Origin: an uncultured Bacteroidota bacterium
GTDB lineage: Bacteria > Bacteroidota > Bacteroidia > B-17B0 > Aurantibacillaceae
NCBI GenBank assembly: GCA_937873155.1
Contig: CALMVZ010000002.1
Location: 1-64,000, forward strand
DNA length: 64,000 nt
Reading direction: 5' to 3'
Part shown: positions 1 through 64,000 of the stretch, one piece after another
Layout: each line of letters begins with the position of its first letter
Position numbering within the stretch: position 1 is the first letter of the stretch
Notes under the pieces: model-generated
What the model was told of the DNA's origin: nothing
Seen by the model: the letters and a program-made list of their open reading frames with translations, nothing else
Databases searched by the model: none
Translations under genes and position numbers: made by a program

Positions 1-146
1 TTATAATTCTGTTTCAATAGTACATGCTACAAGTGATAATATTAAAACAAACCCCAGATTTTAGTCCGGTTTATAATTCTGTTTCAATAGTAGATACTAC
101 AAGTGATCATATTAAAACAAACCCCAGACTTTAGTCTGGGGTTTTT
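1..146. repeat. 70-bp direct duplication ending in a strong hairpin
   Basis: Two copies of a segment beginning TTATAATTCTGTTTCAATAG start at positions 1 and 71. In the second copy the end forms a perfect 10-bp stem, ACCCCAGACT-TT-AGTCTGGGGT (121-142), followed by a T run; in the first copy the same stem is degenerate. The second hairpin could act as a terminator for a gene to the left of the window or, read on the other strand, for the subtilase gene that ends at 193. Confidence 0.75.
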
Positions 147-163
147 GAATGTGATAAATACAA

Positions 164-177
164 AGGGCTTTAGCCCT
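164..177. repeat. Small palindrome AGGGCT-TT-AGCCCT
   Basis: Perfect 6-bp inverted repeat with a TT loop, between the hairpin at 121-142 and the subtilase stop codon. GGGCTWAAGCCC-type palindromes are common intergenic repeats in Bacteroidota (recalled, not searched). It probably lies in the 3' UTR of the subtilase gene. Confidence 0.55.
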
Positions 178-192
178 GAAATCAGAATAGTG

Positions 193-1809
193 TCATCCTT
201 TCACTTTCACCATTCCCTGCGCCATCTTTACTGCTTCGTAAAGATTTACTATTCCGCCCGATCTGGTTAATTCATCGAACTCAACTAATTCATCTTTTGT
301 GCCGGGACGGATCACTTTATTATCTTTATACTCCTTACGGCTTGATTCAACCAGGATCTTTTTAATTTGCTTAGCTGTTAATTCAGGATAATATGATTTC
401 AGAACACTTGCAACACCCGCAACAACAGGGGCTGCCATACTTGTTCCGCTTGCATCTTTGTATTTTCCTTCAGGAGCAGTAGAATAAATATCTACACCGG
501 GTGAAAAAAGATCTGAAGTCTTTTTACCATAATTACTGAACGGCGCGGGACATTTTTCTCCTTCTTTCCAGCTTAAAGCCGATACATCAATAAAGTTCGA
601 TGCTTCTTTCTTGCTGCCTTCAAATTTTTTGGTTGGATAATGAGTTATTTCATCAATATTAATACCATCATTCCCTGCTGCGTGAATTAATAACACACCC
701 TTACTTTCTGCATACTTCACAGCTTCATCAACTACTTTTTTATCCCAGCTGTATTTCTTTCCGAAACTCATATTTAAAATAACTGCGCCATTATCAACTG
801 CATAACGAATAGCATTTGCAACGTCTTTATCACGCTCATCACCATTCGGGACACAACGTACACTCATAATTTTCACATTATCAGCAATTCCGTCCATCCC
901 TACTCCATTCTTACGGCTAGCTGCAATAATTCCTGCTACGTGGGTTCCGTGAAAACTAAACGGCCCCTTACAATCACCATTCCCATAATACTTTTCGTTA
1001 CTGTTAGCATAATCATCGCCTACTATCGAACGCGGATCGAAATCCAGATTCAATGATGAACTCACGAGGCTATTGATCTGCTCGTAACCTTCGTTAATTT
1101 CTTCCATCATCTCATCCAATGTAGCACCCGGCTGTTGCTGCAACATGGTCATACACAAAAATTTTCCCTGCTTTCCTTTTTGGTCAGTCGGTTCATATTT
1201 TTTCAATGCTTCAGAATCAATTTTTTCCACACCTTTAGCTTTAAGTTCTTTTGCTACTTCTCCCATTGTTTCCTGGAAAAATTTCAATTGACTTAAAGTA
1301 CTTTCATACTCCTCTTTTTGTTTAGTATAATCTTCCTTTACTTTAGTATACAAAGCGAATTCCTTTTTCTCCTCTTTCGACTTAAGGTCTTTCTCTGTTT
1401 TACCCTCGTATTTTGGTTTATAGTGGCGGTACAAACGGGTTAATTCTAAATTATCTTTCTCTACATTTTTCCCGTCTTTTCCGCCAATGAAATTCCAACC
1501 GTGAATATCATCAACGTATCCATTCTTATCATCATCCACACCATTACCGGCAATTTCTCCGGGATTCGTCCACATTACATCTTTCAGATCTTCGTGCATA
1601 TAATCCACACCGCTATCTAAAACACCAACAATGATCGTAGTTGCTTTTTTTCCTTTCAGCAATTCTTCATAAGTACGTTCGGTACTTACACCATTCACTT
1701 TATCTTTTGAAGGGTCAAGGTTAAACCAATTATCCGGACGTTTTGCTTCCTGCGCCTGAACTAAAGAGGCAAACACTAATGCAATGGCTACAATTATTCT
1801 TTTGATCAT
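193..1809 (-). CDS. Secreted S8 (subtilisin-like) serine protease with a large helical insertion
   Basis: The start at 1809 gives 538 aa with a signal peptide beginning MIKRIIVAIALVFASLVQAQ; an in-frame start at 1881 would add 24 charged residues ahead of it and is less likely. The catalytic triad is Asp65 (VGVLDSGVD), His287 (HGTHVAG) and Ser457 (GTSMAAP), with the oxyanion Asn in HAAGND (380). Asp and His are 222 residues apart, against about 35 in subtilisin. Roughly residues 112-265 are Lys/Glu-rich, predicted helical and coiled-coil-like. There is no T9SS tail, so the protein is probably periplasmic or Sec-exported. It follows the S41 protease gene on the same strand but is separated from it by hairpins. 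The function as an endopeptidase is clear; the substrate is unknown. Confidence 0.93.
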   Translation of the reverse strand: MIKRIIVAIALVFASLVQAQEAKRPDNWFNLDPSKDKVNGVSTERTYEELLKGKKATTIIVGVLDSGVDYMHEDLKDVMWTNPGEIAGNGVDDDKNGYVDDIHGWNFIGGKDGKNVEKDNLELTRLYRHYKPKYEGKTEKDLKSKEEKKEFALYTKVKEDYTKQKEEYESTLSQLKFFQETMGEVAKELKAKGVEKIDSEALKKYEPTDQKGKQGKFLCMTMLQQQPGATLDEMMEEINEGYEQINSLVSSSLNLDFDPRSIVGDDYANSNEKYYGNGDCKGPFSFHGTHVAGIIAASRKNGVGMDGIADNVKIMSVRCVPNGDERDKDVANAIRYAVDNGAVILNMSFGKKYSWDKKVVDEAVKYAESKGVLLIHAAGNDGINIDEITHYPTKKFEGSKKEASNFIDVSALSWKEGEKCPAPFSNYGKKTSDLFSPGVDIYSTAPEGKYKDASGTSMAAPVVAGVASVLKSYYPELTAKQIKKILVESSRKEYKDNKVIRPGTKDELVEFDELTRSGGIVNLYEAVKMAQGMVKVKG

Positions 1810-1945
1810 GTTTTTAATTTTTAGTTTTTGTATTCTCGAATGCTTACGCATTTCATTTTTTTTATTAGAGTAAAGCAACAATTATTAAAGTAAGTAAATA
1901 TATACCAGCTGACCAATGGCTTTTGTATATTTTAACCGGGATACA

Positions 1946-2001
1946 GGGAAAAACCCCGTATAATGGGGGGATAAAACAGAGCCTGAACTCTGCTTTATCC
2001 C
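1946..2001 (-). terminator. Hairpins downstream of the S41 protease gene
   Basis: Positions 1968-2001 form a long near-perfect inverted repeat (GGGATAAAACAGAG / CTCTGCTTTATCCC, one mismatched pair, 6-nt loop), 7 nt after the S41 stop. Just beyond it, reading the minus strand, CCCC-ATTATAC-GGGG is followed by TTTTT (down to 1946). Together they look like a terminator for the gene at 2009-4213. Confidence 0.6.
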
Positions 2002-2008
2002 TACCGGA

Positions 2009-4213
2009 TTATTTAGGATTAGTTTTTATGTTGGTTGCTACATCTCCCGATTTCAGGTCACCGAGAATATTTGCAGTCTCACTCAGATAAAAATCCTTAG
2101 ATAGAGTATTTTTTGCCCAACGGGTCTGACGGCCTAATTTAGTTGTATCATCTGCTAAACGGGTGATATCTGACAGTAATACTTCAGCAGTAAAGTCCTT
2201 GATATCCTTCCTGAGATTCTCATACTTCTTGGTTGTTTCACGCCATTCTTTTTGTTCGGCACGGTATTTATCAAGAGCTAAACTGTATTTAGTATCATCC
2301 CTTTTCGCTTTCAATTCCTTCGCCTCAGTGTCGATCAATTTAAAAGTAGCATTGTTTTTAACACGGGTATCACTGCTTTTTTTCACTTTATCATAATCAA
2401 TATAAGAGTAATGGGAATAGATCGCCCTGGTTATTGTATCCCACTCTAAAGGGAAATCAGTATCCTTTTCACCGCTGTCAAATAAAGCATATGGATCCGG
2501 GTAAATAACATCAGGAGTTACTCCTTTTAACTGGGTAGCGCCGCCATTAATTCTATAGAACTTCTGCATAGTGATCTTTACCTGCCCTAATGGTTTGATA
2601 GTATCTAACTGAGGAATTAACCCTTGGTCAAGATCAGCGAAAGATTGTACTGTTCCTTTACCATATGAAGGAGTTCCAACGATCACAGCACGTTTGTAAT
2701 CCTGCATAGCAGCCGCTAAGATCTCAGAAGCACTCGCACTGTTACGGTTCACCATGATCGCTAACGGACCGGTCCATGCAATATCCGGATTATGATCTTC
2801 CATGATCATGCTCATGTCGTTCTTACCTTTCACTTGCACAACAGGACCTTTATTGATAAATAATCCTGCCATATCCACTACTTCTTGTAACGAACCACCG
2901 CCATTATCACGTAAGTCGATGATCAGGCTCTCGATATTCTGAGCTTTTAATTTTTCAATTTCCTTACGTACATCTTTAGAACAATAATGTGCCGAGGAAG
3001 GATCAAAACGGTTAAAGTTAGCGTAGAATTCAGGTAAATAAATATATCCTGTTTTCTTTTTTCCATTATTTAATATAGCAGATTTGGCCAATACCTCTTC
3101 TGTCTCGATCACATCGCGAACAATTGGAATAACTTTCATGGTGCCGTCCGGTTTTTTTACCGTCAGTTTTACCGTAGTACCTTTTTTTCCTTTTATCAAT
3201 AAGATCGCATCATCAATTTCCATGGTTGTCACATCAACAGGTATTCCATCACCTTGTGCCACTTTATGGATCTCGTCATCTTTTTTCAATTCACCTTGCT
3301 TTGCGCTTGGACTATTAGCAACAATCTCCGTTATCTTTATAGCGCCATTTTCCTGTTGCATTAAACGCGCTCCAATACCTTCGAACTGGCCGCTCATCTG
3401 TTCATCAAATCTCTTTTTATCAACCGGTGCGAAATATTCAGTATGCGGATCGTAAACCCCGGTTATACAATTCAAATATGTAGCAAAACGTTCTTTATCG
3501 GTTACTTTTTTCAGGCGCTTGAAATACACATTATTCGCTTTTAAAGTTTTACGGCGGGCGTCAACTTCCAGGCTATCGAATGATAAGATCTTTACAGTTG
3601 TATCTTTCTTCTCTTGCGCTTTTTCCTGGCGGGTCAAGGCGTCATCGATCCTCGAGATGACCTGGAATTTCAACATACGGCGCCATTCATCTTTTGCGGC
3701 AGCCTCATTGGCCGGATATTGTGCCTTTTCATAATCGCTTTCATATTCTTCTTCTTTTGTATAATCGAAAGGTTTTGAAAGTATTTCTTTATACCAGGTC
3801 TCACGTTCGGCAAGGCGTTGTTTGAAAAGGTCAGCAGATAACTGGTACAATTCGAACCTTCCTTTTTCGGCCTTTATTTCATCGTCAATATTCCGGCGAT
3901 ACTTTGATAATTGATCAACATCGGCTTGTGTTAAGAATTTCTTAGTAGGGTCCAGTCGCTTGTTCACGTAAAGGTTATACACCTTTTCACTGAATTCATC
4001 ATCTACATTCACAGGCTTAAAATGCAGGGCATCAAGAGCGCCAACAAGACGTTGCATCAGGAACAAATTACGGTAAGAAACAAATTTATATATAGTAAAT
4101 GACGATAGCAGGATAATACCCGCCAATAACAGCAGATTTTTTTTCATAAATGAGGTCTTTTTGATCATACCGCCCGGGCTATTTTCCGATTTTAAATTTA
4201 AGTTTTTCTCCAT
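2009..4213 (-). CDS. prc: Carboxy-terminal processing protease (Prc/Tsp type, family S41)
   Basis: 734 aa, about the length of E. coli Prc. An N-terminal membrane anchor or signal (LLLLAGIILLSSF, about residues 27-40) is followed by a helical N-terminal domain. A PDZ domain lies around 275-365. The S41 catalytic core includes DLRDNGGGS (433-441), the catalytic Ser in NSASASEI (about 494) and Lys in YGKGTVQ (about 519). A C-terminal helical extension of the DUF3340 type ends the protein. Prc degrades envelope proteins from their C-termini in the periplasm. An exact -7 element lies at 4255-4262, which leaves a leader of about 36 nt for the ATG at 4213. In-frame Met16 and Met23 are alternative starts, the latter giving a tighter signal sequence (MKKNLLLLAG). 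Confidence 0.93.
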   Translation of the reverse strand: MEKNLNLKSENSPGGMIKKTSFMKKNLLLLAGIILLSSFTIYKFVSYRNLFLMQRLVGALDALHFKPVNVDDEFSEKVYNLYVNKRLDPTKKFLTQADVDQLSKYRRNIDDEIKAEKGRFELYQLSADLFKQRLAERETWYKEILSKPFDYTKEEEYESDYEKAQYPANEAAAKDEWRRMLKFQVISRIDDALTRQEKAQEKKDTTVKILSFDSLEVDARRKTLKANNVYFKRLKKVTDKERFATYLNCITGVYDPHTEYFAPVDKKRFDEQMSGQFEGIGARLMQQENGAIKITEIVANSPSAKQGELKKDDEIHKVAQGDGIPVDVTTMEIDDAILLIKGKKGTTVKLTVKKPDGTMKVIPIVRDVIETEEVLAKSAILNNGKKKTGYIYLPEFYANFNRFDPSSAHYCSKDVRKEIEKLKAQNIESLIIDLRDNGGGSLQEVVDMAGLFINKGPVVQVKGKNDMSMIMEDHNPDIAWTGPLAIMVNRNSASASEILAAAMQDYKRAVIVGTPSYGKGTVQSFADLDQGLIPQLDTIKPLGQVKITMQKFYRINGGATQLKGVTPDVIYPDPYALFDSGEKDTDFPLEWDTITRAIYSHYSYIDYDKVKKSSDTRVKNNATFKLIDTEAKELKAKRDDTKYSLALDKYRAEQKEWRETTKKYENLRKDIKDFTAEVLLSDITRLADDTTKLGRQTRWAKNTLSKDFYLSETANILGDLKSGDVATNIKTNPK

Positions 4214-4254
4214 ATGTTTAAACTTTAGAAAGACCCGTGCGGCACAGGTTATAA

Positions 4255-4262
4255 CAAATTTA
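4255..4262 (-). promoter_or_regulatory. -7 element TAAATTTG of the S41 protease gene
   Basis: Exact match to the Bacteroidota TAnnTTTG consensus, 42 nt upstream of the ATG at 4213. No convincing -33 TTTG was seen. Confidence 0.55.
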
Positions 4263-4400
4263 CTACATGTAACGGAGAATCCCTACCCCGGGTTGCGTGA
4301 ATTTGACCGCTCGTCAATTATTTAGTTCTATTTTGTTTAAATATTGTTAAAAGCCTATGCTTACATTCTGCTACATTTAGAGCCTAAGAATACAGGTTTT

Positions 4401-5450
4401 ATGATAGATTTTTCGAGAGCACAACTGACCAACTTCATCATTCACTACGTTGGCAATAAAGGTTTAGGTGAAGAACTTACCTTAAGCGAGAACTGCTTTG
4501 AATTCAAAGACGATTTTGTAAAAGAAACCATCCTGCGTTACTTCCAAACCCCTTTTAAAACTGATATTTATTATAAATTCAAGAACAAAAGCGAATTCAA
4601 ATTAAAAGGTGTGAAAGATGCCGCAGAATCCATTTTTGAATCAAGAAGGGGATTTGTAAAACATTCGAAAGAGATTGCTGAGCATTTATACGATCAAAGC
4701 ATGCACCCTAAAATTAAAGGCGGCGAGTTTTATGTTTGTTATTTTAAAGATGTGATTGTTGACGGGGAATTATGTGACAGTATTGGTTTATTTAAAACCG
4801 AGAACAAAGAAACATTCCTGAAAGTATATCAACACATGGATGCTTTTGATGTGGATACCGATACCGGGATCAACATCAACAAACTGGATAAAGGCTGTTT
4901 AATTTACAATACAGAAGTGAAGAAAGGCTACAAAATGAGTATTGTAGACACTAATAATAAAGTAGCCGAATGCGCTTTGTATTGGGAATTTGATTTTTTA
5001 AATGCATCACTGGCTGAAAACGCGTATTATCACACTAGTAATTTCATTGAGAGTTGTCGTGGTTTTTGCGAAGAGATCTTAACTGAAGACAACAACGTAA
5101 AGAAAGAAGATCAGATGATGATGCTGAATAAAAGCGCTTCGTATTTTAAAGAGCGCGACAAATTCAACGTAAAAGAATTTGAAAAAGAAGTGATGGTTGA
5201 ACCGGAGCTGATAAAAGCTTTTAAAGATTACAGAAAAGATTTTACAGAACGTTTAGATCTTACAGCTATAGACGAATTCGATGTTTCGCAAACAGCAGTA
5301 AAGAAGAACCAAAAATACATGCGCAGTGTTGTGAAACTGGATAAGAATTTTCACATCTACATTCACGGCCGCCACGATTACGTTGAGCGAGGCTATGATG
5401 AAGCGCAGGGCTTGAAGTATTACAAATTATTCTACGTCAACGAAGAGTAA
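4401..5450 (+). CDS. Nucleoid-associated protein (NA37/YejK-like family)
   Basis: 349 aa from the ATG at 4401 (MIDFSRAQLTNFIIHYVGNK); the reading frame is open further upstream but lacks a better start. The sequence resembles Bacteroidota proteins annotated as nucleoid-associated (PF04245). Recognisable features are the opening helix-strand with the HxVGNK motif, the central FYVCYFKDVIVDG strand, and the closing IYIHGRHDYVERG motif. There are no signal peptide or membrane segments, so it is cytoplasmic. Family members bind DNA with unclear roles. It is monocistronic, and its 3' side holds two copies of the dispersed variable-core element. The family call rests on recalled similarity, not a search. 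Confidence 0.75.
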   Translation: MIDFSRAQLTNFIIHYVGNKGLGEELTLSENCFEFKDDFVKETILRYFQTPFKTDIYYKFKNKSEFKLKGVKDAAESIFESRRGFVKHSKEIAEHLYDQSMHPKIKGGEFYVCYFKDVIVDGELCDSIGLFKTENKETFLKVYQHMDAFDVDTDTGININKLDKGCLIYNTEVKKGYKMSIVDTNNKVAECALYWEFDFLNASLAENAYYHTSNFIESCRGFCEEILTEDNNVKKEDQMMMLNKSASYFKERDKFNVKEFEKEVMVEPELIKAFKDYRKDFTERLDLTAIDEFDVSQTAVKKNQKYMRSVVKLDKNFHIYIHGRHDYVERGYDEAQGLKYYKLFYVNEE

Positions 5451-5470
5451 ATCTCAAAGGAGGCTTTATT

Positions 5471-5523
5471 CTCTCCTCGAGGAGAGGACGTCATACGCCA
5501 TAGGCGGATGGCGGGTGAGGTTT
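5471..5523 (+). repeat. Dispersed variable-core palindromic element, copy 1
   Basis: The outer stem CTCTCC-TCGA-GGAGAG is followed by GACGTC, a core around ACGCC-ATA-GGCG, and a closing GGGTGAGGTTT. Related elements with the same border motifs lie at 5580-5640, 45738-45796, 48344-48389 and 49989-50037. It is intergenic and begins 20 nt after the preceding stop codon. Confidence 0.7.
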
Positions 5524-5579
5524 AAGAGACAGGATCTCGCCACTATAAAAGCAGTCTATCAGACTCCGCGCCTTTGGCG

Positions 5580-5640
5580 ACCCCTCTCGTCAATTTTGCT
5601 TTAGCAAAATTATGACGTTCTCCCATTAAACAAGGGAAGA
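5580..5640 (-). repeat. Dispersed variable-core palindromic element, copy 2
   Basis: On the minus strand: CTTCCC ... GGGAGAACGTCA, the inner stem AATTTTGCT-AA-AGCAAAATT, then GACGAGAGGGGT. It has the same border logic as copy 1 but is inverted relative to it and has a completely different core palindrome. Confidence 0.7.
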
Positions 5641-5663
5641 AAAACCATCTTTCAAATGACCGT

Positions 5664-5671
5664 TATTTTTG
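5664..5671 (+). promoter_or_regulatory. -7 element TATTTTTG of the T9SS cargo gene
   Basis: Exact TAnnTTTG match. Transcription would start at about 5676, downstream of the TTG codon at 5669 but upstream of the ATG at 5685. This bears on the start and frameshift question for the next gene. Confidence 0.55.
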
Positions 5672-6652
5672 TTACCTTTAATAGATGCTAAGATCTGTAA
5701 GGTTTTTTTATTGATCTCTTGTTTTGTTCTCTCAAAACATAATTTTTCGCAGGATATCAGGGCGGCATGGATCGATTATAAATGGTTAGGCGGTTATACT
5801 TATTCAATAACTGCAACTTTGTTATTAGACTCAGCCACTGCCCAAACTCATACAAACATCGCAGCTTATTTCGGAGATGGAGATTCATGTGTTAGCACAA
5901 CCGGTGCCTCTTCCGGAAGTGGGAAAATTGTAATGTATAAATTCAGCTGTGTTCATGTATATGATGGACCCGGTATATATAAACCTTACTTTATTGATAA
6001 TTACAGGATCTCAGGAATTAAAAACATCACTAATTCCTCCACAAAATCAATGACCATCTTCTCTCTCCTATCCATCAACGCATTCACTGGTCCAAATACT
6101 ACCCCACTTTATTCAGTGCCTATAGCTTCCGTTAATGTGGGCAATATTTTGAATTATAATCCCGGCCTGTCTGATATTGATGGTGATAGTTTGTCGTATC
6201 ATTTAGTCAATTGTATAGTTACTCCAACTACCGCTTATTACATTCCTGCTAACAGCAGCTTAAATAATTCCACAGGAACCTTAACATATCAGGCTGATAC
6301 TGTCGGTTTATATTCGTTCAAATTCTTAGTTAAAGAATGGAGAAAAGATGTAGACAGTGTTTTTCAACTTATAGGAGAAACGGAAATTGATTTTGTTGTT
6401 GATGTGGTTGCAAGCGTGGGAATAAAAGAACTTGATAAAAAAGAGAGTATTGGTCTTTATCCCAACCCTACTTCAAGCATCCTAAACATTAAAACAAATT
6501 CAAAAACCATTTCAGAGATCGAAATCATTAATTCACTCGGACAAACGGTTCTAAAACAAAAGTATTCTGAAAGTATTGACGTTTCAAAACTAAGTCCGGG
6601 TTGTTATTTTATCAGGATAAATAATTCGTATTCGAAATTCATTAAAGAGTAA
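5669..6652 (+). CDS. Secreted protein with T9SS type A sorting domain; start disturbed by a probable frameshift
   Basis: The open frame runs from TTG 5669 (327 aa). A hydrophobic export segment (VFLLISCFVL) is followed by a beta-rich region with a YxFGDGDSC motif and a cadherin/PKD-like stretch (GLSDIDGDSLSYH). The T9SS type A tail starts at LYPNPTSS and includes IEIINSLGQTVLKQ and PGCYFIRI. The protein should cross the outer membrane through the type IX system. The TTG lies inside the -7 element, so it is a poor start. The ATG at 5685 encodes MLRSVRFF and then goes out of frame in a run of seven T (5703-5709). With eight T it would read MLRSVRFFLLISCFVLSKHN, an ideal signal peptide. I therefore suspect a one-base deletion or a sequencing error. 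The ligand or role is unknown. Confidence 0.85.
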   Translation: MLPLIDAKICKVFLLISCFVLSKHNFSQDIRAAWIDYKWLGGYTYSITATLLLDSATAQTHTNIAAYFGDGDSCVSTTGASSGSGKIVMYKFSCVHVYDGPGIYKPYFIDNYRISGIKNITNSSTKSMTIFSLLSINAFTGPNTTPLYSVPIASVNVGNILNYNPGLSDIDGDSLSYHLVNCIVTPTTAYYIPANSSLNNSTGTLTYQADTVGLYSFKFLVKEWRKDVDSVFQLIGETEIDFVVDVVASVGIKELDKKESIGLYPNPTSSILNIKTNSKTISEIEIINSLGQTVLKQKYSESIDVSKLSPGCYFIRINNSYSKFIKE

Positions 6653-6828
6653 ACAATATGACAAATAATCTCCAAATGTCATGGGGATTAACAATTCAGT
6701 AATGAAACTTACAGTTCTGACTGCTTTTTATTTTGCATTCTTTTAACGGTCTGCGTACACTGTACAAAGGATTATTTAAACCTGTAATTTGTCAGGCCGA
6801 AAAGAAATGTTAATTCCTTAATTCTGAA

Positions 6829-7095
6829 ATCGCTCCGAACAGCTCTGAGAAGCGATTGATTGAACCCGGGAGGCGTCCGAACAGTTCCGAACTGTAATTG
6901 CGGCAGACCGAGAGACGATTGATTGAACGCAGGAGGCGTCCGAACAGTTCCCAATTGTAATTGCGTCAGTCAGGGAAGCAATTGATTGAACGCAAGAGGC
7001 GTCCGAACAGTTCCGAACTGTAATTGTGTCAGTCCGGGAGTCGATTGATTGAACCCGAGAGGCGTCCGAAGAGTTCTAAACTGTTATTGAGTCAA
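6829..7095. repeat. 63-bp tandem repeat, four copies plus a partial one
   Basis: The core GATTGATTGAAC recurs at 6854, 6917, 6980 (first base A) and 7043, a period of exactly 63 bp. Each unit also carries GAGGCGTCCGAACAGTTC. Units 1 and 3 hold the palindrome ACAGTTC-C-GAACTGT; the others are degenerate. A partial unit precedes the first copy (from about 6829). The array is more GC-rich than its surroundings. It accounts for most of the 492-bp gene-free stretch 6653-7144; I see no other feature in the rest of that gap. Confidence 0.9.
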
Positions 7096-7144
7096 ACCAA
7101 CTGCCTGTTGCATACTCTCCCTGCTCACTGTCTGCTACAACTAC

Positions 7145-8704
7145 CTACTCTTTATAATGAACCATATAGTGTAAACCCACACTCTCCTTACGCTGACGGG
7201 CGTGTTTAATTATCAAATACCCGATGCAAATGATGTTTCTTAATTCACAAAGCTTCGGAGTAACAACTGTTTTTTCATAAAGAGCTTCATTCTCTTTGAA
7301 TAAGATCTCTAATCTGTCGAAAGCGCGTTGTAAACGTAATTCACTTCTTACTATGCCAACGTAATTACTCATGATCTGCTGCACTTCTTTTTGGGATTGT
7401 GTAATCAAGATCATCTCTTCTGCCTGCTCTGTTCCCTCCGCATCCCAATCCGGAATATTATCCTTGAATTTGATCTTATCAATTGAAGAACTTGAATGTT
7501 CCGCTGCAATATGAGCAAATACACAAGCCTCCAATAGTGAGTTACTCGCCAAACGGTTCGCACCATGTAATCCGGTACAAGCGCATTCTCCTATTGCATA
7601 TAAATTATTGATCGTTGATCTTGAATTCTCATCCACAATAATTCCGCCACATAAATAATGAGCTGCCGGAACAACGGGGATCATTTTTAAGAACGGATCA
7701 ATTCCTAAGCCCATACACTTATTATAAATATTCGGAAAATGTTCTATAAACCCTTTTCTGTCCAGATGCCTGCAATCTAAATAAACATGATCATCACCAC
7801 GGATCTTTATTTCGTTGTCGATCGCCCTTGCAACAATATCACGCGGCGCTAACGAACCACGTTTATCATACTTCTGCATGAATTCTTTTCCGTCCAGCGT
7901 TTTTAACACAGCACCAAATCCACGGATCGCTTCCGTAATTAAAAAACTGGGATGCTCCACCGGATTATACAATGAGGTCGGATGAAATTGAACGAACTCC
8001 ATATCTTTTACATGTCCTTTTGCACGGTACACCATAGCAATACCATCTCCTGTTGCAATTTTCGGATTGGTTGTTGTTGCATAAACATGTCCTGCCCCAC
8101 CTGTTGCCATAACTGTAATTTTCGCGAGGACAGTTTCAATTTTATAAGATCTTGTATTTAAAACGTAAGCTCCGTAACATTCGATACCCGGCGTTTTTGA
8201 ATTCACCTCAACACCCAAATGATGTTGTGTAATAATATCAATGGCGAAGTGATGATCAAGAACTGTAATGTTTGGATGCTTATGAATTTGAGAGATCAAA
8301 GCGCGTTCGATCTCATTTCCTGTTACATCTTTATAATGTAAAATACGGTGTTCACTATGCCCCCCCTCTTTAGCGAGATCATACTCTCCATTCTGGGCTT
8401 TATCAAATTTGGCCCCAAGCTCAATTAATTCTTTTACTCTTTGAGTCCCTTCAGTTACAACTTTCCGCACTATTTTCTCATCACACAGTCCTGCACCGGC
8501 GTTTAATGTATCTTCAACGTGTTTTTCTATGCTGTCAGCATCATTCCAAACAGCCGCAATTCCACCCTGGGCGTATTTGGTATTACTCTCATCTTCATTG
8601 GCTTTTGTGACCAGGAATACTTTATGCTTAGCCGCCACTTTCAAAGCGAAACTCAAGCCGGCTATACCGGAACCAATAACAAGGTAATCGGCTCTCTGTT
8701 GCAT
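7145..8704 (-). CDS. nadB: L-aspartate oxidase
   Basis: 519 aa from the ATG at 8704 (MQQRADYLVIGSGIAGL). It oxidises L-aspartate to iminoaspartate, the first step of de novo NAD synthesis, using FAD in the cytoplasm. Evidence: the dinucleotide fold GSGIAG (11-16), TKYAQGGIAAV, the substrate-domain motif VQFHPTSLY, the RGSLAPRDIVARAID block, and the HGANRLASNSLLE motif near the C-terminus, all typical of NadB and the related succinate dehydrogenase flavoproteins. NadB is favoured over SdhA by length and by the standalone context. nadA and nadC are not adjacent. It is transcribed divergently from the Nfu gene from promoters that lie within 30 bp of each other. Confidence 0.95.
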   Translation of the reverse strand: MQQRADYLVIGSGIAGLSFALKVAAKHKVFLVTKANEDESNTKYAQGGIAAVWNDADSIEKHVEDTLNAGAGLCDEKIVRKVVTEGTQRVKELIELGAKFDKAQNGEYDLAKEGGHSEHRILHYKDVTGNEIERALISQIHKHPNITVLDHHFAIDIITQHHLGVEVNSKTPGIECYGAYVLNTRSYKIETVLAKITVMATGGAGHVYATTTNPKIATGDGIAMVYRAKGHVKDMEFVQFHPTSLYNPVEHPSFLITEAIRGFGAVLKTLDGKEFMQKYDKRGSLAPRDIVARAIDNEIKIRGDDHVYLDCRHLDRKGFIEHFPNIYNKCMGLGIDPFLKMIPVVPAAHYLCGGIIVDENSRSTINNLYAIGECACTGLHGANRLASNSLLEACVFAHIAAEHSSSSIDKIKFKDNIPDWDAEGTEQAEEMILITQSQKEVQQIMSNYVGIVRSELRLQRAFDRLEILFKENEALYEKTVVTPKLCELRNIICIGYLIIKHARQRKESVGLHYMVHYKE

Positions 8705-8720
8705 ATTGGTAATTTTAACA

Positions 8721-8728
8721 CAAATATA
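8721..8728 (-). promoter_or_regulatory. -7 element TATATTTG of nadB
   Basis: Exact TAnnTTTG match, 17 nt upstream of the nadB ATG. It lies 14 bp from the divergent -7 element of the Nfu gene. Confidence 0.6.
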
Positions 8729-8742
8729 AAGTTTATTAATTG

Positions 8743-8750
8743 TAAATTTG
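8743..8750 (+). promoter_or_regulatory. -7 element TAAATTTG of the Nfu gene
   Basis: Exact consensus match, with only three bases between it and the ATG at 8754. The mRNA is probably leaderless or nearly so. Confidence 0.55.
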
Positions 8751-8753
8751 CCT

Positions 8754-9377
8754 ATGCTTTTAAACGACACTCCCTATATAATATACGCCGAAGAAACACC
8801 TAATCCGGCAACCATGAAATTTGTTGCTAACCGATTACTATTAGTGAGCGGCGCAACAGCTGAATATAAAACCCCAGCCGATGCGAAAGACGCTCCAATT
8901 GCAAAAGCCTTATTCCAGTTCCCTTTTGTGAAAAGTGTTTTTATTTCTTCAAACTATATTACAATAACCAGGCAAGATTCTGTTCTATGGGAAGAAGTCA
9001 CAAACGAACTAAGGACTTTCATCACAACTTATTTAAATAAAGGGAATGCTATTATTGATAAGCTTCCTGAAAAACAAGTCGCTGCCGATAATACTTTTAC
9101 AAAAACAGTTAGCATCAATACACAACACAACGTTCCCAAGAACGAAGTGGAAAATAAAATTATTGAAGTGTTAGAACAATATATCCGGCCTGCCGTTGAA
9201 ACAGATGGCGGTCTGATCACTTTCAAAGAATTAAAAGATGGTGTGGTTACTGTACAAATGCGCGGCTCCTGTAGCGGCTGCCCAAGCAGCACCATGACCC
9301 TTAAGGCGGGGATCGAAGCGTTATTAAAACGTTTACTGCCTGATGATGTGAAAGAAGTAGTAAGCGAAGCGGTGTAA
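8754..9377 (+). CDS. Nfu-type iron-sulfur cluster scaffold/carrier protein
   Basis: 207 aa. The N-terminal Nfu_N domain carries the typical EETPNPATMKFV motif (residues about 12-25). The C-terminal NifU-like domain has the cluster-binding pair Cys173 and Cys176 in GSCSGCPSS. Family members carry 4Fe-4S clusters to apoproteins in the cytoplasm. The ATG at 8754 is chosen because the conserved Nfu_N motif starts soon after it; a TTG at 8748 is possible but sits in the -7 element. Some NadA enzymes need a 4Fe-4S cluster, so divergence from nadB may be meaningful, but that is inference. It is monocistronic, with 87 bp to the next gene. Confidence 0.9.
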   Translation: MLLNDTPYIIYAEETPNPATMKFVANRLLLVSGATAEYKTPADAKDAPIAKALFQFPFVKSVFISSNYITITRQDSVLWEEVTNELRTFITTYLNKGNAIIDKLPEKQVAADNTFTKTVSINTQHNVPKNEVENKIIEVLEQYIRPAVETDGGLITFKELKDGVVTVQMRGSCSGCPSSTMTLKAGIEALLKRLLPDDVKEVVSEAV

Positions 9378-9464
9378 CATTCCTCGTTCCCATGTTTCTA
9401 GGTTAAAACCAAATTCATAAACTACCAACCGAGAAACAGAGAAAACCAAGAAACCAGAAACTTC

Positions 9465-10094
9465 ATGAAAACGGCAATAATATTTGGATCTTCAGGATTA
9501 ACCGGACAAGCTCTACTGAAGAATTTGGTGAACGACAATCGTTACGAAAAAATTTACAGTGTTGTCCGCCGCCACACAGGATATTCAAATCCAAAAGTTG
9601 AAGAGATCGTTTTTGATTACAAGGATTTTTCGAAATTACCGCCGTTAATGGTCAATCATGTATTCTCTTGCATGGGAACTACTATAAAAGCGGCCGGTTC
9701 AAAAGAAGCTCAACAGGTGATCGACAGGGATTATCCGATTTCCATTTCAAAATTCGCGAAACAGATCGCGGCTGAGAAAATGGTTTGTGTTTCATCTGTT
9801 GGGGCGGATTCAAGAGCCGGTAATTTTTATCTGCGCACTAAGGGCGAAATGGAGTTAGGTGTTAAAGCTAATTTCCCTAACTCCGTTTTTATGAGGCCTT
9901 CTTTTTTAATGGGAGACAGAAAAGAACTACGCATTGGCGAAAAGATCGGTATTGGTGTGTTTAAAGTTCTCAATCCGTTTTTATTAGGCGGATTAAAGAA
10001 ATTCAGAGGCATAAACGTAGATAAACTCAGCAAAGCTATGATCGAAGCTTGCTTCAAAGACACGAAGCAGGTTTTGCATTACGGGGATTTTTAA
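9465..10094 (+). CDS. NAD(P)H-binding atypical SDR protein (HTATIP2-like)
   Basis: 209 aa, cytoplasmic. The nucleotide-binding motif of atypical short-chain dehydrogenases is at the N-terminus (AIIFGSSGLTGQALL, GxSGxxG, residues 4-18). SSVGADSRAGNFYLRTKGEME resembles the SVGA...YxxxKGExE active-site region of the HTATIP2/NmrA-like group (Tyr and Lys positions retained). Such proteins are oxidoreductases or redox sensors, and the substrate cannot be read from the sequence. The ATG at 9465 is the first in frame. Neighbours give no functional hint. Confidence 0.75.
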   Translation: MKTAIIFGSSGLTGQALLKNLVNDNRYEKIYSVVRRHTGYSNPKVEEIVFDYKDFSKLPPLMVNHVFSCMGTTIKAAGSKEAQQVIDRDYPISISKFAKQIAAEKMVCVSSVGADSRAGNFYLRTKGEMELGVKANFPNSVFMRPSFLMGDRKELRIGEKIGIGVFKVLNPFLLGGLKKFRGINVDKLSKAMIEACFKDTKQVLHYGDF

Positions 10095-10162
10095 CACAAT
10101 TACACTTCAAAAGCTACAATTCGTAGCAATCACTCCTCTTACAATTACTTAAATTTACCCCG

Positions 10163-11575
10163 GTGTTTGCTATTATTGATATAGAGACCTGCAGCGGGAA
10201 ATTTGTTTACGGACACGGGAGGATAACCGAGATCTGTATCATTAAACATGATGGCTTAGGGGTAATAGATAAATTCACCACGCTTATCAATCCGGAGTGC
10301 AACATCTCCCAATATTTTAGCAGTCTTACGGGAATTACGAATGCCATGGTTGCAGATGCCCCGAAATTCCATGAGGTAGCAAAGAAAATATTAGAAATGA
10401 CCGAAGGCTGCATTTTTGTGGCGCATAATGTCGGTTTTGATTATGGTTTTATTAAAGAGGAATTTAAATCATTAGGCTTTAACTACAGAAGGGAAACTTT
10501 ATGTACGGTAAGATTAAGCCGGAAATTGATTCCAGGACGAATTTCTTATAGTCTCGGACATCTCTGCGCATCTTTAGGAATTGAAATAGAAGGAAGGCAC
10601 AGAGCCGAAGGAGATGCAGTAGCAACAGCGCAATTATTTGATCTGTTATTAAAATTAAAAGCCGAACATCCGCAATATAAAAACATGGGCGTTGAAGAGA
10701 TCATGGTCCGCCGCATTGATAAGATAAAAGAATATATCCTGAAAAAATTACCTGAAGAATGCGGTGTTTATTATTTCCTGAATAAAGACAAAGAAATAAT
10801 TTACATAGGAAAAAGTACCAATATGTATGGCCGCGCCCTCGCCCACTTTAACAGCAAAGAAGGCAAAAGCAAAAAACTTCTGAACGACCTGATGAATGTT
10901 GATTTTGTGGTGACAGGAAGTGAACTCGTTGCTTTACTTTTAGAGGCTGAAGAAATAAAAAAACACAAACCGAAATATAACCGCATGCGTAAGGCCGATC
11001 AGTTCACGCATAGTATTGATTGGTTCAGGGATAAAGAAGGAACCATCAATTTTAAGATAGTGGAATACGAAGATGCAGAGAATTCTTTATATAGTTCCGT
11101 TTCTTATTCATCAGCCCGCGAAAAACTGGACCGTTGGATAGATGAACATCAACTGTGTTTACGTTATTGTCATTTGACCGGAGATGAATCCGTTTGTTTT
11201 CATCACCAGATAAAAAAATGCAATGGCATCTGTAATGGTGAAGAAGAAATTGAAGTTTATAATAAACGTGCTAAAGAAATAATCAGCCAGGTTACTTATT
11301 CAGATCCTGATTTTCTTATCCTTGATCGCGGGCGGACTAATGAAGAACGCTCTATGATCCTGATCGAGGACAGTAAATATAAAGGCTATGGTTATATCGA
11401 CTCCAGCCACCAGATAACCTCTTTAGAAGACTGTAAGGATATTATAAAACACAGCGTTTATTATCCGGACGCCGATGAGTTAGTGAAAAGCTGGGTGAAA
11501 ACCGCCAAACATTTCAGGATCTTCAAGCTGAAACCGGCCCCTGATATGGGTATAAATACCGGGGAACACGTCTAA
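10163..11575 (+). CDS. DEDDh exonuclease fused to a GIY-YIG (UvrC-like) nuclease domain
   Basis: 470 aa from a GTG start. The DnaQ-like exonuclease is at about 1-175, with AIIDIETCSG (exo I), HNVGFDYGFI (exo II) and HRAEGDAVATAQ (exo III, DEDDh). A GIY-YIG domain follows at about 195-275 (CGVYYFLNK ... IIYIGKSTN), as in UvrC/Cho. A C-terminal region carries the Cys-rich stretch CLRYCHLTGDESVCFHHQ plus KKCNGICNG found in these fusions. The architecture suggests 3' trimming coupled to structure-specific incision in DNA repair. It is a known but little-studied arrangement. It is monocistronic; no uvrABC genes are nearby. Confidence 0.9.
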   Translation: MFAIIDIETCSGKFVYGHGRITEICIIKHDGLGVIDKFTTLINPECNISQYFSSLTGITNAMVADAPKFHEVAKKILEMTEGCIFVAHNVGFDYGFIKEEFKSLGFNYRRETLCTVRLSRKLIPGRISYSLGHLCASLGIEIEGRHRAEGDAVATAQLFDLLLKLKAEHPQYKNMGVEEIMVRRIDKIKEYILKKLPEECGVYYFLNKDKEIIYIGKSTNMYGRALAHFNSKEGKSKKLLNDLMNVDFVVTGSELVALLLEAEEIKKHKPKYNRMRKADQFTHSIDWFRDKEGTINFKIVEYEDAENSLYSSVSYSSAREKLDRWIDEHQLCLRYCHLTGDESVCFHHQIKKCNGICNGEEEIEVYNKRAKEIISQVTYSDPDFLILDRGRTNEERSMILIEDSKYKGYGYIDSSHQITSLEDCKDIIKHSVYYPDADELVKSWVKTAKHFRIFKLKPAPDMGINTGEHV

Positions 11576-11665
11576 AACCCTCCCAAAACAGGGTCAAATT
11601 CAAGACCCATCTAACCGATGTAAGAAATCTGCGGTTTCTGTATTCTTTAGGGCTTAGCCTTACTA

Positions 11666-11673
11666 TACTTTTG
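11666..11673 (+). promoter_or_regulatory. -7 element TACTTTTG of the gene at 11700
   Basis: Exact TAnnTTTG match, 26 nt upstream of the ATG at 11700. Confidence 0.55.
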
Positions 11674-11699
11674 ATGTCATAACCACTAATAATAAAGTT

Positions 11700-12308
11700 A
11701 TGAAAACAGCAATAACCATCAGATCCATAGTAGCAGTAACATTAGTATTTATCTGCAACCTTATGCATGCCGGAAATATGGACCCGGATTCAATGTGTCT
11801 CCGGTTAGTCGGAAAAGTATCTAAAACCCCACATAGTGCCGGGCATACTTATACCGTTCAATTGATTGATAACAGTAAGGTGATAGCAACGCAAGTAGTA
11901 AAAGCGGGAAAGAACTTTAAATTCGATGTTCAAAGAAATGGATGGTATGGCCTACAGATCAAAAACGAAGATTGCGTTTCAAAATTGATCAGCGTTAGTA
12001 CACACGTACCAGACCTTGAAGAAGGTGATGCCTATTTAGTAACTTTTGAAATGGACGAACCGATAACCCATGAAGAATCAAAATACCTGGATTCAGATGC
12101 GATAGATTTTCCATTGGCACTTATTTCATATGAAAAGAATATGGACAATTTCAATTATAGCGAAGAATACACCAAGAATATCAAGAACAAACTTTTAGAC
12201 CCTTTAACGGGTAGTAACAAAGAAACGGCTTCAAAAGAGATTGCATCGAATGAGGCCACAGCAAAAGATCAGGCTGAACTAAAGAACCGCAAAGCGATCA
12301 TAAAATAA
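11700..12308 (+). CDS. Secreted hypothetical protein
   Basis: 202 aa. A signal peptide (MKTAITIRSIVAVTLVFICN, cleavage near MHAG) precedes a roughly 90-residue beta-rich domain (LRLVGKVSKTPHSAGHTYTVQLID ... GKNFKFDVQRNGWYGLQI). That domain looks like a carboxypeptidase-regulatory/transthyretin-type sandwich, the kind that begins several other secreted proteins here. The C-terminal third is charged and low-complexity (ETASKEIASNEATAKDQAEL). No enzyme motif is present. The gene has its own promoter and a strong terminator. Probably periplasmic; function unknown. Confidence 0.8.
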   Translation: MKTAITIRSIVAVTLVFICNLMHAGNMDPDSMCLRLVGKVSKTPHSAGHTYTVQLIDNSKVIATQVVKAGKNFKFDVQRNGWYGLQIKNEDCVSKLISVSTHVPDLEEGDAYLVTFEMDEPITHEESKYLDSDAIDFPLALISYEKNMDNFNYSEEYTKNIKNKLLDPLTGSNKETASKEIASNEATAKDQAELKNRKAIIK

Positions 12309-12346
12309 AACCTGCCCGGGGTATAACAGGACTATTCACAGAATCC

Positions 12347-12383
12347 AAAGTGCATTTCTTAAGTCGGAATGCACTTTTTTTTT
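12347..12383 (+). terminator. Rho-independent terminator
   Basis: Stem AAAGTGCATT (12347-12356) / AATGCACTTT (12368-12377), running into nine T. It lies 38 nt after the stop of the gene at 11700-12308. Confidence 0.9.
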
Positions 12384-12538
12384 GCTCAAACCCCTAACCC
12401 AATTTGGGTGAAGCGGAATTTTTGTCCTCCCCCGCTCATCGTGATTTTAACCTTACTTTAACTTCGTTTAACACAGACTTAACCATCTGTTGTAACTTTT
12501 CTTTGGAACTTTACGTCTAACAAGAAAAACAAGAAATC

Positions 12539-12856
12539 ATGAATACAATTAAAATCATTCCCGCCCTGGTTTTATTAACATTAAGTTTAAATGCAAAACC
12601 AAACAACAACAGTAACAACACTATTGTGGAAACAGTAAAGAACAAGATCAGTTGTCCGGCCGAATTATTCAATAACAAGAATACTACTTCGGTACGTTTA
12701 TCGTTCACAGTGAATAAAGACGGAAAAGCAGAGAACGTTATTATTAATGCTGAAGACGAAAAAGTAAAACAGTACGTTAACGAGAAATTAGGAAAATTAG
12801 AGTTCCCTCAGAAAAACGAAGAGGTGAACATGGTGATCCATTTTAAATTAGCATAA
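12539..12856 (+). CDS. Small secreted protein with a TonB C-terminal-like fold
   Basis: 105 aa. A signal peptide (MNTIKIIPALVLLTLSLNA) is followed by a short Asn-rich linker. An approximately 65-residue domain follows (SVRLSFTVNKDGKAENVII ... VNEKLGKLEFPQKNEEVNMVIHFKLA) whose pattern of strand, NKDGK turn, strand, helix and strand matches TonB C-terminal domains. It lacks the membrane anchor and Pro-rich spacer of true TonB. Its stop codon directly abuts the stop of the convergent haem-binding gene (0 bp gap). Function unknown. Confidence 0.7.
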   Translation: MNTIKIIPALVLLTLSLNAKPNNNSNNTIVETVKNKISCPAELFNNKNTTSVRLSFTVNKDGKAENVIINAEDEKVKQYVNEKLGKLEFPQKNEEVNMVIHFKLA

Positions 12857-13333
12857 CTATTTTTCTGTCTTTTCGTATTGTTGCCTGCTCAGTGTTGCCC
12901 AATTGATCAGAAGACGTTTTTGCTCATCATTCAATTTAGCGTTACCGTGGATCCGGGTATAGGATGACATCGGCATTTCACCGGCACTCACTGTCTCTGC
13001 AATTTCTTCGAATTTGTGAGCTTTACGTTTGTCTTTATAAGTGTTGAATACAGAAAAATTCAAATGCTTCTTGCCTTCGTTGATATGATTGGATATCCAC
13101 CACCCAATTGGCTGAATATTCTCGTACCACATATGGTTGGTATGATCCGAATGACAATCGTAACAAGACGCAACCAGAATATTCTTCACATCTTCGGGCA
13201 CGTTAACTGACCAGGTGACATCTTCCCTTCCAAAAGCTTCGCCCTGGTTTTTTGCGGGACGGATAAATTGGATCACTATTAAAACGACCAACACTGTTCT
13301 TAAAATAATTTTAGGGTTAAGGAATTTCTTCAT
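12857..13333 (-). CDS. Membrane-anchored haem-binding domain protein
   Basis: 158 aa from the ATG at 13333. An N-terminal transmembrane segment (IILRTVLVVLIVIQFI) is followed by a periplasmic domain with a c-type haem site (CYDCHS). Downstream His and Met residues (WWISNHINEGKKHLNF, GEMPMSSYT) match the Bacteroidota haem-binding domain family (PF14376). The role is presumed to be electron transfer or haem binding at the membrane. It lies 1 bp downstream of the phosphatase gene and is probably co-transcribed with it. An earlier in-frame start would only add 15 residues that overlap the phosphatase gene. Confidence 0.85.
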   Translation of the reverse strand: MKKFLNPKIILRTVLVVLIVIQFIRPAKNQGEAFGREDVTWSVNVPEDVKNILVASCYDCHSDHTNHMWYENIQPIGWWISNHINEGKKHLNFSVFNTYKDKRKAHKFEEIAETVSAGEMPMSSYTRIHGNAKLNDEQKRLLINWATLSRQQYEKTEK

Positions 13334-13334
13334 A

Positions 13335-13985
13335 CTAATTTTTAATATCCTTCTCAACTGTTGGAATATTAAAAGCATCCAATAGTTTACCCGAAGAGCT
13401 TAATTTAATTCCGGTAAGCGAATGTCCTAAATAAGCACCGGTATCAATATTATAAGAATTCGTATTCTTATCAAATTCAAATTTACCATTTTTTATAGGT
13501 GTATGTCCGTATACCTGAACTTTTCCGATATTTTTTATTCCCAAACGGTGCCATAACAATCCGCTATAGTGATCGGGGTCCATAGCAAAAGGAGAAACGC
13601 TGATACCGGCATGACTTATCATTACGTGTTCATTTTCCCAATGTGTGCGCAGGGTTTTCATCCATTCAGCATCTTCTTCAAAATTACGCTCATTTAAAAC
13701 ATAATCCCACAATACTTTTTTTCCATACTTGTCATACCACCGTTCTTCCTTGTCTTTGTTATAATACTGAAGAGCGAGCCATTCGTGATTACCTTTGAGG
13801 AAAACTGAGGACGGGTGTTCTTTTTCAATTTCGCGGCACAGTTTCACAACCTGTGGAGTAAAATTTCCCCTGTCGATCATATCACCTACTTGTACCAGAA
13901 TTTCTTTCTGAGGCTCCCAGAATTCAAGAAGCGCTTTAAACGTGTAATAGCAACCGTGTATATCACCAATTATAAAGAGATCCAT
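13335..13985 (-). CDS. PPP-family metallophosphatase
   Basis: 216 aa. The motifs GDIHG (8-12), GDMIDRG and GNHE define the calcineurin-like PPP fold, with later metal ligands in ISHAG and YGHTP. This resembles bacterial PrpE/diadenosine-tetraphosphatase-like or Ser/Thr phosphatases; the sequence cannot separate these. ATG 13985 is chosen over the GTG directly before it. It is cytoplasmic and upstream of the haem-binding gene with a 1-bp gap, so it is probably one operon. Confidence 0.87.
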   Translation of the reverse strand: MDLFIIGDIHGCYYTFKALLEFWEPQKEILVQVGDMIDRGNFTPQVVKLCREIEKEHPSSVFLKGNHEWLALQYYNKDKEERWYDKYGKKVLWDYVLNERNFEEDAEWMKTLRTHWENEHVMISHAGISVSPFAMDPDHYSGLLWHRLGIKNIGKVQVYGHTPIKNGKFEFDKNTNSYNIDTGAYLGHSLTGIKLSSSGKLLDAFNIPTVEKDIKN

Positions 13986-13996
13986 CACTACTAAAT

Positions 13997-14152
13997 TTAA
14001 GAACCTTTTCGTTGCAATTCGTCTAATTTCTTTGAAATGTACTTTTCGTGGGGCAAATGTGCTTTTTGGATACGCTTGGCATAATGTATGGAATCTGTAA
14101 CTTCCTGGTTTTTCTTCTCCACAATAACTTTTTGCAATTCTATTATTTTCTT
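13997..14152 (-). pseudogene. Out-of-frame C-terminal tail of the adjacent TPR protein
   Basis: Frame shifted by one base from the TPR gene, this stretch encodes 51 residues beginning KKIIELQKVIVEKKNQEV and then TDSIHYAKRIQKAHLPHEKY, ending in a stop at 13997. This is the linker motif that follows the membrane segment in Bacteroidota TPR and SpoIIE sensor proteins; compare EEKNKEMMDSITYSKRIQ in the phosphatase at 26961-28487. One extra A in the A4 run near 14151 would join it in frame to the TPR protein. Confidence 0.8.
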
Positions 14153-15498
14153 TTGTGATTAGTCACTTTGAAACGTTGGTACAGGAAATAAGAGAATCCA
14201 AGTACCAGCACTAAAATAGCGATCACCACATAATTGATAAAACGCTGTTGTTTTTTTTCTTCTTCTTTTTTTCTTAATTCTTCATCCGATTTAACTTTCA
14301 GTTCATGTTCCTGCCGGTCTAAAGCAAATTGTGTCTTTAAATTATTGAACGTTGTGTTTTTAGATGCGTTAAATATACTATCCTTAAGTCTCGTTAAACT
14401 TTCGTGATAGAACAAGGCTTTACCGATATCATTCTTTTTTTTATAAACGTTATATAAACCTTCCGAGGCGATCTTTTGATCCTCAAGGCTTCCTATTTCA
14501 GAAGCGATAGCGTGAGCAGCTTTATAATAATTCAACGCCTTATCTGTTTTCGCATAATCCAGGCTCGATCTGCCAAGAAAACATAATTGTTCGGCCTGCA
14601 TCTTTTTATCCCCTAAAAGTTTTGAGGACTCCCAGGCTTTTTCAAATTCAGCAATAGCTTCATCAAACCTTCCCATATCATAATAGATCAACCCGAAATT
14701 ACTGCTGTTCTCCACCCGGCCTTTCAGATCCTTAAATTCCTTTAGCAATTCGAACGATTGCCTTTGGTAATCAAGTGCCTTCTCATATTGCTTTTTCTTC
14801 CTGTATAAAGCACCGAGGTTATTCAGCGAAGAGATCATATCCATTTTATTACCCATTTCTTTATGGATCTCATAACTTTTTGTTTGGTAAACAAAGGAAA
14901 GACTATCCTCACCTAATTTTTCATACATCACAGCGAGATTACCGATCGCGGCAGCAACAAAATAGGTATTCCCTCCGTCCTCCTGCATTTTAAGGGCTTT
15001 TTGAAGATATTCAACAGCCTTCGTGAAATCAGAAAGGTTATAATAAATGATCCCGATATTATTGTAAGAAGCAGCTATTGCCCTTTTGTCGTTGATCTCC
15101 ATTCTCATCGCCAACGCCTTTTGATGAAACTCAAGGGCCTTTGGACAATCAGACATTTGCGAATAAGCATTTCCGATCGTGTTGTAAGCAGCTGCTATTC
15201 CCCGCTTGTAATTTATTTTTTCAGAAAGTTTAAGCGCCTGGTTGGCGTAATCGAGTCCTAATTGAATGCGGCCCTCCCTTAAATAGGCAAACCCCAAATT
15301 GCTTAAAGTTTTAGCTCTTAAAGTGTCGTGTATGTTCTCTTTTAGCTTCTTCTCCAGTGAATCTGATTTAAGTTGCTGCGAAAATACCGGGATCGGAAAG
15401 AAACACCACACTGCGAACAGAAACAACACAGCCAGAAAGCTTACCCGTTCAAAAATGCAGTTAATGACAGCAAATATTTCATAAACCTTTAGCGCCAT
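14143..15498 (-). CDS. TPR-repeat membrane protein, C-terminus cut by a frameshift
   Basis: 451 aa in the intact frame. A signal/anchor (residues about 20-40) precedes about eight tetratricopeptide repeats (e.g. AAAYNTIGNAYSQMSDCPKA, AASYNNIGIIYYNLSDFTKA). Then come a charged coiled coil (DEELRKKEEEKKQQR) and a transmembrane helix (YVVIAILVLVLGFSYFLY). The frame stops at VTNHKRK. The usual juxtamembrane tail follows in another frame at 13997-14152. In this family the TPR part is periplasmic and the tail cytoplasmic, sometimes joined to a SpoIIE phosphatase; here there is no phosphatase domain even after frame correction. Just upstream lies a relic of a second tail (15512-15574). Ligand unknown. 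Confidence 0.85.
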   Translation of the reverse strand: MALKVYEIFAVINCIFERVSFLAVLFLFAVWCFFPIPVFSQQLKSDSLEKKLKENIHDTLRAKTLSNLGFAYLREGRIQLGLDYANQALKLSEKINYKRGIAAAYNTIGNAYSQMSDCPKALEFHQKALAMRMEINDKRAIAASYNNIGIIYYNLSDFTKAVEYLQKALKMQEDGGNTYFVAAAIGNLAVMYEKLGEDSLSFVYQTKSYEIHKEMGNKMDMISSLNNLGALYRKKKQYEKALDYQRQSFELLKEFKDLKGRVENSSNFGLIYYDMGRFDEAIAEFEKAWESSKLLGDKKMQAEQLCFLGRSSLDYAKTDKALNYYKAAHAIASEIGSLEDQKIASEGLYNVYKKKNDIGKALFYHESLTRLKDSIFNASKNTTFNNLKTQFALDRQEHELKVKSDEELRKKEEEKKQQRFINYVVIAILVLVLGFSYFLYQRFKVTNHKRK

Positions 15499-15511
15499 TT
15501 AATTACTTCCT

Positions 15512-15574
15512 TCATTCTTCTGAAATGTATTTTTTATTAGGTAAATGCTTCTTCTGAATGCATTTAAATATACA
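15512..15574 (-). pseudogene. Relic of the C-terminal tail of a lost TPR paralogue
   Basis: On the minus strand, just before the TPR gene, a short frame reads CIFKCIQKKHLPNKKYISEE then stop (15512). It matches the tail of the TPR protein (RIQKAHLPHEKYISKK) in IQK-HLP--KYIS, with mostly synonymous or third-position differences between them. No further homologous sequence is visible upstream. I read it as the remnant of a tandem duplicate. Confidence 0.6.
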
Positions 15575-15662
15575 AGTTAAAAGCTGATCACACAAGGCTA
15601 AAATATATACCACTTTTGGGCAATTTTCCTTATAAAAACTTATTATACTAAATAAATTATAT

Positions 15663-15670
15663 TAGATTTG
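15663..15670 (+). promoter_or_regulatory. -7 element TAGATTTG of the M1 aminopeptidase gene
   Basis: Exact TAnnTTTG match, 25 nt upstream of the ATG at 15696. Confidence 0.55.
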
Positions 15671-15695
15671 ATACGCTCATTACAAGAGTTAAGTC

Positions 15696-18107
15696 ATGAA
15701 GAAATCCGTACTCCTTTTGGTTTGCAGTTTATTGATCAGTTCAGTAGTTGCACAGAAAAAATACAGTTATCAGTATGATCCGGGTGCAGCAATGCGCGAA
15801 CACAATCTTGATTTTGAACGCATGCGTTTAAGCGTAGAGTTTGAACCTGAAAAAGGATTGGTAAAAGGAAAGATCACTCACTTTTTTTCAGCGATCCGCG
15901 CGTCTGTTGATTCATTCTTTTTAGACGGGCCGGGTATCATGATCAAAGAAGCAAAATTAAACGGAAAGGAAATTAAATATAAAACAGATGCCGCCGGTAT
16001 TTCTTTCTTTCCGGAAAAACCATTAAAATGGGGAACGAAAGATAGTTTGGCGATCACTTATGAAGCTTATCCCCGCAAAGGACTTTATTTCATTGGTTGG
16101 AACGATCCGAATAATTTAAGCCGCAAACAGATCTGGACCCAAGGACAGGGAATTGATAACAGAAACTGGTTTCCTTGCTACGATACACCTAACGACAAAT
16201 TAATTACAGAAGTTTATGTGAAATTCAATAAAGATTACAAAGTATTATCTAATGGTGTAAAGACCGATGAAAAAGATAATAAAGACGGAACAAAAACATG
16301 GCATTACAAGATGAACCATCCTCACCAATCGTATTTAGTGATGTTGGGAATTGGCAAATATGAAATAAAAGAAAGCAAATCAAAGTCAGGAGTTCCGCTA
16401 TACAGTTGGTATTACCCGGAATGGAAGAACAGGGTTGAATGGACCTACAAATATAATGAGAAGATCTTTGACTTTTTAGAAAGCGAAATTGGTGTTCCGT
16501 ATCAATGGGAAACATACTCTCAAATTCCCGTTCAGGATTTTATGTTCGGTGCTATGGAAAATACTACCGCTACTTTATTCGGTGATTTCTTCGCAGCAGA
16601 TAGTCGCGGTTATAACGACCGTAATTATGTTGCTGTTAACGCTCATGAATTGGCGCACCAATGGTTTGGTGATTTTGTTAGTGCCCGTACCGGTAACGCG
16701 CATTGGTTACAGGAAAGTTTTGCCACACATTATAATGTTTTAGCTGAAAGAGAATGTTTTGGTCAGGATCACTTTGACTGGCAACGCAGGCAAGCAGGAC
16801 TTTCAGCGATCAATGTCCAGGATAAAAAATCAATTTCGCATTCTGAGACATCCTCAACTTTAATTTACCAGAAAGGTTCCCAGGTTTTAGAGATGTTGAA
16901 ATATGTTGTCGGCAGAGAAGGTTATAATAAATCTGTAAAACGTTATTTATTAGCTCACAAATATGATAACGTTGATTCGGATGATCTTTTAAATGCGTTC
17001 CAGGATGAATTAGGTTATGGATTAGAGTGGTTCTGGGATGAATGGGTTTACAGGGGCGGAGAGCCGATCTACAATGTAACCTTTGATGATTTTGCACAAG
17101 AAGACGGCAAACACATTTCTCAATTTGCGGTCACACAAACTCAACCGGTTAGTGACATCAGCGGCTTATTTAAAATGCCGATAGCTTTTGAAGTGTACTA
17201 TACTGATGGAACTAAAGACAGCAAGACTGAATGGATAGAAAAAGAAACCCACATTGTGAAAATTGCCAACCCGGGAAATAAAAAAATAGATTTTGTCCTG
17301 TTCGATCCGAATAGTGAGATCGTGAAAACAGTTTCTTTCAATAAATCATTCGAAATGCTAAAAGCACAGGCTTTACGCGCACCAAAAATGATCGACCGTT
17401 ACGATGCTATCTTTGCAATGCGCAAATTCCCCGCGGAATTAAAAAGAAAAACATTGGAAGAAGTTTATAGCAAGAATACATTTCACGCTGTAAAAGCCGA
17501 AGCCGCTTCCCAGCTATTGGAAGATAAAACACCTGAAAGCCTGAACTTAGTTAAGAAAGCCGTCACCGATCCGGATGTCCAGGTTAGGAAAGCTATGATC
17601 ATGGCAACAAGAATTATTGAACCTTCCTTACAAGCAGAATACGAAAAATTATTATTGGATTCTTCATACCAGACCATTGCAACAGCTTTAGAAAAAATGT
17701 GTGCCAATTTTCCTGAGAATACACAAAAATACCTGGATATAACAAAAGGCATTGAAGGAACCAATGGACGCAATGTAATTTGCAAGTGGTTAGAAATAGC
17801 GGCTGCGGCTACAGGTGATAAAAAACATATTGATCAATTAGTAGCGTACACCTCTAACTCTTACGAATTTCTTACCCGCGGTAATGCTATGAATGCTTTA
17901 AGAAAATTAAATTATATCGATGAAAAAACGGTTAACAATTGTGTTGATGCCTGTTTAAGCAGCAATAGCCGACTAGCCGGGCCTGCCAATGAAACCATAA
18001 AATATTTTTATGCACAAACTCAATACAAAAAAGTGATCGCAGATAATATCAGGAACCGGAACAGTAAGAACTGGGAGAAAGAAATTTTATACAGACTACT
18101 TCAATAA
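15696..18107 (+). CDS. Secreted M1-family metallo-aminopeptidase with HEAT-like C-terminus
   Basis: 803 aa. Signal peptide MKKSVLLLVCSLLISSVVAQ, then an N-terminal beta domain. The catalytic domain has the exopeptidase motif GAMEN (285-289), the zinc site HELAH (317-321) and the third ligand Glu340 in HWLQESFATHYN. The last roughly 230 residues are helical repeats of HEAT/ARM type. It removes N-terminal residues from peptides, probably in the periplasm. No T9SS tail. The stop codon is followed after 3 nt by the ATG of Crp/Fnr regulator A, so the two are likely co-transcribed. Confidence 0.95.
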   Translation: MKKSVLLLVCSLLISSVVAQKKYSYQYDPGAAMREHNLDFERMRLSVEFEPEKGLVKGKITHFFSAIRASVDSFFLDGPGIMIKEAKLNGKEIKYKTDAAGISFFPEKPLKWGTKDSLAITYEAYPRKGLYFIGWNDPNNLSRKQIWTQGQGIDNRNWFPCYDTPNDKLITEVYVKFNKDYKVLSNGVKTDEKDNKDGTKTWHYKMNHPHQSYLVMLGIGKYEIKESKSKSGVPLYSWYYPEWKNRVEWTYKYNEKIFDFLESEIGVPYQWETYSQIPVQDFMFGAMENTTATLFGDFFAADSRGYNDRNYVAVNAHELAHQWFGDFVSARTGNAHWLQESFATHYNVLAERECFGQDHFDWQRRQAGLSAINVQDKKSISHSETSSTLIYQKGSQVLEMLKYVVGREGYNKSVKRYLLAHKYDNVDSDDLLNAFQDELGYGLEWFWDEWVYRGGEPIYNVTFDDFAQEDGKHISQFAVTQTQPVSDISGLFKMPIAFEVYYTDGTKDSKTEWIEKETHIVKIANPGNKKIDFVLFDPNSEIVKTVSFNKSFEMLKAQALRAPKMIDRYDAIFAMRKFPAELKRKTLEEVYSKNTFHAVKAEAASQLLEDKTPESLNLVKKAVTDPDVQVRKAMIMATRIIEPSLQAEYEKLLLDSSYQTIATALEKMCANFPENTQKYLDITKGIEGTNGRNVICKWLEIAAAATGDKKHIDQLVAYTSNSYEFLTRGNAMNALRKLNYIDEKTVNNCVDACLSSNSRLAGPANETIKYFYAQTQYKKVIADNIRNRNSKNWEKEILYRLLQ

Positions 18108-18110
18108 TTG

Positions 18111-18671
18111 ATGTCGTTATTATCACACATATCCAAATTGATACCCATTTCGAAAGAACTGGAAAAAGAGATCATTTCAGTATCAAAGGAAATTTCAGTT
18201 CCCAAGAATACTATTCTTATTAAAAAGGGCGAACGCTGCCGCAATTTATTTTTCATTAAGAAAGGCTTGCTGCGTGGTTTTTATTACGACGGGGGAAAAG
18301 AGATCACGCATTGGTTTGCCAAGGAAGAAGAATTCGGCACCTCCTTCTACTCTTTTATCACCAACGAACCATCACCTGAAACAATAGAAACTTTAGAAGA
18401 CTGCGAATTAATCCGGGTCGCACATGCTGATCTTCAGAACTTGTATTCTAACTTTAAAGAAACAGAACGGATCGGAAGGATCATCACTGAAACTTATTAT
18501 ATCGACCTCGAAGAACGTTTTCTGAATATACAATTCAAATCCGCGAAAGAACGCTATCAAAACCTTATCACAAAGAATCCCTCTTTAATTCAGCGCGCTT
18601 CGTTAGGGCAAATAGCTACCTACCTGGGAATCACACAGGAAACCTTAAGCCGTGTAAGAGCAGAAAAGTAA
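18111..18671 (+). CDS. Crp/Fnr-family transcriptional regulator A
   Basis: 186 aa. An N-terminal cNMP-binding-type jelly roll (KKGERCRNLFFIKKGLLRGF, residues about 36-55) is followed by a dimerisation helix (YYIDLEERFLNIQ). The compact C-terminal HTH ends in the recognition helix GITQETLSRVRAEK, with the short tail typical of the Bacteroidota branch. No FNR-type N-terminal cysteines are present, so an oxygen-sensing cluster is unlikely. It is probably translated from the aminopeptidase transcript. The palindrome TTGACATATGTCAA lies 22 nt after its stop codon and upstream of yiaA; it fits an FNR-type site and is the obvious candidate target. Confidence 0.9.
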   Translation: MSLLSHISKLIPISKELEKEIISVSKEISVPKNTILIKKGERCRNLFFIKKGLLRGFYYDGGKEITHWFAKEEEFGTSFYSFITNEPSPETIETLEDCELIRVAHADLQNLYSNFKETERIGRIITETYYIDLEERFLNIQFKSAKERYQNLITKNPSLIQRASLGQIATYLGITQETLSRVRAEK

Positions 18672-18692
18672 AAATTCGTTAAGGCCTGCTGT

Positions 18693-18738
18693 TTTTGACA
18701 TATGTCAAAAGCCACTCCTTTACTGCACATTACATTTG
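18693..18738 (+). promoter_or_regulatory. FNR-like operator plus -7 element in front of yiaA
   Basis: The 18-bp perfect palindrome TTTTGACATATGTCAAAA (18693-18710) contains TTGAC-ATAT-GTCAA, the FNR-box pattern. The -7 element TACATTTG is at 18731-18738. The palindrome centre (18701.5) lies 36.5 nt upstream of the last G of the -7 element. That equals a class II activator position (about -41.5) if transcription starts 5 nt after the element. The same spacing recurs at 22764-22807 and 47750-47793. Confidence 0.8.
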
Positions 18739-18745
18739 ATCTATA

Positions 18746-18773
18746 ATTTCCCCGAGGGATGCCTTCGGCAAAA
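18746..18773 (+). repeat. 28-nt two-hairpin element in the yiaA leader
   Basis: ATTTCCC-CGAG-GGATGCC followed by TTCGGCAAAA. It can fold as two small stems (CCC/GGG and TGCC-TTC-GGCA). It is 25/28 identical to minus-strand 24690-24663 in the 3' UTR of a cold-shock gene; the only differences are in the first stem's loop. It occupies most of the predicted yiaA 5' leader and ends 9 nt before the ATG. Confidence 0.75.
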
Positions 18774-18782
18774 ACTTAGATC

Positions 18783-19220
18783 ATGAATCAAAAACCATCA
18801 AATGCTTTTATAGGTGCCTCATGGGTCGCCTTATTAGCGGGCGGAATATCTTATTGCGTCGGATTATGGAATGCGAATATGTTCCTGAATGAAAAAGGCT
18901 ATTACTTTACTATTTTAATGTACGGATTGTTCTCGGCAGTTTCTTTACAGAAAGCTGTGCGGGATCAATTGGAGGGAATACCGGTAACCGGAATTTATCT
19001 CGGCATCTCCTGGTTCTCTACCCTGCTCTCTATTCTCTTATTGATAATCGGATTATGGCATGCAGATCTTGATCTGAGTGAAAAAGGATTTTACGCCATG
19101 TCATTCCTTTTAAGTTTGTTTGCAGTGATCGCGGTTCAGAAAAATATCCGTGACATCAATCTCGCTAACAAAGAAAATCAAAAAAGATCTGAAACGTCTG
19201 AATTAACTGATGACAAATAA
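18783..19220 (+). CDS. yiaA: YiaA/YiaB-type inner membrane protein
   Basis: 145 aa with four transmembrane helices arranged as two copies of the YiaA/B two-helix domain. Each copy has the sequence pattern (GASWVALLAGGISYCVGLWNA / GISWFSTLLSILLLIIGLWHA) followed by LSEKGxY and a QKxxRD motif (residues about 56-62 and 118-124). The biochemical role of this family is unknown. It starts an operon with the ceramidase-like gene, whose ATG overlaps its 3' end by 11 bp. It lies behind an FNR-like operator and next to Crp/Fnr regulator A, which suggests control by that regulator. Confidence 0.88.
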   Translation: MNQKPSNAFIGASWVALLAGGISYCVGLWNANMFLNEKGYYFTILMYGLFSAVSLQKAVRDQLEGIPVTGIYLGISWFSTLLSILLLIIGLWHADLDLSEKGFYAMSFLLSLFAVIAVQKNIRDINLANKENQKRSETSELTDDK

Positions 19221-19947
19221 GATCAGAACATACTTGCTTATTGGTATTAGCGCTGCTGCCTTTGTCTCAATGCTAAGTATTTCCCCGATAAGACAAGATC
19301 CGGCCTTTCACAATTTCGCTGATGGAAGGGAAATTGTTTCCATACCTAATTTCATGAACGTGATCTCAAATCTTCCGTTCCTGTTATTAGGGGCTGCAGG
19401 CCTGTGGACCATAAAAAAGAGCAGACCCAATGGTGCTTTTGAGGAATTAAGAACTAATTGTATACTTTTCTTTGCAGGAATATTCTTCACCGGTATCGGG
19501 TCTGCTTTTTATCATTTAGATCCAAATAATTCTACATTAATATGGGACCGTTTACCAATGACCATTTCTTTTATGGCGATCTTTTCTGTTTTAACAGGAA
19601 CAATGATCAATACTGAATTGGGAAAGAAAATTTTATGGCCATTGACCGGGTTCGGAATTCTTTCTGTCTGGTATTGGCAGATCTATGATGACCTTCGCCT
19701 TTATGCAATTGTGCAATTTTTACCGATCATATTGATGCCTTTGATCCTTATTATTTATGATAAGAACAAATTTCCTAAAAAATATTTCTGGCTGATGATC
19801 TCGTTCTATGGGATCGCTAAACTATTTGAGGCATTAGATGTAGAAGCTTATTATATTCTGAAAGTGATCAGCGGGCACACCATCAAACATTTATTTGCTG
19901 CTTTAACACCAGCTGTATTTTTATATGCGTATAGAAAGAAAACTTAG
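19210..19947 (+). CDS. Ceramidase-like (CREST superfamily) multi-pass membrane hydrolase
   Basis: 245 aa, about seven transmembrane helices. It carries the CREST pattern: Ser and His in GIGSAFYHLDPNN (residues about 96-108), Asp in WDRLPMTISF, and the HxxxH pair in SGHTIKHLF near the C-terminus. These residues form the zinc/catalytic site of alkaline ceramidases and PAQR-like enzymes. Many Bacteroidota make sphingolipids, so amide hydrolysis of such a lipid is plausible but unproven. It is translationally coupled to yiaA (11-bp overlap). Its 3' end overlaps that of the convergent PLD gene by 4 bp. Confidence 0.82.
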   Translation: MTNKIRTYLLIGISAAAFVSMLSISPIRQDPAFHNFADGREIVSIPNFMNVISNLPFLLLGAAGLWTIKKSRPNGAFEELRTNCILFFAGIFFTGIGSAFYHLDPNNSTLIWDRLPMTISFMAIFSVLTGTMINTELGKKILWPLTGFGILSVWYWQIYDDLRLYAIVQFLPIILMPLILIIYDKNKFPKKYFWLMISFYGIAKLFEALDVEAYYILKVISGHTIKHLFAALTPAVFLYAYRKKT

Positions 19948-21467
19948 AGGATCTCCTTGGGAACAACTTTTTTCGTCCAGGCTTTTAATTGTCTTGTTTT
20001 ATCAGCCTTATCATCCGGATTGAATGTTAAAGTTGTCTCCCAGGAATTCTCAGGCTTAAATTCTTCCTCCATTCCTTTTAAAACACCTTCAGTTACTTTT
20101 TGAGAACGGATCACGGTAATGCACTCTGTATTTAGGTTCGCGCTTCTCGGATCTAAATTAAAAGTACCTATAACCGTTATTTTTCCATCGATCACCATAG
20201 ACTTAGCATGCAAACCAAATACCGGGGTAAAATTCATTTTTTGCTGTAATTCACCTGACATAATTTTAAAACGTTCTGCCGCGTCAGGTTTGAATTCATA
20301 GATCTTCACGCCTGCTTCCAATAATTGTTTTCTGCAGCTCTTGTAACCATTGAATGCTTCCAGGTTATCATTCGATGCGAGGCTATTTGTAAGTATTCTC
20401 ACTTTCACTCCCCGCTTCACCGTTTCCCTGAATAAATTTAATCCAAGATCCGTAGTAATTAAATAAGGAGATTGGATCTCAATTGACTCTTTTGCCTGCA
20501 TCACTAAACTTATCAATGAATCTGTAGTGATACCTCCGCGAATACGCCCCCTGTTCTTCCCGGGATCATCACTAATAAAAGTTAAGCTATCGGTCCAAAT
20601 TAATTCTCCTGATTCGCGGATATTTTTAAATGCTTTTGGCAGATTTTGAATGCGTTCACGCACTTGCGGCCAGAAATTTTTCGGATCGCATGCATATTGA
20701 TGTAATAACTCATAACGAGAAGGAGAACTGAAATCATCTTCTTTGTCTTCAACAACATCTGTTACAGGAACGCTGATCGGATCGGTCCAGAATTTCTCAA
20801 AAGAATTTTGAACCGAAGCAACTGTTTTTCCTACGAACAACACATCCCTATCACGGAAATTAAACTCATGATCGTAATCAAAATACTCATCGGCTATATT
20901 TCTTCCTCCTGTAATTACAACTTTACCATCCACCGTAAACGTTTTGTTGTGCATTCGCTGGTTGAAACTTTTCGCATCCTTCGCCAGGCTCTTCAGCTTT
21001 CCGAATAAACTTTTCCCAAGATTACATCCGGGATTATAAATTTTAATTTCGATGTTCTCATGCGAATCCATTGATAAAATTTCGTGAACACCGGCATCTA
21101 CCATGATATCATCCACCAATATTCTGACTTTAATACCGCGATCCGCCGCCCGGATCAAATAATCACAAGCTATCAGTCCAACATTATCAGTAGAAAAAAT
21201 AAAATACTGGATATCTATGGTTTTTTCAGCGTATTCACACAGCCACGCGCGTGTGACAAGGGAATTACCGCCATCTTCCAGAACATAAACTCCCGTACTG
21301 TTCTTCATTTGTTCAGAAAGCGGTTCTAATTCTTTCGACAGGCTAAATGAATCATTTCGATGAATGGAAGAACAAAAATCGGTGGCTGTTTCCGGGATCT
21401 CAGTATGATGTTCCGAACACGAGAAAAACAATAATAAAAATGTGCAGTATAGGATGGTTCTGATCAT
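19944..21467 (-). CDS. Phospholipase D-family lipoprotein (cardiolipin-synthase-like)
   Basis: 507 aa. A lipoprotein signal with the lipobox LLFFSC (Cys17) precedes two PLD domains. Each has an HKD motif: His173-Lys175-Asp180 (HNKTFTVDG) followed by GGRN, and His420-Lys422-Asp427 (HAKSMVIDG) followed by GTFNLDPRS. Two HKD motifs in one chain make one active site, acting on phospholipid or nucleic acid phosphodiesters. The lipoprotein anchor is unlike cytoplasmic-facing cardiolipin synthase and suggests an envelope role, but the substrate is open. It is monocistronic and convergent with the ceramidase-like gene. Confidence 0.9.
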   Translation of the reverse strand: MIRTILYCTFLLLFFSCSEHHTEIPETATDFCSSIHRNDSFSLSKELEPLSEQMKNSTGVYVLEDGGNSLVTRAWLCEYAEKTIDIQYFIFSTDNVGLIACDYLIRAADRGIKVRILVDDIMVDAGVHEILSMDSHENIEIKIYNPGCNLGKSLFGKLKSLAKDAKSFNQRMHNKTFTVDGKVVITGGRNIADEYFDYDHEFNFRDRDVLFVGKTVASVQNSFEKFWTDPISVPVTDVVEDKEDDFSSPSRYELLHQYACDPKNFWPQVRERIQNLPKAFKNIRESGELIWTDSLTFISDDPGKNRGRIRGGITTDSLISLVMQAKESIEIQSPYLITTDLGLNLFRETVKRGVKVRILTNSLASNDNLEAFNGYKSCRKQLLEAGVKIYEFKPDAAERFKIMSGELQQKMNFTPVFGLHAKSMVIDGKITVIGTFNLDPRSANLNTECITVIRSQKVTEGVLKGMEEEFKPENSWETTLTFNPDDKADKTRQLKAWTKKVVPKEIL

Positions 21468-21498
21468 CCTATAAAATTAAAATAATTTCACAAAGCAG

Positions 21499-21897
21499 CT
21501 AAAACTTTTTCCAGGAACTTTTACCGGGAACAGAAGCTGCGTCTTTTAAACTTAAAGATAAACCTTTTGCTATTTGCTCTGCTACGGTGAAAGCCTCCGA
21601 AATATCTTTAGTTTCATGGGTTATTATTTTTCGGTTCTTATTATGGACCAAACTGACCTGGTAATAAGAATCCGCATTTTCATCCAAAGAACAAGCCTCA
21701 CATTTTGCGTAAAAACTTCTGAAAACTAAAACATAATTCAGCCGGGGCAACGGTTCAAATCTACCCCATTTAAAAATGTTTAGAAGACCTTCTTCTATTT
21801 TGTAAAGCTTTTGCCCTGGGTCAATGTAAACCTTGAATTGCCTAAGCCAATTATTCAATGCCTTCCGAACACCAACTATTATTTTTGAATGATTCAT
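21499..21897 (-). CDS. Hypothetical protein at the end of the rhodanese-thioredoxin operon
   Basis: 132 aa, no signal peptide or membrane segment. It has an Arg/Lys-rich N-terminus (VRKALNNWLRQFKVYI) and a central beta-strand region (YKIEEGLLNIFKWGRFEPLP). Two cysteines sit in CEACSLDEN and a helical C-terminus follows. I do not recognise a family. It begins 4 bp after the thioredoxin stop codon on the same strand, so it is very probably the last gene of the redox operon. Confidence 0.7.
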   Translation of the reverse strand: MNHSKIIVGVRKALNNWLRQFKVYIDPGQKLYKIEEGLLNIFKWGRFEPLPRLNYVLVFRSFYAKCEACSLDENADSYYQVSLVHNKNRKIITHETKDISEAFTVAEQIAKGLSLSLKDAASVPGKSSWKKF

Positions 21898-21901
21898 TTG
21901 C

Positions 21902-22198
21902 TTACATATTTTGTTCTAAGAGGTTTTTCAAATGATCGGCCGGTACAACGCCGGACTGACGCCATTTGATTTCACCGTTTTTAAAAATGATCAGTGTAGG
22001 CACACCCTGCACTTTAAATGCATTTGCCGCTGCCGGATTTTTATCTACATCTACTTTTAATATAGTGGCTTTATCACCCACCATGCCTTTTAATTTTTCC
22101 AGGATAGGAGCCATCATTTTACAAGGATCACACCACTCCGCCGAAAAATCTACCAGAACAGGTTTATCTGAACTAATTATTTCCTGAAAGTTTGCCAT
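21902..22198 (-). CDS. trxA: Thioredoxin with a WCDPC active site
   Basis: 98 aa, a single thioredoxin domain without signal peptide. The active site is [12 protein letters not shown] (Cys23/Cys26 region) and the cis-Pro is in QGVPTLIIF. The usual WCGPC is replaced by WCDPC; residues between the cysteines tune the redox potential, so this copy may be specialised. It overlaps the DUF2892-like gene by 26 bp and sits in an operon with a rhodanese. A role in sulfur or disulfide chemistry is likely. Confidence 0.92.
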
Positions 22199-22442
22199 TA
22201 TTATTTTTTATTTCTTCAAAAACTATTTCATTATTCTCAACATCCTTCGGTTCTGCCTGGTTGGTATAACATATGCCTCCTCTGCAACAACCAACATTAA
22301 ATACAGCCTGTAATATAAGTACAGAAGCCAATACCCCAAACATAATGTCATAAGCCCTGAGAGCTTCTGTTAAAACGTAAATCCCCAGGCCCAAACGAAG
22401 ACCCCGCATAAAATTCCAATTGCTGAATACTATATTTTTCAT
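22173..22442 (-). CDS. Small DUF2892/YgaP-like two-helix membrane protein
   Basis: 89 aa. [20 protein letters not shown] and [19 protein letters not shown] give two membrane helices of the type found in the C-terminal half of E. coli YgaP. A Cys-rich motif follows (CCRGGICY). It overlaps the rhodanese gene by 4 bp upstream and thioredoxin by 26 bp downstream, so translation is coupled. In YgaP, rhodanese and membrane hairpin are one polypeptide; here they are two adjacent genes. Confidence 0.82.
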
Positions 22443-22744
22443 TTTAAATTATACCACGAACCGGCATTATACACTTTCTCAAATCCGGCTTTAATTAATA
22501 TACTTTTGGCCGATTCACTTCGCATACCGGAAGCACAACATGTTATTATTGTTTTTTCTTTGTTTTTTAATTTTTTAATCGCGGAATTTAATTGGTCTAA
22601 TGGGATATTAATAGAACCTTCAGCATGTCCGCCTTCAAACTCGCCTTTTGTTCTCACATCAATAATCAAAGCCCCGCCGGCAATTAGTTCTTTGTAATCG
22701 ACTTTTGAACCTAAACCTAAAATATTTTTAATTTTATTGATCAT
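22439..22744 (-). CDS. Single-domain rhodanese-like sulfurtransferase
   Basis: 101 aa from the ATG at 22744 (MINKIKNILGLG). Rhodanese fold with LIIDVRTKGEFEGGHAEGSI and the active-site loop CCASGMRS, in which the second Cys is the likely persulfide-carrying residue (CxxxxR spacing). It transfers sulfane sulfur in the cytoplasm or at the membrane. It is first in the operon, with its own -7 element at 22764-22771 and a Crp/Fnr-type palindrome at 22794-22807; the Crp/Fnr regulator B gene lies directly upstream. Confidence 0.93.
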   Translation of the reverse strand: MINKIKNILGLGSKVDYKELIAGGALIIDVRTKGEFEGGHAEGSINIPLDQLNSAIKKLKNKEKTIITCCASGMRSESAKSILIKAGFEKVYNAGSWYNLK

Positions 22745-22763
22745 AGTATACTGTTTGATACTA

Positions 22764-22807
22764 CAAAGGTAAAGAGGAAAAGGATTCTGGTCCGGAACAA
22801 ATGTTAC
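22764..22807 (-). promoter_or_regulatory. Rhodanese operon promoter with Crp/Fnr-type site
   Basis: -7 element TACCTTTG (22771 to 22764, minus strand) and the imperfect palindrome GTAACATTTGTTCC (minus strand, 22807 to 22794). Its centre (22800.5) lies 36.5 nt upstream of the last base of the -7 element. Twelve of 14 bases match the palindrome in front of the multicopper oxidase gene (47780-47793). Crp/Fnr regulator B, encoded just upstream, is the natural candidate. Confidence 0.78.
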
Positions 22808-22808
22808 T

Positions 22809-23420
22809 TTAAGTTGTAAGTAACACAATATTATTACGTCCTAATTTTACAAGTTTCTTCTGTTCCATAGTCCGCAAAAGTCTGCTAATTGCCTCACGAT
22901 GTGTATGTAATTCGTCGGCAATTTGCTGATGCGTTAATTCGAGGGATCTTGTGTTCAATGCTTTTGACCTTTCTGTTAAATAATGTAAAAGCTGAGTATC
23001 CATATTTGTAAACGCGATAAGATCAATAACCTCCATTAACTCCGTAAAACGATTTTGATAGTTAGTACTGATATACATCTTCCATTCAGGGAATCTGAAC
23101 CACTCATCCATTAACTTAACCGGAACTTGTATTATCTCTGTATCCACTTCCGCAACTGCCTTTATCATACTTTTTTTACCTGCCTGGCAACAAGTTAAAG
23201 ACATAGCACAGGTTTGCCCCGGATACAAATGATATAAAAACACTTCCTGTCCATCATTATTTTGACGGATAATACGGATGTTTCCATTAATTACTATTGG
23301 AATGAACAAGATCTCATCTCCGGGTTTAGTAATTACTGTATCCTTCGGAAACGTACGTCGTTTTGAATTTTTTTCTAATTCAGATAATAATTCCTTATCA
23401 GTAAACAGTGAGGATAACAT
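22809..23420 (-). CDS. Crp/Fnr-family transcriptional regulator B
   Basis: 203 aa. The N-terminal jelly roll is KPGDEILFIPIVINGNIRII. A central CAMSLTCCQAGKKSMIKA stretch follows; a double Cys at this place is common in Bacteroidota members and could sense redox state. The C-terminal winged HTH is LTHQQIADELHTHREAISRLL. Its gene has an exact -7 element at 23442-23449. It lies 64 bp upstream of the rhodanese operon, whose promoter has a Crp/Fnr-like palindrome. It is therefore probably the activator of a sulfur/redox or copper-related regulon; the signal is unknown. Confidence 0.9.
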   Translation of the reverse strand: MLSSLFTDKELLSELEKNSKRRTFPKDTVITKPGDEILFIPIVINGNIRIIRQNNDGQEVFLYHLYPGQTCAMSLTCCQAGKKSMIKAVAEVDTEIIQVPVKLMDEWFRFPEWKMYISTNYQNRFTELMEVIDLIAFTNMDTQLLHYLTERSKALNTRSLELTHQQIADELHTHREAISRLLRTMEQKKLVKLGRNNIVLLTT

Positions 23421-23441
23421 TTCCGGATGAGTTTATTTACT

Positions 23442-23449
23442 CAAAATTA
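23442..23449 (-). promoter_or_regulatory. -7 element TAATTTTG of regulator B
   Basis: Exact TAnnTTTG match, 22 nt upstream of the ATG at 23420. No palindrome is present at the 36.5-nt position, so simple autoactivation is not supported. Confidence 0.5.
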
Positions 23450-23459
23450 CTAAAAAAGA

Positions 23460-24584
23460 TCAGCCGAAGGAAATTTCAGCGGGCGTTCCGAATTTTTGAA
23501 GGACACGTATGTGTGACCTCAAAGCTTCCATAAAAGTAATATTCTCCAGGTATGGAATACCGAACTCTTCGGCAGTTCTTTTAACTATATGTGCTATTTC
23601 GGGATAATGGACATGACAAATTGCAGGAAACAAATGATGTTCCACCTGGAAATTCAAACCGCCAACGTACCATGAAATGAGTTTGCTTCTCCGTGAAAAA
23701 TTAACCGTTGTATTCATTTGATGGATAGCCCAGTTATTTTGGATATTCAGATTCTCATCCGGTAAAGGATGACTGGTCTCTTCAACTGTGTGTGCCAATT
23801 GAAAAATGACGGTAAGAACGACTCCGGCTATGAACTGCATCAATAAATAACCAAGAACAAATTCAACAACCGGCATTTGCAAAACTACCATTGGCAAAAC
23901 AAAAAATACCAGGAAATAAACAACCTTACTTAAAATTAATTTAATGAGTACAGTTTTGTTCTGCGCTCTTGTTCCTTTGTTCACACCTTCCTTGGTGTAT
24001 TTATGAAACTGAACGAAATCTTTTGCAAGGGTCCAATACAAAGTGAGTAATCCATAAAATAAAAAAGAATAAATGAACTGGAATTTCTGATACCATTTTA
24101 TTTTGGTATGCGGCGAAAAACGCATCACTAACTTATCATCTATATCATTATCCATGTTAACGATATTGGTGTAAGTATGATGAAGGAAATTATGCTGCAG
24201 CTTCCAGGTAAAAACAGAACCACCTACCAGGTTAATCGTATACCCTACCCACTTATTTGTTTTTGAACTTAACGAATAGGCTCCGTGATTGGCATCATGC
24301 ATGATACTCATGCCGATACCGGCTTTTGCAAAACCCATTATTGTCCAAATACCTAAACTTATGCCAATAACCGGCTGGAACATTAATAATGCAACGAAGG
24401 GAAGAATATATGCTGACAAAAGAACGATCGTTTTTACGATCATTTGACTGTTATGATGCTTGCTTAATTTATTCTCTTTAAAATACCCGTCTACTCTCTG
24501 ACGAAGCGTCGCGAAAAAAATATTTTTTTCTTTTTGATTATCTATAAAACGTACTTCCTGGAAACTTCTGGTCTTGTTTTGCAA
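23460..24584 (-). CDS. Front-end type membrane fatty-acyl desaturase
   Basis: 374 aa. Three histidine boxes bind the di-iron centre: HDANH (96-100), HNFLHH (131-136) and QVEHH (313-317). The Gln in the third box is the hallmark of front-end (linoleoyl-CoA-type) desaturases. Four or so membrane helices; no cytochrome b5 domain, so an external electron donor is needed. The start is TTG 24584: a stop lies three codons upstream in frame and the next Met (48) would delete conserved N-terminal sequence. The cold-shock genes follow on the 5' side and desaturation is a cold response, but a shared promoter is not evident because a terminator lies between them. Confidence 0.92.
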   Translation of the reverse strand: MQNKTRSFQEVRFIDNQKEKNIFFATLRQRVDGYFKENKLSKHHNSQMIVKTIVLLSAYILPFVALLMFQPVIGISLGIWTIMGFAKAGIGMSIMHDANHGAYSLSSKTNKWVGYTINLVGGSVFTWKLQHNFLHHTYTNIVNMDNDIDDKLVMRFSPHTKIKWYQKFQFIYSFLFYGLLTLYWTLAKDFVQFHKYTKEGVNKGTRAQNKTVLIKLILSKVVYFLVFFVLPMVVLQMPVVEFVLGYLLMQFIAGVVLTVIFQLAHTVEETSHPLPDENLNIQNNWAIHQMNTTVNFSRRSKLISWYVGGLNFQVEHHLFPAICHVHYPEIAHIVKRTAEEFGIPYLENITFMEALRSHIRVLQKFGTPAEISFG

Positions 24585-24617
24585 TAGCGGTTAAATTAGT
24601 ATTGGGTTAAATGAGTC

Positions 24618-24652
24618 AAAAAAAAGAGCAAACCCATTCGGATCTGCTCTTT
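24618..24652 (-). terminator. Terminator of the cold-shock genes
   Basis: On the minus strand, AAAGAGCAGATCC...TTTGCTCTTT forms an 8-bp stem (arms 24625-24630 and 24644-24652) followed by a run of eight T. It separates the csp genes from the desaturase gene. Confidence 0.85.
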
Positions 24653-24662
24653 AATTTGGGGG

Positions 24663-24690
24663 TTTTGCCGAAGGCATCCCAACGGGAAAT
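24663..24690 (-). repeat. 28-nt two-hairpin element in a csp 3' UTR
   Basis: On the minus strand ATTTCCC-GTTG-GGATGCC followed by TTCGGCAAAA, starting 1 nt after the csp stop codon. It is 25/28 identical to the element in the yiaA leader (18746-18773); the three differences lie in the first hairpin loop. Confidence 0.75.
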
Positions 24691-24691
24691 A

Positions 24692-24880
24692 TTAAGCAAG
24701 ACTTACGTTCACTGCGTTAAGGCCTTTTTTACCGTCCTGAACTTCGAATACAACGTTGTCATTTTCGCGGATCTCTTCTTTTAAACCTGTTACGTGAACA
24801 AATACTTCTTGTCCATCTTCTCCTTTAATAAAACCAAAACCTTTGGCTTCGTTAAAAAATTTTACTGTTCCTTTTTTCAT
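24692..24880 (-). CDS. Cold-shock protein (CspA family), copy 2 of a tandem pair
   Basis: 62 aa single cold-shock domain with RNP1 KGFGFIKGED and RNP2 VFVHVTGL. It binds single-stranded RNA/DNA and melts RNA structure. It is nearly identical in protein sequence to the copy 19 bp upstream (differences at a few positions such as MKK/MQK, KGED/KAED, VFVH/LFVH), so it is a tandem duplicate. Both are downstream of an RhlE-type helicase on the same strand. Confidence 0.95.
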   Translation of the reverse strand: MKKGTVKFFNEAKGFGFIKGEDGQEVFVHVTGLKEEIRENDNVVFEVQDGKKGLNAVNVSLA

Positions 24881-24899
24881 TGGTTTACTTTTTTAAATA

Positions 24900-25088
24900 T
24901 TAAGCTAAACTAACGTTAACTGCATTAAGACCTTTTTTGCCTTCCTGCACTTCGAATACAACGTTGTCGTTCTCGCGAATCTCTTCTTTTAAACCTGTTA
25001 CATGAACAAATAATTCTTGTCCATCTTCTGCTTTAATAAATCCGAAACCTTTCGCTTCATTAAAAAATTTTACTGTTCCTTTTTGCAT
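24900..25088 (-). CDS. Cold-shock protein (CspA family), copy 1 of a tandem pair
   Basis: 62 aa; RNP1 is KGFGFIKAED and RNP2 is LFVHVTGL. Its 68-nt upstream spacer contains a short GTCCG/CGGAC inverted repeat (25104-25108 with 25123-25127) that could structure the leader, as in other csp mRNAs; no clear -7 element is seen there, so transcription may come from the helicase promoter. A third homologue lies at 35137. Confidence 0.95.
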   Translation of the reverse strand: MQKGTVKFFNEAKGFGFIKAEDGQELFVHVTGLKEEIRENDNVVFEVQEGKKGLNAVNVSLA

Positions 25089-25156
25089 TGTTTTTTGTTT
25101 TTTGTCCGCTTTTTTAATTTAACGGACGGTTATTATTACTTATTTACTTGTATTGA

Positions 25157-26290
25157 TTAAGAGTTGAACGGATGAGCTTTCACAACATCGATGTTCTTCT
25201 TAATTAATTTGTTTATGTCTTTTAAGTACGGCATTTCATCCTGTGTACAGAATGATAATGCGATTCCTGAACTGCCTGCGCGTCCGGTTCTTCCGATACG
25301 GTGAACATACGTTTCAGCTTGTTCAGGGATCTCGTAATTAATTACGTGTGATAATTTATCTACATCAATTCCGCGTGAAGCGATATCAGTTGCAACTAAA
25401 ACACGGATCGTACGGTTCTTAAAGCCTTTTAAAGCTCTTTCACGTGCGCCTTGTGATTTGTTACCATGGATAGCTTCAGCTTTAATGCCATGACTATTTA
25501 AGTCTTTTGCCACTCTGTCAGCACCGCGTTTTGTACGGGTGAACACCAAAGCGTGTTCTATCTTTCCGTCTTTAATAACATAATTCAATAACGAACGCTT
25601 GTTCTCCTTCTTCACATAATAAACCGATTGGCTCACTAAAGTTGCTGTTGAAGAAACAGGAGTTACGGAAACACTTACCGGATTTTTCAAAATGGTATTA
25701 GCTAATTTCATGATATCAGGTGATACAGTTGCCGAAAAGAACATGGTTTGTCTTTTTGGAGGCAATTTAGCTATCACTTTTTTCATATCATTAATAAAGC
25801 CCATATCTAACATACGGTCAGCTTCATCCAGTACAAAATATTCTACATTATTTAATTTGATGTAGCCTTGATTCATTAAGTCCAATAAACGTCCGGGTGT
25901 TGCAATTAAAATATCAACACCTCTGCGAAGATCTTTAACCTGGTTTACTTGCGATACACCGCCGAATATTGTTGTGTGACTTACACTTAAATTATGGCTG
26001 TACATTTTGAAGTTGTCACTTATCTGAAGTGCTAATTCACGTGTTGGTGCCAATACTAATGCTTTTATAGTACGCGGTTGGTTGGATAATCCTTTGTTCT
26101 CTAATTGTTGTAAAATTGGAAGAGCGAATGCCGCAGTTTTACCGGTACCGGTTTGCGCGCATCCAAAAATATCTCTTCCTTCTAATAAGTGAGGGATCGA
26201 TTGTTCCTGAATTGGTGTGGGTACAGAATACCCCATTTTATCTAGTGCCGTTATAAGGGGCTTGATAAGTTTTAAATTTGAAAAGGTCAT
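25157..26290 (-). CDS. rhlE: DEAD-box ATP-dependent RNA helicase, RhlE type
   Basis: 377 aa. All DEAD-box motifs are visible: Q-motif (GYSVPTPIQEQSIP), AQTGTGKT (I), PTRELA (Ia), DEAD (II), SAT (III), ARGIDV region (V: ATDIASRGID) and HRIGRTGR (VI). The protein ends soon after the helicase core (NIDVVKAHPFNS), without the basic or RNA-binding tail of many RhlE/CsdA proteins. It unwinds structured RNA in ribosome assembly or mRNA decay. The two csp genes follow downstream, giving a cold/RNA-structure cluster. Confidence 0.95.
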   Translation of the reverse strand: MTFSNLKLIKPLITALDKMGYSVPTPIQEQSIPHLLEGRDIFGCAQTGTGKTAAFALPILQQLENKGLSNQPRTIKALVLAPTRELALQISDNFKMYSHNLSVSHTTIFGGVSQVNQVKDLRRGVDILIATPGRLLDLMNQGYIKLNNVEYFVLDEADRMLDMGFINDMKKVIAKLPPKRQTMFFSATVSPDIMKLANTILKNPVSVSVTPVSSTATLVSQSVYYVKKENKRSLLNYVIKDGKIEHALVFTRTKRGADRVAKDLNSHGIKAEAIHGNKSQGARERALKGFKNRTIRVLVATDIASRGIDVDKLSHVINYEIPEQAETYVHRIGRTGRAGSSGIALSFCTQDEMPYLKDINKLIKKNIDVVKAHPFNS

Positions 26291-26513
26291 TAATTATTTA
26301 TAATATTCATTGGACTTAGTGCGCTTTGCATGGCCCGGTTTTACTTAATAAGAAAAGTGTAAAATTTACTGAATTGTAATTAGGGTTACAAATTAGATTG
26401 AGATACAATCTTCTAATGAAGAATACAAATATACAGCCTTTTATTGGAAATACCTAATAATGCGGTTTTTAGCTGAACAACAGCCTGATGCATAAATCTT
26501 TACCTTTTTAAAT

Positions 26514-26891
26514 TTATGCCGGTTTTTCGATGAAAACGAAAGGGTGCTGAAGGCTTTTCTCCAGGATTTTGCCTTGGTCAAGCATGTCAAGATCATTTTG
26601 ATCATACTTCCAGATCACTTTGAACTTGGACTTATCATCAAGAATTGAATGAAGAGTTTGCAGCATAGTTAATAGAATACGGACACTTACTGAATTGATA
26701 TAATCAAGATCCAGGGTGAAAGTAATAGTACTAGGACTAAATTCTTTAAAATCTTCGATCCAATCGAAAGCTCCTTTATAGAAATTCTTTCCGTCTTCAG
26801 GACGTGAATTACCTGTGATCTTCAGCTCTCCGTTAGCTCTGAACATTATTTCGGGAGTTTTTCTCTCGGCTGATACAACGTAATTCTTCAT
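26514..26891 (-). CDS. SiaC-family regulatory phosphoprotein (DUF1987)
   Basis: 125 aa. The N-terminus VSAERKTPEIMF, the GKNFYKGAFDWIEDF block and LDYINSVSVRILLTMLQTL are characteristic of DUF1987/SiaC. In Pseudomonas, SiaC is phosphorylated on a Thr by kinase SiaB and dephosphorylated by phosphatase SiaA; the equivalent position here would be Ser67 or Ser69 (inference). It lies 69 bp downstream of the SiaA-like phosphatase gene on the same strand. No SiaB-like kinase or diguanylate cyclase is found in the window. Confidence 0.88.
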   Translation of the reverse strand: MKNYVVSAERKTPEIMFRANGELKITGNSRPEDGKNFYKGAFDWIEDFKEFSPSTITFTLDLDYINSVSVRILLTMLQTLHSILDDKSKFKVIWKYDQNDLDMLDQGKILEKSLQHPFVFIEKPA

Positions 26892-26960
26892 TAATTAGCA
26901 GGTATAATTAATTTAACTCTATAAAAATGCGATTTTTTTCGGAAACGGCAAAAAAAAGGA

Positions 26961-28487
26961 TCAGATCCTGATTCCCATTAAGGTAATATCATCAACTTGT
27001 TCAAGGTCACCTTTCCACGCGGTGAGTGCAGATTCAATTGCTGCCCTCTGCTCCTTCATCGGCAGCTCCGAGATGTCGATCAATAATTGCTTCAATTGCT
27101 TATACATGAATTTTTTTCCTTTAGGGCCGCCAAACTGATCGGCCATTCCATCTGTAAAGGAATAGATCATATCCTCTTTTTGCAACTGAAGCGTTTGTTG
27201 TTTGAACGGAACAGTATCCCTTTGGTGTTTACTCACAGGCATTTTATCAGGCTCCAATTCAATTAATTTCTTTTCCCTTACTACCCACACCGGATTATTT
27301 GCACCGGCATAAGTAAGTGTATTTGTTTTAAGATCGAAACTCAATAAAGCACAATCCATCCCGTCCTTTCCGCCTTCAGTATCAAACATTAAATGATCGA
27401 TGATCTTATCCCGTGTGTAATTCATGATATCCTTTGGCTCTGTTAGCTTTTCAGATATCACCGCTTCATTTAAACATGAAATATTAAGCATACTCATAAT
27501 TGCACCGGGAACACCATGACCCGTACTATCTGCAATCGCTAAAACAAACCGGCCGTTGCTAAGATCATGCAGCCAATAAAAATCACCACTTACAATATCT
27601 TTTGGCTGGAAGAAAAGGAAGTGTTGCTTGAATTTTCCTTTCAGAACTATTTCTTTTGCTAATAAAGAATATTGGATGCGCTTTGAATAAGTAATACTAT
27701 CCATCATTTCTTTATTCTTCTCTTCTATCCTTGTTTTCTGCAACTGCAATTCTTTTTCGGCTTTATCCAAATGCTCAACCATGTGGTTAAAGGAAACAGC
27801 AAGTTCTCCGATCTCATCACGCGACCTCACATCCACCGATTGCTGAAGATCACCTTCACCTACTTTTAAATGTGCGTTACGCAATATTAAGATCGGATTA
27901 GAGATGTTACGCGCGAGAATGTATCCGATGATTATACTTAGCAGCGATATAAGTCCGCTTGCAATGAAAGATGTGACCTGGACTTTTTTCACAGTCTCCT
28001 GAATTGTTTTCGTAGAAAAACCAACCATCACTTTTCCACTAAGCACTTCTGATTGAATTGGTGCTTCCTTTACAATAATCGCATCCGATGATTGGATCTC
28101 TGTATCCAAATTATATTTTTCCGGGAAAACACTGAAAGCCGTTTTTTTCAACTCTCGCGCTTTCCCTTTTACTGCTTCTAAAGTATCAATTTGGATCAAT
28201 GCTATAAAAGTAAGGCGATCATCAGATTTGGCATATTGCATCGACATTTCGACTCCGCTGAAATTCTGTTCTATCAATGCAACATTAACGCCTAAAGCCA
28301 CTGTTGCAGCCATATTCTTTACTTCTTCATTATAACTGTTGATCAACAGATCTTTTTGTTTGCTTGGGAAATAAATAAAAATGAATGGTGCGAAGAATAA
28401 AATAATACCAATAACAACCATTAAGATCTTATTACGTACCGAAATGAATTTGAAAGAAAGTCCGGAATTATATTGCTTTTTTGCCAT
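26961..28487 (-). CDS. Membrane PP2C/SpoIIE phosphatase with sensor and HAMP domains (SiaA-like)
   Basis: 508 aa. TM1 (about 22-43), a periplasmic sensor region of about 125 residues, TM2 (about 172-195), HAMP (ISNPILILRNAHLKVGEGD) and a coiled-coil linker containing EEKNKEMMDSITYSKRIQ. The C-terminal PP2C/SpoIIE domain has the metal-binding Asp positions in VSGDFYWL, ADSTGHGVPGA, GKDGMDCAL, SFTDGMADQ and QVDDITLMG. It senses an extracytoplasmic signal and dephosphorylates a regulator, probably the SiaC-like protein encoded next. It overlaps the upstream PBP-like gene by 20 bp. Confidence 0.92.
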   Translation of the reverse strand: MAKKQYNSGLSFKFISVRNKILMVVIGIILFFAPFIFIYFPSKQKDLLINSYNEEVKNMAATVALGVNVALIEQNFSGVEMSMQYAKSDDRLTFIALIQIDTLEAVKGKARELKKTAFSVFPEKYNLDTEIQSSDAIIVKEAPIQSEVLSGKVMVGFSTKTIQETVKKVQVTSFIASGLISLLSIIIGYILARNISNPILILRNAHLKVGEGDLQQSVDVRSRDEIGELAVSFNHMVEHLDKAEKELQLQKTRIEEKNKEMMDSITYSKRIQYSLLAKEIVLKGKFKQHFLFFQPKDIVSGDFYWLHDLSNGRFVLAIADSTGHGVPGAIMSMLNISCLNEAVISEKLTEPKDIMNYTRDKIIDHLMFDTEGGKDGMDCALLSFDLKTNTLTYAGANNPVWVVREKKLIELEPDKMPVSKHQRDTVPFKQQTLQLQKEDMIYSFTDGMADQFGGPKGKKFMYKQLKQLLIDISELPMKEQRAAIESALTAWKGDLEQVDDITLMGIRI

Positions 28488-28941
28488 CTACGCTGATAGT
28501 TGTTCCGGAGGCATTTTTAAAGCTGGTCACGCCAATGGTGCCTTCATTATTTTTAATGTATTTGAGAAGATCTTCTTCCGAATCGAAGAATTGCGGTGAA
28601 CTCATTTTACCCTGGAATACTTGCGCAAGGAAATATTTGTTGAGTTCTTTTGCAGTCATACCAAAAATACGTTTCGCCATATCCTCACCAATTCCGGTTG
28701 AAGTTTTCATGAAGGCTAAAGTGATCTTTGTTCCATCCTTCCAGCGTTGTTGTTCTCCTTTTAGGATCACTTTTAATTTTGATAAAGGAATTTCGTTGGG
28801 CGCCCCTTTCGAATTTACAACTACGGCTAATCCTCCTTCTACTTGCGGTTCCGCGAAATTTTCAGCTGTTGCGGGAGCAAAGGAAGATAGTACCAGCAGT
28901 AAACCGATAACTAAACCTGATATGTACACAATTGCTCTCAT
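28468..28941 (-). CDS. Small secreted PstS/PBP-like protein
   Basis: 157 aa with an N-terminal signal (VYISGLVIGLLLVLSSFAPATA). The mature part resembles one lobe of phosphate-binding PstS-like proteins (VVVNSKGAPNEIPLSKLKVI, MAKRIFGMTAKELN, NEGTIGVTSF). It is too short to be a full two-lobe binding protein, and no ABC transporter genes are adjacent. It is coupled to the SiaA-like phosphatase gene (20-bp overlap) and follows the porin-like gene by 1 bp. I infer that it delivers a ligand or signal to the phosphatase sensor domain. Confidence 0.82.
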   Translation of the reverse strand: MRAIVYISGLVIGLLLVLSSFAPATAENFAEPQVEGGLAVVVNSKGAPNEIPLSKLKVILKGEQQRWKDGTKITLAFMKTSTGIGEDMAKRIFGMTAKELNKYFLAQVFQGKMSSPQFFDSEEDLLKYIKNNEGTIGVTSFKNASGTTISVDGKKAI

Positions 28942-28942
28942 T

Positions 28943-29995
28943 TTAAAATCCTATAGCGAACTGAACGAAAAAATTATTTGTAAAGATCAGATTAGTAGTA
29001 CCTGCTTTCTTATACTGATACTCCAATTTAATTGTTGTCAGGTAATTCACTTCGTATCTTAACCCAACTGTGAACATTTCTGTATTCACACCGGTAAAAT
29101 ACATCTCACCTTTTTGGTAATCTACGTTATCGTATCTTACGTATGGAACGAATGCATCTTTAATACGGAAACCAAAATACCCATAGGCTGCATAAGTTGT
29201 TTTAACGCCGATCGAGTCGGTTGCATTCTGACAAGAACTCGCTTCTGCTAAAAATTCGATCTTCTTTTTAAAATAAGCGATCGACCCTGAATAAAGTCCC
29301 TGGTTCACATTATGGACTTGTTTAACTCCACCGCCATGATCATGAACTACTCCATCAATTTTATCCAAATAAACAGAACCGCCTAACCGTAACCCGTCGA
29401 TAGGTTTGAAATTCAGAGCAAAGACATAACACTTTTCCGCGTTATTATCAGCGAGGTCAGTTGAACCCAGGCCGTTACCTACCATTATGGTATATCCGAT
29501 CTTTAAATTACCAAGATCTTGTCCTGACAATCCGAAACCCGTTGTATGCAACGAAATAATATTTTGATTGAACAATTCAGGCCTTCCTACTGTCGGGAAA
29601 AATAAACGTCCATGATGGTAAGTATCATTCCAATAATTTATAGCAGTATGCACTTTACCTGCAAAGAAATTATGATTCTTGAAATAATTGTATTTAAAAA
29701 TAGCGCGTTCTAAACTTATATCGAATTTTGTCGGCGAGGTAGGACTATATTTTAAAACTGATTCCCCAAGGAAAGATATCTTGTCGCTGAGATCAGATGT
29801 AATAAAAAGATCCTGCTCACCAAACTGGAAATTCAATCTTTCTTTTTCATAATCATAATTAGTTCCGATATCAATAAAGCCACGAATAACCGTTTTGTCC
29901 TTGATCTGGGCAGAAAGGTTTAAAAAGCAAGAAATAAAAATCAAAGAAAGTAACTTTATTCTCATACTCAGTTTAAATGGGTTGATGGACATCAT
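28943..29995 (-). CDS. Outer-membrane porin-like beta-barrel, first gene of the SiaA/SiaC-like operon
   Basis: 350 aa from 29995; an in-frame ATG at 29965 gives a cleaner signal peptide (MRIKLLSLIFISCFLNLSAQ). The mature part has alternating amphipathic strands (e.g. VIRGFIDIGTNYDYE, RLGGSVYLDKID, YAAYGYFGFRIKD, VGLRYEVNYLTTIKLEYQY) and ends in an aromatic residue (FVQFAIGF), as barrels do. There is no plug, so it is not a TonB receptor. The leader is short behind an exact -7 element at 30006-30013. Substrate unknown. Confidence 0.85.
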   Translation of the reverse strand: MMSINPFKLSMRIKLLSLIFISCFLNLSAQIKDKTVIRGFIDIGTNYDYEKERLNFQFGEQDLFITSDLSDKISFLGESVLKYSPTSPTKFDISLERAIFKYNYFKNHNFFAGKVHTAINYWNDTYHHGRLFFPTVGRPELFNQNIISLHTTGFGLSGQDLGNLKIGYTIMVGNGLGSTDLADNNAEKCYVFALNFKPIDGLRLGGSVYLDKIDGVVHDHGGGVKQVHNVNQGLYSGSIAYFKKKIEFLAEASSCQNATDSIGVKTTYAAYGYFGFRIKDAFVPYVRYDNVDYQKGEMYFTGVNTEMFTVGLRYEVNYLTTIKLEYQYKKAGTTNLIFTNNFFVQFAIGF

Positions 29996-30005
29996 CCGTC
30001 ACATT

Positions 30006-30013
30006 CAAATATA
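30006..30013 (-). promoter_or_regulatory. -7 element TATATTTG of the porin-PBP-SiaA-SiaC operon
   Basis: Exact TAnnTTTG match, 11 nt upstream of the ATG at 29995 and 41 nt upstream of the alternative ATG at 29965. Confidence 0.58.
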
Positions 30014-30145
30014 AATAAATAATTTTTATAAAGGGCATTTGAACCGCTAAGATATTAATTTACAATTGTTTGATTTTCAGCTCTTTTAAAGTCTGAAAAA
30101 TGTTCTCATTCCGAATTATTTTCGTTTATTTGATCAGTTGCAGTT

Positions 30146-30946
30146 ATGAAAAAGATCACTTTCCAATTTTTTATTGTTATTCTGTTATTTAGTTACGCTT
30201 TCATCCGTGCACAAAACTTCATTCTTAATAGTAAAGTTGAATTAAGGAATTGGAAACTTACCAACAGGGCGATGAAAAGCGGAAAATTTATTGATGAGGC
30301 TGTTATTGAATTACAAAATTCAAGCGGGGCTGTTTCTGCCGTGAGATCAGATGCGGAAGGAAATTTTAGTTTGAATATTCCTGCGAACGGAGATTATACA
30401 TTAACAATAACTTATCCCGGGCAAAATCCTAAAAAATATCTTGTGAGTACCAAAGGGGTTAAGAACAATGATCCGAATTCGAGGCCGCAAATAAATATCG
30501 CGGGAATGATCGCGATGAAACATGTTAAAGACATGAATTATCTGGGTCTTGATCAAACTCATGTAAAGATCGGGAATAGTTCTGTTATTCCAAGAACAAC
30601 GCTCAACGACGGTGAATATAAACTCATTCAGAAATTTTGTACTGCCAATAAATTAGGGGATATGGCGCTTGAGAAAAAGAATTATCAGTTAGCCAAAACA
30701 TTCTACGAAATGGCATCAGATATGATTAGCGGGGAACCTTATCCGAAAGATCAATTGAAAAAAGCTGAAGACGGATTGAAATTTGAGAAAATTGCGCGAA
30801 AAAAATCTAACGCAAAACAAAATAAAGTAAAAAGTGCCATTGCCAATCAGAAACCGGCTACTGCTACTTCAAAAAGCACCGGTAGTCAAAGTTCAGGTGA
30901 AACAGGAAAAGCCAAACGTAAAACACGAATGACGATTGGAAAATAA
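30146..30946 (+). CDS. Secreted carboxypeptidase-regulatory-like protein with one helical repeat (family member 1)
   Basis: 266 aa. A signal peptide (MKKITFQFFIVILLFSYAF) is followed by a carboxypeptidase-regulatory-type sandwich (AVIELQNSSGAVSAVRSDAEG ... NIPANGDYTLTI). A linker with MNYLGLDQTHVKIG comes next. One TPR-like unit (KKNYQLAKTFYEMASDMI then SGEPYPKDQLKKAED) matches the repeat unit of the proteins at 48403-49890 and 53680-57174. The C-terminus is very basic and lacks the conserved roughly 65-residue end domain of those two. A near-consensus -7 element (TTTATTTG) is at 30125-30132. Function unknown. Confidence 0.82.
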   Translation: MKKITFQFFIVILLFSYAFIRAQNFILNSKVELRNWKLTNRAMKSGKFIDEAVIELQNSSGAVSAVRSDAEGNFSLNIPANGDYTLTITYPGQNPKKYLVSTKGVKNNDPNSRPQINIAGMIAMKHVKDMNYLGLDQTHVKIGNSSVIPRTTLNDGEYKLIQKFCTANKLGDMALEKKNYQLAKTFYEMASDMISGEPYPKDQLKKAEDGLKFEKIARKKSNAKQNKVKSAIANQKPATATSKSTGSQSSGETGKAKRKTRMTIGK

Positions 30947-30950
30947 AACC

Positions 30951-30967
30951 CTCCGCCTTAGGCGGAA
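30951..30967 (+). other. Short GC-rich hairpin after the gene at 30146
   Basis: TCCGCC-TTA-GGCGGA, 5 nt after the stop codon, with no T tract. It may protect the mRNA end. The remaining gene-free sequence to 31256 contains repeated ATATCGAACC motifs (see the separate entry) but no gene that I can support. Confidence 0.4.
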
Positions 30968-31159
30968 GGATCTTAATTGTTGTGGTCTCCACAGACAAAA
31001 TATCGAACCCATTGGGTGACGAAATAGCCCGAATTTTCCATTTAAAAGACTAACACGTCTGTAAACTATACACCTCAGATTAATTTTAGTGTAAATTTCC
31101 TATGTAATATTGATTACTATTATAAATTGGCTAATGTAGAGGGGAAACAGCGTATTATT

Positions 31160-31210
31160 GGTTCGATATTCCCTGATAAACTGGTTTTTTCAGAAAATAA
31201 ATATCGAACC
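31160..31210. repeat. 11-bp inverted repeat GGTTCGATATT / AATATCGAACC
   Basis: Arms at 31160-31170 and 31200-31210, with an inner CTGA/TCAG pair; a further copy of ATATCGAACC occurs near 31000. It lies between the ssrA terminator and the gene at 30146. It may be a degenerate small mobile element or a structured RNA; no transposase is nearby. Confidence 0.5.
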
Positions 31211-31256
31211 ACCGAAATAAATAGTATTGTTTGGCTTTTACAGAGGGAAAACAAGC

Positions 31257-31300
31257 AAAAAAAAGAGGGAAAACAAATGTATTCTAATTTGCTTTCCCTC
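31257..31300 (-). terminator. ssrA terminator
   Basis: On the minus strand, GAGGGAAAGCAAAT ... ATTTGTTTTCCCTC (arms 31287-31300 and 31265-31278) forms a 14-bp stem with one mismatch, followed by eight T. It begins 4 nt after the 3' end of the tmRNA. Confidence 0.92.
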
Positions 31301-31304
31301 CAAG

Positions 31305-31670
31305 TGGACCCGCAGGGAGTCGAACCCTGGTCCAAATAAGGAATTGGTAAGCTTTCTACACGTTTAGAACTTATTTGATTTTCGATCTAGTCCAGGCATA
31401 AATTCAAACCAAAACTAAACTTAGATGCTAATATTGCTCCAGGTAACATCATCACTGAAACAATTTGCTAATTTATGATGCAAAATTCTCGTCGCTAAGC
31501 AAAGACGCTACGAGGGTTGCAAAGGTTGCTTGATCTGAGATTAAGCAGCCATAGCGTAAGAATTCTCTTCGCCAATTGAAATTTTGAGAATTAGTATTAA
31601 AGTGCCATATCCACAACGCACTACATGCTTACTTATCAACCGCGCCTACTGTCAAAACCGGTCGGGCCCC
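31305..31670 (-). ncRNA. ssrA: Transfer-messenger RNA (tmRNA)
   Basis: The 5' end GGGCCCG (31670 downwards) pairs with the 3' CGGGTCC (up to 31306), giving an acceptor stem with the G3-U70 wobble that identifies alanine tRNAs; the discriminator is A (31305). The T arm reads CAGGG-TTCGACT-CCCTG. CCA is not encoded. After the 5' domain (GGTTTTGACAGTAGGCGCGG), the tag reading frame GGC GAA GAG AAT TCT TAC GCT ATG GCT GCT TAA (31573 to 31541) encodes GEENSYAMAA, a Bacteroidota-type degradation tag. With SmpB it rescues stalled ribosomes and marks products for proteolysis. Most of the 896-bp gene-free gap 30947-31842 is this gene and its terminator. Confidence 0.97.
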
Positions 31671-31680
31671 TAATGAAGTA

Positions 31681-31688
31681 CAAAGTTA
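31681..31688 (-). promoter_or_regulatory. -7 element TAACTTTG of ssrA
   Basis: Exact TAnnTTTG match, 11 nt upstream of the mature 5' end of the tmRNA. Confidence 0.6.
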
Positions 31689-31799
31689 GATTGACGAAGT
31701 ACGAATAAAGAAGTCATCTAACTGAATACTTGCTCAAAGAACTTTTAACAAAGATACGACAATTTTAAGAGGGATTTTCGGTTTTTTAATATATTTAAC

Positions 31800-31828
31800 G
31801 GATGAAGCAGAACAAGTACGCTTCATCC
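31800..31828 (+). promoter_or_regulatory. 9-bp perfect hairpin in the leader of the gene at 31843
   Basis: GGATGAAGC (31800-31808) and GCTTCATCC (31820-31828) with an 11-nt loop, 14 nt before the ATG. A near -7 element (TATATTTA) just upstream would place the hairpin at the extreme 5' end of the mRNA. It could stabilise the transcript or bind a regulator. Confidence 0.45.
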
Positions 31829-31842
31829 TAAATCTCAAAATA

Positions 31843-32367
31843 ATGAAAAAAATATTCTTATTTGTACTCATCTTAGTAGTGACATCTTCATATGCGCAAA
31901 CGGTAAAATCAAAGATCTTAAAACTAAAATATACAACACCGGAAAGCTGGACCGCGACTGAATTCGGCGGAACATTGAATTGGGACGAAAAAGGAAATGA
32001 GTTGTGCCGTTGCTCGGGTATTGCGTTCAGTAAACCTGATAAGAACGGAAAATTCAATGTTGTTATTTACGCTGTTCCTAATGGCGGATTAGATTCAACG
32101 AAACGTGAATTTGTGGGTCCGCTACATTTTGAAAATGTAGAGAAAGTAGAAAAGACCACTAACAAGAATTTTGCTTTTGAAAAACGCCGCTCTAATTTTT
32201 ATGATGTAAGAGCAAAGAAGGCTTCTTATAATTGCATCCGATACATCACTAAACCAACTGAAGGCCATTGCTACATTATTTACGCCTGGCAGGAAAATAC
32301 GAACCTGTTGAATTCAACTTCAGAAAAAGCATTAACAGAAATGGTGAATGCTATTGAGCCGCTTTAA
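31843..32367 (+). CDS. Secreted hypothetical protein
   Basis: 174 aa. Signal peptide MKKIFLFVLILVVTSSYAQ, then a single alpha/beta domain beginning LKYTTPESWTATEFGGTLNW. Four cysteines (two in LCRCSG, one in SYNCIRY, one in GHCYIIYAW) could form disulfides. The N-terminal motif resembles PsbP/DUF1795-like folds (xxxTPxxW ... FxKPD...), but that is only an impression. Its end overlaps the convergent S41 protease gene by 4 bp. Function unknown. Confidence 0.8.
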   Translation: MKKIFLFVLILVVTSSYAQTVKSKILKLKYTTPESWTATEFGGTLNWDEKGNELCRCSGIAFSKPDKNGKFNVVIYAVPNGGLDSTKREFVGPLHFENVEKVEKTTNKNFAFEKRRSNFYDVRAKKASYNCIRYITKPTEGHCYIIYAWQENTNLLNSTSEKALTEMVNAIEPL

Positions 32368-33833
32368 TTTTTAATAATCTGTTCTTTCAGATATTTCATT
32401 TCAAGGTCACGGCGTTTTAAAAGGTCTTCAAAGCTATAATTGATCTCGTGATGTGGTAATACACCTCTTCCCGTAAAAACGGGATTAATATCATGAATGA
32501 TACGAAAAGCAGGTACCCTAACCTGTAGTTTAGTATTTGGCAATCTATAATTCGGAGTTATACCTGCGTTGCATCCTTCAGTGGTTCCTCCCGTTTCAGA
32601 ACCGATTAAAATTGCGCGTTTACTTTCTTTGAGATACGAAGCTAAAATACATGATGCTGAAAATGTACCTCCATTGATCAGGACATAAACTTTACCGTTA
32701 TAATGCTTCTTCTTATAAGGCTTTATTTTTTCAGTGAACCAGACACTGTCACCATTTACTCTTTTTGTTCCAATGGTCTTTAAAACAAACTTAGTTAGCC
32801 TGAAACTCCAGTTTCCCCTTGCATATTTCTTATCAGGATAATTTTTTACATGAGATCTTAAGGTAACTGTTTGCTCCTTTTCGTTCAGATATTTCAATAA
32901 CCTATAACAATTCTCGAGATTCCCCCCACCATTGTGACGAAGATCGATCACTAAATTTTCGGTTTTATCCCTCCTAAGTTGACGAAAAACTCTCCTATAA
33001 ACTTTTTTATATCGGGAGGATTTGAAAGACTTAATTTTAAGAACAAATAATTTATGAGCTGAATCGGCGTAACCTTCACTGATATTCGCACGCTTATGTT
33101 TACGTAACAGAGAATCTTCTTTCAAACCAACCGGCAACAAGGGAAGATCTTTTAAATTACAAGCGCCCACACAGTATGTTTTTAAACTATCACCTCTTTT
33201 AGTTTCAATTAAAAAAGTATCGGGCCTCCCGAATAAACTAGGATATGAATAATTGACATAGGTCCGCATCGCCAGGTTTTTACTTGAGGTAACATAACCG
33301 TCGGCAGAAACCATTTTTCTTGAAAAATTCAGAATAGAATCAGAAGGGATACCATTTATTCTCAAAACCTCTGAACCTTGTTTTATCAAACTGTCCTTTT
33401 TCCGGTTCACAGGCATTACAGTAAAGATCTTATTATTCACCGTAACAAAATAATACGGAAGAAAATTCAATTTCATTGGTTTGATCGCTTTATTGAATGC
33501 CCTGGAATACATGACCTCTGTATGCCCGCAATGCAATTCATCAAGTACCAGTTTTAATCTGATCCTGAATTGTTTTTCGGTTAAGCTGTCATTTAATCCT
33601 GCAATTAAATTATCGAATAGTTCTTCATAATAATTTTTAGGTTTATAGATCCCAATAACAGGATGCATTTTCAGAACTGCACTCTTTACTATCGCTGCAT
33701 CTTGTTTTAAAGCGGCGGGTGAATATTTTTTATTGATCGTATATCCTTTTTGTGAGAAAACAGTACCCGGAAGGAGAAAAAACATCACCACCATCAACCT
33801 GAAAAATCTATTTTTTATCCTCTTATTAAACAT
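32364..33833 (-). CDS. Secreted S41-family peptidase (TSPc domain)
   Basis: 489 aa. A signal peptide (LMVVMFFLLPGTVFSQ) is followed by an N-terminal helical region with LDELHCGHTEV. A short PDZ-like segment (IKQGSEVLRINGIPSDS) precedes the S41 catalytic domain with VIDLRHNGGGN and the Ser nucleophile in NGGTFSASCIL. IGSETGGTTEGC follows where a Lys is expected in the classical dyad (YGKG in Prc); this places it in the TSP/tricorn-like group rather than Prc. Periplasmic or surface peptidase, substrate unknown. Its ATG is 5 bp from the promoter of the divergent dehydrogenase gene. Confidence 0.87.
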   Translation of the reverse strand: MFNKRIKNRFFRLMVVMFFLLPGTVFSQKGYTINKKYSPAALKQDAAIVKSAVLKMHPVIGIYKPKNYYEELFDNLIAGLNDSLTEKQFRIRLKLVLDELHCGHTEVMYSRAFNKAIKPMKLNFLPYYFVTVNNKIFTVMPVNRKKDSLIKQGSEVLRINGIPSDSILNFSRKMVSADGYVTSSKNLAMRTYVNYSYPSLFGRPDTFLIETKRGDSLKTYCVGACNLKDLPLLPVGLKEDSLLRKHKRANISEGYADSAHKLFVLKIKSFKSSRYKKVYRRVFRQLRRDKTENLVIDLRHNGGGNLENCYRLLKYLNEKEQTVTLRSHVKNYPDKKYARGNWSFRLTKFVLKTIGTKRVNGDSVWFTEKIKPYKKKHYNGKVYVLINGGTFSASCILASYLKESKRAILIGSETGGTTEGCNAGITPNYRLPNTKLQVRVPAFRIIHDINPVFTGRGVLPHHEINYSFEDLLKRRDLEMKYLKEQIIKN

Positions 33834-33841
33834 TACTTTTG
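33834..33841 (+). promoter_or_regulatory. -7 element TACTTTTG of the dehydrogenase gene
   Basis: Exact TAnnTTTG match directly next to the divergent S41 gene's start codon. It rules out the in-frame TTG at 33839 and supports the ATG at 33863. Confidence 0.62.
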
Positions 33842-33862
33842 TATGGTAACAGACCCACGTTT

Positions 33863-35068
33863 ATGCAAAAAATAAAGATAGGTGTTTTAAGAGAGGAAAA
33901 AAATCCGCCGGACAAGCGCGTTCCGTTAACGCCGCTAATTTGTTCCGACCTGGTTGTTAAAAATAATAATTTAGAGATAGTAGTTCAGCCGAGTAAGATC
34001 CGTTGTTATTCTGATGATGAGTACACTGCCTTCGGTGTTCCCCTACAAGAAGATCTAAACGACTGTGATGTGTTAATGGGTGTTAAAGAGGTTCCCATTG
34101 ATAAACTTATTCCCGGTAAAAAATATTTTTTCTTTTCTCATACCATAAAAAAGCAGGCTCATAACCAAAAGTTAATGAAAGCGCTTATAGAGAAAAAGAT
34201 CCAGATGATAGATTATGAAACACTGACGGATAAAAATCATAACCGCATCATTGGTTTTGGGCGTTTCGCAGGAGTTGTCGGCGCTTATAATGGAATTTTA
34301 GGTTATGGATTAAAATACGATCTGTTCCGTATCAAGCCCGCGCATTTATGCCGCGACCGCGCCGAAATGGAAGAGGAATTAAAACGCGTTAAATTACCGA
34401 ATATTAAAATTGCTTTAACAGGTGGCGGACGAGTTGCCAATGGAGCAATTGAAACTTTAAGTGCATTACGTATCCGTAAAGTTACTGCTGAAGAATTTTT
34501 ATTGAATAGTTTCAGAGAGCCGGTATATTGTCAATTGAACCCACGTGATTATGTGGAACGTCCGAATGACCATAACTTCGATCTTAATGATTTCTTTAAA
34601 CATCCTGAGCATTTCGTTTCTAAGTTCCCGGCGTTCACAAAGGTTACAGACCTTTATATTTCTGCGCACTATTGGGATCCGCGTTCACCGAAAATGTTCA
34701 CAACGGATGATATAAAAGCACCTGATTTTCATATCAGTGTAATTGCAGATATCACATGTGATATGGATGGGTCTGTACCCAGTACGATACGGTCAAGTAC
34801 CATCAACCAGCCATTTTACGGTTACAATATGAGGACCGATAAAGAAGATCTTCCTTTCAATAAAGAGACTATTTGCGTGATGGCGGTTGACAATTTGCCT
34901 TGTGAATTACCCCGTGACGCGAGTGATGATTTTGGGAAAGACTTAACTGAAAGGGTTTTACCTAATATTTTGGGGCCGGATGAAGACCGGGTAATTGAGC
35001 GGGCCAGCATTTGTAAAAATGGCAAACTAGGGGTAAGTTTCGAGTACTTAAGTGATTACGCTTATTGA
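33863..35068 (+). CDS. Saccharopine/alanine dehydrogenase-like NAD(P)-dependent oxidoreductase
   Basis: 401 aa from the ATG at 33863. The N-terminal AlaDh/PNT-type domain begins IKIGVLREEKNPPDKRVPLTP, the conserved REE/R..PLTP motif of alanine dehydrogenase, transhydrogenase and LYS1-type saccharopine dehydrogenase. The middle holds KIALTGGGRVANGAIETL (a modified nucleotide-binding loop). VIADITCDMDGSVPSTIRSS matches saccharopine dehydrogenase-like proteins. It is cytoplasmic; the physiological substrate is not determined by the sequence. Lysine-pathway partners are not adjacent. Confidence 0.8.
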   Translation: MQKIKIGVLREEKNPPDKRVPLTPLICSDLVVKNNNLEIVVQPSKIRCYSDDEYTAFGVPLQEDLNDCDVLMGVKEVPIDKLIPGKKYFFFSHTIKKQAHNQKLMKALIEKKIQMIDYETLTDKNHNRIIGFGRFAGVVGAYNGILGYGLKYDLFRIKPAHLCRDRAEMEEELKRVKLPNIKIALTGGGRVANGAIETLSALRIRKVTAEEFLLNSFREPVYCQLNPRDYVERPNDHNFDLNDFFKHPEHFVSKFPAFTKVTDLYISAHYWDPRSPKMFTTDDIKAPDFHISVIADITCDMDGSVPSTIRSSTINQPFYGYNMRTDKEDLPFNKETICVMAVDNLPCELPRDASDDFGKDLTERVLPNILGPDEDRVIERASICKNGKLGVSFEYLSDYAY

Positions 35069-35085
35069 AAATTGTTGAAAAGTTG

Positions 35086-35114
35086 TTGGAAGTAAAAATT
35101 TTTATGTATTTTAG
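35086..35114 (+). promoter_or_regulatory. Promoter of the third csp gene
   Basis: TTG (35086-35088), an 18-nt spacer, then TATTTTAG (35107-35114), one mismatch from TAnnTTTG. It gives a short leader to the ATG at 35137. Confidence 0.45.
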
Positions 35115-35136
35115 CTGAAACAAATTAAAAATTAAA

Positions 35137-35328
35137 ATGAATAAAGGAACAGTTAAATTTTTTAATACAGCTAAAGGTTTTGGCTTTATTAAAGATGAAG
35201 AATCAAAAAATGAGTACTTCGTACACGTTACAAATCTTCTGGAACCAATTAAAGAAAATGATGTAGTTACTTTCGAATTAGAAGAAGGTAAAAAAGGAGT
35301 AAATGCAGTTAGAGTTAAACTTGCTTAA
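35137..35328 (+). CDS. Cold-shock protein (CspA family), third copy
   Basis: 63 aa cold-shock domain with RNP1 KGFGFIKDEE and RNP2 YFVHVTNL. It is clearly diverged from the tandem pair at 24692-25088 (EESKNEY insertion, VTFELEEGKKGVNAVRVKLA end). It has its own promoter and a strong terminator. Single-stranded nucleic acid chaperone. Confidence 0.95.
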   Translation: MNKGTVKFFNTAKGFGFIKDEESKNEYFVHVTNLLEPIKENDVVTFELEEGKKGVNAVRVKLA

Positions 35329-35360
35329 TATTTAATATATTAATTATCCTTTTAATAAAA

Positions 35361-35387
35361 AACCCCGGGAATCCCCCGGGGTTTTTT
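35361..35387 (+). terminator. Terminator of the third csp gene
   Basis: AACCCCGGG (35361-35369) and CCCGGGGTT (35375-35383) form a 9-bp stem with a 5-nt loop, then a run of T (35382-35387). The A-rich left flank would let it also work for the convergent ettA transcript. Confidence 0.92.
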
Positions 35388-35394
35388 ATTTTCT

Positions 35395-35438
35395 GTGGTT
35401 TCGACACGCACAAGCTTTCACACTTGCTGCTCAACCAC
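35395..35438. repeat. REP-like inverted repeat GTGGTT ... AACCAC
   Basis: GTGGTTTCGACACGC at the left and GCTCAACCAC at the right, with an internal ACAAG/CTTGT-like segment. The ends resemble the widespread GGTTTCGACARGCTCAACC-type intergenic repeat. A further palindrome GCGCAGT-G-ACTGCGC lies at 35473-35487. Both are between csp and ettA. Confidence 0.5.
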
Positions 35439-35525
35439 CTTGCATTTAGTTTACCCGCTGCCTGACTTGAATGCGCAGTGACTGCGCGAACCGTCACATA
35501 AAGCCCCCTAAATGAAAGGCAGCTT

Positions 35526-37217
35526 TTATGAAGCTGCTAATTTTTTATAGCGTGGGCGTTTTGGTTCAATATTACCCAAACGTTTCTTACGGTTCTCTTC
35601 ATATTCACTGTATCCGCCTTCGAACCAATATACAGAACTATCACCCTCAAATGCTAAAATGTGCGTACAAACACGGTCAAGGAACCACCTGTCGTGACTG
35701 ATAATTACTGCGCAACCCGCGAAGTTTTCTAATGCTTCTTCTAATGCACGGAGTGTATTTACATCTAAGTCGTTGGTAGGCTCATCTAATAACAGAACGT
35801 TACCACCTTCTTTCAAAGCTAATGCTAAGTGCAAACGGTTTCTTTCCCCACCCGATAACACACTACATTTTTTTCCCTGGTCACTTCCATTGAAGTTGAA
35901 ACGTGAAATGTATGCGCGTGAGTTAAATGACTTTCCTTCTACCAATAAATTATCCAATCCGCCGCTCACTACATCGTAAACCGTTTTTCCCGGATCAATA
36001 TCCTTATGCGTTTGATCAACGTAAGATATTTTAACTGTAGGTCCAACCTTAAACTCACCACTGTTCGGTTTTTCCTGGCCCATGATCATTTTGAACAAGG
36101 TCGTTTTACCGGCACCGTTCGGACCAATGATACCTACAATACCTGCAGGAGGTAATTTAAAATTTAAGTTCTCATATAATAATCTGTCACCGTAACCTTT
36201 CGACACATTGATCGCTTCAATAACTTCAGAACCAAGGCGCGGACCGTTAGGAATGAAGATCTCTAATTTCTCTTCTTTCGATTTTACATCTTCGTTCAAC
36301 ATTTTTTCATAGTTAGCTAAACGTGCTTTTTGTTTAACACCACGTCCTTTTACGCCCTGGCGCACCCAATCTAACTCGCGTGCTAAAGTTTTCTGACGTT
36401 TACTTTCCGTCTTCTCTTCTTGTTTTAAACGTGCACCTTTTTGTTCTAACCAGCTTGAATAATTTCCTTTCCATGGAATACCTTCGCCTCTGTCTAATTC
36501 TAAGATCCAACCCGCAACGTTATCTAAGAAATATCTATCGTGGGTTACCGCGATGATCGTCCCTTTATAATTCTTCAAATGTTGCTCTAACCAATCAACA
36601 CTTTCTGCATCCAAGTGGTTGGTAGGCTCATCTAATAATAAAATATCCGGCTCCTGGATCAATAAACGGCATAAAGCAACACGGCGGCGCTCACCACCCG
36701 ATAATATTTTCACTGGCGTATCACTCTCCGGACAACGTAAAGCATCCATAGAACGTTCTAACCGATTATCTAAATTCCAAAGGTCATTGTTATCGATCAA
36801 CTCTTGCAATTGCGCCTGGCGGTTAATTAACTTTTCCATTTTATCAGGATCGTTAATTATTTCTTCATCCATGAATTTATTATTCACCTCTGCAAATTCA
36901 TTCAGGATATCAACGTGCTTTTGCGCACCTTCACGCACGATCTCAATTACTGTTTTCGTTTCATCCAGCTTTGGTTCCTGTTCCAACATCCCGACTGAAA
37001 AACCGGGTGATTGATGGATCTCACCAATATAATCCTTATCCATTCCCGCCATGATGCGCAGTAATGTAGATTTACCTGAACCGTTCAAACCTAAAACGCC
37101 GATCTTAGCGCCATAGTAGAACGAAATATAAATGTCTTTTAATACTTGTTTCTGAGGAGGGTGAATTTTTGAAACATTCACCATGCTGAATATTATCTGT
37201 CTGCCTTCGTCTGCCAT
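35526..37217 (-). CDS. ettA: ABC-F translational throttle protein EttA
   Basis: 563 aa, no membrane segments. Two ABC domains: Walker A GLNGSGKS (43-50) and GPNGAGKTT; signatures LSGGERRRVALCRLL and LSGGERNRLHLALAL; Walker B LLLDEPTNHLD and LLLDEPTNDLD. The linker (WVRQGVKGRGVKQKARLANYE) and length match EttA rather than Uup or drug-resistance ABC-F proteins. EttA binds the ribosomal E site and gates the first peptide bond according to ATP/ADP. A near -7 element (TATCTTCG) is at 37240-37247. Confidence 0.95.
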   Translation of the reverse strand: MADEGRQIIFSMVNVSKIHPPQKQVLKDIYISFYYGAKIGVLGLNGSGKSTLLRIMAGMDKDYIGEIHQSPGFSVGMLEQEPKLDETKTVIEIVREGAQKHVDILNEFAEVNNKFMDEEIINDPDKMEKLINRQAQLQELIDNNDLWNLDNRLERSMDALRCPESDTPVKILSGGERRRVALCRLLIQEPDILLLDEPTNHLDAESVDWLEQHLKNYKGTIIAVTHDRYFLDNVAGWILELDRGEGIPWKGNYSSWLEQKGARLKQEEKTESKRQKTLARELDWVRQGVKGRGVKQKARLANYEKMLNEDVKSKEEKLEIFIPNGPRLGSEVIEAINVSKGYGDRLLYENLNFKLPPAGIVGIIGPNGAGKTTLFKMIMGQEKPNSGEFKVGPTVKISYVDQTHKDIDPGKTVYDVVSGGLDNLLVEGKSFNSRAYISRFNFNGSDQGKKCSVLSGGERNRLHLALALKEGGNVLLLDEPTNDLDVNTLRALEEALENFAGCAVIISHDRWFLDRVCTHILAFEGDSSVYWFEGGYSEYEENRKKRLGNIEPKRPRYKKLAAS

Positions 37218-37255
37218 ATTATTAAAATTTAAGAGCGACGAAGATAGTAAAAAAC

Positions 37256-37900
37256 TCAGTTCTTTGGGAAATAAACAGGGTGTTTTTCGTTGTATTTCCG
37301 GATAAAACGGGTAGCCTGATCTTTTTTCTTTTTCCTGGATAAAGCCATGAATTCATTATAGATCTCCGGATCGCGCTTTAACAATGATTCCAGGTTTTCC
37401 ATTGTATAATCGACCCTGTTGCCGGTATAAAAATCCATCAGGTAATCCCTTATTTCCTTGGCAGTTGTGGTAGTTCCAACCGGTCCGTTAATGAAAGTAT
37501 TGTAACCGGATGAATAATAAGTAACAGGAACTGAGGCTAAAAAGAAACTGATAGCCCCGAATACAGTGATCCTGAAAAATGACTTATTACTATTGATATA
37601 AACAACATTATTCTGACAAAACCCCCACACTTTTTCAGCCATGATAGTCGTTTTTTCATTGTTCCTCTCAATATACTCGATATTGTCATCTTCTATCAGT
37701 TTAGTATAAAATTCCAACTGGTCCTTATCGATTTTCGTAATAATCTTTTCCTTGGGAATTGGCCAGTTATGGCGCATGTCAGAATAAGTTAAATATAAAC
37801 CTTCATTCAGAACAAAATCCTTCGAAAATGCAACTGAATCTGCCTGGCAAAAGAGCCTTGAAGATATGATAAACAGGCAGATAATCAGTTGTGAACGCAT
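37256..37900 (-). CDS. Secreted or membrane hypothetical protein
   Basis: 214 aa from the ATG at 37900. Signal peptide MRSQLIICLFIISSRLFCQ. A domain beginning FVLNEGLYLTYSDMRHNWPI follows, with VWGFCQNNVVYINSNKSFFRI. A hydrophobic segment at about residues 112-128 (ITVFGAISFFLASVPVTYY) and a basic helical C-terminus (SRKKKKDQATRFIRKYNEKH) complete it. The pattern is familiar from small Bacteroidota secreted proteins, but I cannot name a family. It lies 38 bp upstream of ettA on the same strand. Confidence 0.78.
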   Translation of the reverse strand: MRSQLIICLFIISSRLFCQADSVAFSKDFVLNEGLYLTYSDMRHNWPIPKEKIITKIDKDQLEFYTKLIEDDNIEYIERNNEKTTIMAEKVWGFCQNNVVYINSNKSFFRITVFGAISFFLASVPVTYYSSGYNTFINGPVGTTTTAKEIRDYLMDFYTGNRVDYTMENLESLLKRDPEIYNEFMALSRKKKKDQATRFIRKYNEKHPVYFPKN

Positions 37901-37954
37901 ATTAGGCAAAGATGATTATTTTTTTTAATTTTATACGTATTAATACCTATAGAG

Positions 37955-40063
37955 ATGCGCTATATCATTTACATTTTATCATTTTTTATATTCTCGGCCG
38001 CTTATTCACAAAAGAACGTAAGTAACGCCCTGAAAAGCCGTTTACATTCAAATAGTTTTCCAAAGCCGAATTTTGATGTATTGATCGAAGGTGATATCCA
38101 AAAATTATTGGCTGCCGAAAAAAATCTCGGCTACAAAGTAAAATACCATGCCGGTAATATCGCTTGTGTAAATGTGAATGTAACCAGTGTTGCAGCACTG
38201 ATCGAAACCAGGATCGCAAAATTTATAGAGTACATAGAACCACACAATAAACCAATGAACGATTCGATGATCCATCGTAACCGTATCAAACCGGTAAGGT
38301 TAGGTACTACTCCACTATCGGCATCATACGACGGTACAGGAATAATTGTTGGTATCATAGATACAGGAATTGATTTCTCCCACCCCGATTTTAAAGATGC
38401 TTCGGGAAATACACGCATCAGTTATATCTGGGATCAAACAGTAGGTACTCCAACTAATGCCCCAATGCCTTATGCTTATGGTGAAGAATGGACAGCGGCA
38501 CAAATAAATTTAGGACAATGTACGCACAGTGACCTCGCAATGTGGGGACATGGTACAGGCGTGAGCGGAATTGCCGCAGGAAATGGTTTAGCGAATGGAA
38601 CTCATGAGGGAATAGCTTCAAAAGCTGAGATCATAGTTGTTGCTTTAGATTTTTATTCGTCAGGGCCAACCATTGCTGATGCTGTGAATTATATTATGAC
38701 AAAAGCTGTAGCGGCAGGAAAACCATTTGTGATCAACGCCAGCGTTGGTGATTATTATGGTAGTCATGACGGTACAAATTCAGAAGCGAAAATTATCGAT
38801 GCTATGATCGCTAACATTCCGGGCCGTGCTTTAGTTGCGGCTGCAGGAAATGCAGGAAATATTCCGTATCACACACAAAATGTCGTTATTCCTGCTGATA
38901 CTAATTTTACATGGATACAAAGAACATCAGGCAATTTATATTATTGGATGTATGCTGACACAAACAATATAAAGAACGTGAAATATTCAGTCGGGGCGAA
39001 CAGTTTAAATTTTAATAACCTGGGTAACATCGGTTTCAAGAATTACAATTACGGATTTACTTTAAAATCGGATACAGTAAAGAACGGAAGCAACCGTATC
39101 GGTATTGTTGAAAGTTTAGCCAGCGTAAATCCTTATGGCGTTTATGAATTGTTTGTAAAGATCATTCCTGACAGCGCAGGGTACTTATGGAGAATTGAAA
39201 GTAACGGCACAGGAAAATTTGACGCCTGGAATTTTGATTTTGTTTCAGGAGGTTTACCAACAGTTGCTCAATATCCGAAAATTGTAAAATATACAATGCC
39301 TGATACTGTTTCATCGATAGTAAGTAGTTTCCAATGCAGTGATGACATTATAACAGTTGCGAATTACATTAACAGGAAATCATATTACGATGTAACAAAC
39401 ACTTTACAGGTGATCCCTGAAAATGCGGGTGAATTAGCCAATAACAGTAGTTGCGGTCCGACACGTGATGGCCGTTTGAAACCTGAAGTTGCGGCCACAG
39501 GCGGATGTATCTTAACTTGTATAGCTTTAGGATTACAGGCCAGTACAATTGCTTCAGCGCCACAGGCGGTTGCACAAGGCAGCTTCCATATTACCAGTGG
39601 AGGAACCTCTGCGGCTTCTCCGGTTGTTGCAGGATTAGCAGCTTTATTTTTACAGGCACATCCGACTTACACTAATAAACAAGTTCGTCAGGCTATTATC
39701 AATTGTACTTACAGTGATGGTTGGGAAGGAACGTTACCCAATAATAAATTCGGTTACGGAAAACTGGATGGATTCAGCACTTTCACCTGTGCTTTATCTA
39801 CAGGAATTGACGCTCAGAACTTAGTTCAGAATGCTACAATTTATCCGAATCCTTTCACTAAAGAAGTTACTGTGAAAATGAATGAAAAGATCAATGGTGA
39901 ATTAAGCGTTTATAATTCGGTGGGCCAGTTGATCTTTAAGGATAAGATAAACGCTGATGAATATACTTTGAACAGAAGTGTTATGAAAGCTGCTGGTGTT
40001 TATTTTGTAAATATCAAATCTAAGAACATTGAAGAACGTTACAAGATCATTGCTACTGATTAA
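37955..40063 (+). CDS. S8 subtilisin-like protease with T9SS type A sorting domain
   Basis: 702 aa. Signal peptide (MRYIIYILSFFIFSAAYSQ). A short prodomain-like region follows. The catalytic Asp136 (VGIIDTGID), His199 (GHGTGVSG) and Ser552 (GGTSAASPVVAG) frame a domain with a large insertion between His and Ser (about 310-470) holding beta-rich sequence of the type seen in C5a-peptidase-like subtilases. The T9SS tail begins IYPNPFTKEVTV and includes LSVYNSVGQLIFKDK and AGVYFVNI. It should be secreted to the surface or medium as an endopeptidase. prmC follows after 3 bp. Confidence 0.95.
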   Translation: MRYIIYILSFFIFSAAYSQKNVSNALKSRLHSNSFPKPNFDVLIEGDIQKLLAAEKNLGYKVKYHAGNIACVNVNVTSVAALIETRIAKFIEYIEPHNKPMNDSMIHRNRIKPVRLGTTPLSASYDGTGIIVGIIDTGIDFSHPDFKDASGNTRISYIWDQTVGTPTNAPMPYAYGEEWTAAQINLGQCTHSDLAMWGHGTGVSGIAAGNGLANGTHEGIASKAEIIVVALDFYSSGPTIADAVNYIMTKAVAAGKPFVINASVGDYYGSHDGTNSEAKIIDAMIANIPGRALVAAAGNAGNIPYHTQNVVIPADTNFTWIQRTSGNLYYWMYADTNNIKNVKYSVGANSLNFNNLGNIGFKNYNYGFTLKSDTVKNGSNRIGIVESLASVNPYGVYELFVKIIPDSAGYLWRIESNGTGKFDAWNFDFVSGGLPTVAQYPKIVKYTMPDTVSSIVSSFQCSDDIITVANYINRKSYYDVTNTLQVIPENAGELANNSSCGPTRDGRLKPEVAATGGCILTCIALGLQASTIASAPQAVAQGSFHITSGGTSAASPVVAGLAALFLQAHPTYTNKQVRQAIINCTYSDGWEGTLPNNKFGYGKLDGFSTFTCALSTGIDAQNLVQNATIYPNPFTKEVTVKMNEKINGELSVYNSVGQLIFKDKINADEYTLNRSVMKAAGVYFVNIKSKNIEERYKIIATD

Positions 40064-40066
40064 AAA

Positions 40067-40948
40067 ATGCGGATTGCTTCGAACAAACTTCAGGACCTGA
40101 TCGATTTTTATCACGCTGAACTTTTTTCTGTTTACGAACCGGGTGAATTGAACGCGGTTATTAAACTGGTGTGTCAGTATTATTTAGGATTTTCTCCCGC
40201 AGAAGTTATTTCCCGTAAGAATGAGAATTTAAACCAGAGCGATGTCTTGAAAATTTATGATTGCTGTAAAGAACTTAAGAAAAATATCCCGCTGCAATAT
40301 ATTTTAGGAGAAACTAATTTTTATGGATTGAAATTTAGAGTAAATACATCAGTTCTTATTCCCCGTCCTGAAACTGAAGAATTGGTTGAATTGATCCTGA
40401 ACGATATTAAAAAAGAGAATGAAACTTCATTGGATATTTTGGATATAGGTACAGGCAGTGGCTGCATTCCCATCACCTTAAAACATAAATTACCGGAAGC
40501 GAATGTTTCTGCTATCGATATTTCGCAAGAAGCTTTGGAAGTTGCTCAGCAAAATGCAATATTGAATCAAACCACTATTTTGTTTAATAAAACGGATATT
40601 TTAAAACCGGAAGCGGAGTTTAGTCTGGATACATACGACGCTATCGTAAGCAACCCGCCCTACATTGCAAAAAAAGAAGCTTCGCAAATGCATGAACGTG
40701 TGAAAAATAATGAACCTGCTATTGCTTTATTTGTAGAAGATCAAGACGCCGCCATTTTTTACAAACGCATTATTGATCTCTGCCAAAAACATTTGAATCC
40801 GGGCGGACATTTATATTTTGAACTGAATCCTTTGTTTGCCAGTGACGTAAAACAGTATGCGGAGAAAAGCGGTGCATTTGCAAGCGTAAATTTAATTGAT
40901 GATCTTTCGGGAAATACTCGTTTTTTAAAAGCTGAGAAACATGCCTAG
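40067..40948 (+). CDS. prmC: Peptide chain release factor N5-glutamine methyltransferase
   Basis: 293 aa. PrmC methylates the Gln of the GGQ motif in RF1/RF2. An N-terminal helical domain ends with PLQYILGETNFYGLKF, the release-factor-docking signature. The SAM-binding motif LDIGTGSGCI (125-134) and the catalytic NPPY (196-199) are present. It starts 3 bp after the T9SS protease and overlaps the TonB-like gene by 8 bp, so all three are probably co-transcribed despite unrelated functions. Confidence 0.96.
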   Translation: MRIASNKLQDLIDFYHAELFSVYEPGELNAVIKLVCQYYLGFSPAEVISRKNENLNQSDVLKIYDCCKELKKNIPLQYILGETNFYGLKFRVNTSVLIPRPETEELVELILNDIKKENETSLDILDIGTGSGCIPITLKHKLPEANVSAIDISQEALEVAQQNAILNQTTILFNKTDILKPEAEFSLDTYDAIVSNPPYIAKKEASQMHERVKNNEPAIALFVEDQDAAIFYKRIIDLCQKHLNPGGHLYFELNPLFASDVKQYAEKSGAFASVNLIDDLSGNTRFLKAEKHA

Positions 40949-41723
40949 ATTTTTAACTTTCATACTTATAAGTTTATTTACCACGTTACAAGCACAGGTA
41001 AAAGTGGAAGCTAATCCTGATCCAGCCCCGGTAAACATTGGCGGGAAAGCACAATTAGATCATGTTATTTATACTCAATTGATCGTACCGCCAAAATTAA
41101 TTTGGGTGGACGACAAACCCGTTACCATTTACTTTACAGTGACAAAAGAAGGAAAGGCCATTGATCCGTTCTTTAAAGACAATTACGATGCGTATTACCA
41201 AACAGAAAGTAAACGCATTTTAAATTTCTTATTATTTGAACCCGGAAGAGTTGGTGGGATTACTGTTGATTCTTATGGAGCAGTAACAATGATCTTCAAC
41301 GGTGAAAAATACAAAGAGAGTTTAAAAGAACGCAAAAAATTAAAAAGCCTTTTGACCAAACCTGCTGACAGTACTTTTGTGATCTATGAAGTTGCGGACA
41401 AGTCACCTGAATTCTGGAAAGGCGATGACGCCCTCCCCGCTTTTGTGTTGGATAATTTAGAATATCCAAGTGTAGCGAAAACACAGAATATTGAAGGAAC
41501 CGTTCAATTAACTTTCATTGTTGAGACCAACGGATTTGTGAGCAATATCAAAGCCATTAAAGGCGTGAATGGCGGCTGTACAGAAGAAGCGATCCGGGTG
41601 ATGAAAAACTCGAAATGGAAACCGGCAGAGAAGAACGGAAAATACGTGAGGTATAAAGTGAGCTATCCTATTACTTTTAATTTGAAGTTAATGAACCAGG
41701 ATAATTCGAATGGGCAGCAATGA
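40941..41723 (+). CDS. Secreted protein with TonB C-terminal domain
   Basis: 260 aa. A signal peptide (FLTFILISLFTTLQAQ) replaces the transmembrane anchor of classical TonB. The C-terminal TonB domain (ALPAFVLDNLEYPSVAKTQ; EGTVQLTFIVETNGFVSNIK; CTEEAIRVMKNSKWKPAEKNG) is complete, with the YP, G.V.l.F.v...G and WkPa signatures. The N-terminal half contains a second, degenerate TonB-like unit (PVTIYFTVTKEGKAIDPFF). Without ExbB/ExbD-binding sequence it probably does not transduce energy. Overlaps prmC by 8 bp. Confidence 0.88.
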   Translation: MPRFLTFILISLFTTLQAQVKVEANPDPAPVNIGGKAQLDHVIYTQLIVPPKLIWVDDKPVTIYFTVTKEGKAIDPFFKDNYDAYYQTESKRILNFLLFEPGRVGGITVDSYGAVTMIFNGEKYKESLKERKKLKSLLTKPADSTFVIYEVADKSPEFWKGDDALPAFVLDNLEYPSVAKTQNIEGTVQLTFIVETNGFVSNIKAIKGVNGGCTEEAIRVMKNSKWKPAEKNGKYVRYKVSYPITFNLKLMNQDNSNGQQ

Positions 41724-41779
41724 ATTCAATATTTTAATATTTAAGATTAAAAGATTTATTTTTGTTGAATATTAAATCT

Positions 41780-42256
41780 TTAATCCTCCTCGTAAAAATC
41801 AATGATCAATCCATCGAGCGGACTAATTGAAATGATCCGTCTTTCTTCCCCGAAATTAAAAACGACCGAGTCGCTGAGATAATTTCCGTCTTGTTTGGTC
41901 AATTGAACAGTTTGCAATTTTTTTCCGATCACATCGGTCCACATTTTTGTTCCTGAGGCATTCACGCCGTACACTTTTATTTTATCGCCGTGCTCTTTTT
42001 CGATTTCTTTTTTCTCGGCAACGTAATCGTAATTAATAGCTTCCAACCCGGTAGCGTCTGTATTACAACATAAAGAAAGGCGGTAATTATCCGTGAACAG
42101 TATCTCGAACACATCTATCAGCTCAACAACATCATTGGGATTTATCGAATTCTGCCACAAATAACACAAGATCGCCTTCACTTCCTTGCCTTCGGAAGCT
42201 ATCATTTTTTTCAAAGATTCGGAGTCGAAATAGGCTTTTTCCTGTTTGTCGTTCAT
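41780..42256 (-). CDS. Hypothetical cytoplasmic protein downstream of the HTH-PRTase gene
   Basis: 158 aa, no signal or membrane segment, acidic. It has an N-terminal helical region (SESLKKMIASEGKEVKAILC) and a beta-rich second half (GKKLQTVQLTKQDGNYLSDS, ERRIISISPLDGLIIDFYEED). No family recognised. It begins 20 bp after the stop of the HTH-phosphoribosyltransferase gene, so the two likely form an operon and may act together. Confidence 0.75.
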   Translation of the reverse strand: MNDKQEKAYFDSESLKKMIASEGKEVKAILCYLWQNSINPNDVVELIDVFEILFTDNYRLSLCCNTDATGLEAINYDYVAEKKEIEKEHGDKIKVYGVNASGTKMWTDVIGKKLQTVQLTKQDGNYLSDSVVFNFGEERRIISISPLDGLIIDFYEED

Positions 42257-42276
42257 TGGGTAAAGGTACTAAAAAC

Positions 42277-43266
42277 TTATACATCTGTAATTACATCAAA
42301 ACCTTTAAAACTTCCCACAATGGCAAGACCTGTTATTTTCTTTGCAAGCTTTTTGCTCTTCATTTTTCCTGCAATCTGGTTCAGGGTTGATCCTGATCCA
42401 ACAGCATCATCAATAAGCACAACGTGTTTATACTGGTGGTTCCCGCTAACTGCAAATGTATTCTCCGCATTATTGATCCGTTCTTCCAATTTAGAAAGTG
42501 ATTTTTGAGGGACAGGAATCAGGCCGCTTATTTTTTTAATATCCACCACAGGCAAACCTACCTGCAAACTATTTTGAATAAATTTCATGATCTGCACTTC
42601 ACGCTTAATGGTCGGGGGAACAAAACCTATAGCGTCTGCTTTATGTGTTTTAATAAAATCATGTATCCTGTTCTTTATCTCATCCATCATGATCCGCATC
42701 AGGAATTTATTCTGTCCCTGCTTGGCATAATGCAAAAGCGTGCCGAGTGGAGTTTTCCCAAAACGTTCGATGGCATAAAAATCAAGATAGAACAATTCAT
42801 CAAGATGGATCTGATCATATCCTTTGGTGCTTTTCAGTTTATCTGTTCCATTAACTACGCCATGTTTATCATAGTATCCGGAGTACTTTTTTTTAGTTGA
42901 GACAAATTCATGTACCGTTTTCTGAACCGGCAATTTGCGTTGTGTACACCAATGTTCGAAAGCAACACTCCCTTTCAAAAGATCACCCGTATCAGTCACC
43001 AGCACAAAATTCTTTTCAAGGAATTCATTCTCCGGATCGCTCAGATACAAACTCTCTGTTTCAGAAACGTTCGAAGTTTTACCGGTTTTTATCCTATAAA
43101 TGGTTTTTGGGGTACGACCCATTTTTTGGACAATATCTGCCTGCAAAAGCCTGTTCAATACTAAATGAACCATCTGCTTAGAAGCTCCTGTTTTTTCAAC
43201 CAACTCCTTAACAGTCAATTCGTTAATTTCATTAAAAAAATCGAGTATTTTCTGTTCAACAGTCAT
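42277..43266 (-). CDS. Winged-helix regulator fused to a phosphoribosyltransferase domain
   Basis: 329 aa from the ATG at 43266. The N-terminal HTH (about 1-60) is MTVEQKILDFFNEINELTV... KELVEKTGASKQMVHLVLNRLL. A middle segment of about 90 residues follows. The C-terminal phosphoribosyltransferase domain has the PRPP motif HVVLIDDAVGSGSTLNQ (about 287-303). The layout recalls Gram-positive PurR, where PRPP controls DNA binding, but the sequence is otherwise distinct. A TTG at 43284 sits just 5 nt past its -7 element and is unlikely to be the start. A palindrome ACTAT-CA-ATAGT directly abuts the -7 element, consistent with autorepression. First of two genes. Confidence 0.87.
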   Translation of the reverse strand: MTVEQKILDFFNEINELTVKELVEKTGASKQMVHLVLNRLLQADIVQKMGRTPKTIYRIKTGKTSNVSETESLYLSDPENEFLEKNFVLVTDTGDLLKGSVAFEHWCTQRKLPVQKTVHEFVSTKKKYSGYYDKHGVVNGTDKLKSTKGYDQIHLDELFYLDFYAIERFGKTPLGTLLHYAKQGQNKFLMRIMMDEIKNRIHDFIKTHKADAIGFVPPTIKREVQIMKFIQNSLQVGLPVVDIKKISGLIPVPQKSLSKLEERINNAENTFAVSGNHQYKHVVLIDDAVGSGSTLNQIAGKMKSKKLAKKITGLAIVGSFKGFDVITDV

Positions 43267-43276
43267 TTTACTATTT

Positions 43277-43296
43277 ACTATCAATAGTCAAATATA
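43277..43296 (-). promoter_or_regulatory. -7 element and adjacent palindrome of the HTH-PRTase gene
   Basis: TATATTTG (43296 to 43289), then the 5+2+5 palindrome ACTAT-TG-ATAGT (43288 to 43277) at the expected transcription start. It is followed by a second half-like ACTATTTACTAT stretch (plus strand, 43270-43281). This is a classic operator position for a repressor. Confidence 0.55.
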
Positions 43297-43394
43297 AACA
43301 CATTTTAGTTGATTTCCAAATCAAGAATCTAGATAGATAAATCGCCTCCCCCGATTAAACTTTTCACTCTTTAAAACGTCCAATCTTATTATCG

Positions 43395-43402
43395 TATCTT
43401 TG
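43395..43402 (+). promoter_or_regulatory. -7 element TATCTTTG of the lipoprotein-CotH operon
   Basis: Exact TAnnTTTG match, 11 nt upstream of the ATG at 43414. Confidence 0.6.
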
Positions 43403-43413
43403 AGAATATACTT

Positions 43414-44148
43414 ATGAAACTGGCTTTAAAATACCTTTTAACTCTCATTTTTGTCTCAGTCTTCTTAACAAGCTGCCTCAATTACAGAAGATTGATAACC
43501 GATGAAGTCGTTCTCAAAAACGAAAACTCCCTAACAGGTACTATCATGGAAAGTGATTCTGTTAAATTAAAACTGCGTAAGATCGATGAGTCGGTTTCAA
43601 TTGTTAAATGGGATGATATTGATACTATCGTCGGTAAAAAATTAAAGACTGTTTTCTTTGGAGCGAATATTGGTTATTACAACGTTCCTTATTTTTCTGT
43701 ATTCCGTAACGAAGCCAGGAGCGCATATGGAGCCGGTTACCAATACAAACTTGGTTACGCTTTACGGGGAAATAGCCTTTATTATTTCAGTTTATTGTTT
43801 GTTCCTGCTACGCCTTACAGCATTACAAAATCAGGTTTAGGTTACCAGCGCTACCTGGGACATACCACTTATTTAAAACGAATGGCTTTTTATGTGGGCG
43901 GAGAATTTAATTTAATGAGCGTTGTGCAAAATAATGGCGCGCAGGTTTCATTAGAACCATTTACCGGTTACGAATATAAATTAGCGGCTCATGTAAGAAT
44001 GCATGTGAAGTTTGGGATACAGTTTAATCTTGCGAATAAAAATACAGCGCTTGGTTCCAATTTAAGCGTTGGCTTCCATTTCATGAGAAAGAATTTCAGA
44101 AAACGCTACACTTACTTAAATACACAACATCGTATTTACGGACAATGA
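43414..44148 (+). CDS. Outer-membrane-associated lipoprotein, hypothetical
   Basis: 244 aa. Lipoprotein signal with lipobox FLTSC (Cys21). A short beta-rich part follows (VVLKNENSLTGTIMESDSVKLKLRK). A barrel-like C-terminal region has many aromatic alternating strands (AYGAGYQYKLGYALRGNSLYY; GYQRYLGHTTYLKR; AFYVGGEFNLMS; LSVGFHFMRKNF). It may be a small barrel or a surface lipoprotein. It overlaps the CotH gene by 4 bp (ATGA), so the two are translated together; a role connected with CotH-family phosphorylation is only inference. Confidence 0.78.
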   Translation: MKLALKYLLTLIFVSVFLTSCLNYRRLITDEVVLKNENSLTGTIMESDSVKLKLRKIDESVSIVKWDDIDTIVGKKLKTVFFGANIGYYNVPYFSVFRNEARSAYGAGYQYKLGYALRGNSLYYFSLLFVPATPYSITKSGLGYQRYLGHTTYLKRMAFYVGGEFNLMSVVQNNGAQVSLEPFTGYEYKLAAHVRMHVKFGIQFNLANKNTALGSNLSVGFHFMRKNFRKRYTYLNTQHRIYGQ

Positions 44149-45728
44149 AAAGATTAATTACATATCTGTTTGTTCTGGTTACTGTTCAAAGTTCAGGACA
44201 ACCGGGTGCTATTGTATTCAATGATTCGATCATTCATGAAATAAAGATCAAAACCGATCTTGAGGATTGGTTTACAACATTGGAAGCGGAATTTCATGCC
44301 AATATTCAGAATCCGGATGTTTATCCTGAGATCTACCATGAGTGCGAAGTGACATTCGATGGTGTGACAACTTACAGCTGCGGTTTTCGCGAAAAAGGAA
44401 ATGCTTCCAATACATTAGCGAATTTCGGACGAAAAAATCCTTTGAAGATCGCATTTGATCATATCAACAATAATCAAACGTTCAACGGACTTAAGAAGAT
44501 CAATCTGAATATTTTTATTAATGATCCTTCGCTTATGCACGATGCAGTGTGTAATAAACTAATGCGGGACGCAGGCTTAAATGCTTCCCGAACCGCATAT
44601 ACAAAAGTATGGGTGAATGATGAATATATTGGTTTGTATCTCATCATCGAGAACATCGATAAAACGTTCCTCACCTCAAAATACGGTAGCGGCATTAATA
44701 ACGACGGCAATCTTTACAAAACTGATCGCGGAGCATCTGTTCCGTTAGACTGGCAAGGCAGTGATAAAGAAAAATACAAACAGCAAGGTATGAAACTCAC
44801 GACGAATGAAGATGAAGATGATTGGACCGGCTTCATCAATTTCGTAGATTTCTTAAATAATTACAGCGGAGATGATTTCAAGCAACAACTTGAAACTAAG
44901 TTTGATGTTCACTCTTATTTAAGAGCCTTAGCTGTTGAAAAATGTGTACGCAGCTGGGATAGTTACTGGGGCGGCGGAAATAATTATTACCTGTACGATC
45001 ATCCTGATGGAAAATGGAGATGGCTACCTTGGGACATGAACGAAACTTTCCAGGACATAAAAGTACTGAGCGGGACAACGTTGCTGGACGGGTATTTAAT
45101 CCCAACACCGCAAATTGATAAACGTCCTTTATTGGCGAAAATCTTTCAGTTCGAAGAATACAAGAATGAATATCTTGATTATTGTTGTGATTTTATTCAG
45201 ACCAAATTCAACCTGGATAATTTAGGTCCGACCATTTTACGCTGGCATAATTTAATTGATGAAACTTACAGGAACGATCCGAACCGATTGAATTCTTATA
45301 CCGCCTTCCATAAATCATTAACAGAAGACAACGAGGATGTGGTTTCAATGACCAAATCATCTTTTGTATTGCGGATAAGATATCCCGGTATATTTCCATT
45401 CATACAGCAATCCCGCGAATGGGTAGTTGAACAGGAAAATGCCTGGGAGAAATCTTGTGTCATTAAAAGCAGCGGGCTTTACAATTTAAATGTATATCCA
45501 AATCCGGCGCGTGATTATATTGATGTAAAGAATGAAGAATCCGGATTTCAATTCGCTCAATTCAAATTATACGGTTCTAACGGAAAAGTATTCTATGTTT
45601 CGCCTTTTGAGATCATGACAGGCACTTCTTACCGTTTAGTATTACCGAATATTCCTGCAGGTTTCTATTTACTCTTGAAGCAAGACGGCGATGGTCGTAT
45701 TGGCCGCGCCAAAATAATTATTGAATGA
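44145..45728 (+). CDS. CotH-family protein kinase-like, with T9SS type A sorting domain
   Basis: 527 aa. Signal peptide (LITYLFVLVTVQSSGQP). The CotH domain shows TYSCGFREKGNASNT (the RxKGN motif), PLKIAFD, LNIFINDPSLMHDAV, and the active-site region YVDH...WRWLPWDMNETF (about 285-297). CotH proteins are secreted atypical kinases. The C-terminal LNVYPNPARDYIDV ... FKLYGSNGKVFYV ... AGFYLLL is a T9SS type A tail, so the protein is exported across the outer membrane. It overlaps the lipoprotein gene by 4 bp and is followed by a dispersed palindromic element. Confidence 0.92.
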   Translation: MKRLITYLFVLVTVQSSGQPGAIVFNDSIIHEIKIKTDLEDWFTTLEAEFHANIQNPDVYPEIYHECEVTFDGVTTYSCGFREKGNASNTLANFGRKNPLKIAFDHINNNQTFNGLKKINLNIFINDPSLMHDAVCNKLMRDAGLNASRTAYTKVWVNDEYIGLYLIIENIDKTFLTSKYGSGINNDGNLYKTDRGASVPLDWQGSDKEKYKQQGMKLTTNEDEDDWTGFINFVDFLNNYSGDDFKQQLETKFDVHSYLRALAVEKCVRSWDSYWGGGNNYYLYDHPDGKWRWLPWDMNETFQDIKVLSGTTLLDGYLIPTPQIDKRPLLAKIFQFEEYKNEYLDYCCDFIQTKFNLDNLGPTILRWHNLIDETYRNDPNRLNSYTAFHKSLTEDNEDVVSMTKSSFVLRIRYPGIFPFIQQSREWVVEQENAWEKSCVIKSSGLYNLNVYPNPARDYIDVKNEESGFQFAQFKLYGSNGKVFYVSPFEIMTGTSYRLVLPNIPAGFYLLLKQDGDGRIGRAKIIIE

Positions 45729-45737
45729 TCGATTTTT

Positions 45738-45796
45738 CTCCCCTGACAGGGGAGAACGTCTGAAATTCTGATTTATCAGAATCAGACGAGAGAGGT
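45738..45796 (+). repeat. Dispersed variable-core palindromic element, copy 3
   Basis: Outer stem CTCCCC-TGACA-GGGGAG, then AACGTC. The core hairpin is GTCTGA-A-ATTCTGAT-TT-ATCAGAAT-CAGAC, followed by GAGAGAGGT. It begins 9 nt after the CotH stop codon, in the same orientation as that gene. Confidence 0.72.
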
Positions 45797-45864
45797 CTTC
45801 AGAATCTCTGTCAAGCCATTAAACCTTTCCCATTTCCCAACGTCAAAGCATAAACACAGTCCTT

Positions 45865-45993
45865 ATGCCTTTCACAATTATTAAAACCGCCCTTATAAAT
45901 ACCGCCGCGCTGATCTTTAGTATTTGTTTGACATTTGTATTATTGCCTTATTTGGTTTATGATTTTATTTTTGGGGAAAATACACCGTACTAA
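45865..45993 (+). CDS. Possible 42-aa single-pass membrane protein
   Basis: ATG at 45865 to TAA at 45993. It encodes a short protein dominated by one hydrophobic helix (LIFSICLTFVLLPYLVYDF) with a basic residue before it (TIIKTA) and an acidic Asp/Glu end (FGENTPY). Charge distribution and length fit a small bitopic membrane protein. No promoter element is obvious. It occupies the gap between the CotH gene and the multicopper oxidase. It could be spurious. Confidence 0.4.
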   Translation: MPFTIIKTALINTAALIFSICLTFVLLPYLVYDFIFGENTPY

Positions 45994-46007
45994 AATCAGT
46001 TACAATA

Positions 46008-47726
46008 TTATTTTATCAAACTTACTTTTCTGTAAACAAAACCTTCTCCCGATTTTATTTTTAAGAAATATATTTCGGAAGAATTTGTTCCTAAATCTAA
46101 TTCGATTTCATTAGAATTTATTTTATTCTCCGAGAAAATTAATTTACCTGCATAATCTAAAACCTCTACACCCCATAGGGCTTCATTACTATTACGTTTA
46201 ATACTAATTTTATTGGAAGTAGGGTTGGGAAATATTGTTATATCATCTTGTATAGAACTTAACTCATTCACACCAATACCGAGAGGGCATTTCACAACAA
46301 AGTGTCCCATCATCCCATCATCTTCATGCGGTAACATATGGCAGTGATACATATACATTCCCGTTGTATCACAAAATGTTTCGAATTTAGTAATGAATTT
46401 TACAGTTTGTCCGGCAGGAACTAACACCACGTCTTTCCGTCCCAACATATTTGCAGGAGGAAGCAATCCATTAATCTCTGTTATATAAAATTGCACATCA
46501 TGAATATGAAAAGGATGTGCTATTGGTGATTGATTATCCAATGTCCAAACTTCAATATTATTATACGGAATAGTATAATTAATAACGTCCATATCAAAAC
46601 TTACATTATTAATTAAAAAGGGCCCTTGAATAGCTGTTGGCCCCATATTAACCGGAGAAAACGTTAATGTTTTAAATGCATTAGCGTTTCCAACTACCCA
46701 AGGATTGTTTACTATAAGTGTTGAAGGTATTGTGGTAACGGGTGAAACAGTTTGTGCCACAACACTAAAGGTCATTATACTAAAATTGGCGCCGTTTAAA
46801 ATATTTGATGCGTAGCCGGGAATAACTTGTCCCGGTCCCATACCCGGTTGCAAAGCTCCATAAATTGCATTAGGCAATTCAGAAGCATAACTCATTAAGT
46901 TAATCGACTGCCCTACTTTACCCGAAAGATCAATCAATATATCAGCGCGCTCGCCGGGAGAAAGTCTTAATCGTGTTAATGCAACCGGGGCATTCAATAA
47001 ACCACCATCAGTTCCTATTTGATGAAAGATTAAGTTACCTTGAAAACCTATATTATAAACTCTCTCAGAAGAAGCATTTAGTAATCTCAAACGCACCACC
47101 TGCGCAGGTGCGGGTAAATAACCTTTAACAGTTCCGTTTACCATCATAACACTATCATAAGCGTTATCAATTATAATTTGCTTTGTAGCGTCGAAACATT
47201 TTGATTGAATTACTAATGGAAAATCATCAATACCATAACGACGAGGTAAATTCAGTTTTCTTTCTGTTGTATCACGAACAATAATTACACCCGCTGCCCC
47301 TAAAGTTGCATGCAGATTCGTCATCATGTGTAAATGCGGATGATACCAATACATCGCAGCATGATCACGTACTTTAAATTTTGGGTTCCAAATTGCGCTT
47401 GGAGGAATTACAATATGTGGCCCACCATCATTTTTAGCAGAAACATGTAAACCATGCCAATGAATAGTAGTCGTATCCATTAACTGATTATTTACGTTCA
47501 TGCTAACTGAATCACCTTGATTCAAAAACAAAGTCGGACCAAGATATTTAGCATTAATCCCAAAGGTATTAGTTACATAACCTGTATAAAATACGTTTGT
47601 AGTATCATAAATATTTAAATTAAAGCTTGTACCGGAAATGGTATCAGGAATTACAATAAGATTTTGTGATCTATATCCCTGATTAATAAAAAGTAAGAAA
47701 CTAAAAACTAGTAATTTTTTTTTCAT
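46008..47726 (-). CDS. Multicopper oxidase with T9SS type A sorting domain
   Basis: 572 aa from the ATG at 47726 (signal peptide MKKKLLVFSFLLFINQGYRS). Three cupredoxin domains with the four copper-ligand clusters: HWHG (89-92), YWYHPHLH (127-133), HPFHIHDVQF and HCHMLPHEDDGMM; the last holds the type 1 Cys and the Met. Met-rich segments and overall layout are CueO/bilirubin-oxidase-like, so copper(I) or phenolic oxidation is plausible. The T9SS tail begins IFPNPTSNKISI. A near -7 element (TAACTTTC) and a Crp/Fnr-type palindrome lie upstream, matching the rhodanese operon. Confidence 0.95.
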   Translation of the reverse strand: MKKKLLVFSFLLFINQGYRSQNLIVIPDTISGTSFNLNIYDTTNVFYTGYVTNTFGINAKYLGPTLFLNQGDSVSMNVNNQLMDTTTIHWHGLHVSAKNDGGPHIVIPPSAIWNPKFKVRDHAAMYWYHPHLHMMTNLHATLGAAGVIIVRDTTERKLNLPRRYGIDDFPLVIQSKCFDATKQIIIDNAYDSVMMVNGTVKGYLPAPAQVVRLRLLNASSERVYNIGFQGNLIFHQIGTDGGLLNAPVALTRLRLSPGERADILIDLSGKVGQSINLMSYASELPNAIYGALQPGMGPGQVIPGYASNILNGANFSIMTFSVVAQTVSPVTTIPSTLIVNNPWVVGNANAFKTLTFSPVNMGPTAIQGPFLINNVSFDMDVINYTIPYNNIEVWTLDNQSPIAHPFHIHDVQFYITEINGLLPPANMLGRKDVVLVPAGQTVKFITKFETFCDTTGMYMYHCHMLPHEDDGMMGHFVVKCPLGIGVNELSSIQDDITIFPNPTSNKISIKRNSNEALWGVEVLDYAGKLIFSENKINSNEIELDLGTNSSEIYFLKIKSGEGFVYRKVSLIK

Positions 47727-47749
47727 GATAAAAACTAATTTAGATGACA

Positions 47750-47793
47750 GAAAGTTACAATGTTCCCCGATCTTCTTAAGTAACATTTGTTAC
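47750..47793 (-). promoter_or_regulatory. Multicopper oxidase promoter with Crp/Fnr-type site
   Basis: -7-like TAACTTTC (47757 to 47750, one mismatch) and the perfect palindrome GTAACA-TT-TGTTAC (47780-47793). The palindrome centre at 47786.5 lies 36.5 nt upstream of the last base of the -7 element, exactly as at 22764-22807 and 18693-18738. It matches the rhodanese-operon site at 12 of 14 bases. Confidence 0.75.
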
Positions 47794-47820
47794 ATAGAGA
47801 GCTGATTAAAATCAGTCAGC

Positions 47821-48318
47821 TTAAGCCCTGATTCCCAACTCTATCACCTCTAGATTTTTCATTTCATTACCATCTATCTCTAACCTGACCACTGTTTTTA
47901 CTTTATGGAACCCATGAACTCCACATGCACCGGGGTTCAGGTAAAGAGTATTGTAAGTTTTATCAAACATTATTTTACAAATATGGGAATGACCGCAAAT
48001 AAAGAGATCCGGTTTCTCTTTCAAAATCATTTCCTTCACTTTAGGAATATATTTTCCAAACGGTCCGGCAATGTGTGTCATATACACTTTTACATCCTCA
48101 CAATTAAAAATAAGATGTTCTTCATAGGTTTTTCTTAGATCCGTTCCGTCAATATTACCCCATACAGCTTTAAGGGGTTTGAATTTTTCAATTTGTTTAC
48201 AAAGATCAAGCGTTCCGATATCACCGCCATGCCAGACCTCATCAGCTTGTTCGATGTATTTAATAAGTTTGGGCTCTAAATAACTATGGGTATCAGATAT
48301 GATGAGGATCTTTTTCAT
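47821..48318 (-). CDS. YfcE/MJ0936-type metallophosphodiesterase
   Basis: 165 aa. Calcineurin-like fold in its small single-domain form: ISDTHSY (7-13), HGGDIGTL, GNIDGTD, THIAGPFG, GHSHI and NPGACGV carry the metal ligands. Homologues hydrolyse phosphodiester bonds in vitro; the natural substrate is unclear. It is cytoplasmic. It is on the same strand as, and downstream of, the repeat protein at 48403, from which it is separated by a dispersed palindromic element. Confidence 0.92.
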   Translation of the reverse strand: MKKILIISDTHSYLEPKLIKYIEQADEVWHGGDIGTLDLCKQIEKFKPLKAVWGNIDGTDLRKTYEEHLIFNCEDVKVYMTHIAGPFGKYIPKVKEMILKEKPDLFICGHSHICKIMFDKTYNTLYLNPGACGVHGFHKVKTVVRLEIDGNEMKNLEVIELGIRA

Positions 48319-48343
48319 TTTTTTAGGAGATTGTTCTTCGATA

Positions 48344-48389
48344 ACCTCATTTGTCCCGCTTTGCGGGACATCTTCTCCTATGAGGAGAA
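48344..48389 (-). repeat. Dispersed variable-core palindromic element, copy 4
   Basis: On the minus strand TTCTCC-TCATA-GGAGAA, then GA, core TGTCCCGC-AAA-GCGGGACA, then AATGAGGT. It lies in the 84-bp gap after the stop of the repeat-protein gene (48403-49890), same orientation. Confidence 0.7.
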
Positions 48390-48402
48390 TGGAAACACGT
48401 TA

Positions 48403-49890
48403 CTATAATCTGGTCTCATTCTCGAAAATAGATTCTGTGATGGTTGCATCGTCGCGAAAGCAAGCAGTGCCGCCCCAATTGAATATTTTTTTCTGGTACA
48501 CCCAGGCGTCGCCGTCTTTAATTAAAACGCGTTTTATAATCACTACACCATTGCCGTTAATGATCTCTTCAGTTAATCCGGCAGGATACTTTGCTAACAT
48601 CGCTTTTACATGTTCGCTATTCTTAACCGGAGCCGCAGGTTCGTTTGTTTTCTTTTTTAAATAAGAAGCGTCGCTTTCATAAGTCAAAGCATCTTCGTAA
48701 GTTTTTTTGATCGCTTGTACATACTCCGGTTCTAACTTACTGGTTTTAGCAATTGCATCCTTGTATTTTTTATCATTACCCGGAAATTCGCGGCTCATCA
48801 TTTTATTGATAGCTACGATCTGTGTCTTCGGATATTTTTCGTTTGACAAGTAACCTAAAGCTTCGTAGTAAGCATCTTCGGCATCGGTCCAAACTCTTTT
48901 AGCAAACAGATCATCTCCGCGTTTTACAGCCGCATCATATTTCGCTTTTGCTTCGGCTGCTTTATCCGCATTACTTTTGGCTACTGCTTCTTCCGCTATC
49001 ATCTTCTCAACAGCGGCCAATTTATATTTTGGATATTGCTCACTTCCTTTTACAGAAAGAGCTTCCGTATAACCTTCTTTTGCGATGGTCCAATTCTTTG
49101 TGTTGAACGCATCATCCGCTTTCTTTAAAGCCTCAACATATTTTTCTTCCATCGCTTGTTTTGCGATCATCTCCTCTGCTCTCTTCGCGATCTCTTCACG
49201 TGTTTTAAAACACTCTCCAACTTTCGACATTTGTGTGACAGGATATTGTTCTCCCGGCAACAAAGTCATTGCGTTGGTGTACATTTTTTTCGCAAGCACG
49301 CAATCTTCTTTTTTCACAGCTTCATCGCCTGCTTTATTTGCTTCACAGAAACTATTGATCAAAGCCATTTCAGCTTCTTCGATCCTCGCAACAAGCGCCA
49401 GCCCTTCTTTCGTATACATTTCCTCATCACCAAAATTCTTGTCTTTCGGAATGTAAACGATCTTTGCTAAGGTTTGTTCTAAACCTGAATAATCAATTCC
49501 CGGTAAAGGTTTTGATAAAATAAATCCTTCTATACTGATACTTGGTTTGATGTCCAGTTTCTGCGCTTCTTCAGGAACGTCTTTTGTGTTGATGTAGATC
49601 TTTTTAGTGAAACAACCTTCCTTTGTAACTTTTAATTCAAATTCATCGTTAGCAGGAACAAAAATACTGAAGTAACCGCCGCCATCACTGAAGGTCTGAT
49701 CAATAACTTTATCTCCTTTATACAATTTGATGGAAGCTCCTCCAAGAACAGTTTCGTCTTTTATAGCTTTCGTATCTACAACGTATTTACGAAAACCGAT
49801 ATGACTACTGATCTTTAACGACCAATTCTGAGCTTGTACAAAACATGCGCATAACGCAAAGGCAAGAACTATTTTGTTTCGCTTGGTCAT
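48403..49890 (-). CDS. Secreted repeat protein with carboxypeptidase-regulatory-like domain (family member 2)
   Basis: 495 aa. A signal peptide (VLAFALCACFVQAQ) and a beta-sandwich domain (ETVLGGASIKLYKGDKVIDQ ... FVPANDEFELKV) come first. IDYSGLEQTLAKIVYIP follows. About four helical repeats of the kind ALKKADDAFNTKNWTIAKEG + YTEALSVKGSEQYPKYKLAA come next. A conserved end domain closes it (LAKYPAGLTEEIINGNGVVI ... VYQKKIFNWGGTACFRDD). The same order of domains is found in the 1164-aa protein at 53680-57174 and, without the end domain, in the protein at 30146-30946. Location periplasmic or outer membrane; function unknown. Confidence 0.85.
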   Translation of the reverse strand: MTKRNKIVLAFALCACFVQAQNWSLKISSHIGFRKYVVDTKAIKDETVLGGASIKLYKGDKVIDQTFSDGGGYFSIFVPANDEFELKVTKEGCFTKKIYINTKDVPEEAQKLDIKPSISIEGFILSKPLPGIDYSGLEQTLAKIVYIPKDKNFGDEEMYTKEGLALVARIEEAEMALINSFCEANKAGDEAVKKEDCVLAKKMYTNAMTLLPGEQYPVTQMSKVGECFKTREEIAKRAEEMIAKQAMEEKYVEALKKADDAFNTKNWTIAKEGYTEALSVKGSEQYPKYKLAAVEKMIAEEAVAKSNADKAAEAKAKYDAAVKRGDDLFAKRVWTDAEDAYYEALGYLSNEKYPKTQIVAINKMMSREFPGNDKKYKDAIAKTSKLEPEYVQAIKKTYEDALTYESDASYLKKKTNEPAAPVKNSEHVKAMLAKYPAGLTEEIINGNGVVIIKRVLIKDGDAWVYQKKIFNWGGTACFRDDATITESIFENETRL

Positions 49891-49988
49891 TTCTAATAAA
49901 CAAAGGACTGAAATAATAAGAGGGTTTTCCCAATGGGAATCCGGAACTTCTAAACCGTCGCCTGTTAATTAGCATTCTGCATCTAAAA

Positions 49989-50037
49989 ACCTCTCCCGTC
50001 TGCGCCCCTGGCGGACGTTCTCTGCTATTTGGAGAGG
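49989..50037 (-). repeat. Dispersed variable-core palindromic element, copy 5
   Basis: On the minus strand CCTCTCC-AAATAGCA-GAGAACGTC, core CGCC-AGG-GGCG, then AGACGGGAGAGGTTT. It lies 10 nt after the mpl stop codon, same orientation as mpl. Confidence 0.7.
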
Positions 50038-50047
50038 AAAATTTCGT

Positions 50048-51412
50048 TTATAAAGAGAGGGACTTGGCCAGCTGATTAAAATCCACCCCATCAAAATTAC
50101 CGGAGCTCATCATTAAGAGAACGCTGTTCTTCCAGGTTTTTGCTTTGAGGTGATCGGTTACAGCTTTACTATCGGTAAAAACCTTTAAGTCCTTGCGCGC
50201 GAAGGCTTTTAAGACCTGCTCTTCACTTATAGGTTTAAGTTTTTTATGGGCTATTGTATGGGGATTATAATAGACAATTGCTTCATCAGCCGTATTCATC
50301 GCACCGTTATATTCATTTAAAAATTCTTCGGTCAAGCTGCTGAAAGTATGCAGCTCCATACACGCTACAATGTGACGTTTACCAAACTGTTGCTTTACAG
50401 CAGAAGTGGTTGCTTTTAGTTTTGATGGGGAATGCGCGAAGTCTTTATAGAAATTGAACGAATCGCTCTTATAAACCAGTTCCAGACGTTTCGCGGCCCC
50501 TTTAAAATTTTGGATGGCGTTATAGAATTGCTCATCTGAAATACCAACCTGGTTACAAACTAATCTTGCCCCTGTTAAATTCATTAAGTTGTGATCCCCA
50601 AAAACAGACAAAGGAATTTCTTTCCCATCCACTAATAAATAAGTTGTCCCATCCACAATTTTATTCGGAGGTACAGAATAACTTAGTTTCTTAATATTAT
50701 TTTTCTTTCCTGAAACTTCTGCAACTTTAACCAGCTCTTTATCTTCAGCACAATAAACTAAACTTCCATTTGGTTCGATCAGATCCACGAACATTCTGAA
50801 TTGATCCACATAATTATCGAAAGTTGGGAATACATTGATGTGATCCCAGGCGATACCACTTAACAAGGCAATGTTCGGTTTGTATAAATGAAATTTAGGA
50901 CGGCGGTCAATTGGCGAAGCTAAATATTCATCGCCTTCAATAACTGCAACTTTTGCTTCTTTGGTCAGTTTCACCATTGTTTCAAAACCTTCCAATTGCG
51001 CACCCACCATAAAATCAGCATTTACTTTATTGTAATTCAGAACATGAAGGATCATGGCTGTAATTGTTGTTTTACCGTGACTTCCTCCTATTACAATCCT
51101 GGTTTTTTCTTTCGTTGCTTCATAAATGAATTCAGGATAAGAATAGATCTTAAGTCCTAGTTCTTTTGCTTTTATCAATTCAGGATTATCGGCGCGGGCG
51201 TGCATTCCTAAAATGATGGCATCAATATTTTTGTTAATCTTTTCAGGGAACCAACCGATCGCTTCCGGTAATAAACCTTTTTTCGCTAAACGACTCTTTG
51301 AAGGTTCATTGATCTCGTCATCACTTCCCGTCACTTCATAACCTTTCTCCTGCAAAGCCAAAGCCATGTTGTGCATGGCGCTTCCTCCTATTGCAATTAA
51401 ATGTACTCGCAT
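50048..51412 (-). CDS. mpl: UDP-N-acetylmuramate:L-alanyl-gamma-D-glutamyl-meso-diaminopimelate ligase
   Basis: 454 aa. A Mur ligase that reattaches recycled murein tripeptide to UDP-MurNAc. N-terminal Rossmann-like start MRVHLIAIGGSAM; ATP loop IGGSHGKTTIT (108-118); the central domain includes EGDEYLASPIDRRPKF, the signature distinguishing Mpl from MurC, plus GIAWDHINVFPT. The C-terminal domain holds DFAHSPSKLKAT. Together with anmK at 61141 it indicates peptidoglycan recycling in this organism. Confidence 0.95.
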   Translation of the reverse strand: MRVHLIAIGGSAMHNMALALQEKGYEVTGSDDEINEPSKSRLAKKGLLPEAIGWFPEKINKNIDAIILGMHARADNPELIKAKELGLKIYSYPEFIYEATKEKTRIVIGGSHGKTTITAMILHVLNYNKVNADFMVGAQLEGFETMVKLTKEAKVAVIEGDEYLASPIDRRPKFHLYKPNIALLSGIAWDHINVFPTFDNYVDQFRMFVDLIEPNGSLVYCAEDKELVKVAEVSGKKNNIKKLSYSVPPNKIVDGTTYLLVDGKEIPLSVFGDHNLMNLTGARLVCNQVGISDEQFYNAIQNFKGAAKRLELVYKSDSFNFYKDFAHSPSKLKATTSAVKQQFGKRHIVACMELHTFSSLTEEFLNEYNGAMNTADEAIVYYNPHTIAHKKLKPISEEQVLKAFARKDLKVFTDSKAVTDHLKAKTWKNSVLLMMSSGNFDGVDFNQLAKSLSL

Positions 51413-51437
51413 GAGATAAAAGTACTCCTCTTAAAAC

Positions 51438-51460
51438 AAAAAAGGTCCCGGAGGACCTTT
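51438..51460 (-). terminator. Terminator of the lectin-like gene
   Basis: Minus strand AAAGGTCC-TCCG-GGACCTTT (arms 51453-51460 and 51441-51448) followed by a T run. It lies 63 nt after the stop of the gene at 51523-52545 and just before mpl, which therefore needs its own promoter. Confidence 0.88.
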
Positions 51461-51522
51461 ATATTTTGCACAAGTTGATGTTTACAGACATTCATTTGTG
51501 TGAATTGGTTAAATTCGCGGCT

Positions 51523-52545
51523 CTATTTATTCATCACCTTAACAGTATACGAACCTGTATTAGCAGCGTTATAAACCGTTTCGTAGATGGAAATATACAA
51601 CATGCCGCTTGATTTTGCTGTTCCTGTGAATTTCGCACCGGCTTTATTAGTTTCTGTACTTCCGTCACCAATATGATAAACTACATTTCCGTAAGAAGGA
51701 TAAGTTGTTGCGCCTTCATAATCCCCACCTGATGTTGCAGGATAAGTTGTTCCATTTGTAGCTGTATAACTTCCATCCGGTTTATATTTTTGGTTACTTA
51801 AACTTGCTAAAGTCACTTCACCTGAAGCAGTGATGGTAAATTTTTGACCCTGCTTTAACATGATGCCTGTTTTTAACCAACCTCCATTTTGATTCCCGCT
51901 TATATTCTTTGAAGCCAATAATTTGAAAATATGTTCGCCTGAACCCGCAGGAGAAATTACTGAAACATCCACACTTTTGATTTTTTCTTTAGGGATACTT
52001 AAATTACCGTATTCTGTTTTAATATCCATTTTTGCAAAGCTGAATGTTCCGCCCATGGTGTAATTCCCATCAATTGTAACGATATCATCTACATCTGCAT
52101 TATCATCAATATTGTTTGCTGAATGTAATTCTGAAAGAACTGCATCAACCGTATATTCTCCAACATAAGTTGAATTCTCATCAATATTCTTCGGATCTGA
52201 AGAAAAATCATTTACTGCTGCAATAGCTTTTACGCCCAATTTTAAAATATCAGCATAAGCTCCTTTACGGGTATCATCGCTTGTTGAAGTATTTAGTATT
52301 TTTAAATACGACATAGCTTTGTCATAAACAACTTTGTCTTTTCCAATACCTACTTTTACCGTACTTACGTTTGCGACAGGAATAGTTAACTTACCGTAGC
52401 TGGTTACCAATTCAATGTCGCCCATTTGCGATGTACCGGTGATCACATTTCCGTCTAACAGATTTAATTTTAATTCAACCGGTTTTTGTTGTGCTAAGGC
52501 CGACAAACCAAAGGTTAATGTGATGGCCAAAAATAGATTTTTCAT
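51523..52545 (-). CDS. Secreted protein with a LecA (PA-I galactophilic lectin)-like domain
   Basis: 340 aa. Signal peptide MKNLFLAITLTFGLSALAQ. The N-terminal half contains two copies of a motif, IELVTSYGKLTIPVANVSTV and IKTEYGNLSIPKEKIKSV (about 43-66 and 172-192), separated by a helical region. The C-terminal 120 residues (TGIMLKQGQKFTITASGEVT; YKPDGSY; YPSYGNVVYHIGDG; GMLYISIYETVYN) follow the LecA fold, including PDG/YPS positions where LecA binds calcium and galactose. It may be a surface or periplasmic carbohydrate-binding protein; the match is by pattern recognition only. Confidence 0.75.
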   Translation of the reverse strand: MKNLFLAITLTFGLSALAQQKPVELKLNLLDGNVITGTSQMGDIELVTSYGKLTIPVANVSTVKVGIGKDKVVYDKAMSYLKILNTSTSDDTRKGAYADILKLGVKAIAAVNDFSSDPKNIDENSTYVGEYTVDAVLSELHSANNIDDNADVDDIVTIDGNYTMGGTFSFAKMDIKTEYGNLSIPKEKIKSVDVSVISPAGSGEHIFKLLASKNISGNQNGGWLKTGIMLKQGQKFTITASGEVTLASLSNQKYKPDGSYTATNGTTYPATSGGDYEGATTYPSYGNVVYHIGDGSTETNKAGAKFTGTAKSSGMLYISIYETVYNAANTGSYTVKVMNK

Positions 52546-52616
52546 GGGGATTTATTTTAATTTTATATTGAGATGCTATAACTTTTAAATTTCCATAATA
52601 TCCTTCGTTATTTTTT

Positions 52617-52707
52617 GAATAACAGAACAATAGAACATTTGAACAGAAGAACAATTGAACTAGACACTTCTAAATTCACTATTCGTTGTTCTATTATTCA
52701 ATTGTTC
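52617..52707. repeat. GAAC-rich inverted repeats between the lectin-like and methyltransferase genes
   Basis: GAATAACAGAAC (52617-52628) pairs with GTTCTATTATTC (52688-52699) at 11 of 12 positions. GAACAATTGAA (52649-52659) pairs perfectly with TTCAATTGTTC (52697-52707). They could form alternative hairpins downstream of the methyltransferase gene; one may act as a terminator although no T tract is present. Confidence 0.6.
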
Positions 52708-53680
52708 ATTTTACCTTTCTTGCAACAACCATCATTTCCTCGCCTATGTTGAGGGCTGACAAGGTGTTATAAATGATATTGTGTATAAATACAAAAAGCT
52801 TTAATTGCCACATGGGCCTTGACGTAAATTTATTAAAATATTGCTGCCGTTCTGAAGCTTTTATTTCATAATTGGCTTCCTGTGTCGTTTTAGCCTTGCT
52901 GGTTCCTTTAATACGTTTTAGAAGCGGCAAAATGGTATACATGATAAATAACTTCAACTCGAAGGAAGATTTGATCTTCTCGACTTTATAACCATATTTC
53001 TCTAACAAAATAGTAATGGTTTTCCTGCTGAAATAATTCACATGGTCGAGTCCCATCATTTTCCAGTCATCTTTATATTTCTTTGCGAAATAACTATCGA
53101 TCTGCGGAACTTGAAGAACTAAAATACCATCCGGTTTTGTTACGCGTGAACATTTTTCAATAAAATCATCTGCTCTGTCGATATGCTCCAATACATCCCA
53201 CAAAGTGATCACATCGAACTTTTTTTCTTCGCTCATTTTAAAAAAATCGATGTGTTCGACAGGCAATTTCAGATCATTCTTACAGAACAAATAAGGCTGC
53301 TCCGAAATTTCTATTCCTGACACATTATAACCCATTTCAATTCCGGCTAGCATGAAATGTCCCCACCCTGCTCCAAGATCGAACAGATCGCCACTAGATT
53401 TATATTTCTTAATGAATTTTAAACGAAGTTTGTGGCGCTGGATCTTTACCCAATTATTCCCCTTACGGACAGCTTCCGTAACTTTTTCATCCTTGTAATT
53501 TCCATAATCAATTCGTTTACGGTAATATGGAGGAATGAAATATAAACCACACTTATTACAGGAGAAAACTTCAAACTTTTCTTTTGAGTAAATTGATGTG
53601 AATTCATTCAGATCGGAATTAGAACAAACACAGCACCTGATCTCTTCCAGCACTTCCGGTTTAACAGCGACTGAGGTCAT
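52706..53680 (-). CDS. SAM-dependent methyltransferase with an N-terminal zinc ribbon
   Basis: 324 aa. N-terminal CxxC pairs (CCVCSNSD, CNKCGLYF) form a small zinc-binding module as in sugar/lipid O-methyltransferases of the Methyltransf_23 type. The Rossmann domain has DLFDLGAGWGHF (motif I, about 100-111), GIEIS, and FDVITLWDVLEHI. A hydrophobic segment lies near 245-260 (KLFIMYTILPLL). Its ATG overlaps the stop codon of the upstream 13-repeat protein by one base (TAATG), so expression is coupled. Substrate unknown. Confidence 0.87.
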   Translation of the reverse strand: MTSVAVKPEVLEEIRCCVCSNSDLNEFTSIYSKEKFEVFSCNKCGLYFIPPYYRKRIDYGNYKDEKVTEAVRKGNNWVKIQRHKLRLKFIKKYKSSGDLFDLGAGWGHFMLAGIEMGYNVSGIEISEQPYLFCKNDLKLPVEHIDFFKMSEEKKFDVITLWDVLEHIDRADDFIEKCSRVTKPDGILVLQVPQIDSYFAKKYKDDWKMMGLDHVNYFSRKTITILLEKYGYKVEKIKSSFELKLFIMYTILPLLKRIKGTSKAKTTQEANYEIKASERQQYFNKFTSRPMWQLKLFVFIHNIIYNTLSALNIGEEMMVVARKVK

Positions 53681-56600
53681 TACGGTTTGGTTTCATTTTC
53701 AAAAGTTAATTCAACGATCGCAGTTCCATCCCTGAAATAAGAGATCCCTCCCCAACTGAATATTTTTTTCTGGAATACCCAAACATCATTATCCTTCACC
53801 ACTACACGCTGAATGATCGTTACACCTGTTCCGTTAATTGTTTCCTCGGTTACGCCGGGAGGATATTTAGCAAGCAATGCTTTTTTACGCTCATCCACTC
53901 CGGCATTTGCATCAGAATTCAGGATCTTTTCAATTTCAACTAAACGGCCCATAGCGTAAGTATCTCCGCCTTTCCAGATCAATGCTTCTTCGTATAATTT
54001 TTTTGCAGGTCTGTAATTTTTCACATCAAAATTTTCATTCGCCTTTTTAATTGCAGCAGCATATTTTTCATCAGCAGTTGGCTCGGCCGCCTTAGTTGGA
54101 GTTGCAACAGTTGGCGTTGTGACAACTGTATTCGTAGCAGCAGCTTTAATTGCAGCGGCTATTTTATCTAGTGCGCTTAATTTATCTTTCGGATATTGTT
54201 CATTCGGTTTTAATACCGATGCTTCTGTAAATCCTAAACGTGCTGTTGCCCAATCTTTTTTCGCGTAAGCATCATCCCCTTTTTTAATTGCAGCCTGGTA
54301 CTTCGCTTCCAATTCTGCTTCAGCTTTTGCTTTGGCAGCAGCACTTTGGTTTGCTTTCTCATCAGCTATAGCTTTATCGATTGCAGCTAATTGAGCTTTA
54401 GGATATGGTTCCGTCGGTTTGTAACCTAAGGCTTCATTATAAGCCCCACGCGCTGTTGTCCAATCTTTTTTAGCAAATGCACCATCCCCCATTTTTACAG
54501 CAGCTTGATATTTTGCACTCAACTCTGCTTCGGCTTTTGCTTTTGCAGCAGCATCTTTACCGGCAGCTTCATCAGCAATTGCTTTATCGATGGCGGCTAA
54601 TTTATCTTTCGGATATTGTTCTGCGGGTTTTATTCCAAGTGCTTCGTTATAACCTACTCTTGCATTAGCCCAATCTTTTTTATTGAAAGCATCATCACCT
54701 TTCTTCACAGCTGCATTGTATTTTGCATTCAATTCAGCTTCAGCCTTTGCTTTTGCAGCTGCGTCTTTACCGGCAGCTTCATCAGCAATTGCTTTATCGA
54801 TCGCCGCTAATTTATCTTTTGGATATTGCTCAGTTGGCTTAATTCCAATTGCTTCATTGTAACCAACACGTGCATTAGTCCAATCTTTTTTATTAAAAGC
54901 GTCATCACCTTTTTTTATCGCTGCTAAATATTTTGCTTCCAACTCTGCTTTCGCTTTTGCATCAGCTGCATCTTTTGCTTTTGCTGCCGCTTCATCTGCC
55001 AGTGCTTTATCGATCAAGGCAATCTGGTCTTTCGGATATTTTTCTGCCGGTTTAAATCCTAATGCTTCGTTGTAAGCACTTTTTGCTCCCTGCCATGTTT
55101 TCGAAGCGAAAGCAGCGTCTCCTTTTTTGATCGCCGCATCGTATTTCGCATTTAACTCCGCTTCAGCTTTTGCTTTCGCAGCAGCATCCATATTTGCTTT
55201 TTCATCAGCAATAGCTTTATCTATCGCAGCTAATCTGTCTTTCGGATATTGTTCTGTTGGTTTGAATCCTAACGCTTCGTTATAACCCGTCCGTGCCGCA
55301 GCCCATGTCTTTGCAGTGAATGCTTCATCTCCTTTTTTAATTGCAGCAGCATATTTCGCTTCCAGGTCTGCTTTCGCTTTTGCGTCTGCATCGGCTTTTG
55401 CTTTCGCAGCTGCTTCATCCGCTAATATTTTATCGATCGCAGCGATCTTATCTTTCGGGTATTGTTCTTCAGGTTTCAATCCTAATGCTTCTGTAAATCC
55501 TGCTTTGGCCCCCGACCAATTCTTTGCAGCAAATCCTTCATCACCTTTTTTTATCGCAGCTAAATATTTTGCTTCGAGTTCGGCTTTTGCTTTTGCATCA
55601 CCTTCTGCTTTAGCTTTAGCAGCTGCTTCATCTGCAAGTGCTTTGTCAATTGCAGCGATCCTGTCTTTTGGATATTGTTCTGCGGGTTTAAATCCTAAAG
55701 CTTCATTGTAACCTGCTTTTGCATTCACCCAATTCTTAGCCGCATAAGCATCATCTCCCTTTTTGATCGCTGCCACATATTTCGCTTCGAGTTCTGCTTT
55801 TGCTTTGGTATCTGCATCTGCTTTTGCTTTGGCAACAGCTTCATCCGCGATCGCTTTATCGATCGCGGCAATTTTATCTTTCGGATATTGTTCGTTGGCT
55901 TTGATCCCTAAAGCTTCATTATAACCTGCTTTTGCATTTACCCAATTTTTTGCAGTAAATGCATCATCACCTTTTTTAATTGCAGCTAAATATTTTGCTT
56001 CAAGCTCAGCTTTGTTCTTGGCGGCCGCAGCTTCATCCGCAATTGCTTTTTCTATCGCTGTTAATTTATCTTTGGGATATTGTTCAGTTGGTTTTAATCC
56101 GGTTGCTTCAGTGAAACCCGCTTTTGCAGTTGGCCAATCTTTTTTAGCAAAGGCATCATCACCTTTTTTTATAGCAGCAAGATATTTTGCTTCCGCTTCA
56201 GCCTTTGCTTTTGCATCAGCATCCGCTTTAGCTGCATCAGCAATAGCTTTGTCGATAGCCGTTAATTGAGCCTTTGGATAAGATTCGGCTGTTTTATAAG
56301 TTAAAGCCTCATTGTATCCTGCTTTTGCATTGATCCAATCCTTCTTCGCGAAATTATCATCACCTTTTTTTATAGCCGCTAAATATTTTGCATTTAATTC
56401 TTCTTCTATCTTTTTCTTAGCTGCATCTTCAGCCGCTTTCTTCGCATCATCAGCTTTTTTCTTTTCTAAAGCCGCCAGATCCGCAATTACTTTATCGATC
56501 TGTACTAATTGCGCCTTTGGCCAGGATTCATTTGGCTTTAAAGCTAAAGCTGCCTGGTAAGATGCTTTTGCTCCCTGCCAGTCATTTTTCTGAAAAGATT

Positions 56601-57174
56601 TATCTCCTGCTTTGATAGCGGCCTGGTAATTTGCCTCGAGATCTTTCCGCTTGTTCAACTCAGCTTGCTGGGCCGCCATTAAATTCTGGAGTCCGCCTAA
56701 CATCTGATCAAGATAATTCTTATCGTACTCGAAATTATCTTTAACAGGGTTGTAATTGTATTTGTTGAGGGGTTGATTCAATAAAGAATAATCCACTCCA
56801 TCGAGCTTTTCGAATAAGGTCAAACTTGCTTCAACACTAGAGAATTTACTGGTTGCTTTTTCTTCCGGGACGCCACGTGTGGATACAGCATATTTTTTTG
56901 TGGCCATTCCGGCTTTTCCTACACTGATTGAATATTCATTATTTAAAGGAAGATCAAAAGCATATTTTCCTGTTCCGTCAGTAGTAATATTATTCAGAAC
57001 CTTGCCCCCTGCATTCACAGTTACGTTAGCACCGGGAATTCCGTTTCCTTTCAGGTCGGTCACATACCCTTCAACATGCAGAGGGAAAGTTTGCGTGGGT
57101 GTAGGAACTGCCTGACCATAGCCAATAAGTTTAAAGAATACCAAGAAAACTATGACTAAATGCCTGAAATACAT
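53680..57174 (-). CDS. Large secreted repeat protein: carboxypeptidase-regulatory-like domain, 13 helical repeats, conserved end domain (family member 3)
   Basis: 1164 aa. Signal peptide (HLVIVFLVFFKLIGYGQA). A beta-sandwich (about 33-105; GYVTDLKGNGIPGANVTVNA) is followed by GVDYSLLNQPLNKYNYNP. Thirteen units of about 64-80 residues run from about 181 to 1090. Each opens AKYxAAIKKGDDAF.KKDW, continues A+.GYNEALG.KP.EQYPKD, and ends with KLAAIDKAIADEAAAKAKAD plus an Ala/Lys/Glu linker. These are paired helices of TPR/SEL1 type with long charged helices, suggesting an extended periplasmic rod. The end (LAKYPPGVTEETINGTGVTI ... VFQKKIFSWGGISYFRDG) matches the protein at 48403. Repeats 9 and 10 are nearly identical. 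Function unknown. Confidence 0.9.
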   Translation of the reverse strand: MYFRHLVIVFLVFFKLIGYGQAVPTPTQTFPLHVEGYVTDLKGNGIPGANVTVNAGGKVLNNITTDGTGKYAFDLPLNNEYSISVGKAGMATKKYAVSTRGVPEEKATSKFSSVEASLTLFEKLDGVDYSLLNQPLNKYNYNPVKDNFEYDKNYLDQMLGGLQNLMAAQQAELNKRKDLEANYQAAIKAGDKSFQKNDWQGAKASYQAALALKPNESWPKAQLVQIDKVIADLAALEKKKADDAKKAAEDAAKKKIEEELNAKYLAAIKKGDDNFAKKDWINAKAGYNEALTYKTAESYPKAQLTAIDKAIADAAKADADAKAKAEAEAKYLAAIKKGDDAFAKKDWPTAKAGFTEATGLKPTEQYPKDKLTAIEKAIADEAAAAKNKAELEAKYLAAIKKGDDAFTAKNWVNAKAGYNEALGIKANEQYPKDKIAAIDKAIADEAVAKAKADADTKAKAELEAKYVAAIKKGDDAYAAKNWVNAKAGYNEALGFKPAEQYPKDRIAAIDKALADEAAAKAKAEGDAKAKAELEAKYLAAIKKGDEGFAAKNWSGAKAGFTEALGLKPEEQYPKDKIAAIDKILADEAAAKAKADADAKAKADLEAKYAAAIKKGDEAFTAKTWAAARTGYNEALGFKPTEQYPKDRLAAIDKAIADEKANMDAAAKAKAEAELNAKYDAAIKKGDAAFASKTWQGAKSAYNEALGFKPAEKYPKDQIALIDKALADEAAAKAKDAADAKAKAELEAKYLAAIKKGDDAFNKKDWTNARVGYNEAIGIKPTEQYPKDKLAAIDKAIADEAAGKDAAAKAKAEAELNAKYNAAVKKGDDAFNKKDWANARVGYNEALGIKPAEQYPKDKLAAIDKAIADEAAGKDAAAKAKAEAELSAKYQAAVKMGDGAFAKKDWTTARGAYNEALGYKPTEPYPKAQLAAIDKAIADEKANQSAAAKAKAEAELEAKYQAAIKKGDDAYAKKDWATARLGFTEASVLKPNEQYPKDKLSALDKIAAAIKAAATNTVVTTPTVATPTKAAEPTADEKYAAAIKKANENFDVKNYRPAKKLYEEALIWKGGDTYAMGRLVEIEKILNSDANAGVDERKKALLAKYPPGVTEETINGTGVTIIQRVVVKDNDVWVFQKKIFSWGGISYFRDGTAIVELTFENETKP

Positions 57175-57210
57175 AAAATAACGGGTTTCCTAAAAAACCT
57201 CTTAAATTTA

Positions 57211-57218
57211 CAAAAATA
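57211..57218 (-). promoter_or_regulatory. -7 element TATTTTTG of the repeat-protein/methyltransferase operon
   Basis: Exact TAnnTTTG match, 37 nt upstream of the ATG at 57174. Confidence 0.58.
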
Positions 57219-57251
57219 TCCTATACTGAGGTGATAAAAAAAGCAACAATT

Positions 57252-58388
57252 ATGGCTTACGATGTTAATATAAGTTACTGGGAACTGAAACGTTATTTTA
57301 CAGGGGCAGATCTGATAGTTATCGGTTCAGGAATCGTGGGATTGAACACTGCTATCTACTTCAAAAAGAATAATCCTAAAGCTAAAATTTTAGTTCTCGA
57401 AAAAGGCATTTTACCATCGGGGGCCAGTACTAAAAATGCCGGTTTTGCGTGTTTTGGAAGTCCAAGTGAATTATTAAGCGACCTTAAAAAAATGCCTGAG
57501 GAAACTGTATGGGAAACGGTTAAAATGAGATGGGATGGCTTGAAATTATTGCGTAAAAATTTAGGTGATAAAAACATTGGTTTTAAACAGTACGGGGGGT
57601 ACGAATTATTCAATGACCGAAACTCCTATGATAATTGTTTTGAAGCCATCGGTCATCTCAATAAAATGACCAAAGAATACATTGGTAGAAAAAAAGTTTA
57701 TTCAGATAATCATTCTTCTATAAGATCGTTCGGTTTTAAGGGGCTAAAAGGGATTATTTACTGCAAAGAAGAAGGGCAAATTGATACTTCTGAAATGTTT
57801 AATTCCCTATTAGAATTAGCACAAAAAACCGGTATAACTATTCTGAACGGAATTGAAATTTCCGGCATCTCAGATTCAAAACAAGGTGTAGAATTGAAGA
57901 GCAACCTTGGCACCTTCAGGAGTAAAAAAGTGGTTGTTGCCGTGAATGGTTTTGCAAAGGAACTTTTAAGAATAAAAGATGTTACCCCTGCCCGCGCCCA
58001 GGTTTTAATTACGAAACCAATAAAAAATTTAAAACTAAAAGGCACTTTTCATTATGATGAAGGATACTATTATTTCCGGAATATCGATAACCGGATCCTT
58101 TTCGGCGGCGGAAGAAACCTGGATATCAAAGGAGAGACCACAACAAAAATTGCAACAACTCCAAAAATTCAAAATCAACTAGAAAAACTTTTAAAAACCG
58201 TCATTATTCCGGGGCAACAATTCGAAATTGAACACCGCTGGGCAGGAATTATGGGAGTTGGCGCTGAGAAAAAACCTATCATAAAACACTATTCTCCCAA
58301 TGTAGTTTGCGCAGTGCGCATGGGCGGAATGGGCGTTGCCATTGGCAGTTTGGTTGGAAAAGAAGCCGCGAAATTAATTGCCGGTTAA
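57252..58388 (+). CDS. FAD-dependent DAO-family oxidoreductase
   Basis: 378 aa from the ATG at 57252 (a GTG at 57231 is possible). FAD-binding GxGxxG in DLIVIGSGIVGLNTAIYF. The DAO signature LPSGASTKNAGFACFGS binds the pyrophosphate or flavin. YYYFRNIDNRILFGGGRNLD and EHRWAGIMGVGAEKKPII are typical of glycine/D-amino-acid oxidase-like enzymes and the GRHPR-like group. It probably oxidises an amine or amino acid; the substrate is open. It is convergent with the cystathionine beta-synthase gene (4-bp overlap at the ends). Confidence 0.9.
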   Translation: MAYDVNISYWELKRYFTGADLIVIGSGIVGLNTAIYFKKNNPKAKILVLEKGILPSGASTKNAGFACFGSPSELLSDLKKMPEETVWETVKMRWDGLKLLRKNLGDKNIGFKQYGGYELFNDRNSYDNCFEAIGHLNKMTKEYIGRKKVYSDNHSSIRSFGFKGLKGIIYCKEEGQIDTSEMFNSLLELAQKTGITILNGIEISGISDSKQGVELKSNLGTFRSKKVVVAVNGFAKELLRIKDVTPARAQVLITKPIKNLKLKGTFHYDEGYYYFRNIDNRILFGGGRNLDIKGETTTKIATTPKIQNQLEKLLKTVIIPGQQFEIEHRWAGIMGVGAEKKPIIKHYSPNVVCAVRMGGMGVAIGSLVGKEAAKLIAG

Positions 58389-59761
58389 GACATTTTCGCT
58401 ACTGCCTGGATCACATCATGCTTGGTGATGATATGCGTGTTTCCTCCCAGGTCACGCATCAAAACCGCATTATTATCCTTTGTAATTAATTTAGAGATCT
58501 CGTCGATTGTAGTTTGTGGTTCCACAATCGGGAATGCTTTCTGCATGATATCAGATACTTTTTTATTCTTAATATCATTATCGTGGATCAGTTTCGAGAA
58601 AATATATCCATCATCTAATGAGCCAACGAAATCACTTCCTTTTACAATTGGCAATTGGGAAATATCATACTTATTCATTAAAGCAAGCGCATCACTAACA
58701 GAGGCAGACTCTTCAACAGTCACTAATTTTTGCCCTTTGTGGGAAGAGATAAGGTCCAAAGCTTTAGGCTTACTGATCTGCAAAAATCCGCGGTCGCGCA
58801 TCCAATCGTCATTGAACATTTTTCCTAAATAACGTGTTCCGTGATCGTGGAAAATGATTACAACAACATCACCTTTTTTGAATTTATCTTTCATTTGCAT
58901 CAATCCTGCTAAAGCAGAACCTGCACTGTTACCAACGAAGATCGCTTCTTCTCGGGTGATACGACGGGTCATGATCGCTGCATCTTTATCCGTTACTTTT
59001 TCGAAATGATCTATGATATTAAAATCTACATTCGCAGGTAAGAAATCTTCACCGATACCTTCCGTGATATATGGATAGATCTCGTTCTTATCAAAAATTC
59101 CTGTTTCCTTATATTTTTTAAATACCGAACCATAAGTATCAATACCTAAAACCTGAATTTTCGGATTTTTTTCTTTTAAAAATTTTCCTGTGCCACAAAT
59201 TGTTCCGCCTGTACCTACGCCAACCACCAAATGAGTGACCTTTCCATCGGTCTGATCCCAAATTTCAGGACCGGTTTGCTCATAATTAGCGATAGCATTA
59301 CTTGGATTATCGTATTGATTTGGTTTCCATGAATTAGGAATTTCATTTACCAAACGTGATGAAACGGAATAATAAGAACGCGGATCTTCAGGATCAACAT
59401 CGGTAGGACAAACAACTACTTCAGCGCCGAAAGCACGAAGCGCGTCAACTTTTTCTTTACTCTGTTTATCTGTTGTTGTGAAAATACATTTGTAACCTTT
59501 GATCACCGCCCCAATTGCTAAACCCATACCGGTATTCCCGCTGGTACCTTCAATAATAGTTCCACCTGGTTTCAAACGACCATCCTTCTCAGCGTCTTCG
59601 ATCATTTTGATCGCCATACGGTCTTTGATAGAGTTACCGGGATTGAACGTTTCTATTTTCGCGTACACTTCGCAAGGCAGGTCTTTTACAATTTTATTTA
59701 AGCGAACCATCGGTGTGTTACCAATGGCTTCGATGATATTTTTACAAACTTTCATATTCAT
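58385..59761 (-). CDS. Cystathionine beta-synthase
   Basis: 458 aa. A fold-type II PLP domain has the Schiff-base Lys46 in NSIKDRM, phosphate loop GTSGNTGMG, and VGVGTGGTICGTGKFL. It is followed by a pair of CBS domains (about 335-458; SASVSDALALMNKYDISQLP; QTTIDEISKLITKDNNAVLM). This two-part arrangement is that of cystathionine beta-synthase, which condenses serine and homocysteine and can make H2S. O-acetylserine sulfhydrylase is less likely because of the CBS pair and the YYSVSSRLVNEIP region. Monocistronic with an exact -7 element at 59776-59783. Confidence 0.92.
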   Translation of the reverse strand: MNMKVCKNIIEAIGNTPMVRLNKIVKDLPCEVYAKIETFNPGNSIKDRMAIKMIEDAEKDGRLKPGGTIIEGTSGNTGMGLAIGAVIKGYKCIFTTTDKQSKEKVDALRAFGAEVVVCPTDVDPEDPRSYYSVSSRLVNEIPNSWKPNQYDNPSNAIANYEQTGPEIWDQTDGKVTHLVVGVGTGGTICGTGKFLKEKNPKIQVLGIDTYGSVFKKYKETGIFDKNEIYPYITEGIGEDFLPANVDFNIIDHFEKVTDKDAAIMTRRITREEAIFVGNSAGSALAGLMQMKDKFKKGDVVVIIFHDHGTRYLGKMFNDDWMRDRGFLQISKPKALDLISSHKGQKLVTVEESASVSDALALMNKYDISQLPIVKGSDFVGSLDDGYIFSKLIHDNDIKNKKVSDIMQKAFPIVEPQTTIDEISKLITKDNNAVLMRDLGGNTHIITKHDVIQAVAKMS

Positions 59762-59775
59762 TTAAAATGAGAGTA

Positions 59776-59783
59776 CAAAAATA
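59776..59783 (-). promoter_or_regulatory. -7 element TATTTTTG of the cystathionine beta-synthase gene
   Basis: Exact TAnnTTTG match, 15 nt upstream of the ATG at 59761. Confidence 0.6.
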
Positions 59784-59828
59784 GAAAATACCTCTGAAAA
59801 GAAAGCAGGATTTATTAAGTGGTTACAA

Positions 59829-59862
59829 ACAAAAAAGCCGTTCCTTAGAGAGAAACGGCTTT
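59829..59862 (-). terminator. Terminator of the acyl-CoA dehydrogenase gene
   Basis: Minus strand AAAGCCGTT ... AACGGCTTT (arms 59854-59862 and 59834-59842) followed by six T. It lies 20 nt after the stop codon of the gene at 59882-61024. Confidence 0.9.
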
Positions 59863-59881
59863 ATTTATAGTTTTTTAAGAG

Positions 59882-61024
59882 TTATTGAGATAAAAGCTGG
59901 CGTGAAATAACAATACGTTGTACTTCGCTTGTTCCTTCATAGATCTGGGTGATCTTTGCATCACGCATCAAGCGTTCAACATGGTATTCTTTAACGTAAC
60001 CATAACCACCATGGATCTGAACTGCTTCTGTAGTTACCCACATTGCTGTTTCGCTCGCGAAAACTTTTGCCATTGCGCTTTCTTTATCCAAAGGCAAATG
60101 CTGGTCTTTTAACCATGCAGCGCGATAGATCAATAATCTTGCGCACTCAATTTTTGTAGCCATATCAGCCAATTTGAACTGGATAGCCTGGTGATTTGAA
60201 ATTAATTTCCCGAAAGCTTTACGCTCTTTCGAATAAGCCAATGCTAATTCATAAGCACCGCTTGCAATTCCTAATGCCTGAGAAGCGATACCAATACGAC
60301 CGCCGCTCAAAGTTTTCATAGCGAATTTGAATCCGAATCCTTCTTCACCAATACGATTTTCCTTCGGAACTTTAACATCTGTAAACATCAACGAGTGAGT
60401 ATCGCTTGCACGGATGCCCATTTTATTTTCTTTCGGTCCAACCACAAATCCGGGCATACCTTTTTCAATGATCAGGCAGTTAATTCCTTTATGACCTAAT
60501 TCAACATTGGTTTGAACCATCACTAAATAAATAGAAGCTGAATTACCATTGGTGATCCAGTTCTTTGTTCCATTCACTAAATAATGATCGCCTTTGTCAA
60601 TTGCAGTTGTTCTTTGCGATGTAGCGTCACTTCCTGCTTCAGGTTCTGAGAGGCAAAACGCGCCGATCTTCTCACCTTTAGCTAAAGGCACTAAATATTT
60701 TTGTTTTTGTTCTTCTGTTCCGAAACACTCCAATCCCCAACACACTAAAGAGTTGTTCACGCTCATTACCACACTGCAAGACGCATCCACTTTTGATATT
60801 TCTTCCATTGCTAAAACGTAAGAAATAGCGTCCATTCCTCCGCCGCCATATTTCGGATCAACCATCATACCCAAAAACCCTAACTCTCCCAATTTCTTGA
60901 TTTGTTCGGTAGGAAATTTTTGCTGCTCATCACGTTCAATAACACCCGGCTTCAATTCGGTTTGCGCGAATTCGCGGGCTGCTTTCTGAATCATTAAATG
61001 CTCTTCGGTAAGTTCAAAATGCAT
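59882..61024 (-). CDS. Acyl-CoA dehydrogenase (short/medium-chain type)
   Basis: 380 aa, full family length. FAD-dependent alpha,beta-dehydrogenation of acyl-CoA. Signatures: GAFCLSEPEAGSDATSQRTT (ACADS_1), the substrate/FAD region KNWITNGNSASIYLV, and QIHGGYGYVKEYHVERLMRD (ACADS_2 neighbourhood). The catalytic Glu is in IYEGTSEVQ (about 363). The opening FELTEEHLMIQKAAREFAQTE is butyryl-CoA-dehydrogenase-like. Other beta-oxidation genes are not adjacent. Exact -7 element at 61067-61074 and a strong terminator mark a single-gene unit. Confidence 0.95.
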   Translation of the reverse strand: MHFELTEEHLMIQKAAREFAQTELKPGVIERDEQQKFPTEQIKKLGELGFLGMMVDPKYGGGGMDAISYVLAMEEISKVDASCSVVMSVNNSLVCWGLECFGTEEQKQKYLVPLAKGEKIGAFCLSEPEAGSDATSQRTTAIDKGDHYLVNGTKNWITNGNSASIYLVMVQTNVELGHKGINCLIIEKGMPGFVVGPKENKMGIRASDTHSLMFTDVKVPKENRIGEEGFGFKFAMKTLSGGRIGIASQALGIASGAYELALAYSKERKAFGKLISNHQAIQFKLADMATKIECARLLIYRAAWLKDQHLPLDKESAMAKVFASETAMWVTTEAVQIHGGYGYVKEYHVERLMRDAKITQIYEGTSEVQRIVISRQLLSQ

Positions 61025-61066
61025 GGGATCGTAATTTTATATTAATGCTTATTTTTTGTAACCTTG

Positions 61067-61074
61067 CAAATATA
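61067..61074 (-). promoter_or_regulatory. -7 element TATATTTG of the acyl-CoA dehydrogenase gene
   Basis: Exact TAnnTTTG match, 43 nt upstream of the ATG at 61024. Confidence 0.58.
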
Positions 61075-61140
61075 AGCAGGAATGCCTGTCGTAGTGCTTT
61101 TTTTTATCAATTTGTTTAAATAATTTTATATCTGTAAAAC

Positions 61141-62211
61141 TTGTCAAAATCAGCTAAATACACAATCGTAGGCCTTATGAGCGGCACCTCTTTGGATGGC
61201 CTGGATATAGCGCTTTGCGAGTTTGAAGGTTCAGGACAGTCCCTGGCTTACAAAATTCTAAAGGTTGATACTATTCCGTATAGCACTGCGCAAAAAAACA
61301 AATTACGTTCATTACCATACCTGAACGTTGAAAATTACTTTAAACTGAATCATATTTTCGGAAAATTCATTGCAAAAGAAGTCACCAAATTTTTAAAAGA
61401 CAGTCCGCAAAGACCTGATGCAATTGCTTCACATGGCCATACCGTTTTTCACCAGCCAAAAATAGGATTTAGCACCCAGATCGGATGCGGCGCAACTATT
61501 GCTGCACATACAAATATTACAACGGTTTGCGATTTCAGAAGCATGGATGTCGCTTTAGGTGGACAAGGAGCTCCTTTGGTTCCTGTCGGGGATGAGCTTT
61601 TATTCGGGAAATATAAAAGTTGTTTAAATATTGGCGGGATTGCAAATATTTCATTCAGAAAAAATAATTCACGCGTTGCATTTGATATTTGTATTGCTAA
61701 TATGGCGCTCAATCATTTTTCTCAATTAGCCGGAAGTGATTATGATAAAGACGGTAATTGGGCAAGGCAAGGACATCTGAACGATAAATTATTCAGCGAA
61801 CTAAATGCTCTTGATTTTTTCAAAACCAAAGGAGTAAGATCCATTGGAAGGGAATGGTTCGAAAGTGAATTTTTACATACAATAGAAAAGAATAAATTAC
61901 CCGTGAATGATGTTTTAAATACGCTTGTCAATCACATTGCATTTCAGATCGCACAGGTATTAAATGAGAATCAATTGGAAAATGTCCTGATAACAGGAGG
62001 CGGCGCTCATAATTCTTTTCTGATCGATGCACTGAAAAAATATTATTCCGGGAAGATCATAATTCCGGATGATGTAACTATTAACTTCAAAGAGGCGCTT
62101 ATCTTTGCATTATTAGGGTATTTGAGGTTGAATAATGAGGTTAACACACTATCTTCTGTCACCGGGGCAAAACATGATTCGGTTGGAGGAGCAATTTATT
62201 ACGCAAAATAA
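61141..62211 (+). CDS. anmK: Anhydro-N-acetylmuramic acid kinase
   Basis: 356 aa. Phosphorylates and opens 1,6-anhydro-MurNAc during peptidoglycan recycling. VGLMSGTSLDGLDIALCEF (10-28) is the family's N-terminal ATP/substrate motif; HGHTVFHQP, LGGQGAPLVPVGDELLF and NIGGIANIS follow; the C-terminal ITGGGAHN closes the nucleotide site. The start must be TTG 61141: an in-frame TAA ends 3 nt before it and the next Met lies inside the conserved motif. crcB follows after 1 bp and the PorE-like gene after that, so the three form an operon. With mpl this supports active murein recycling. Confidence 0.95.
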   Translation: MSKSAKYTIVGLMSGTSLDGLDIALCEFEGSGQSLAYKILKVDTIPYSTAQKNKLRSLPYLNVENYFKLNHIFGKFIAKEVTKFLKDSPQRPDAIASHGHTVFHQPKIGFSTQIGCGATIAAHTNITTVCDFRSMDVALGGQGAPLVPVGDELLFGKYKSCLNIGGIANISFRKNNSRVAFDICIANMALNHFSQLAGSDYDKDGNWARQGHLNDKLFSELNALDFFKTKGVRSIGREWFESEFLHTIEKNKLPVNDVLNTLVNHIAFQIAQVLNENQLENVLITGGGAHNSFLIDALKKYYSGKIIIPDDVTINFKEALIFALLGYLRLNNEVNTLSSVTGAKHDSVGGAIYYAK

Positions 62212-62212
62212 C

Positions 62213-62575
62213 ATGGGCGCAATCTGGGTTTTTATAGGAGGTGGAATTGGAAGCGTGATCCGGTATTTGCTCGGGATCCTATTCTCAAAAAGCACCTTAT
62301 CGCTCCCAATAGCTACTTTAAGTTCTAACATTGTCAGCTGCCTGATATTTGCAATTGCCCTCTGGTTATTCAATGGCAAATTGCAAGCTAATGGTAATCT
62401 TAAACTCTTTTTATTAACAGGCATTTGCGGCGGACTCAGCACATTTTCCACTTTCAGTTACGAGACATTTGAACTGTTAAAGCAACAGAACTATATATGG
62501 GCTTCAGCTAACATCCTATTGAGCCTTTTTTTGTGTGTACTTATTTTTTATATCTTTATAGGTAAATTATCATAA
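62213..62575 (+). CDS. crcB: Fluoride channel CrcB/Fluc
   Basis: 120 aa from the ATG at 62213, the typical length. Four membrane helices, with GGGIGSVIRYLLG at the start, the pore Asn region SSNIVSCLIF, and GGLSTFSTFSYE, the conserved central-sodium-site and Phe-box motif. Dual-topology dimers export fluoride. It starts 1 bp after the anmK stop. No crcB fluoride riboswitch is expected or seen because it is an internal operon gene. Confidence 0.93.
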   Translation: MGAIWVFIGGGIGSVIRYLLGILFSKSTLSLPIATLSSNIVSCLIFAIALWLFNGKLQANGNLKLFLLTGICGGLSTFSTFSYETFELLKQQNYIWASANILLSLFLCVLIFYIFIGKLS

Positions 62576-62578
62576 CCC

Positions 62579-64000
62579 ATGAGGAAGCTTATCTTACTCC
62601 TAACCCTTTTAGTATTTTCAACAAGTGTTTCCTTTTCACAGGTTAAAAGATATTTACGTAAAGCTGCCCATGCTACCGATAAGGGACAAATGAACAAAGC
62701 ACGCGCATATTATTTAAAGGCTTTAGCTATTGATAAAGATAACTATAACGCAAACATTGGTTACGGCATCACACTTTCCGAATTCTTAGATCAACCCGAA
62801 GAAGCACTTCCTTACCTGGAGAATGCTTACCGTCATACACCTAAGGACACTTTACCCGACCTTCTTTATGCCTTAGCAAAATGCTATCAATACCATAGCA
62901 ACTTTACAGAGTCGATGAAATTCCTTGATATGCTGAAAGGTTCTGTTGCTTTGGACGATGATGATAAATTATATCAACTCGACCTGAAGAAACGCAAGGA
63001 AGACTGCGTATACGCAATGGCCAATGCGTCGAACGCGAAACCAAAAGACTGGTATGTTGTGAATTTAGGAAGCACAATAAATTCAAAAAGCCCTGAGTAC
63101 GTTCCTGTGATCACGCCAAATAACGAATTATTATTTACATCAAAACGCCAGGACGATAAAAAAGAAAAGATCTCTGATCTCGACGGGAAATATTACGAAA
63201 GTATGTACTTAAGCCAATCGGAAGGCGGGAAATTTGCCGCGCCGCGCCGCTATACTGTTCCCGATCTGTTCTTAAGTTCAAAATTCCGCAAACATCATGA
63301 GTCAGTTGTTTCAATGTCGCCTGACGGAAAAAAATTATATGTTTACCGCGATAATAAGATCTTTGAAATTGATATGGAGAATCTGAAAAAAGAAAATCCG
63401 AAGAAACTGTCGAAGAAAATCAATTTCGCTTATTACCAGAACCACGCTTATATCAGCAAAGACGGACAGACCTTATTTTTTACCAGCGAAGCCGATGGTG
63501 GAATTGGAGGAGTTGATATCTACAAATCGAAAAAAGTTTCTGATGGTGTTTGGAGCAAACCTGAAAATCTGGGCCCGCACATTAATACAGTTTATGATGA
63601 AGATGCACCTTTTTTAAGTGACGACGGACATACTCTGTATTTTGCTTCGCGCGGACACCCGGGTTATGGTAATTATGATATTTACAGGTCACAGATGTCA
63701 CCTGATGGAAAATGGGGTACGCCTGAAAATCTTGGTGCGCCTATTAATTCACCGGCACATGATATCTTCATGGTTCAGAATAAAGATGGCAACATTGGTT
63801 ATTTTTCTTCTGCACGTAAAGGCGGGAAAGGTGATATGGATATTTACAAGATCAATTATTTATCTGCTGATCTGAACAAAGAATGTACTTCTGCAGGCGA
63901 TAACGCAGTTGCATTATCAAGCAATGTGATCAACGAAAAAGAGAACGAGTATAATTTCAAAGGAACAATTCCTGACTATTACAAAGTATTGCAAACCGGC
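62579..64000 (+). CDS. TPR plus PD40 beta-propeller protein (PorE-like), truncated by the window end
   Basis: 474 codons to the end of the window, still open. Signal peptide MRKLILLLTLLVFSTSVSFS. TPR region (about 22-150; KAAHATDKGQMNKARAYYLK, YNANIGYGITLSEF). A beta-propeller follows with PD40-type blades (VITPNNELLFTSKR; VVSMSPDGKKLYVY; AYISKDGQTLFFTSEADGGI; PFLSDDGHTLYFASRG; DIYRSQMSPDGKWGTPENLG). TPR, PD40, carboxypeptidase-like and OmpA domains in this order are known from PorE of the type IX secretion system and related envelope proteins; the OmpA part would lie beyond 64000. Third gene of the anmK-crcB operon (3-bp gap). Confidence 0.88.
   Translation, partial: MRKLILLLTLLVFSTSVSFSQVKRYLRKAAHATDKGQMNKARAYYLKALAIDKDNYNANIGYGITLSEFLDQPEEALPYLENAYRHTPKDTLPDLLYALAKCYQYHSNFTESMKFLDMLKGSVALDDDDKLYQLDLKKRKEDCVYAMANASNAKPKDWYVVNLGSTINSKSPEYVPVITPNNELLFTSKRQDDKKEKISDLDGKYYESMYLSQSEGGKFAAPRRYTVPDLFLSSKFRKHHESVVSMSPDGKKLYVYRDNKIFEIDMENLKKENPKKLSKKINFAYYQNHAYISKDGQTLFFTSEADGGIGGVDIYKSKKVSDGVWSKPENLGPHINTVYDEDAPFLSDDGHTLYFASRGHPGYGNYDIYRSQMSPDGKWGTPENLGAPINSPAHDIFMVQNKDGNIGYFSSARKGGKGDMDIYKINYLSADLNKECTSAGDNAVALSSNVINEKENEYNFKGTIPDYYKVLQTG

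Follow-up and report, generated by a model that had tools for sequence, protein, structure and literature searches.

HcpR1 of delta-proteobacteria and cyanobacteria is described as using the box wyTTGACnnnnGTCAArw (TTGACnnnnGTCAA) to control hcp, frdX and redox genes, frequently from a regulator gene beside the target, and the passages devoted to this branch state that residue 180 is not Arg and mention no change at Glu181 (PMC1274295). In the same source, NssR of Campylobacter jejuni combines A180 and Q181 with the site TTAACnnnnGTTAA and a globin gene as target (PMC1274295). The unit that we describe here shares with HcpR1 both the box and the placement of the regulator beside its target, but the target is yiaA and the regulator, which we call regulator A, is a Bacteroidota protein that lacks the wing. 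In the openly licensed PMC literature we found no paper on the DNA sites of these Bacteroidota regulators, and none on the role of YiaA.

Oxygen sensing by FNR needs four cysteines, for a 4Fe-4S cluster, and the contact residues of FNR are E-S-R, as in regulator A. The two proteins share a fold, with query-normalised TM-scores of 0.83-0.84 for five holo-FNR entries (E. coli and Aliivibrio fischeri), and the half-site TTGAY, whereas regulator A has two cysteines only and no wing in its model. The closest solved relative by sequence is 3DN7, a cyclic nucleotide-binding regulatory protein of Cytophaga hutchinsonii (E 2e-36 over nearly the full length), which is also the top fold match and whose sequence stops a few residues past the recognition helix. 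That helix, FTPEYLSEIR, is unlike the one in regulator A and resembles that of a paralogue, L203, which has TTAAA-N4-TTTAA as its downstream palindrome.

Regulator A and the predicted yiaA promoter

Regulator A is encoded at 18111-18671 on the forward strand of the window, by which we mean the whole 64-kb stretch of DNA analysed. The 186-residue protein contains a cNMP-binding domain (PF00027, E 6e-13, 49 bits against a cut-off of 27.5), Pfam helix-turn-helix models gave no match in it, and a fold search returned CAP and FNR chains. In the AlphaFold2 model (pLDDT 93.5), C-terminal helices at residues 158-162, 165-171 and 176-184 make up a predicted helix-turn-helix, and no strand follows the last of them, so that the wing is missing. 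The recognition helix reads ITQETLSRVR, in which Q176, E177, S180 and R181 correspond to CRP positions 180, 181, 184 and 185 (CRP numbering is used for helix positions below). Because regulator A scores far below the cut-off of the NCBIfam CRP equivalog model (23.1 bits against 266) and has just two cysteines, C43 and C98, it is neither CRP nor an Fe-S FNR; an identity as an oxygen-sensing FNR was rejected on the cysteine count. Among 43 yiaA-linked regulators described below, C98 is Cys in 18, C43 is kept in 42 (52 of 114 other homologues), and E90 is Glu in all 43 (23 of 114 others).

The stop codon of regulator A ends at 18671, and after 21 intervening bases comes the predicted operator TTTTGACATATGTCAAAA (18693-18710, no strand assigned), a perfect 18-bp palindrome centred at 18701.5 that has the TTGAY-N4-RTCAA form of an FNR-type box. 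The -7 element TACATTTG stands at 18731-18738 on the forward strand, and direct reading confirmed the distance of 36.5 nt between the operator centre and its last G that the initial annotation had given. The perfect core TTGACN4GTCAA occurs once in the window, where near-matches with up to two mismatches show no excess (22 found, 36 expected from shuffles), and once in the whole 4.85-Mb genome, before yiaA, while a reversed control pattern has nine genomic copies. When all 80 TAnnTTTG elements of the window (34 on the forward strand, 46 on the reverse) were scanned for palindromes at 36.5 nt, TTTTGACATATGTCAAAA alone had all six arm pairs matched; the runners-up had four.

Downstream of the -7 element, the yiaA leader contains a copy of a short dispersed repeat (18756-18773, forward strand). 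Alignment shows that two close relatives lack this copy at the same place, and the yiaA leader carrying it is about 21 nt longer here than theirs. The genome holds seven copies at up to one mismatch to the GGGATGCCTTCGGCAAAA core, another of them at 24663-24680 on the reverse strand. At 24700-25090, also on the reverse strand, stand two very similar short genes in tandem, which we take to encode cold-shock proteins.

The presumed target, yiaA (18783-19220, forward strand), encodes an inner-membrane protein with two YiaAB domains (PF05360, E 2e-41) that scores 205.4 bits against NCBIfam NF008482, for which the cut-off is 150. Overlapping its end is a gene for a ceramidase/CREST-like membrane protein (19210-19947, forward strand; PF05875, 40.3 bits against a cut-off of 32.5), which is probably part of the yiaA transcript in this genome. 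Regulator A, YiaA and the CREST hydrolase had been proposed to form a membrane-lipid stress module. This idea is weak: of the 43 regulator-linked loci, just 6 have the ceramidase-like gene as the next gene in the same direction (L001, L003, L008, L040, L041 and L043, the last on a contig that ends inside the gene); in L011 it lies on the opposite strand. It is an occasional passenger and no constant partner of yiaA. The PLD-family gene at 19944-21467 is convergent and thus lies outside the yiaA promoter, since convergent genes cannot share a promoter. PLD-like proteins, judged by the look of their sequences, are likewise encoded convergently downstream in L004, L046, L054, L077 and L101, and before the regulator in L067.

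Conservation of the site at yiaA loci

We compared 110 yiaA loci, namely L001-L117 without L002, a repeat of L001 (116 loci), minus six duplicates. Close relatives are over-represented in the set: one source contributed the best 80 of 557, and two others, covering 41 and 395 genomes, yielded yiaA in 8 and 34 of them; five yiaA matches without a locus were left out, and L009 and L010, pieces of one genome's yiaA, were counted apart. A regulator was called adjacent when it lay on the same strand and at most 500 nt upstream of yiaA.

Among these 110 loci, including the best 80 of 557, TTGAY-N4-RTCAA precedes yiaA at 43 of 43 with an adjacent [PQ]ETLSR regulator; both half-sites are TTGAC in 32, both TTGAT in 3 and mixed in 8. 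The -7 element lies at offset 36 from the TTGAY start in 41 loci and at offset 37 in 2, that is, 36.5 or 37.5 nt from operator centre to last G, and it conforms to TAnnTTTG in 42, with the one-mismatch form TACCTTGG in L108, the Chitinophaga pinensis locus (offset 36). The palindrome thus recurs at the same offset upstream of yiaA orthologues, as the initial annotation had anticipated. Its description of the site as an FNR-type operator fits the DNA, with box, neighbouring Crp/Fnr gene and yiaA together in 43 of 43 loci, and does not extend to an Fe-S sensor, given two cysteines. A -33 element is not conserved: a TTG some 17-25 nt before the -7 element is present in only 2 of 43 loci. The combination of a fixed operator distance with the lack of a -33 TTG in 41 of 43 loci agrees with the class II activator geometry first suggested for this promoter.

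At four flavobacterial loci the adjacent regulator is distant (28-36% identity) and has a PQALSR helix, with Q181. Here TTGAY-N4-RTCAA is found in none of the four and TTAAC-N4-GTTCA in all of them, accompanied by a -7-like TTTNTTTG at offset 37 in three and by no recognisable element in the fourth. The site therefore changes with the helix, Q181 going with TTAAC at 4 of 4 loci; NssR has the same pairing, with a globin gene as its target. The proposed link between regulator A and yiaA is upheld by this comparison, with the site in 43 of 43 loci next to a [PQ]ETLSR regulator and in 0 of 4 next to PQALSR.

Where no regulator is adjacent, 58 of 63 yiaA loci also have no site, which implies that yiaA is often under other control. 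The five sites in this group are all of the TTGAT-N4-ATCAA type, L005 (TTGATTCACATCAA) being one. G006, G007, G008 and G019 keep TTGAT-N4-ATCAA before a yiaA with no adjacent regulator, and their best regulator homologue, with a QETLSR helix and 45-59% identity, is encoded elsewhere in the genome; the flanks of this unlinked gene, examined to about 330 nt on both sides, contain no such site. The yiaA -7 element of G019 is imperfect (CAATTTTG), and yiaA of G008 is split into two pieces on two contigs. A different motif, ATATCGTCAGT, occurs upstream of yiaA in the regulator-less L066, L072, L084, L100 and L113, with variants in L076, L089 and L106, which suggests another regulator for yiaA at those loci.

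The contrast between 43 of 43 and 5 of 67 loci gives a Fisher p of 2e-25, a value that shared ancestry makes too small, and kinship inflates the counts in general, many loci being Pontibacter or Chitinophagaceae relatives. In the 25 offset-36 loci with diverged spacers, however, information content is 1.77 bits per position in the arms, 0.14 in the spacer and 1.87 in the -7 core. Since the spacer has diverged, the preservation of the arms and of their distance to the -7 element points to selection and not to recent common descent.

Based on these sequence comparisons, we consider it highly probable that regulator A is a wingless Crp/Fnr activator that binds TTGAY-N4-RTCAA at a class II position and switches on yiaA. 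A regulator A dimer would bind the palindrome directly downstream of its own gene. Transcription of yiaA would start about 5 nt past TACATTTG, which would place the operator centre about 41.5 bp upstream, near -41.5, where the bound protein would replace the missing -33 element and recruit the Bacteroidota RNA polymerase in class II manner. The overlapping ceramidase-like gene would, in this genome, be switched on together with yiaA, and the cNMP-like domain would sense a small-molecule or redox signal.

The site spans about -50 to -33, a position that would also suit repression of yiaA by regulator A, with the -33 region covered until a ligand releases the protein. We regard this as unlikely, as a TTG is missing from that region in 41 of 43 loci and base-exact spacing is needed for activation but not for repression. 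It is very unlikely that another Crp/Fnr paralogue binds the palindrome and the adjacent gene is incidental. A candidate would be the regulator of a cluster of TTGATATWTATCAA sites on contig C26: TTGAY-N4-RTCAA is widespread in the superfamily, this second regulator has a set of TTGAT-N4-ATCAA sites at C26:133-147 kb, and the five regulator-less yiaA loci with a TTGAT site are open to another paralogue. The co-occurrence with an adjacent regulator gene (43 of 43 against 5 of 67) and the change of the site along with the helix of that gene speak for regulator A instead, as does the perfect TTGAC form, which is unique in the genome whereas the C26 sites are mostly TTGAT.

The location just past a stop codon and a T-rich left flank could also point to a chance palindrome or a terminator-like feature behind the regulator gene, a reading to which we give almost no credence. 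Only 33 of 8600 shuffled upstream regions contain the site at up to one mismatch; the arms are conserved and the 22-nt spacer is not, while the -7 element keeps a constant distance from them; and AT-rich arms with no T run behind them appear unlike an intrinsic terminator.

Geometry and half-sites among regulator homologues

The regulator A-yiaA unit looks like one of a class of cassettes in Bacteroidia that would consist of a regulator gene, its own operator and a target gene. We examined regulator A homologues with any target, taken from relatives as well as from 45 genomes spread across the Bacteroidia; the 116 loci yielded 114 usable ones (L230 and L269 had no usable alignment), and the yiaA-linked L151-L155 and G048:C26 were left out. 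One relative, G008, has 21 homologues at E <= 1e-10. Downstream of each regulator stop, on the same strand, we recorded the distance from TAnnTTTG to palindromes with at least four of five arm pairs around a 4-nt core. The 54 elements found there have 17 such palindromes at 36.5 nt and 5 at 37.5, and 38 in total at the 29 other distances between 20.5 and 50.5; for palindromes with all five pairs the counts are 14, 2 and 2. Poisson values of 8e-14 and 6e-28 treat the regulators as independent, although some, such as L163 and L188, are close orthologues. Among control elements, neither the 42 that lie upstream of the regulator on the regulator strand nor the 15 downstream on the other strand have a palindrome at 36.5 or 37.5 nt, divergent elements (22) have none at 36.5 and two at 37.5, and odd-centred palindromes gave no comparable distance peak. 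The expectation that other Crp/Fnr regulators of Bacteroidia share the 36.5-nt geometry is thus supported by 17 palindromes at exactly that distance.

Such a palindrome accompanies 22 of the 45 regulators with a downstream TAnnTTTG. In the ten of these 22 cassettes that were scanned, the targets are DUF998, an MFS transporter, a methyltransferase, Polyketide_cyc2 (two), pirin, CMD, NmrA, a glyoxalase and DUF4345. Taking the palindrome-distance and TTGAY measures together, a hand tally finds a local operator for 39 of 114 regulators (5 by both). The pattern TTGACN4GTCAA-N22-TAnnTTTG occurs in 16 of 395 Bacteroidia genomes, once in each, and its reversed control once. Two of the 16 matches belong to yiaA; by eye, a Crp/Fnr gene lies beside the site or target in 7 of the other 14, and for 7 of the 14 none is seen in the displayed stretch.

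The half-site follows the recognition helix in part. A search of the 150 nt behind each regulator gene, made without reference to the -7 element, found TTGAY-N4-RTCAA for 21 of the 59 regulators that have Glu at CRP position 181 and for 1 of the 53 that do not (L214 and L220, unaligned at the helix, are outside this tally), compared with 0.2% of shuffled sequences. For 23 downstream TTGAY sites, the best -7 element at up to one mismatch is at offset 36 in 17 and 37 in 3, with 3 having poor candidates only. The remaining 38 of 59 E181 paralogues have no downstream TTGAY site; L203, whose PEYLSE helix carries E181, is an exception with its TTAAA box. Since local operators accompany only part of the regulators, the cassette is common and not universal.

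Among V181 regulators, L163, L168, L181 and L188 have TTATC-N4-GATAA; L164, L165 and L166 share its left half but match the right half imperfectly; L215 and L219 have other boxes, and none was found for L160. Two of four PQSLSR regulators (L180, L192) have TTAAC-N4-GTGAA and two (L179, L185) nothing clear. TTGCC-N4-GGCAA goes with the KYSLSR regulator L184 and, among four DTSLSR regulators, only with L244; PESLSR regulators mostly have no box, with a lopsided TTACC-N4-GTCAA in L167 and L183, which are thus further exceptions among E181. Eight regulators have R180: an exact GTGA-N6-TCAC lies downstream of L194, one-mismatch forms downstream of L226 and L261, and nothing downstream of five, while the exact form is absent from all 104 non-R180 regulators. 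The prediction of GTGA from R180 is accordingly weak. Tallies of 7/8, 0/14 and 0/8 were made by eye from the palindrome matches with TGA required in both half-sites; L240, a non-E regulator, has TGA in one. On these counts helix and half-site tend to go together, firmly so at E181, and the direction of this code agrees with the relevant passages of Rodionov et al. 2005 (PMC1274295).

Together, these results make it likely that many short, wingless Crp/Fnr regulators of Bacteroidia are arranged in self-contained cassettes, each comprising a regulator, a class II operator set 36.5 or 37.5 nt before an element resembling TAnnTTTG, and an activated gene. The operator would mostly lie no more than a few tens of bases past the regulator stop, and its half-sites would be largely readable from positions 180 and 181, with TTGAY for E181, TTAAC for Q181, often TTATC for V181 and perhaps GTGA for R180. 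Duplicated cassettes would have diverged into separate channels.

Further sites in the genome and implications

The initial annotation had pointed to two other promoters in the window with 36.5-nt spacing, and both are real, each with a flaw. One has the imperfect palindrome GTAACATTTGTTCC (22794-22807, reverse strand; GTAAC-N4-GTTCC) between the genes for regulator B, a Crp-like protein with an HTH_Crp_2 domain (22809-23420, reverse strand), and a rhodanese (22439-22744, reverse strand), at the exact spacing from the -7 element TACCTTTG (22764-22771, reverse strand). Regulator B and the rhodanese gene may form a second cassette built in this way. With R-E at positions 180/181, regulator B would have a TGTGA-like half-site by the published code, which GTAAC-N4-GTTCC fits only in part. 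The other promoter has a perfect palindrome, GTAACAAATGTTAC (47780-47793, reverse strand), at the same spacing from a -7-like TAACTTTC (47750-47757, reverse strand) whose last base is wrong. It precedes the gene annotated at 46008-47786, the real start of which is probably the ATG at 47726, and it may belong to regulator B.

Elsewhere in the genome, a separate Crp/Fnr-like regulator (L148, C26:133000-147000) comes with the cluster of TTGATATWTATCAA sites mentioned above. By the look of their translations, genes near these sites encode a channel protein of CLC type, a radical enzyme resembling KamA and a PanD-like protein. L130 and L131 combine a similar regulator and a KamA-like gene with TTGAC sites. 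At L150 (C36, 2328-2372), TTGACCTATATCAA is followed at offset 37 by the -7 element TATATTTG, and the gene behind it presumably encodes an acyl-CoA synthetase-like protein, a name taken from its translation. Its best homologues in ten relatives keep the site in three cases (with a -7 element at offset 37 in two and none in one) and lack it in seven, and five weaker second homologues have no site; L285, with no upstream DNA, stood outside the comparison. This gene is no more than a possible second target with a lipid link.

The link between regulator A and yiaA gives a clue as to when the cell makes YiaA, and the base-exact spacing provides a test of how an activator engages the unusual Bacteroidota promoter. 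A lineage-wide cassette with a specificity code is of more interest than the regulator A-yiaA regulon alone. With a rule that derives operator, target and spacing from the sequence, each Bacteroidota regulator of this kind becomes testable. If the cassette reading is true, the same build recurs for many Bacteroidota regulators of the family, so that the targets of many uncharacterised members could be predicted, and the set as a whole would amount to a natural experiment on the specificity code.
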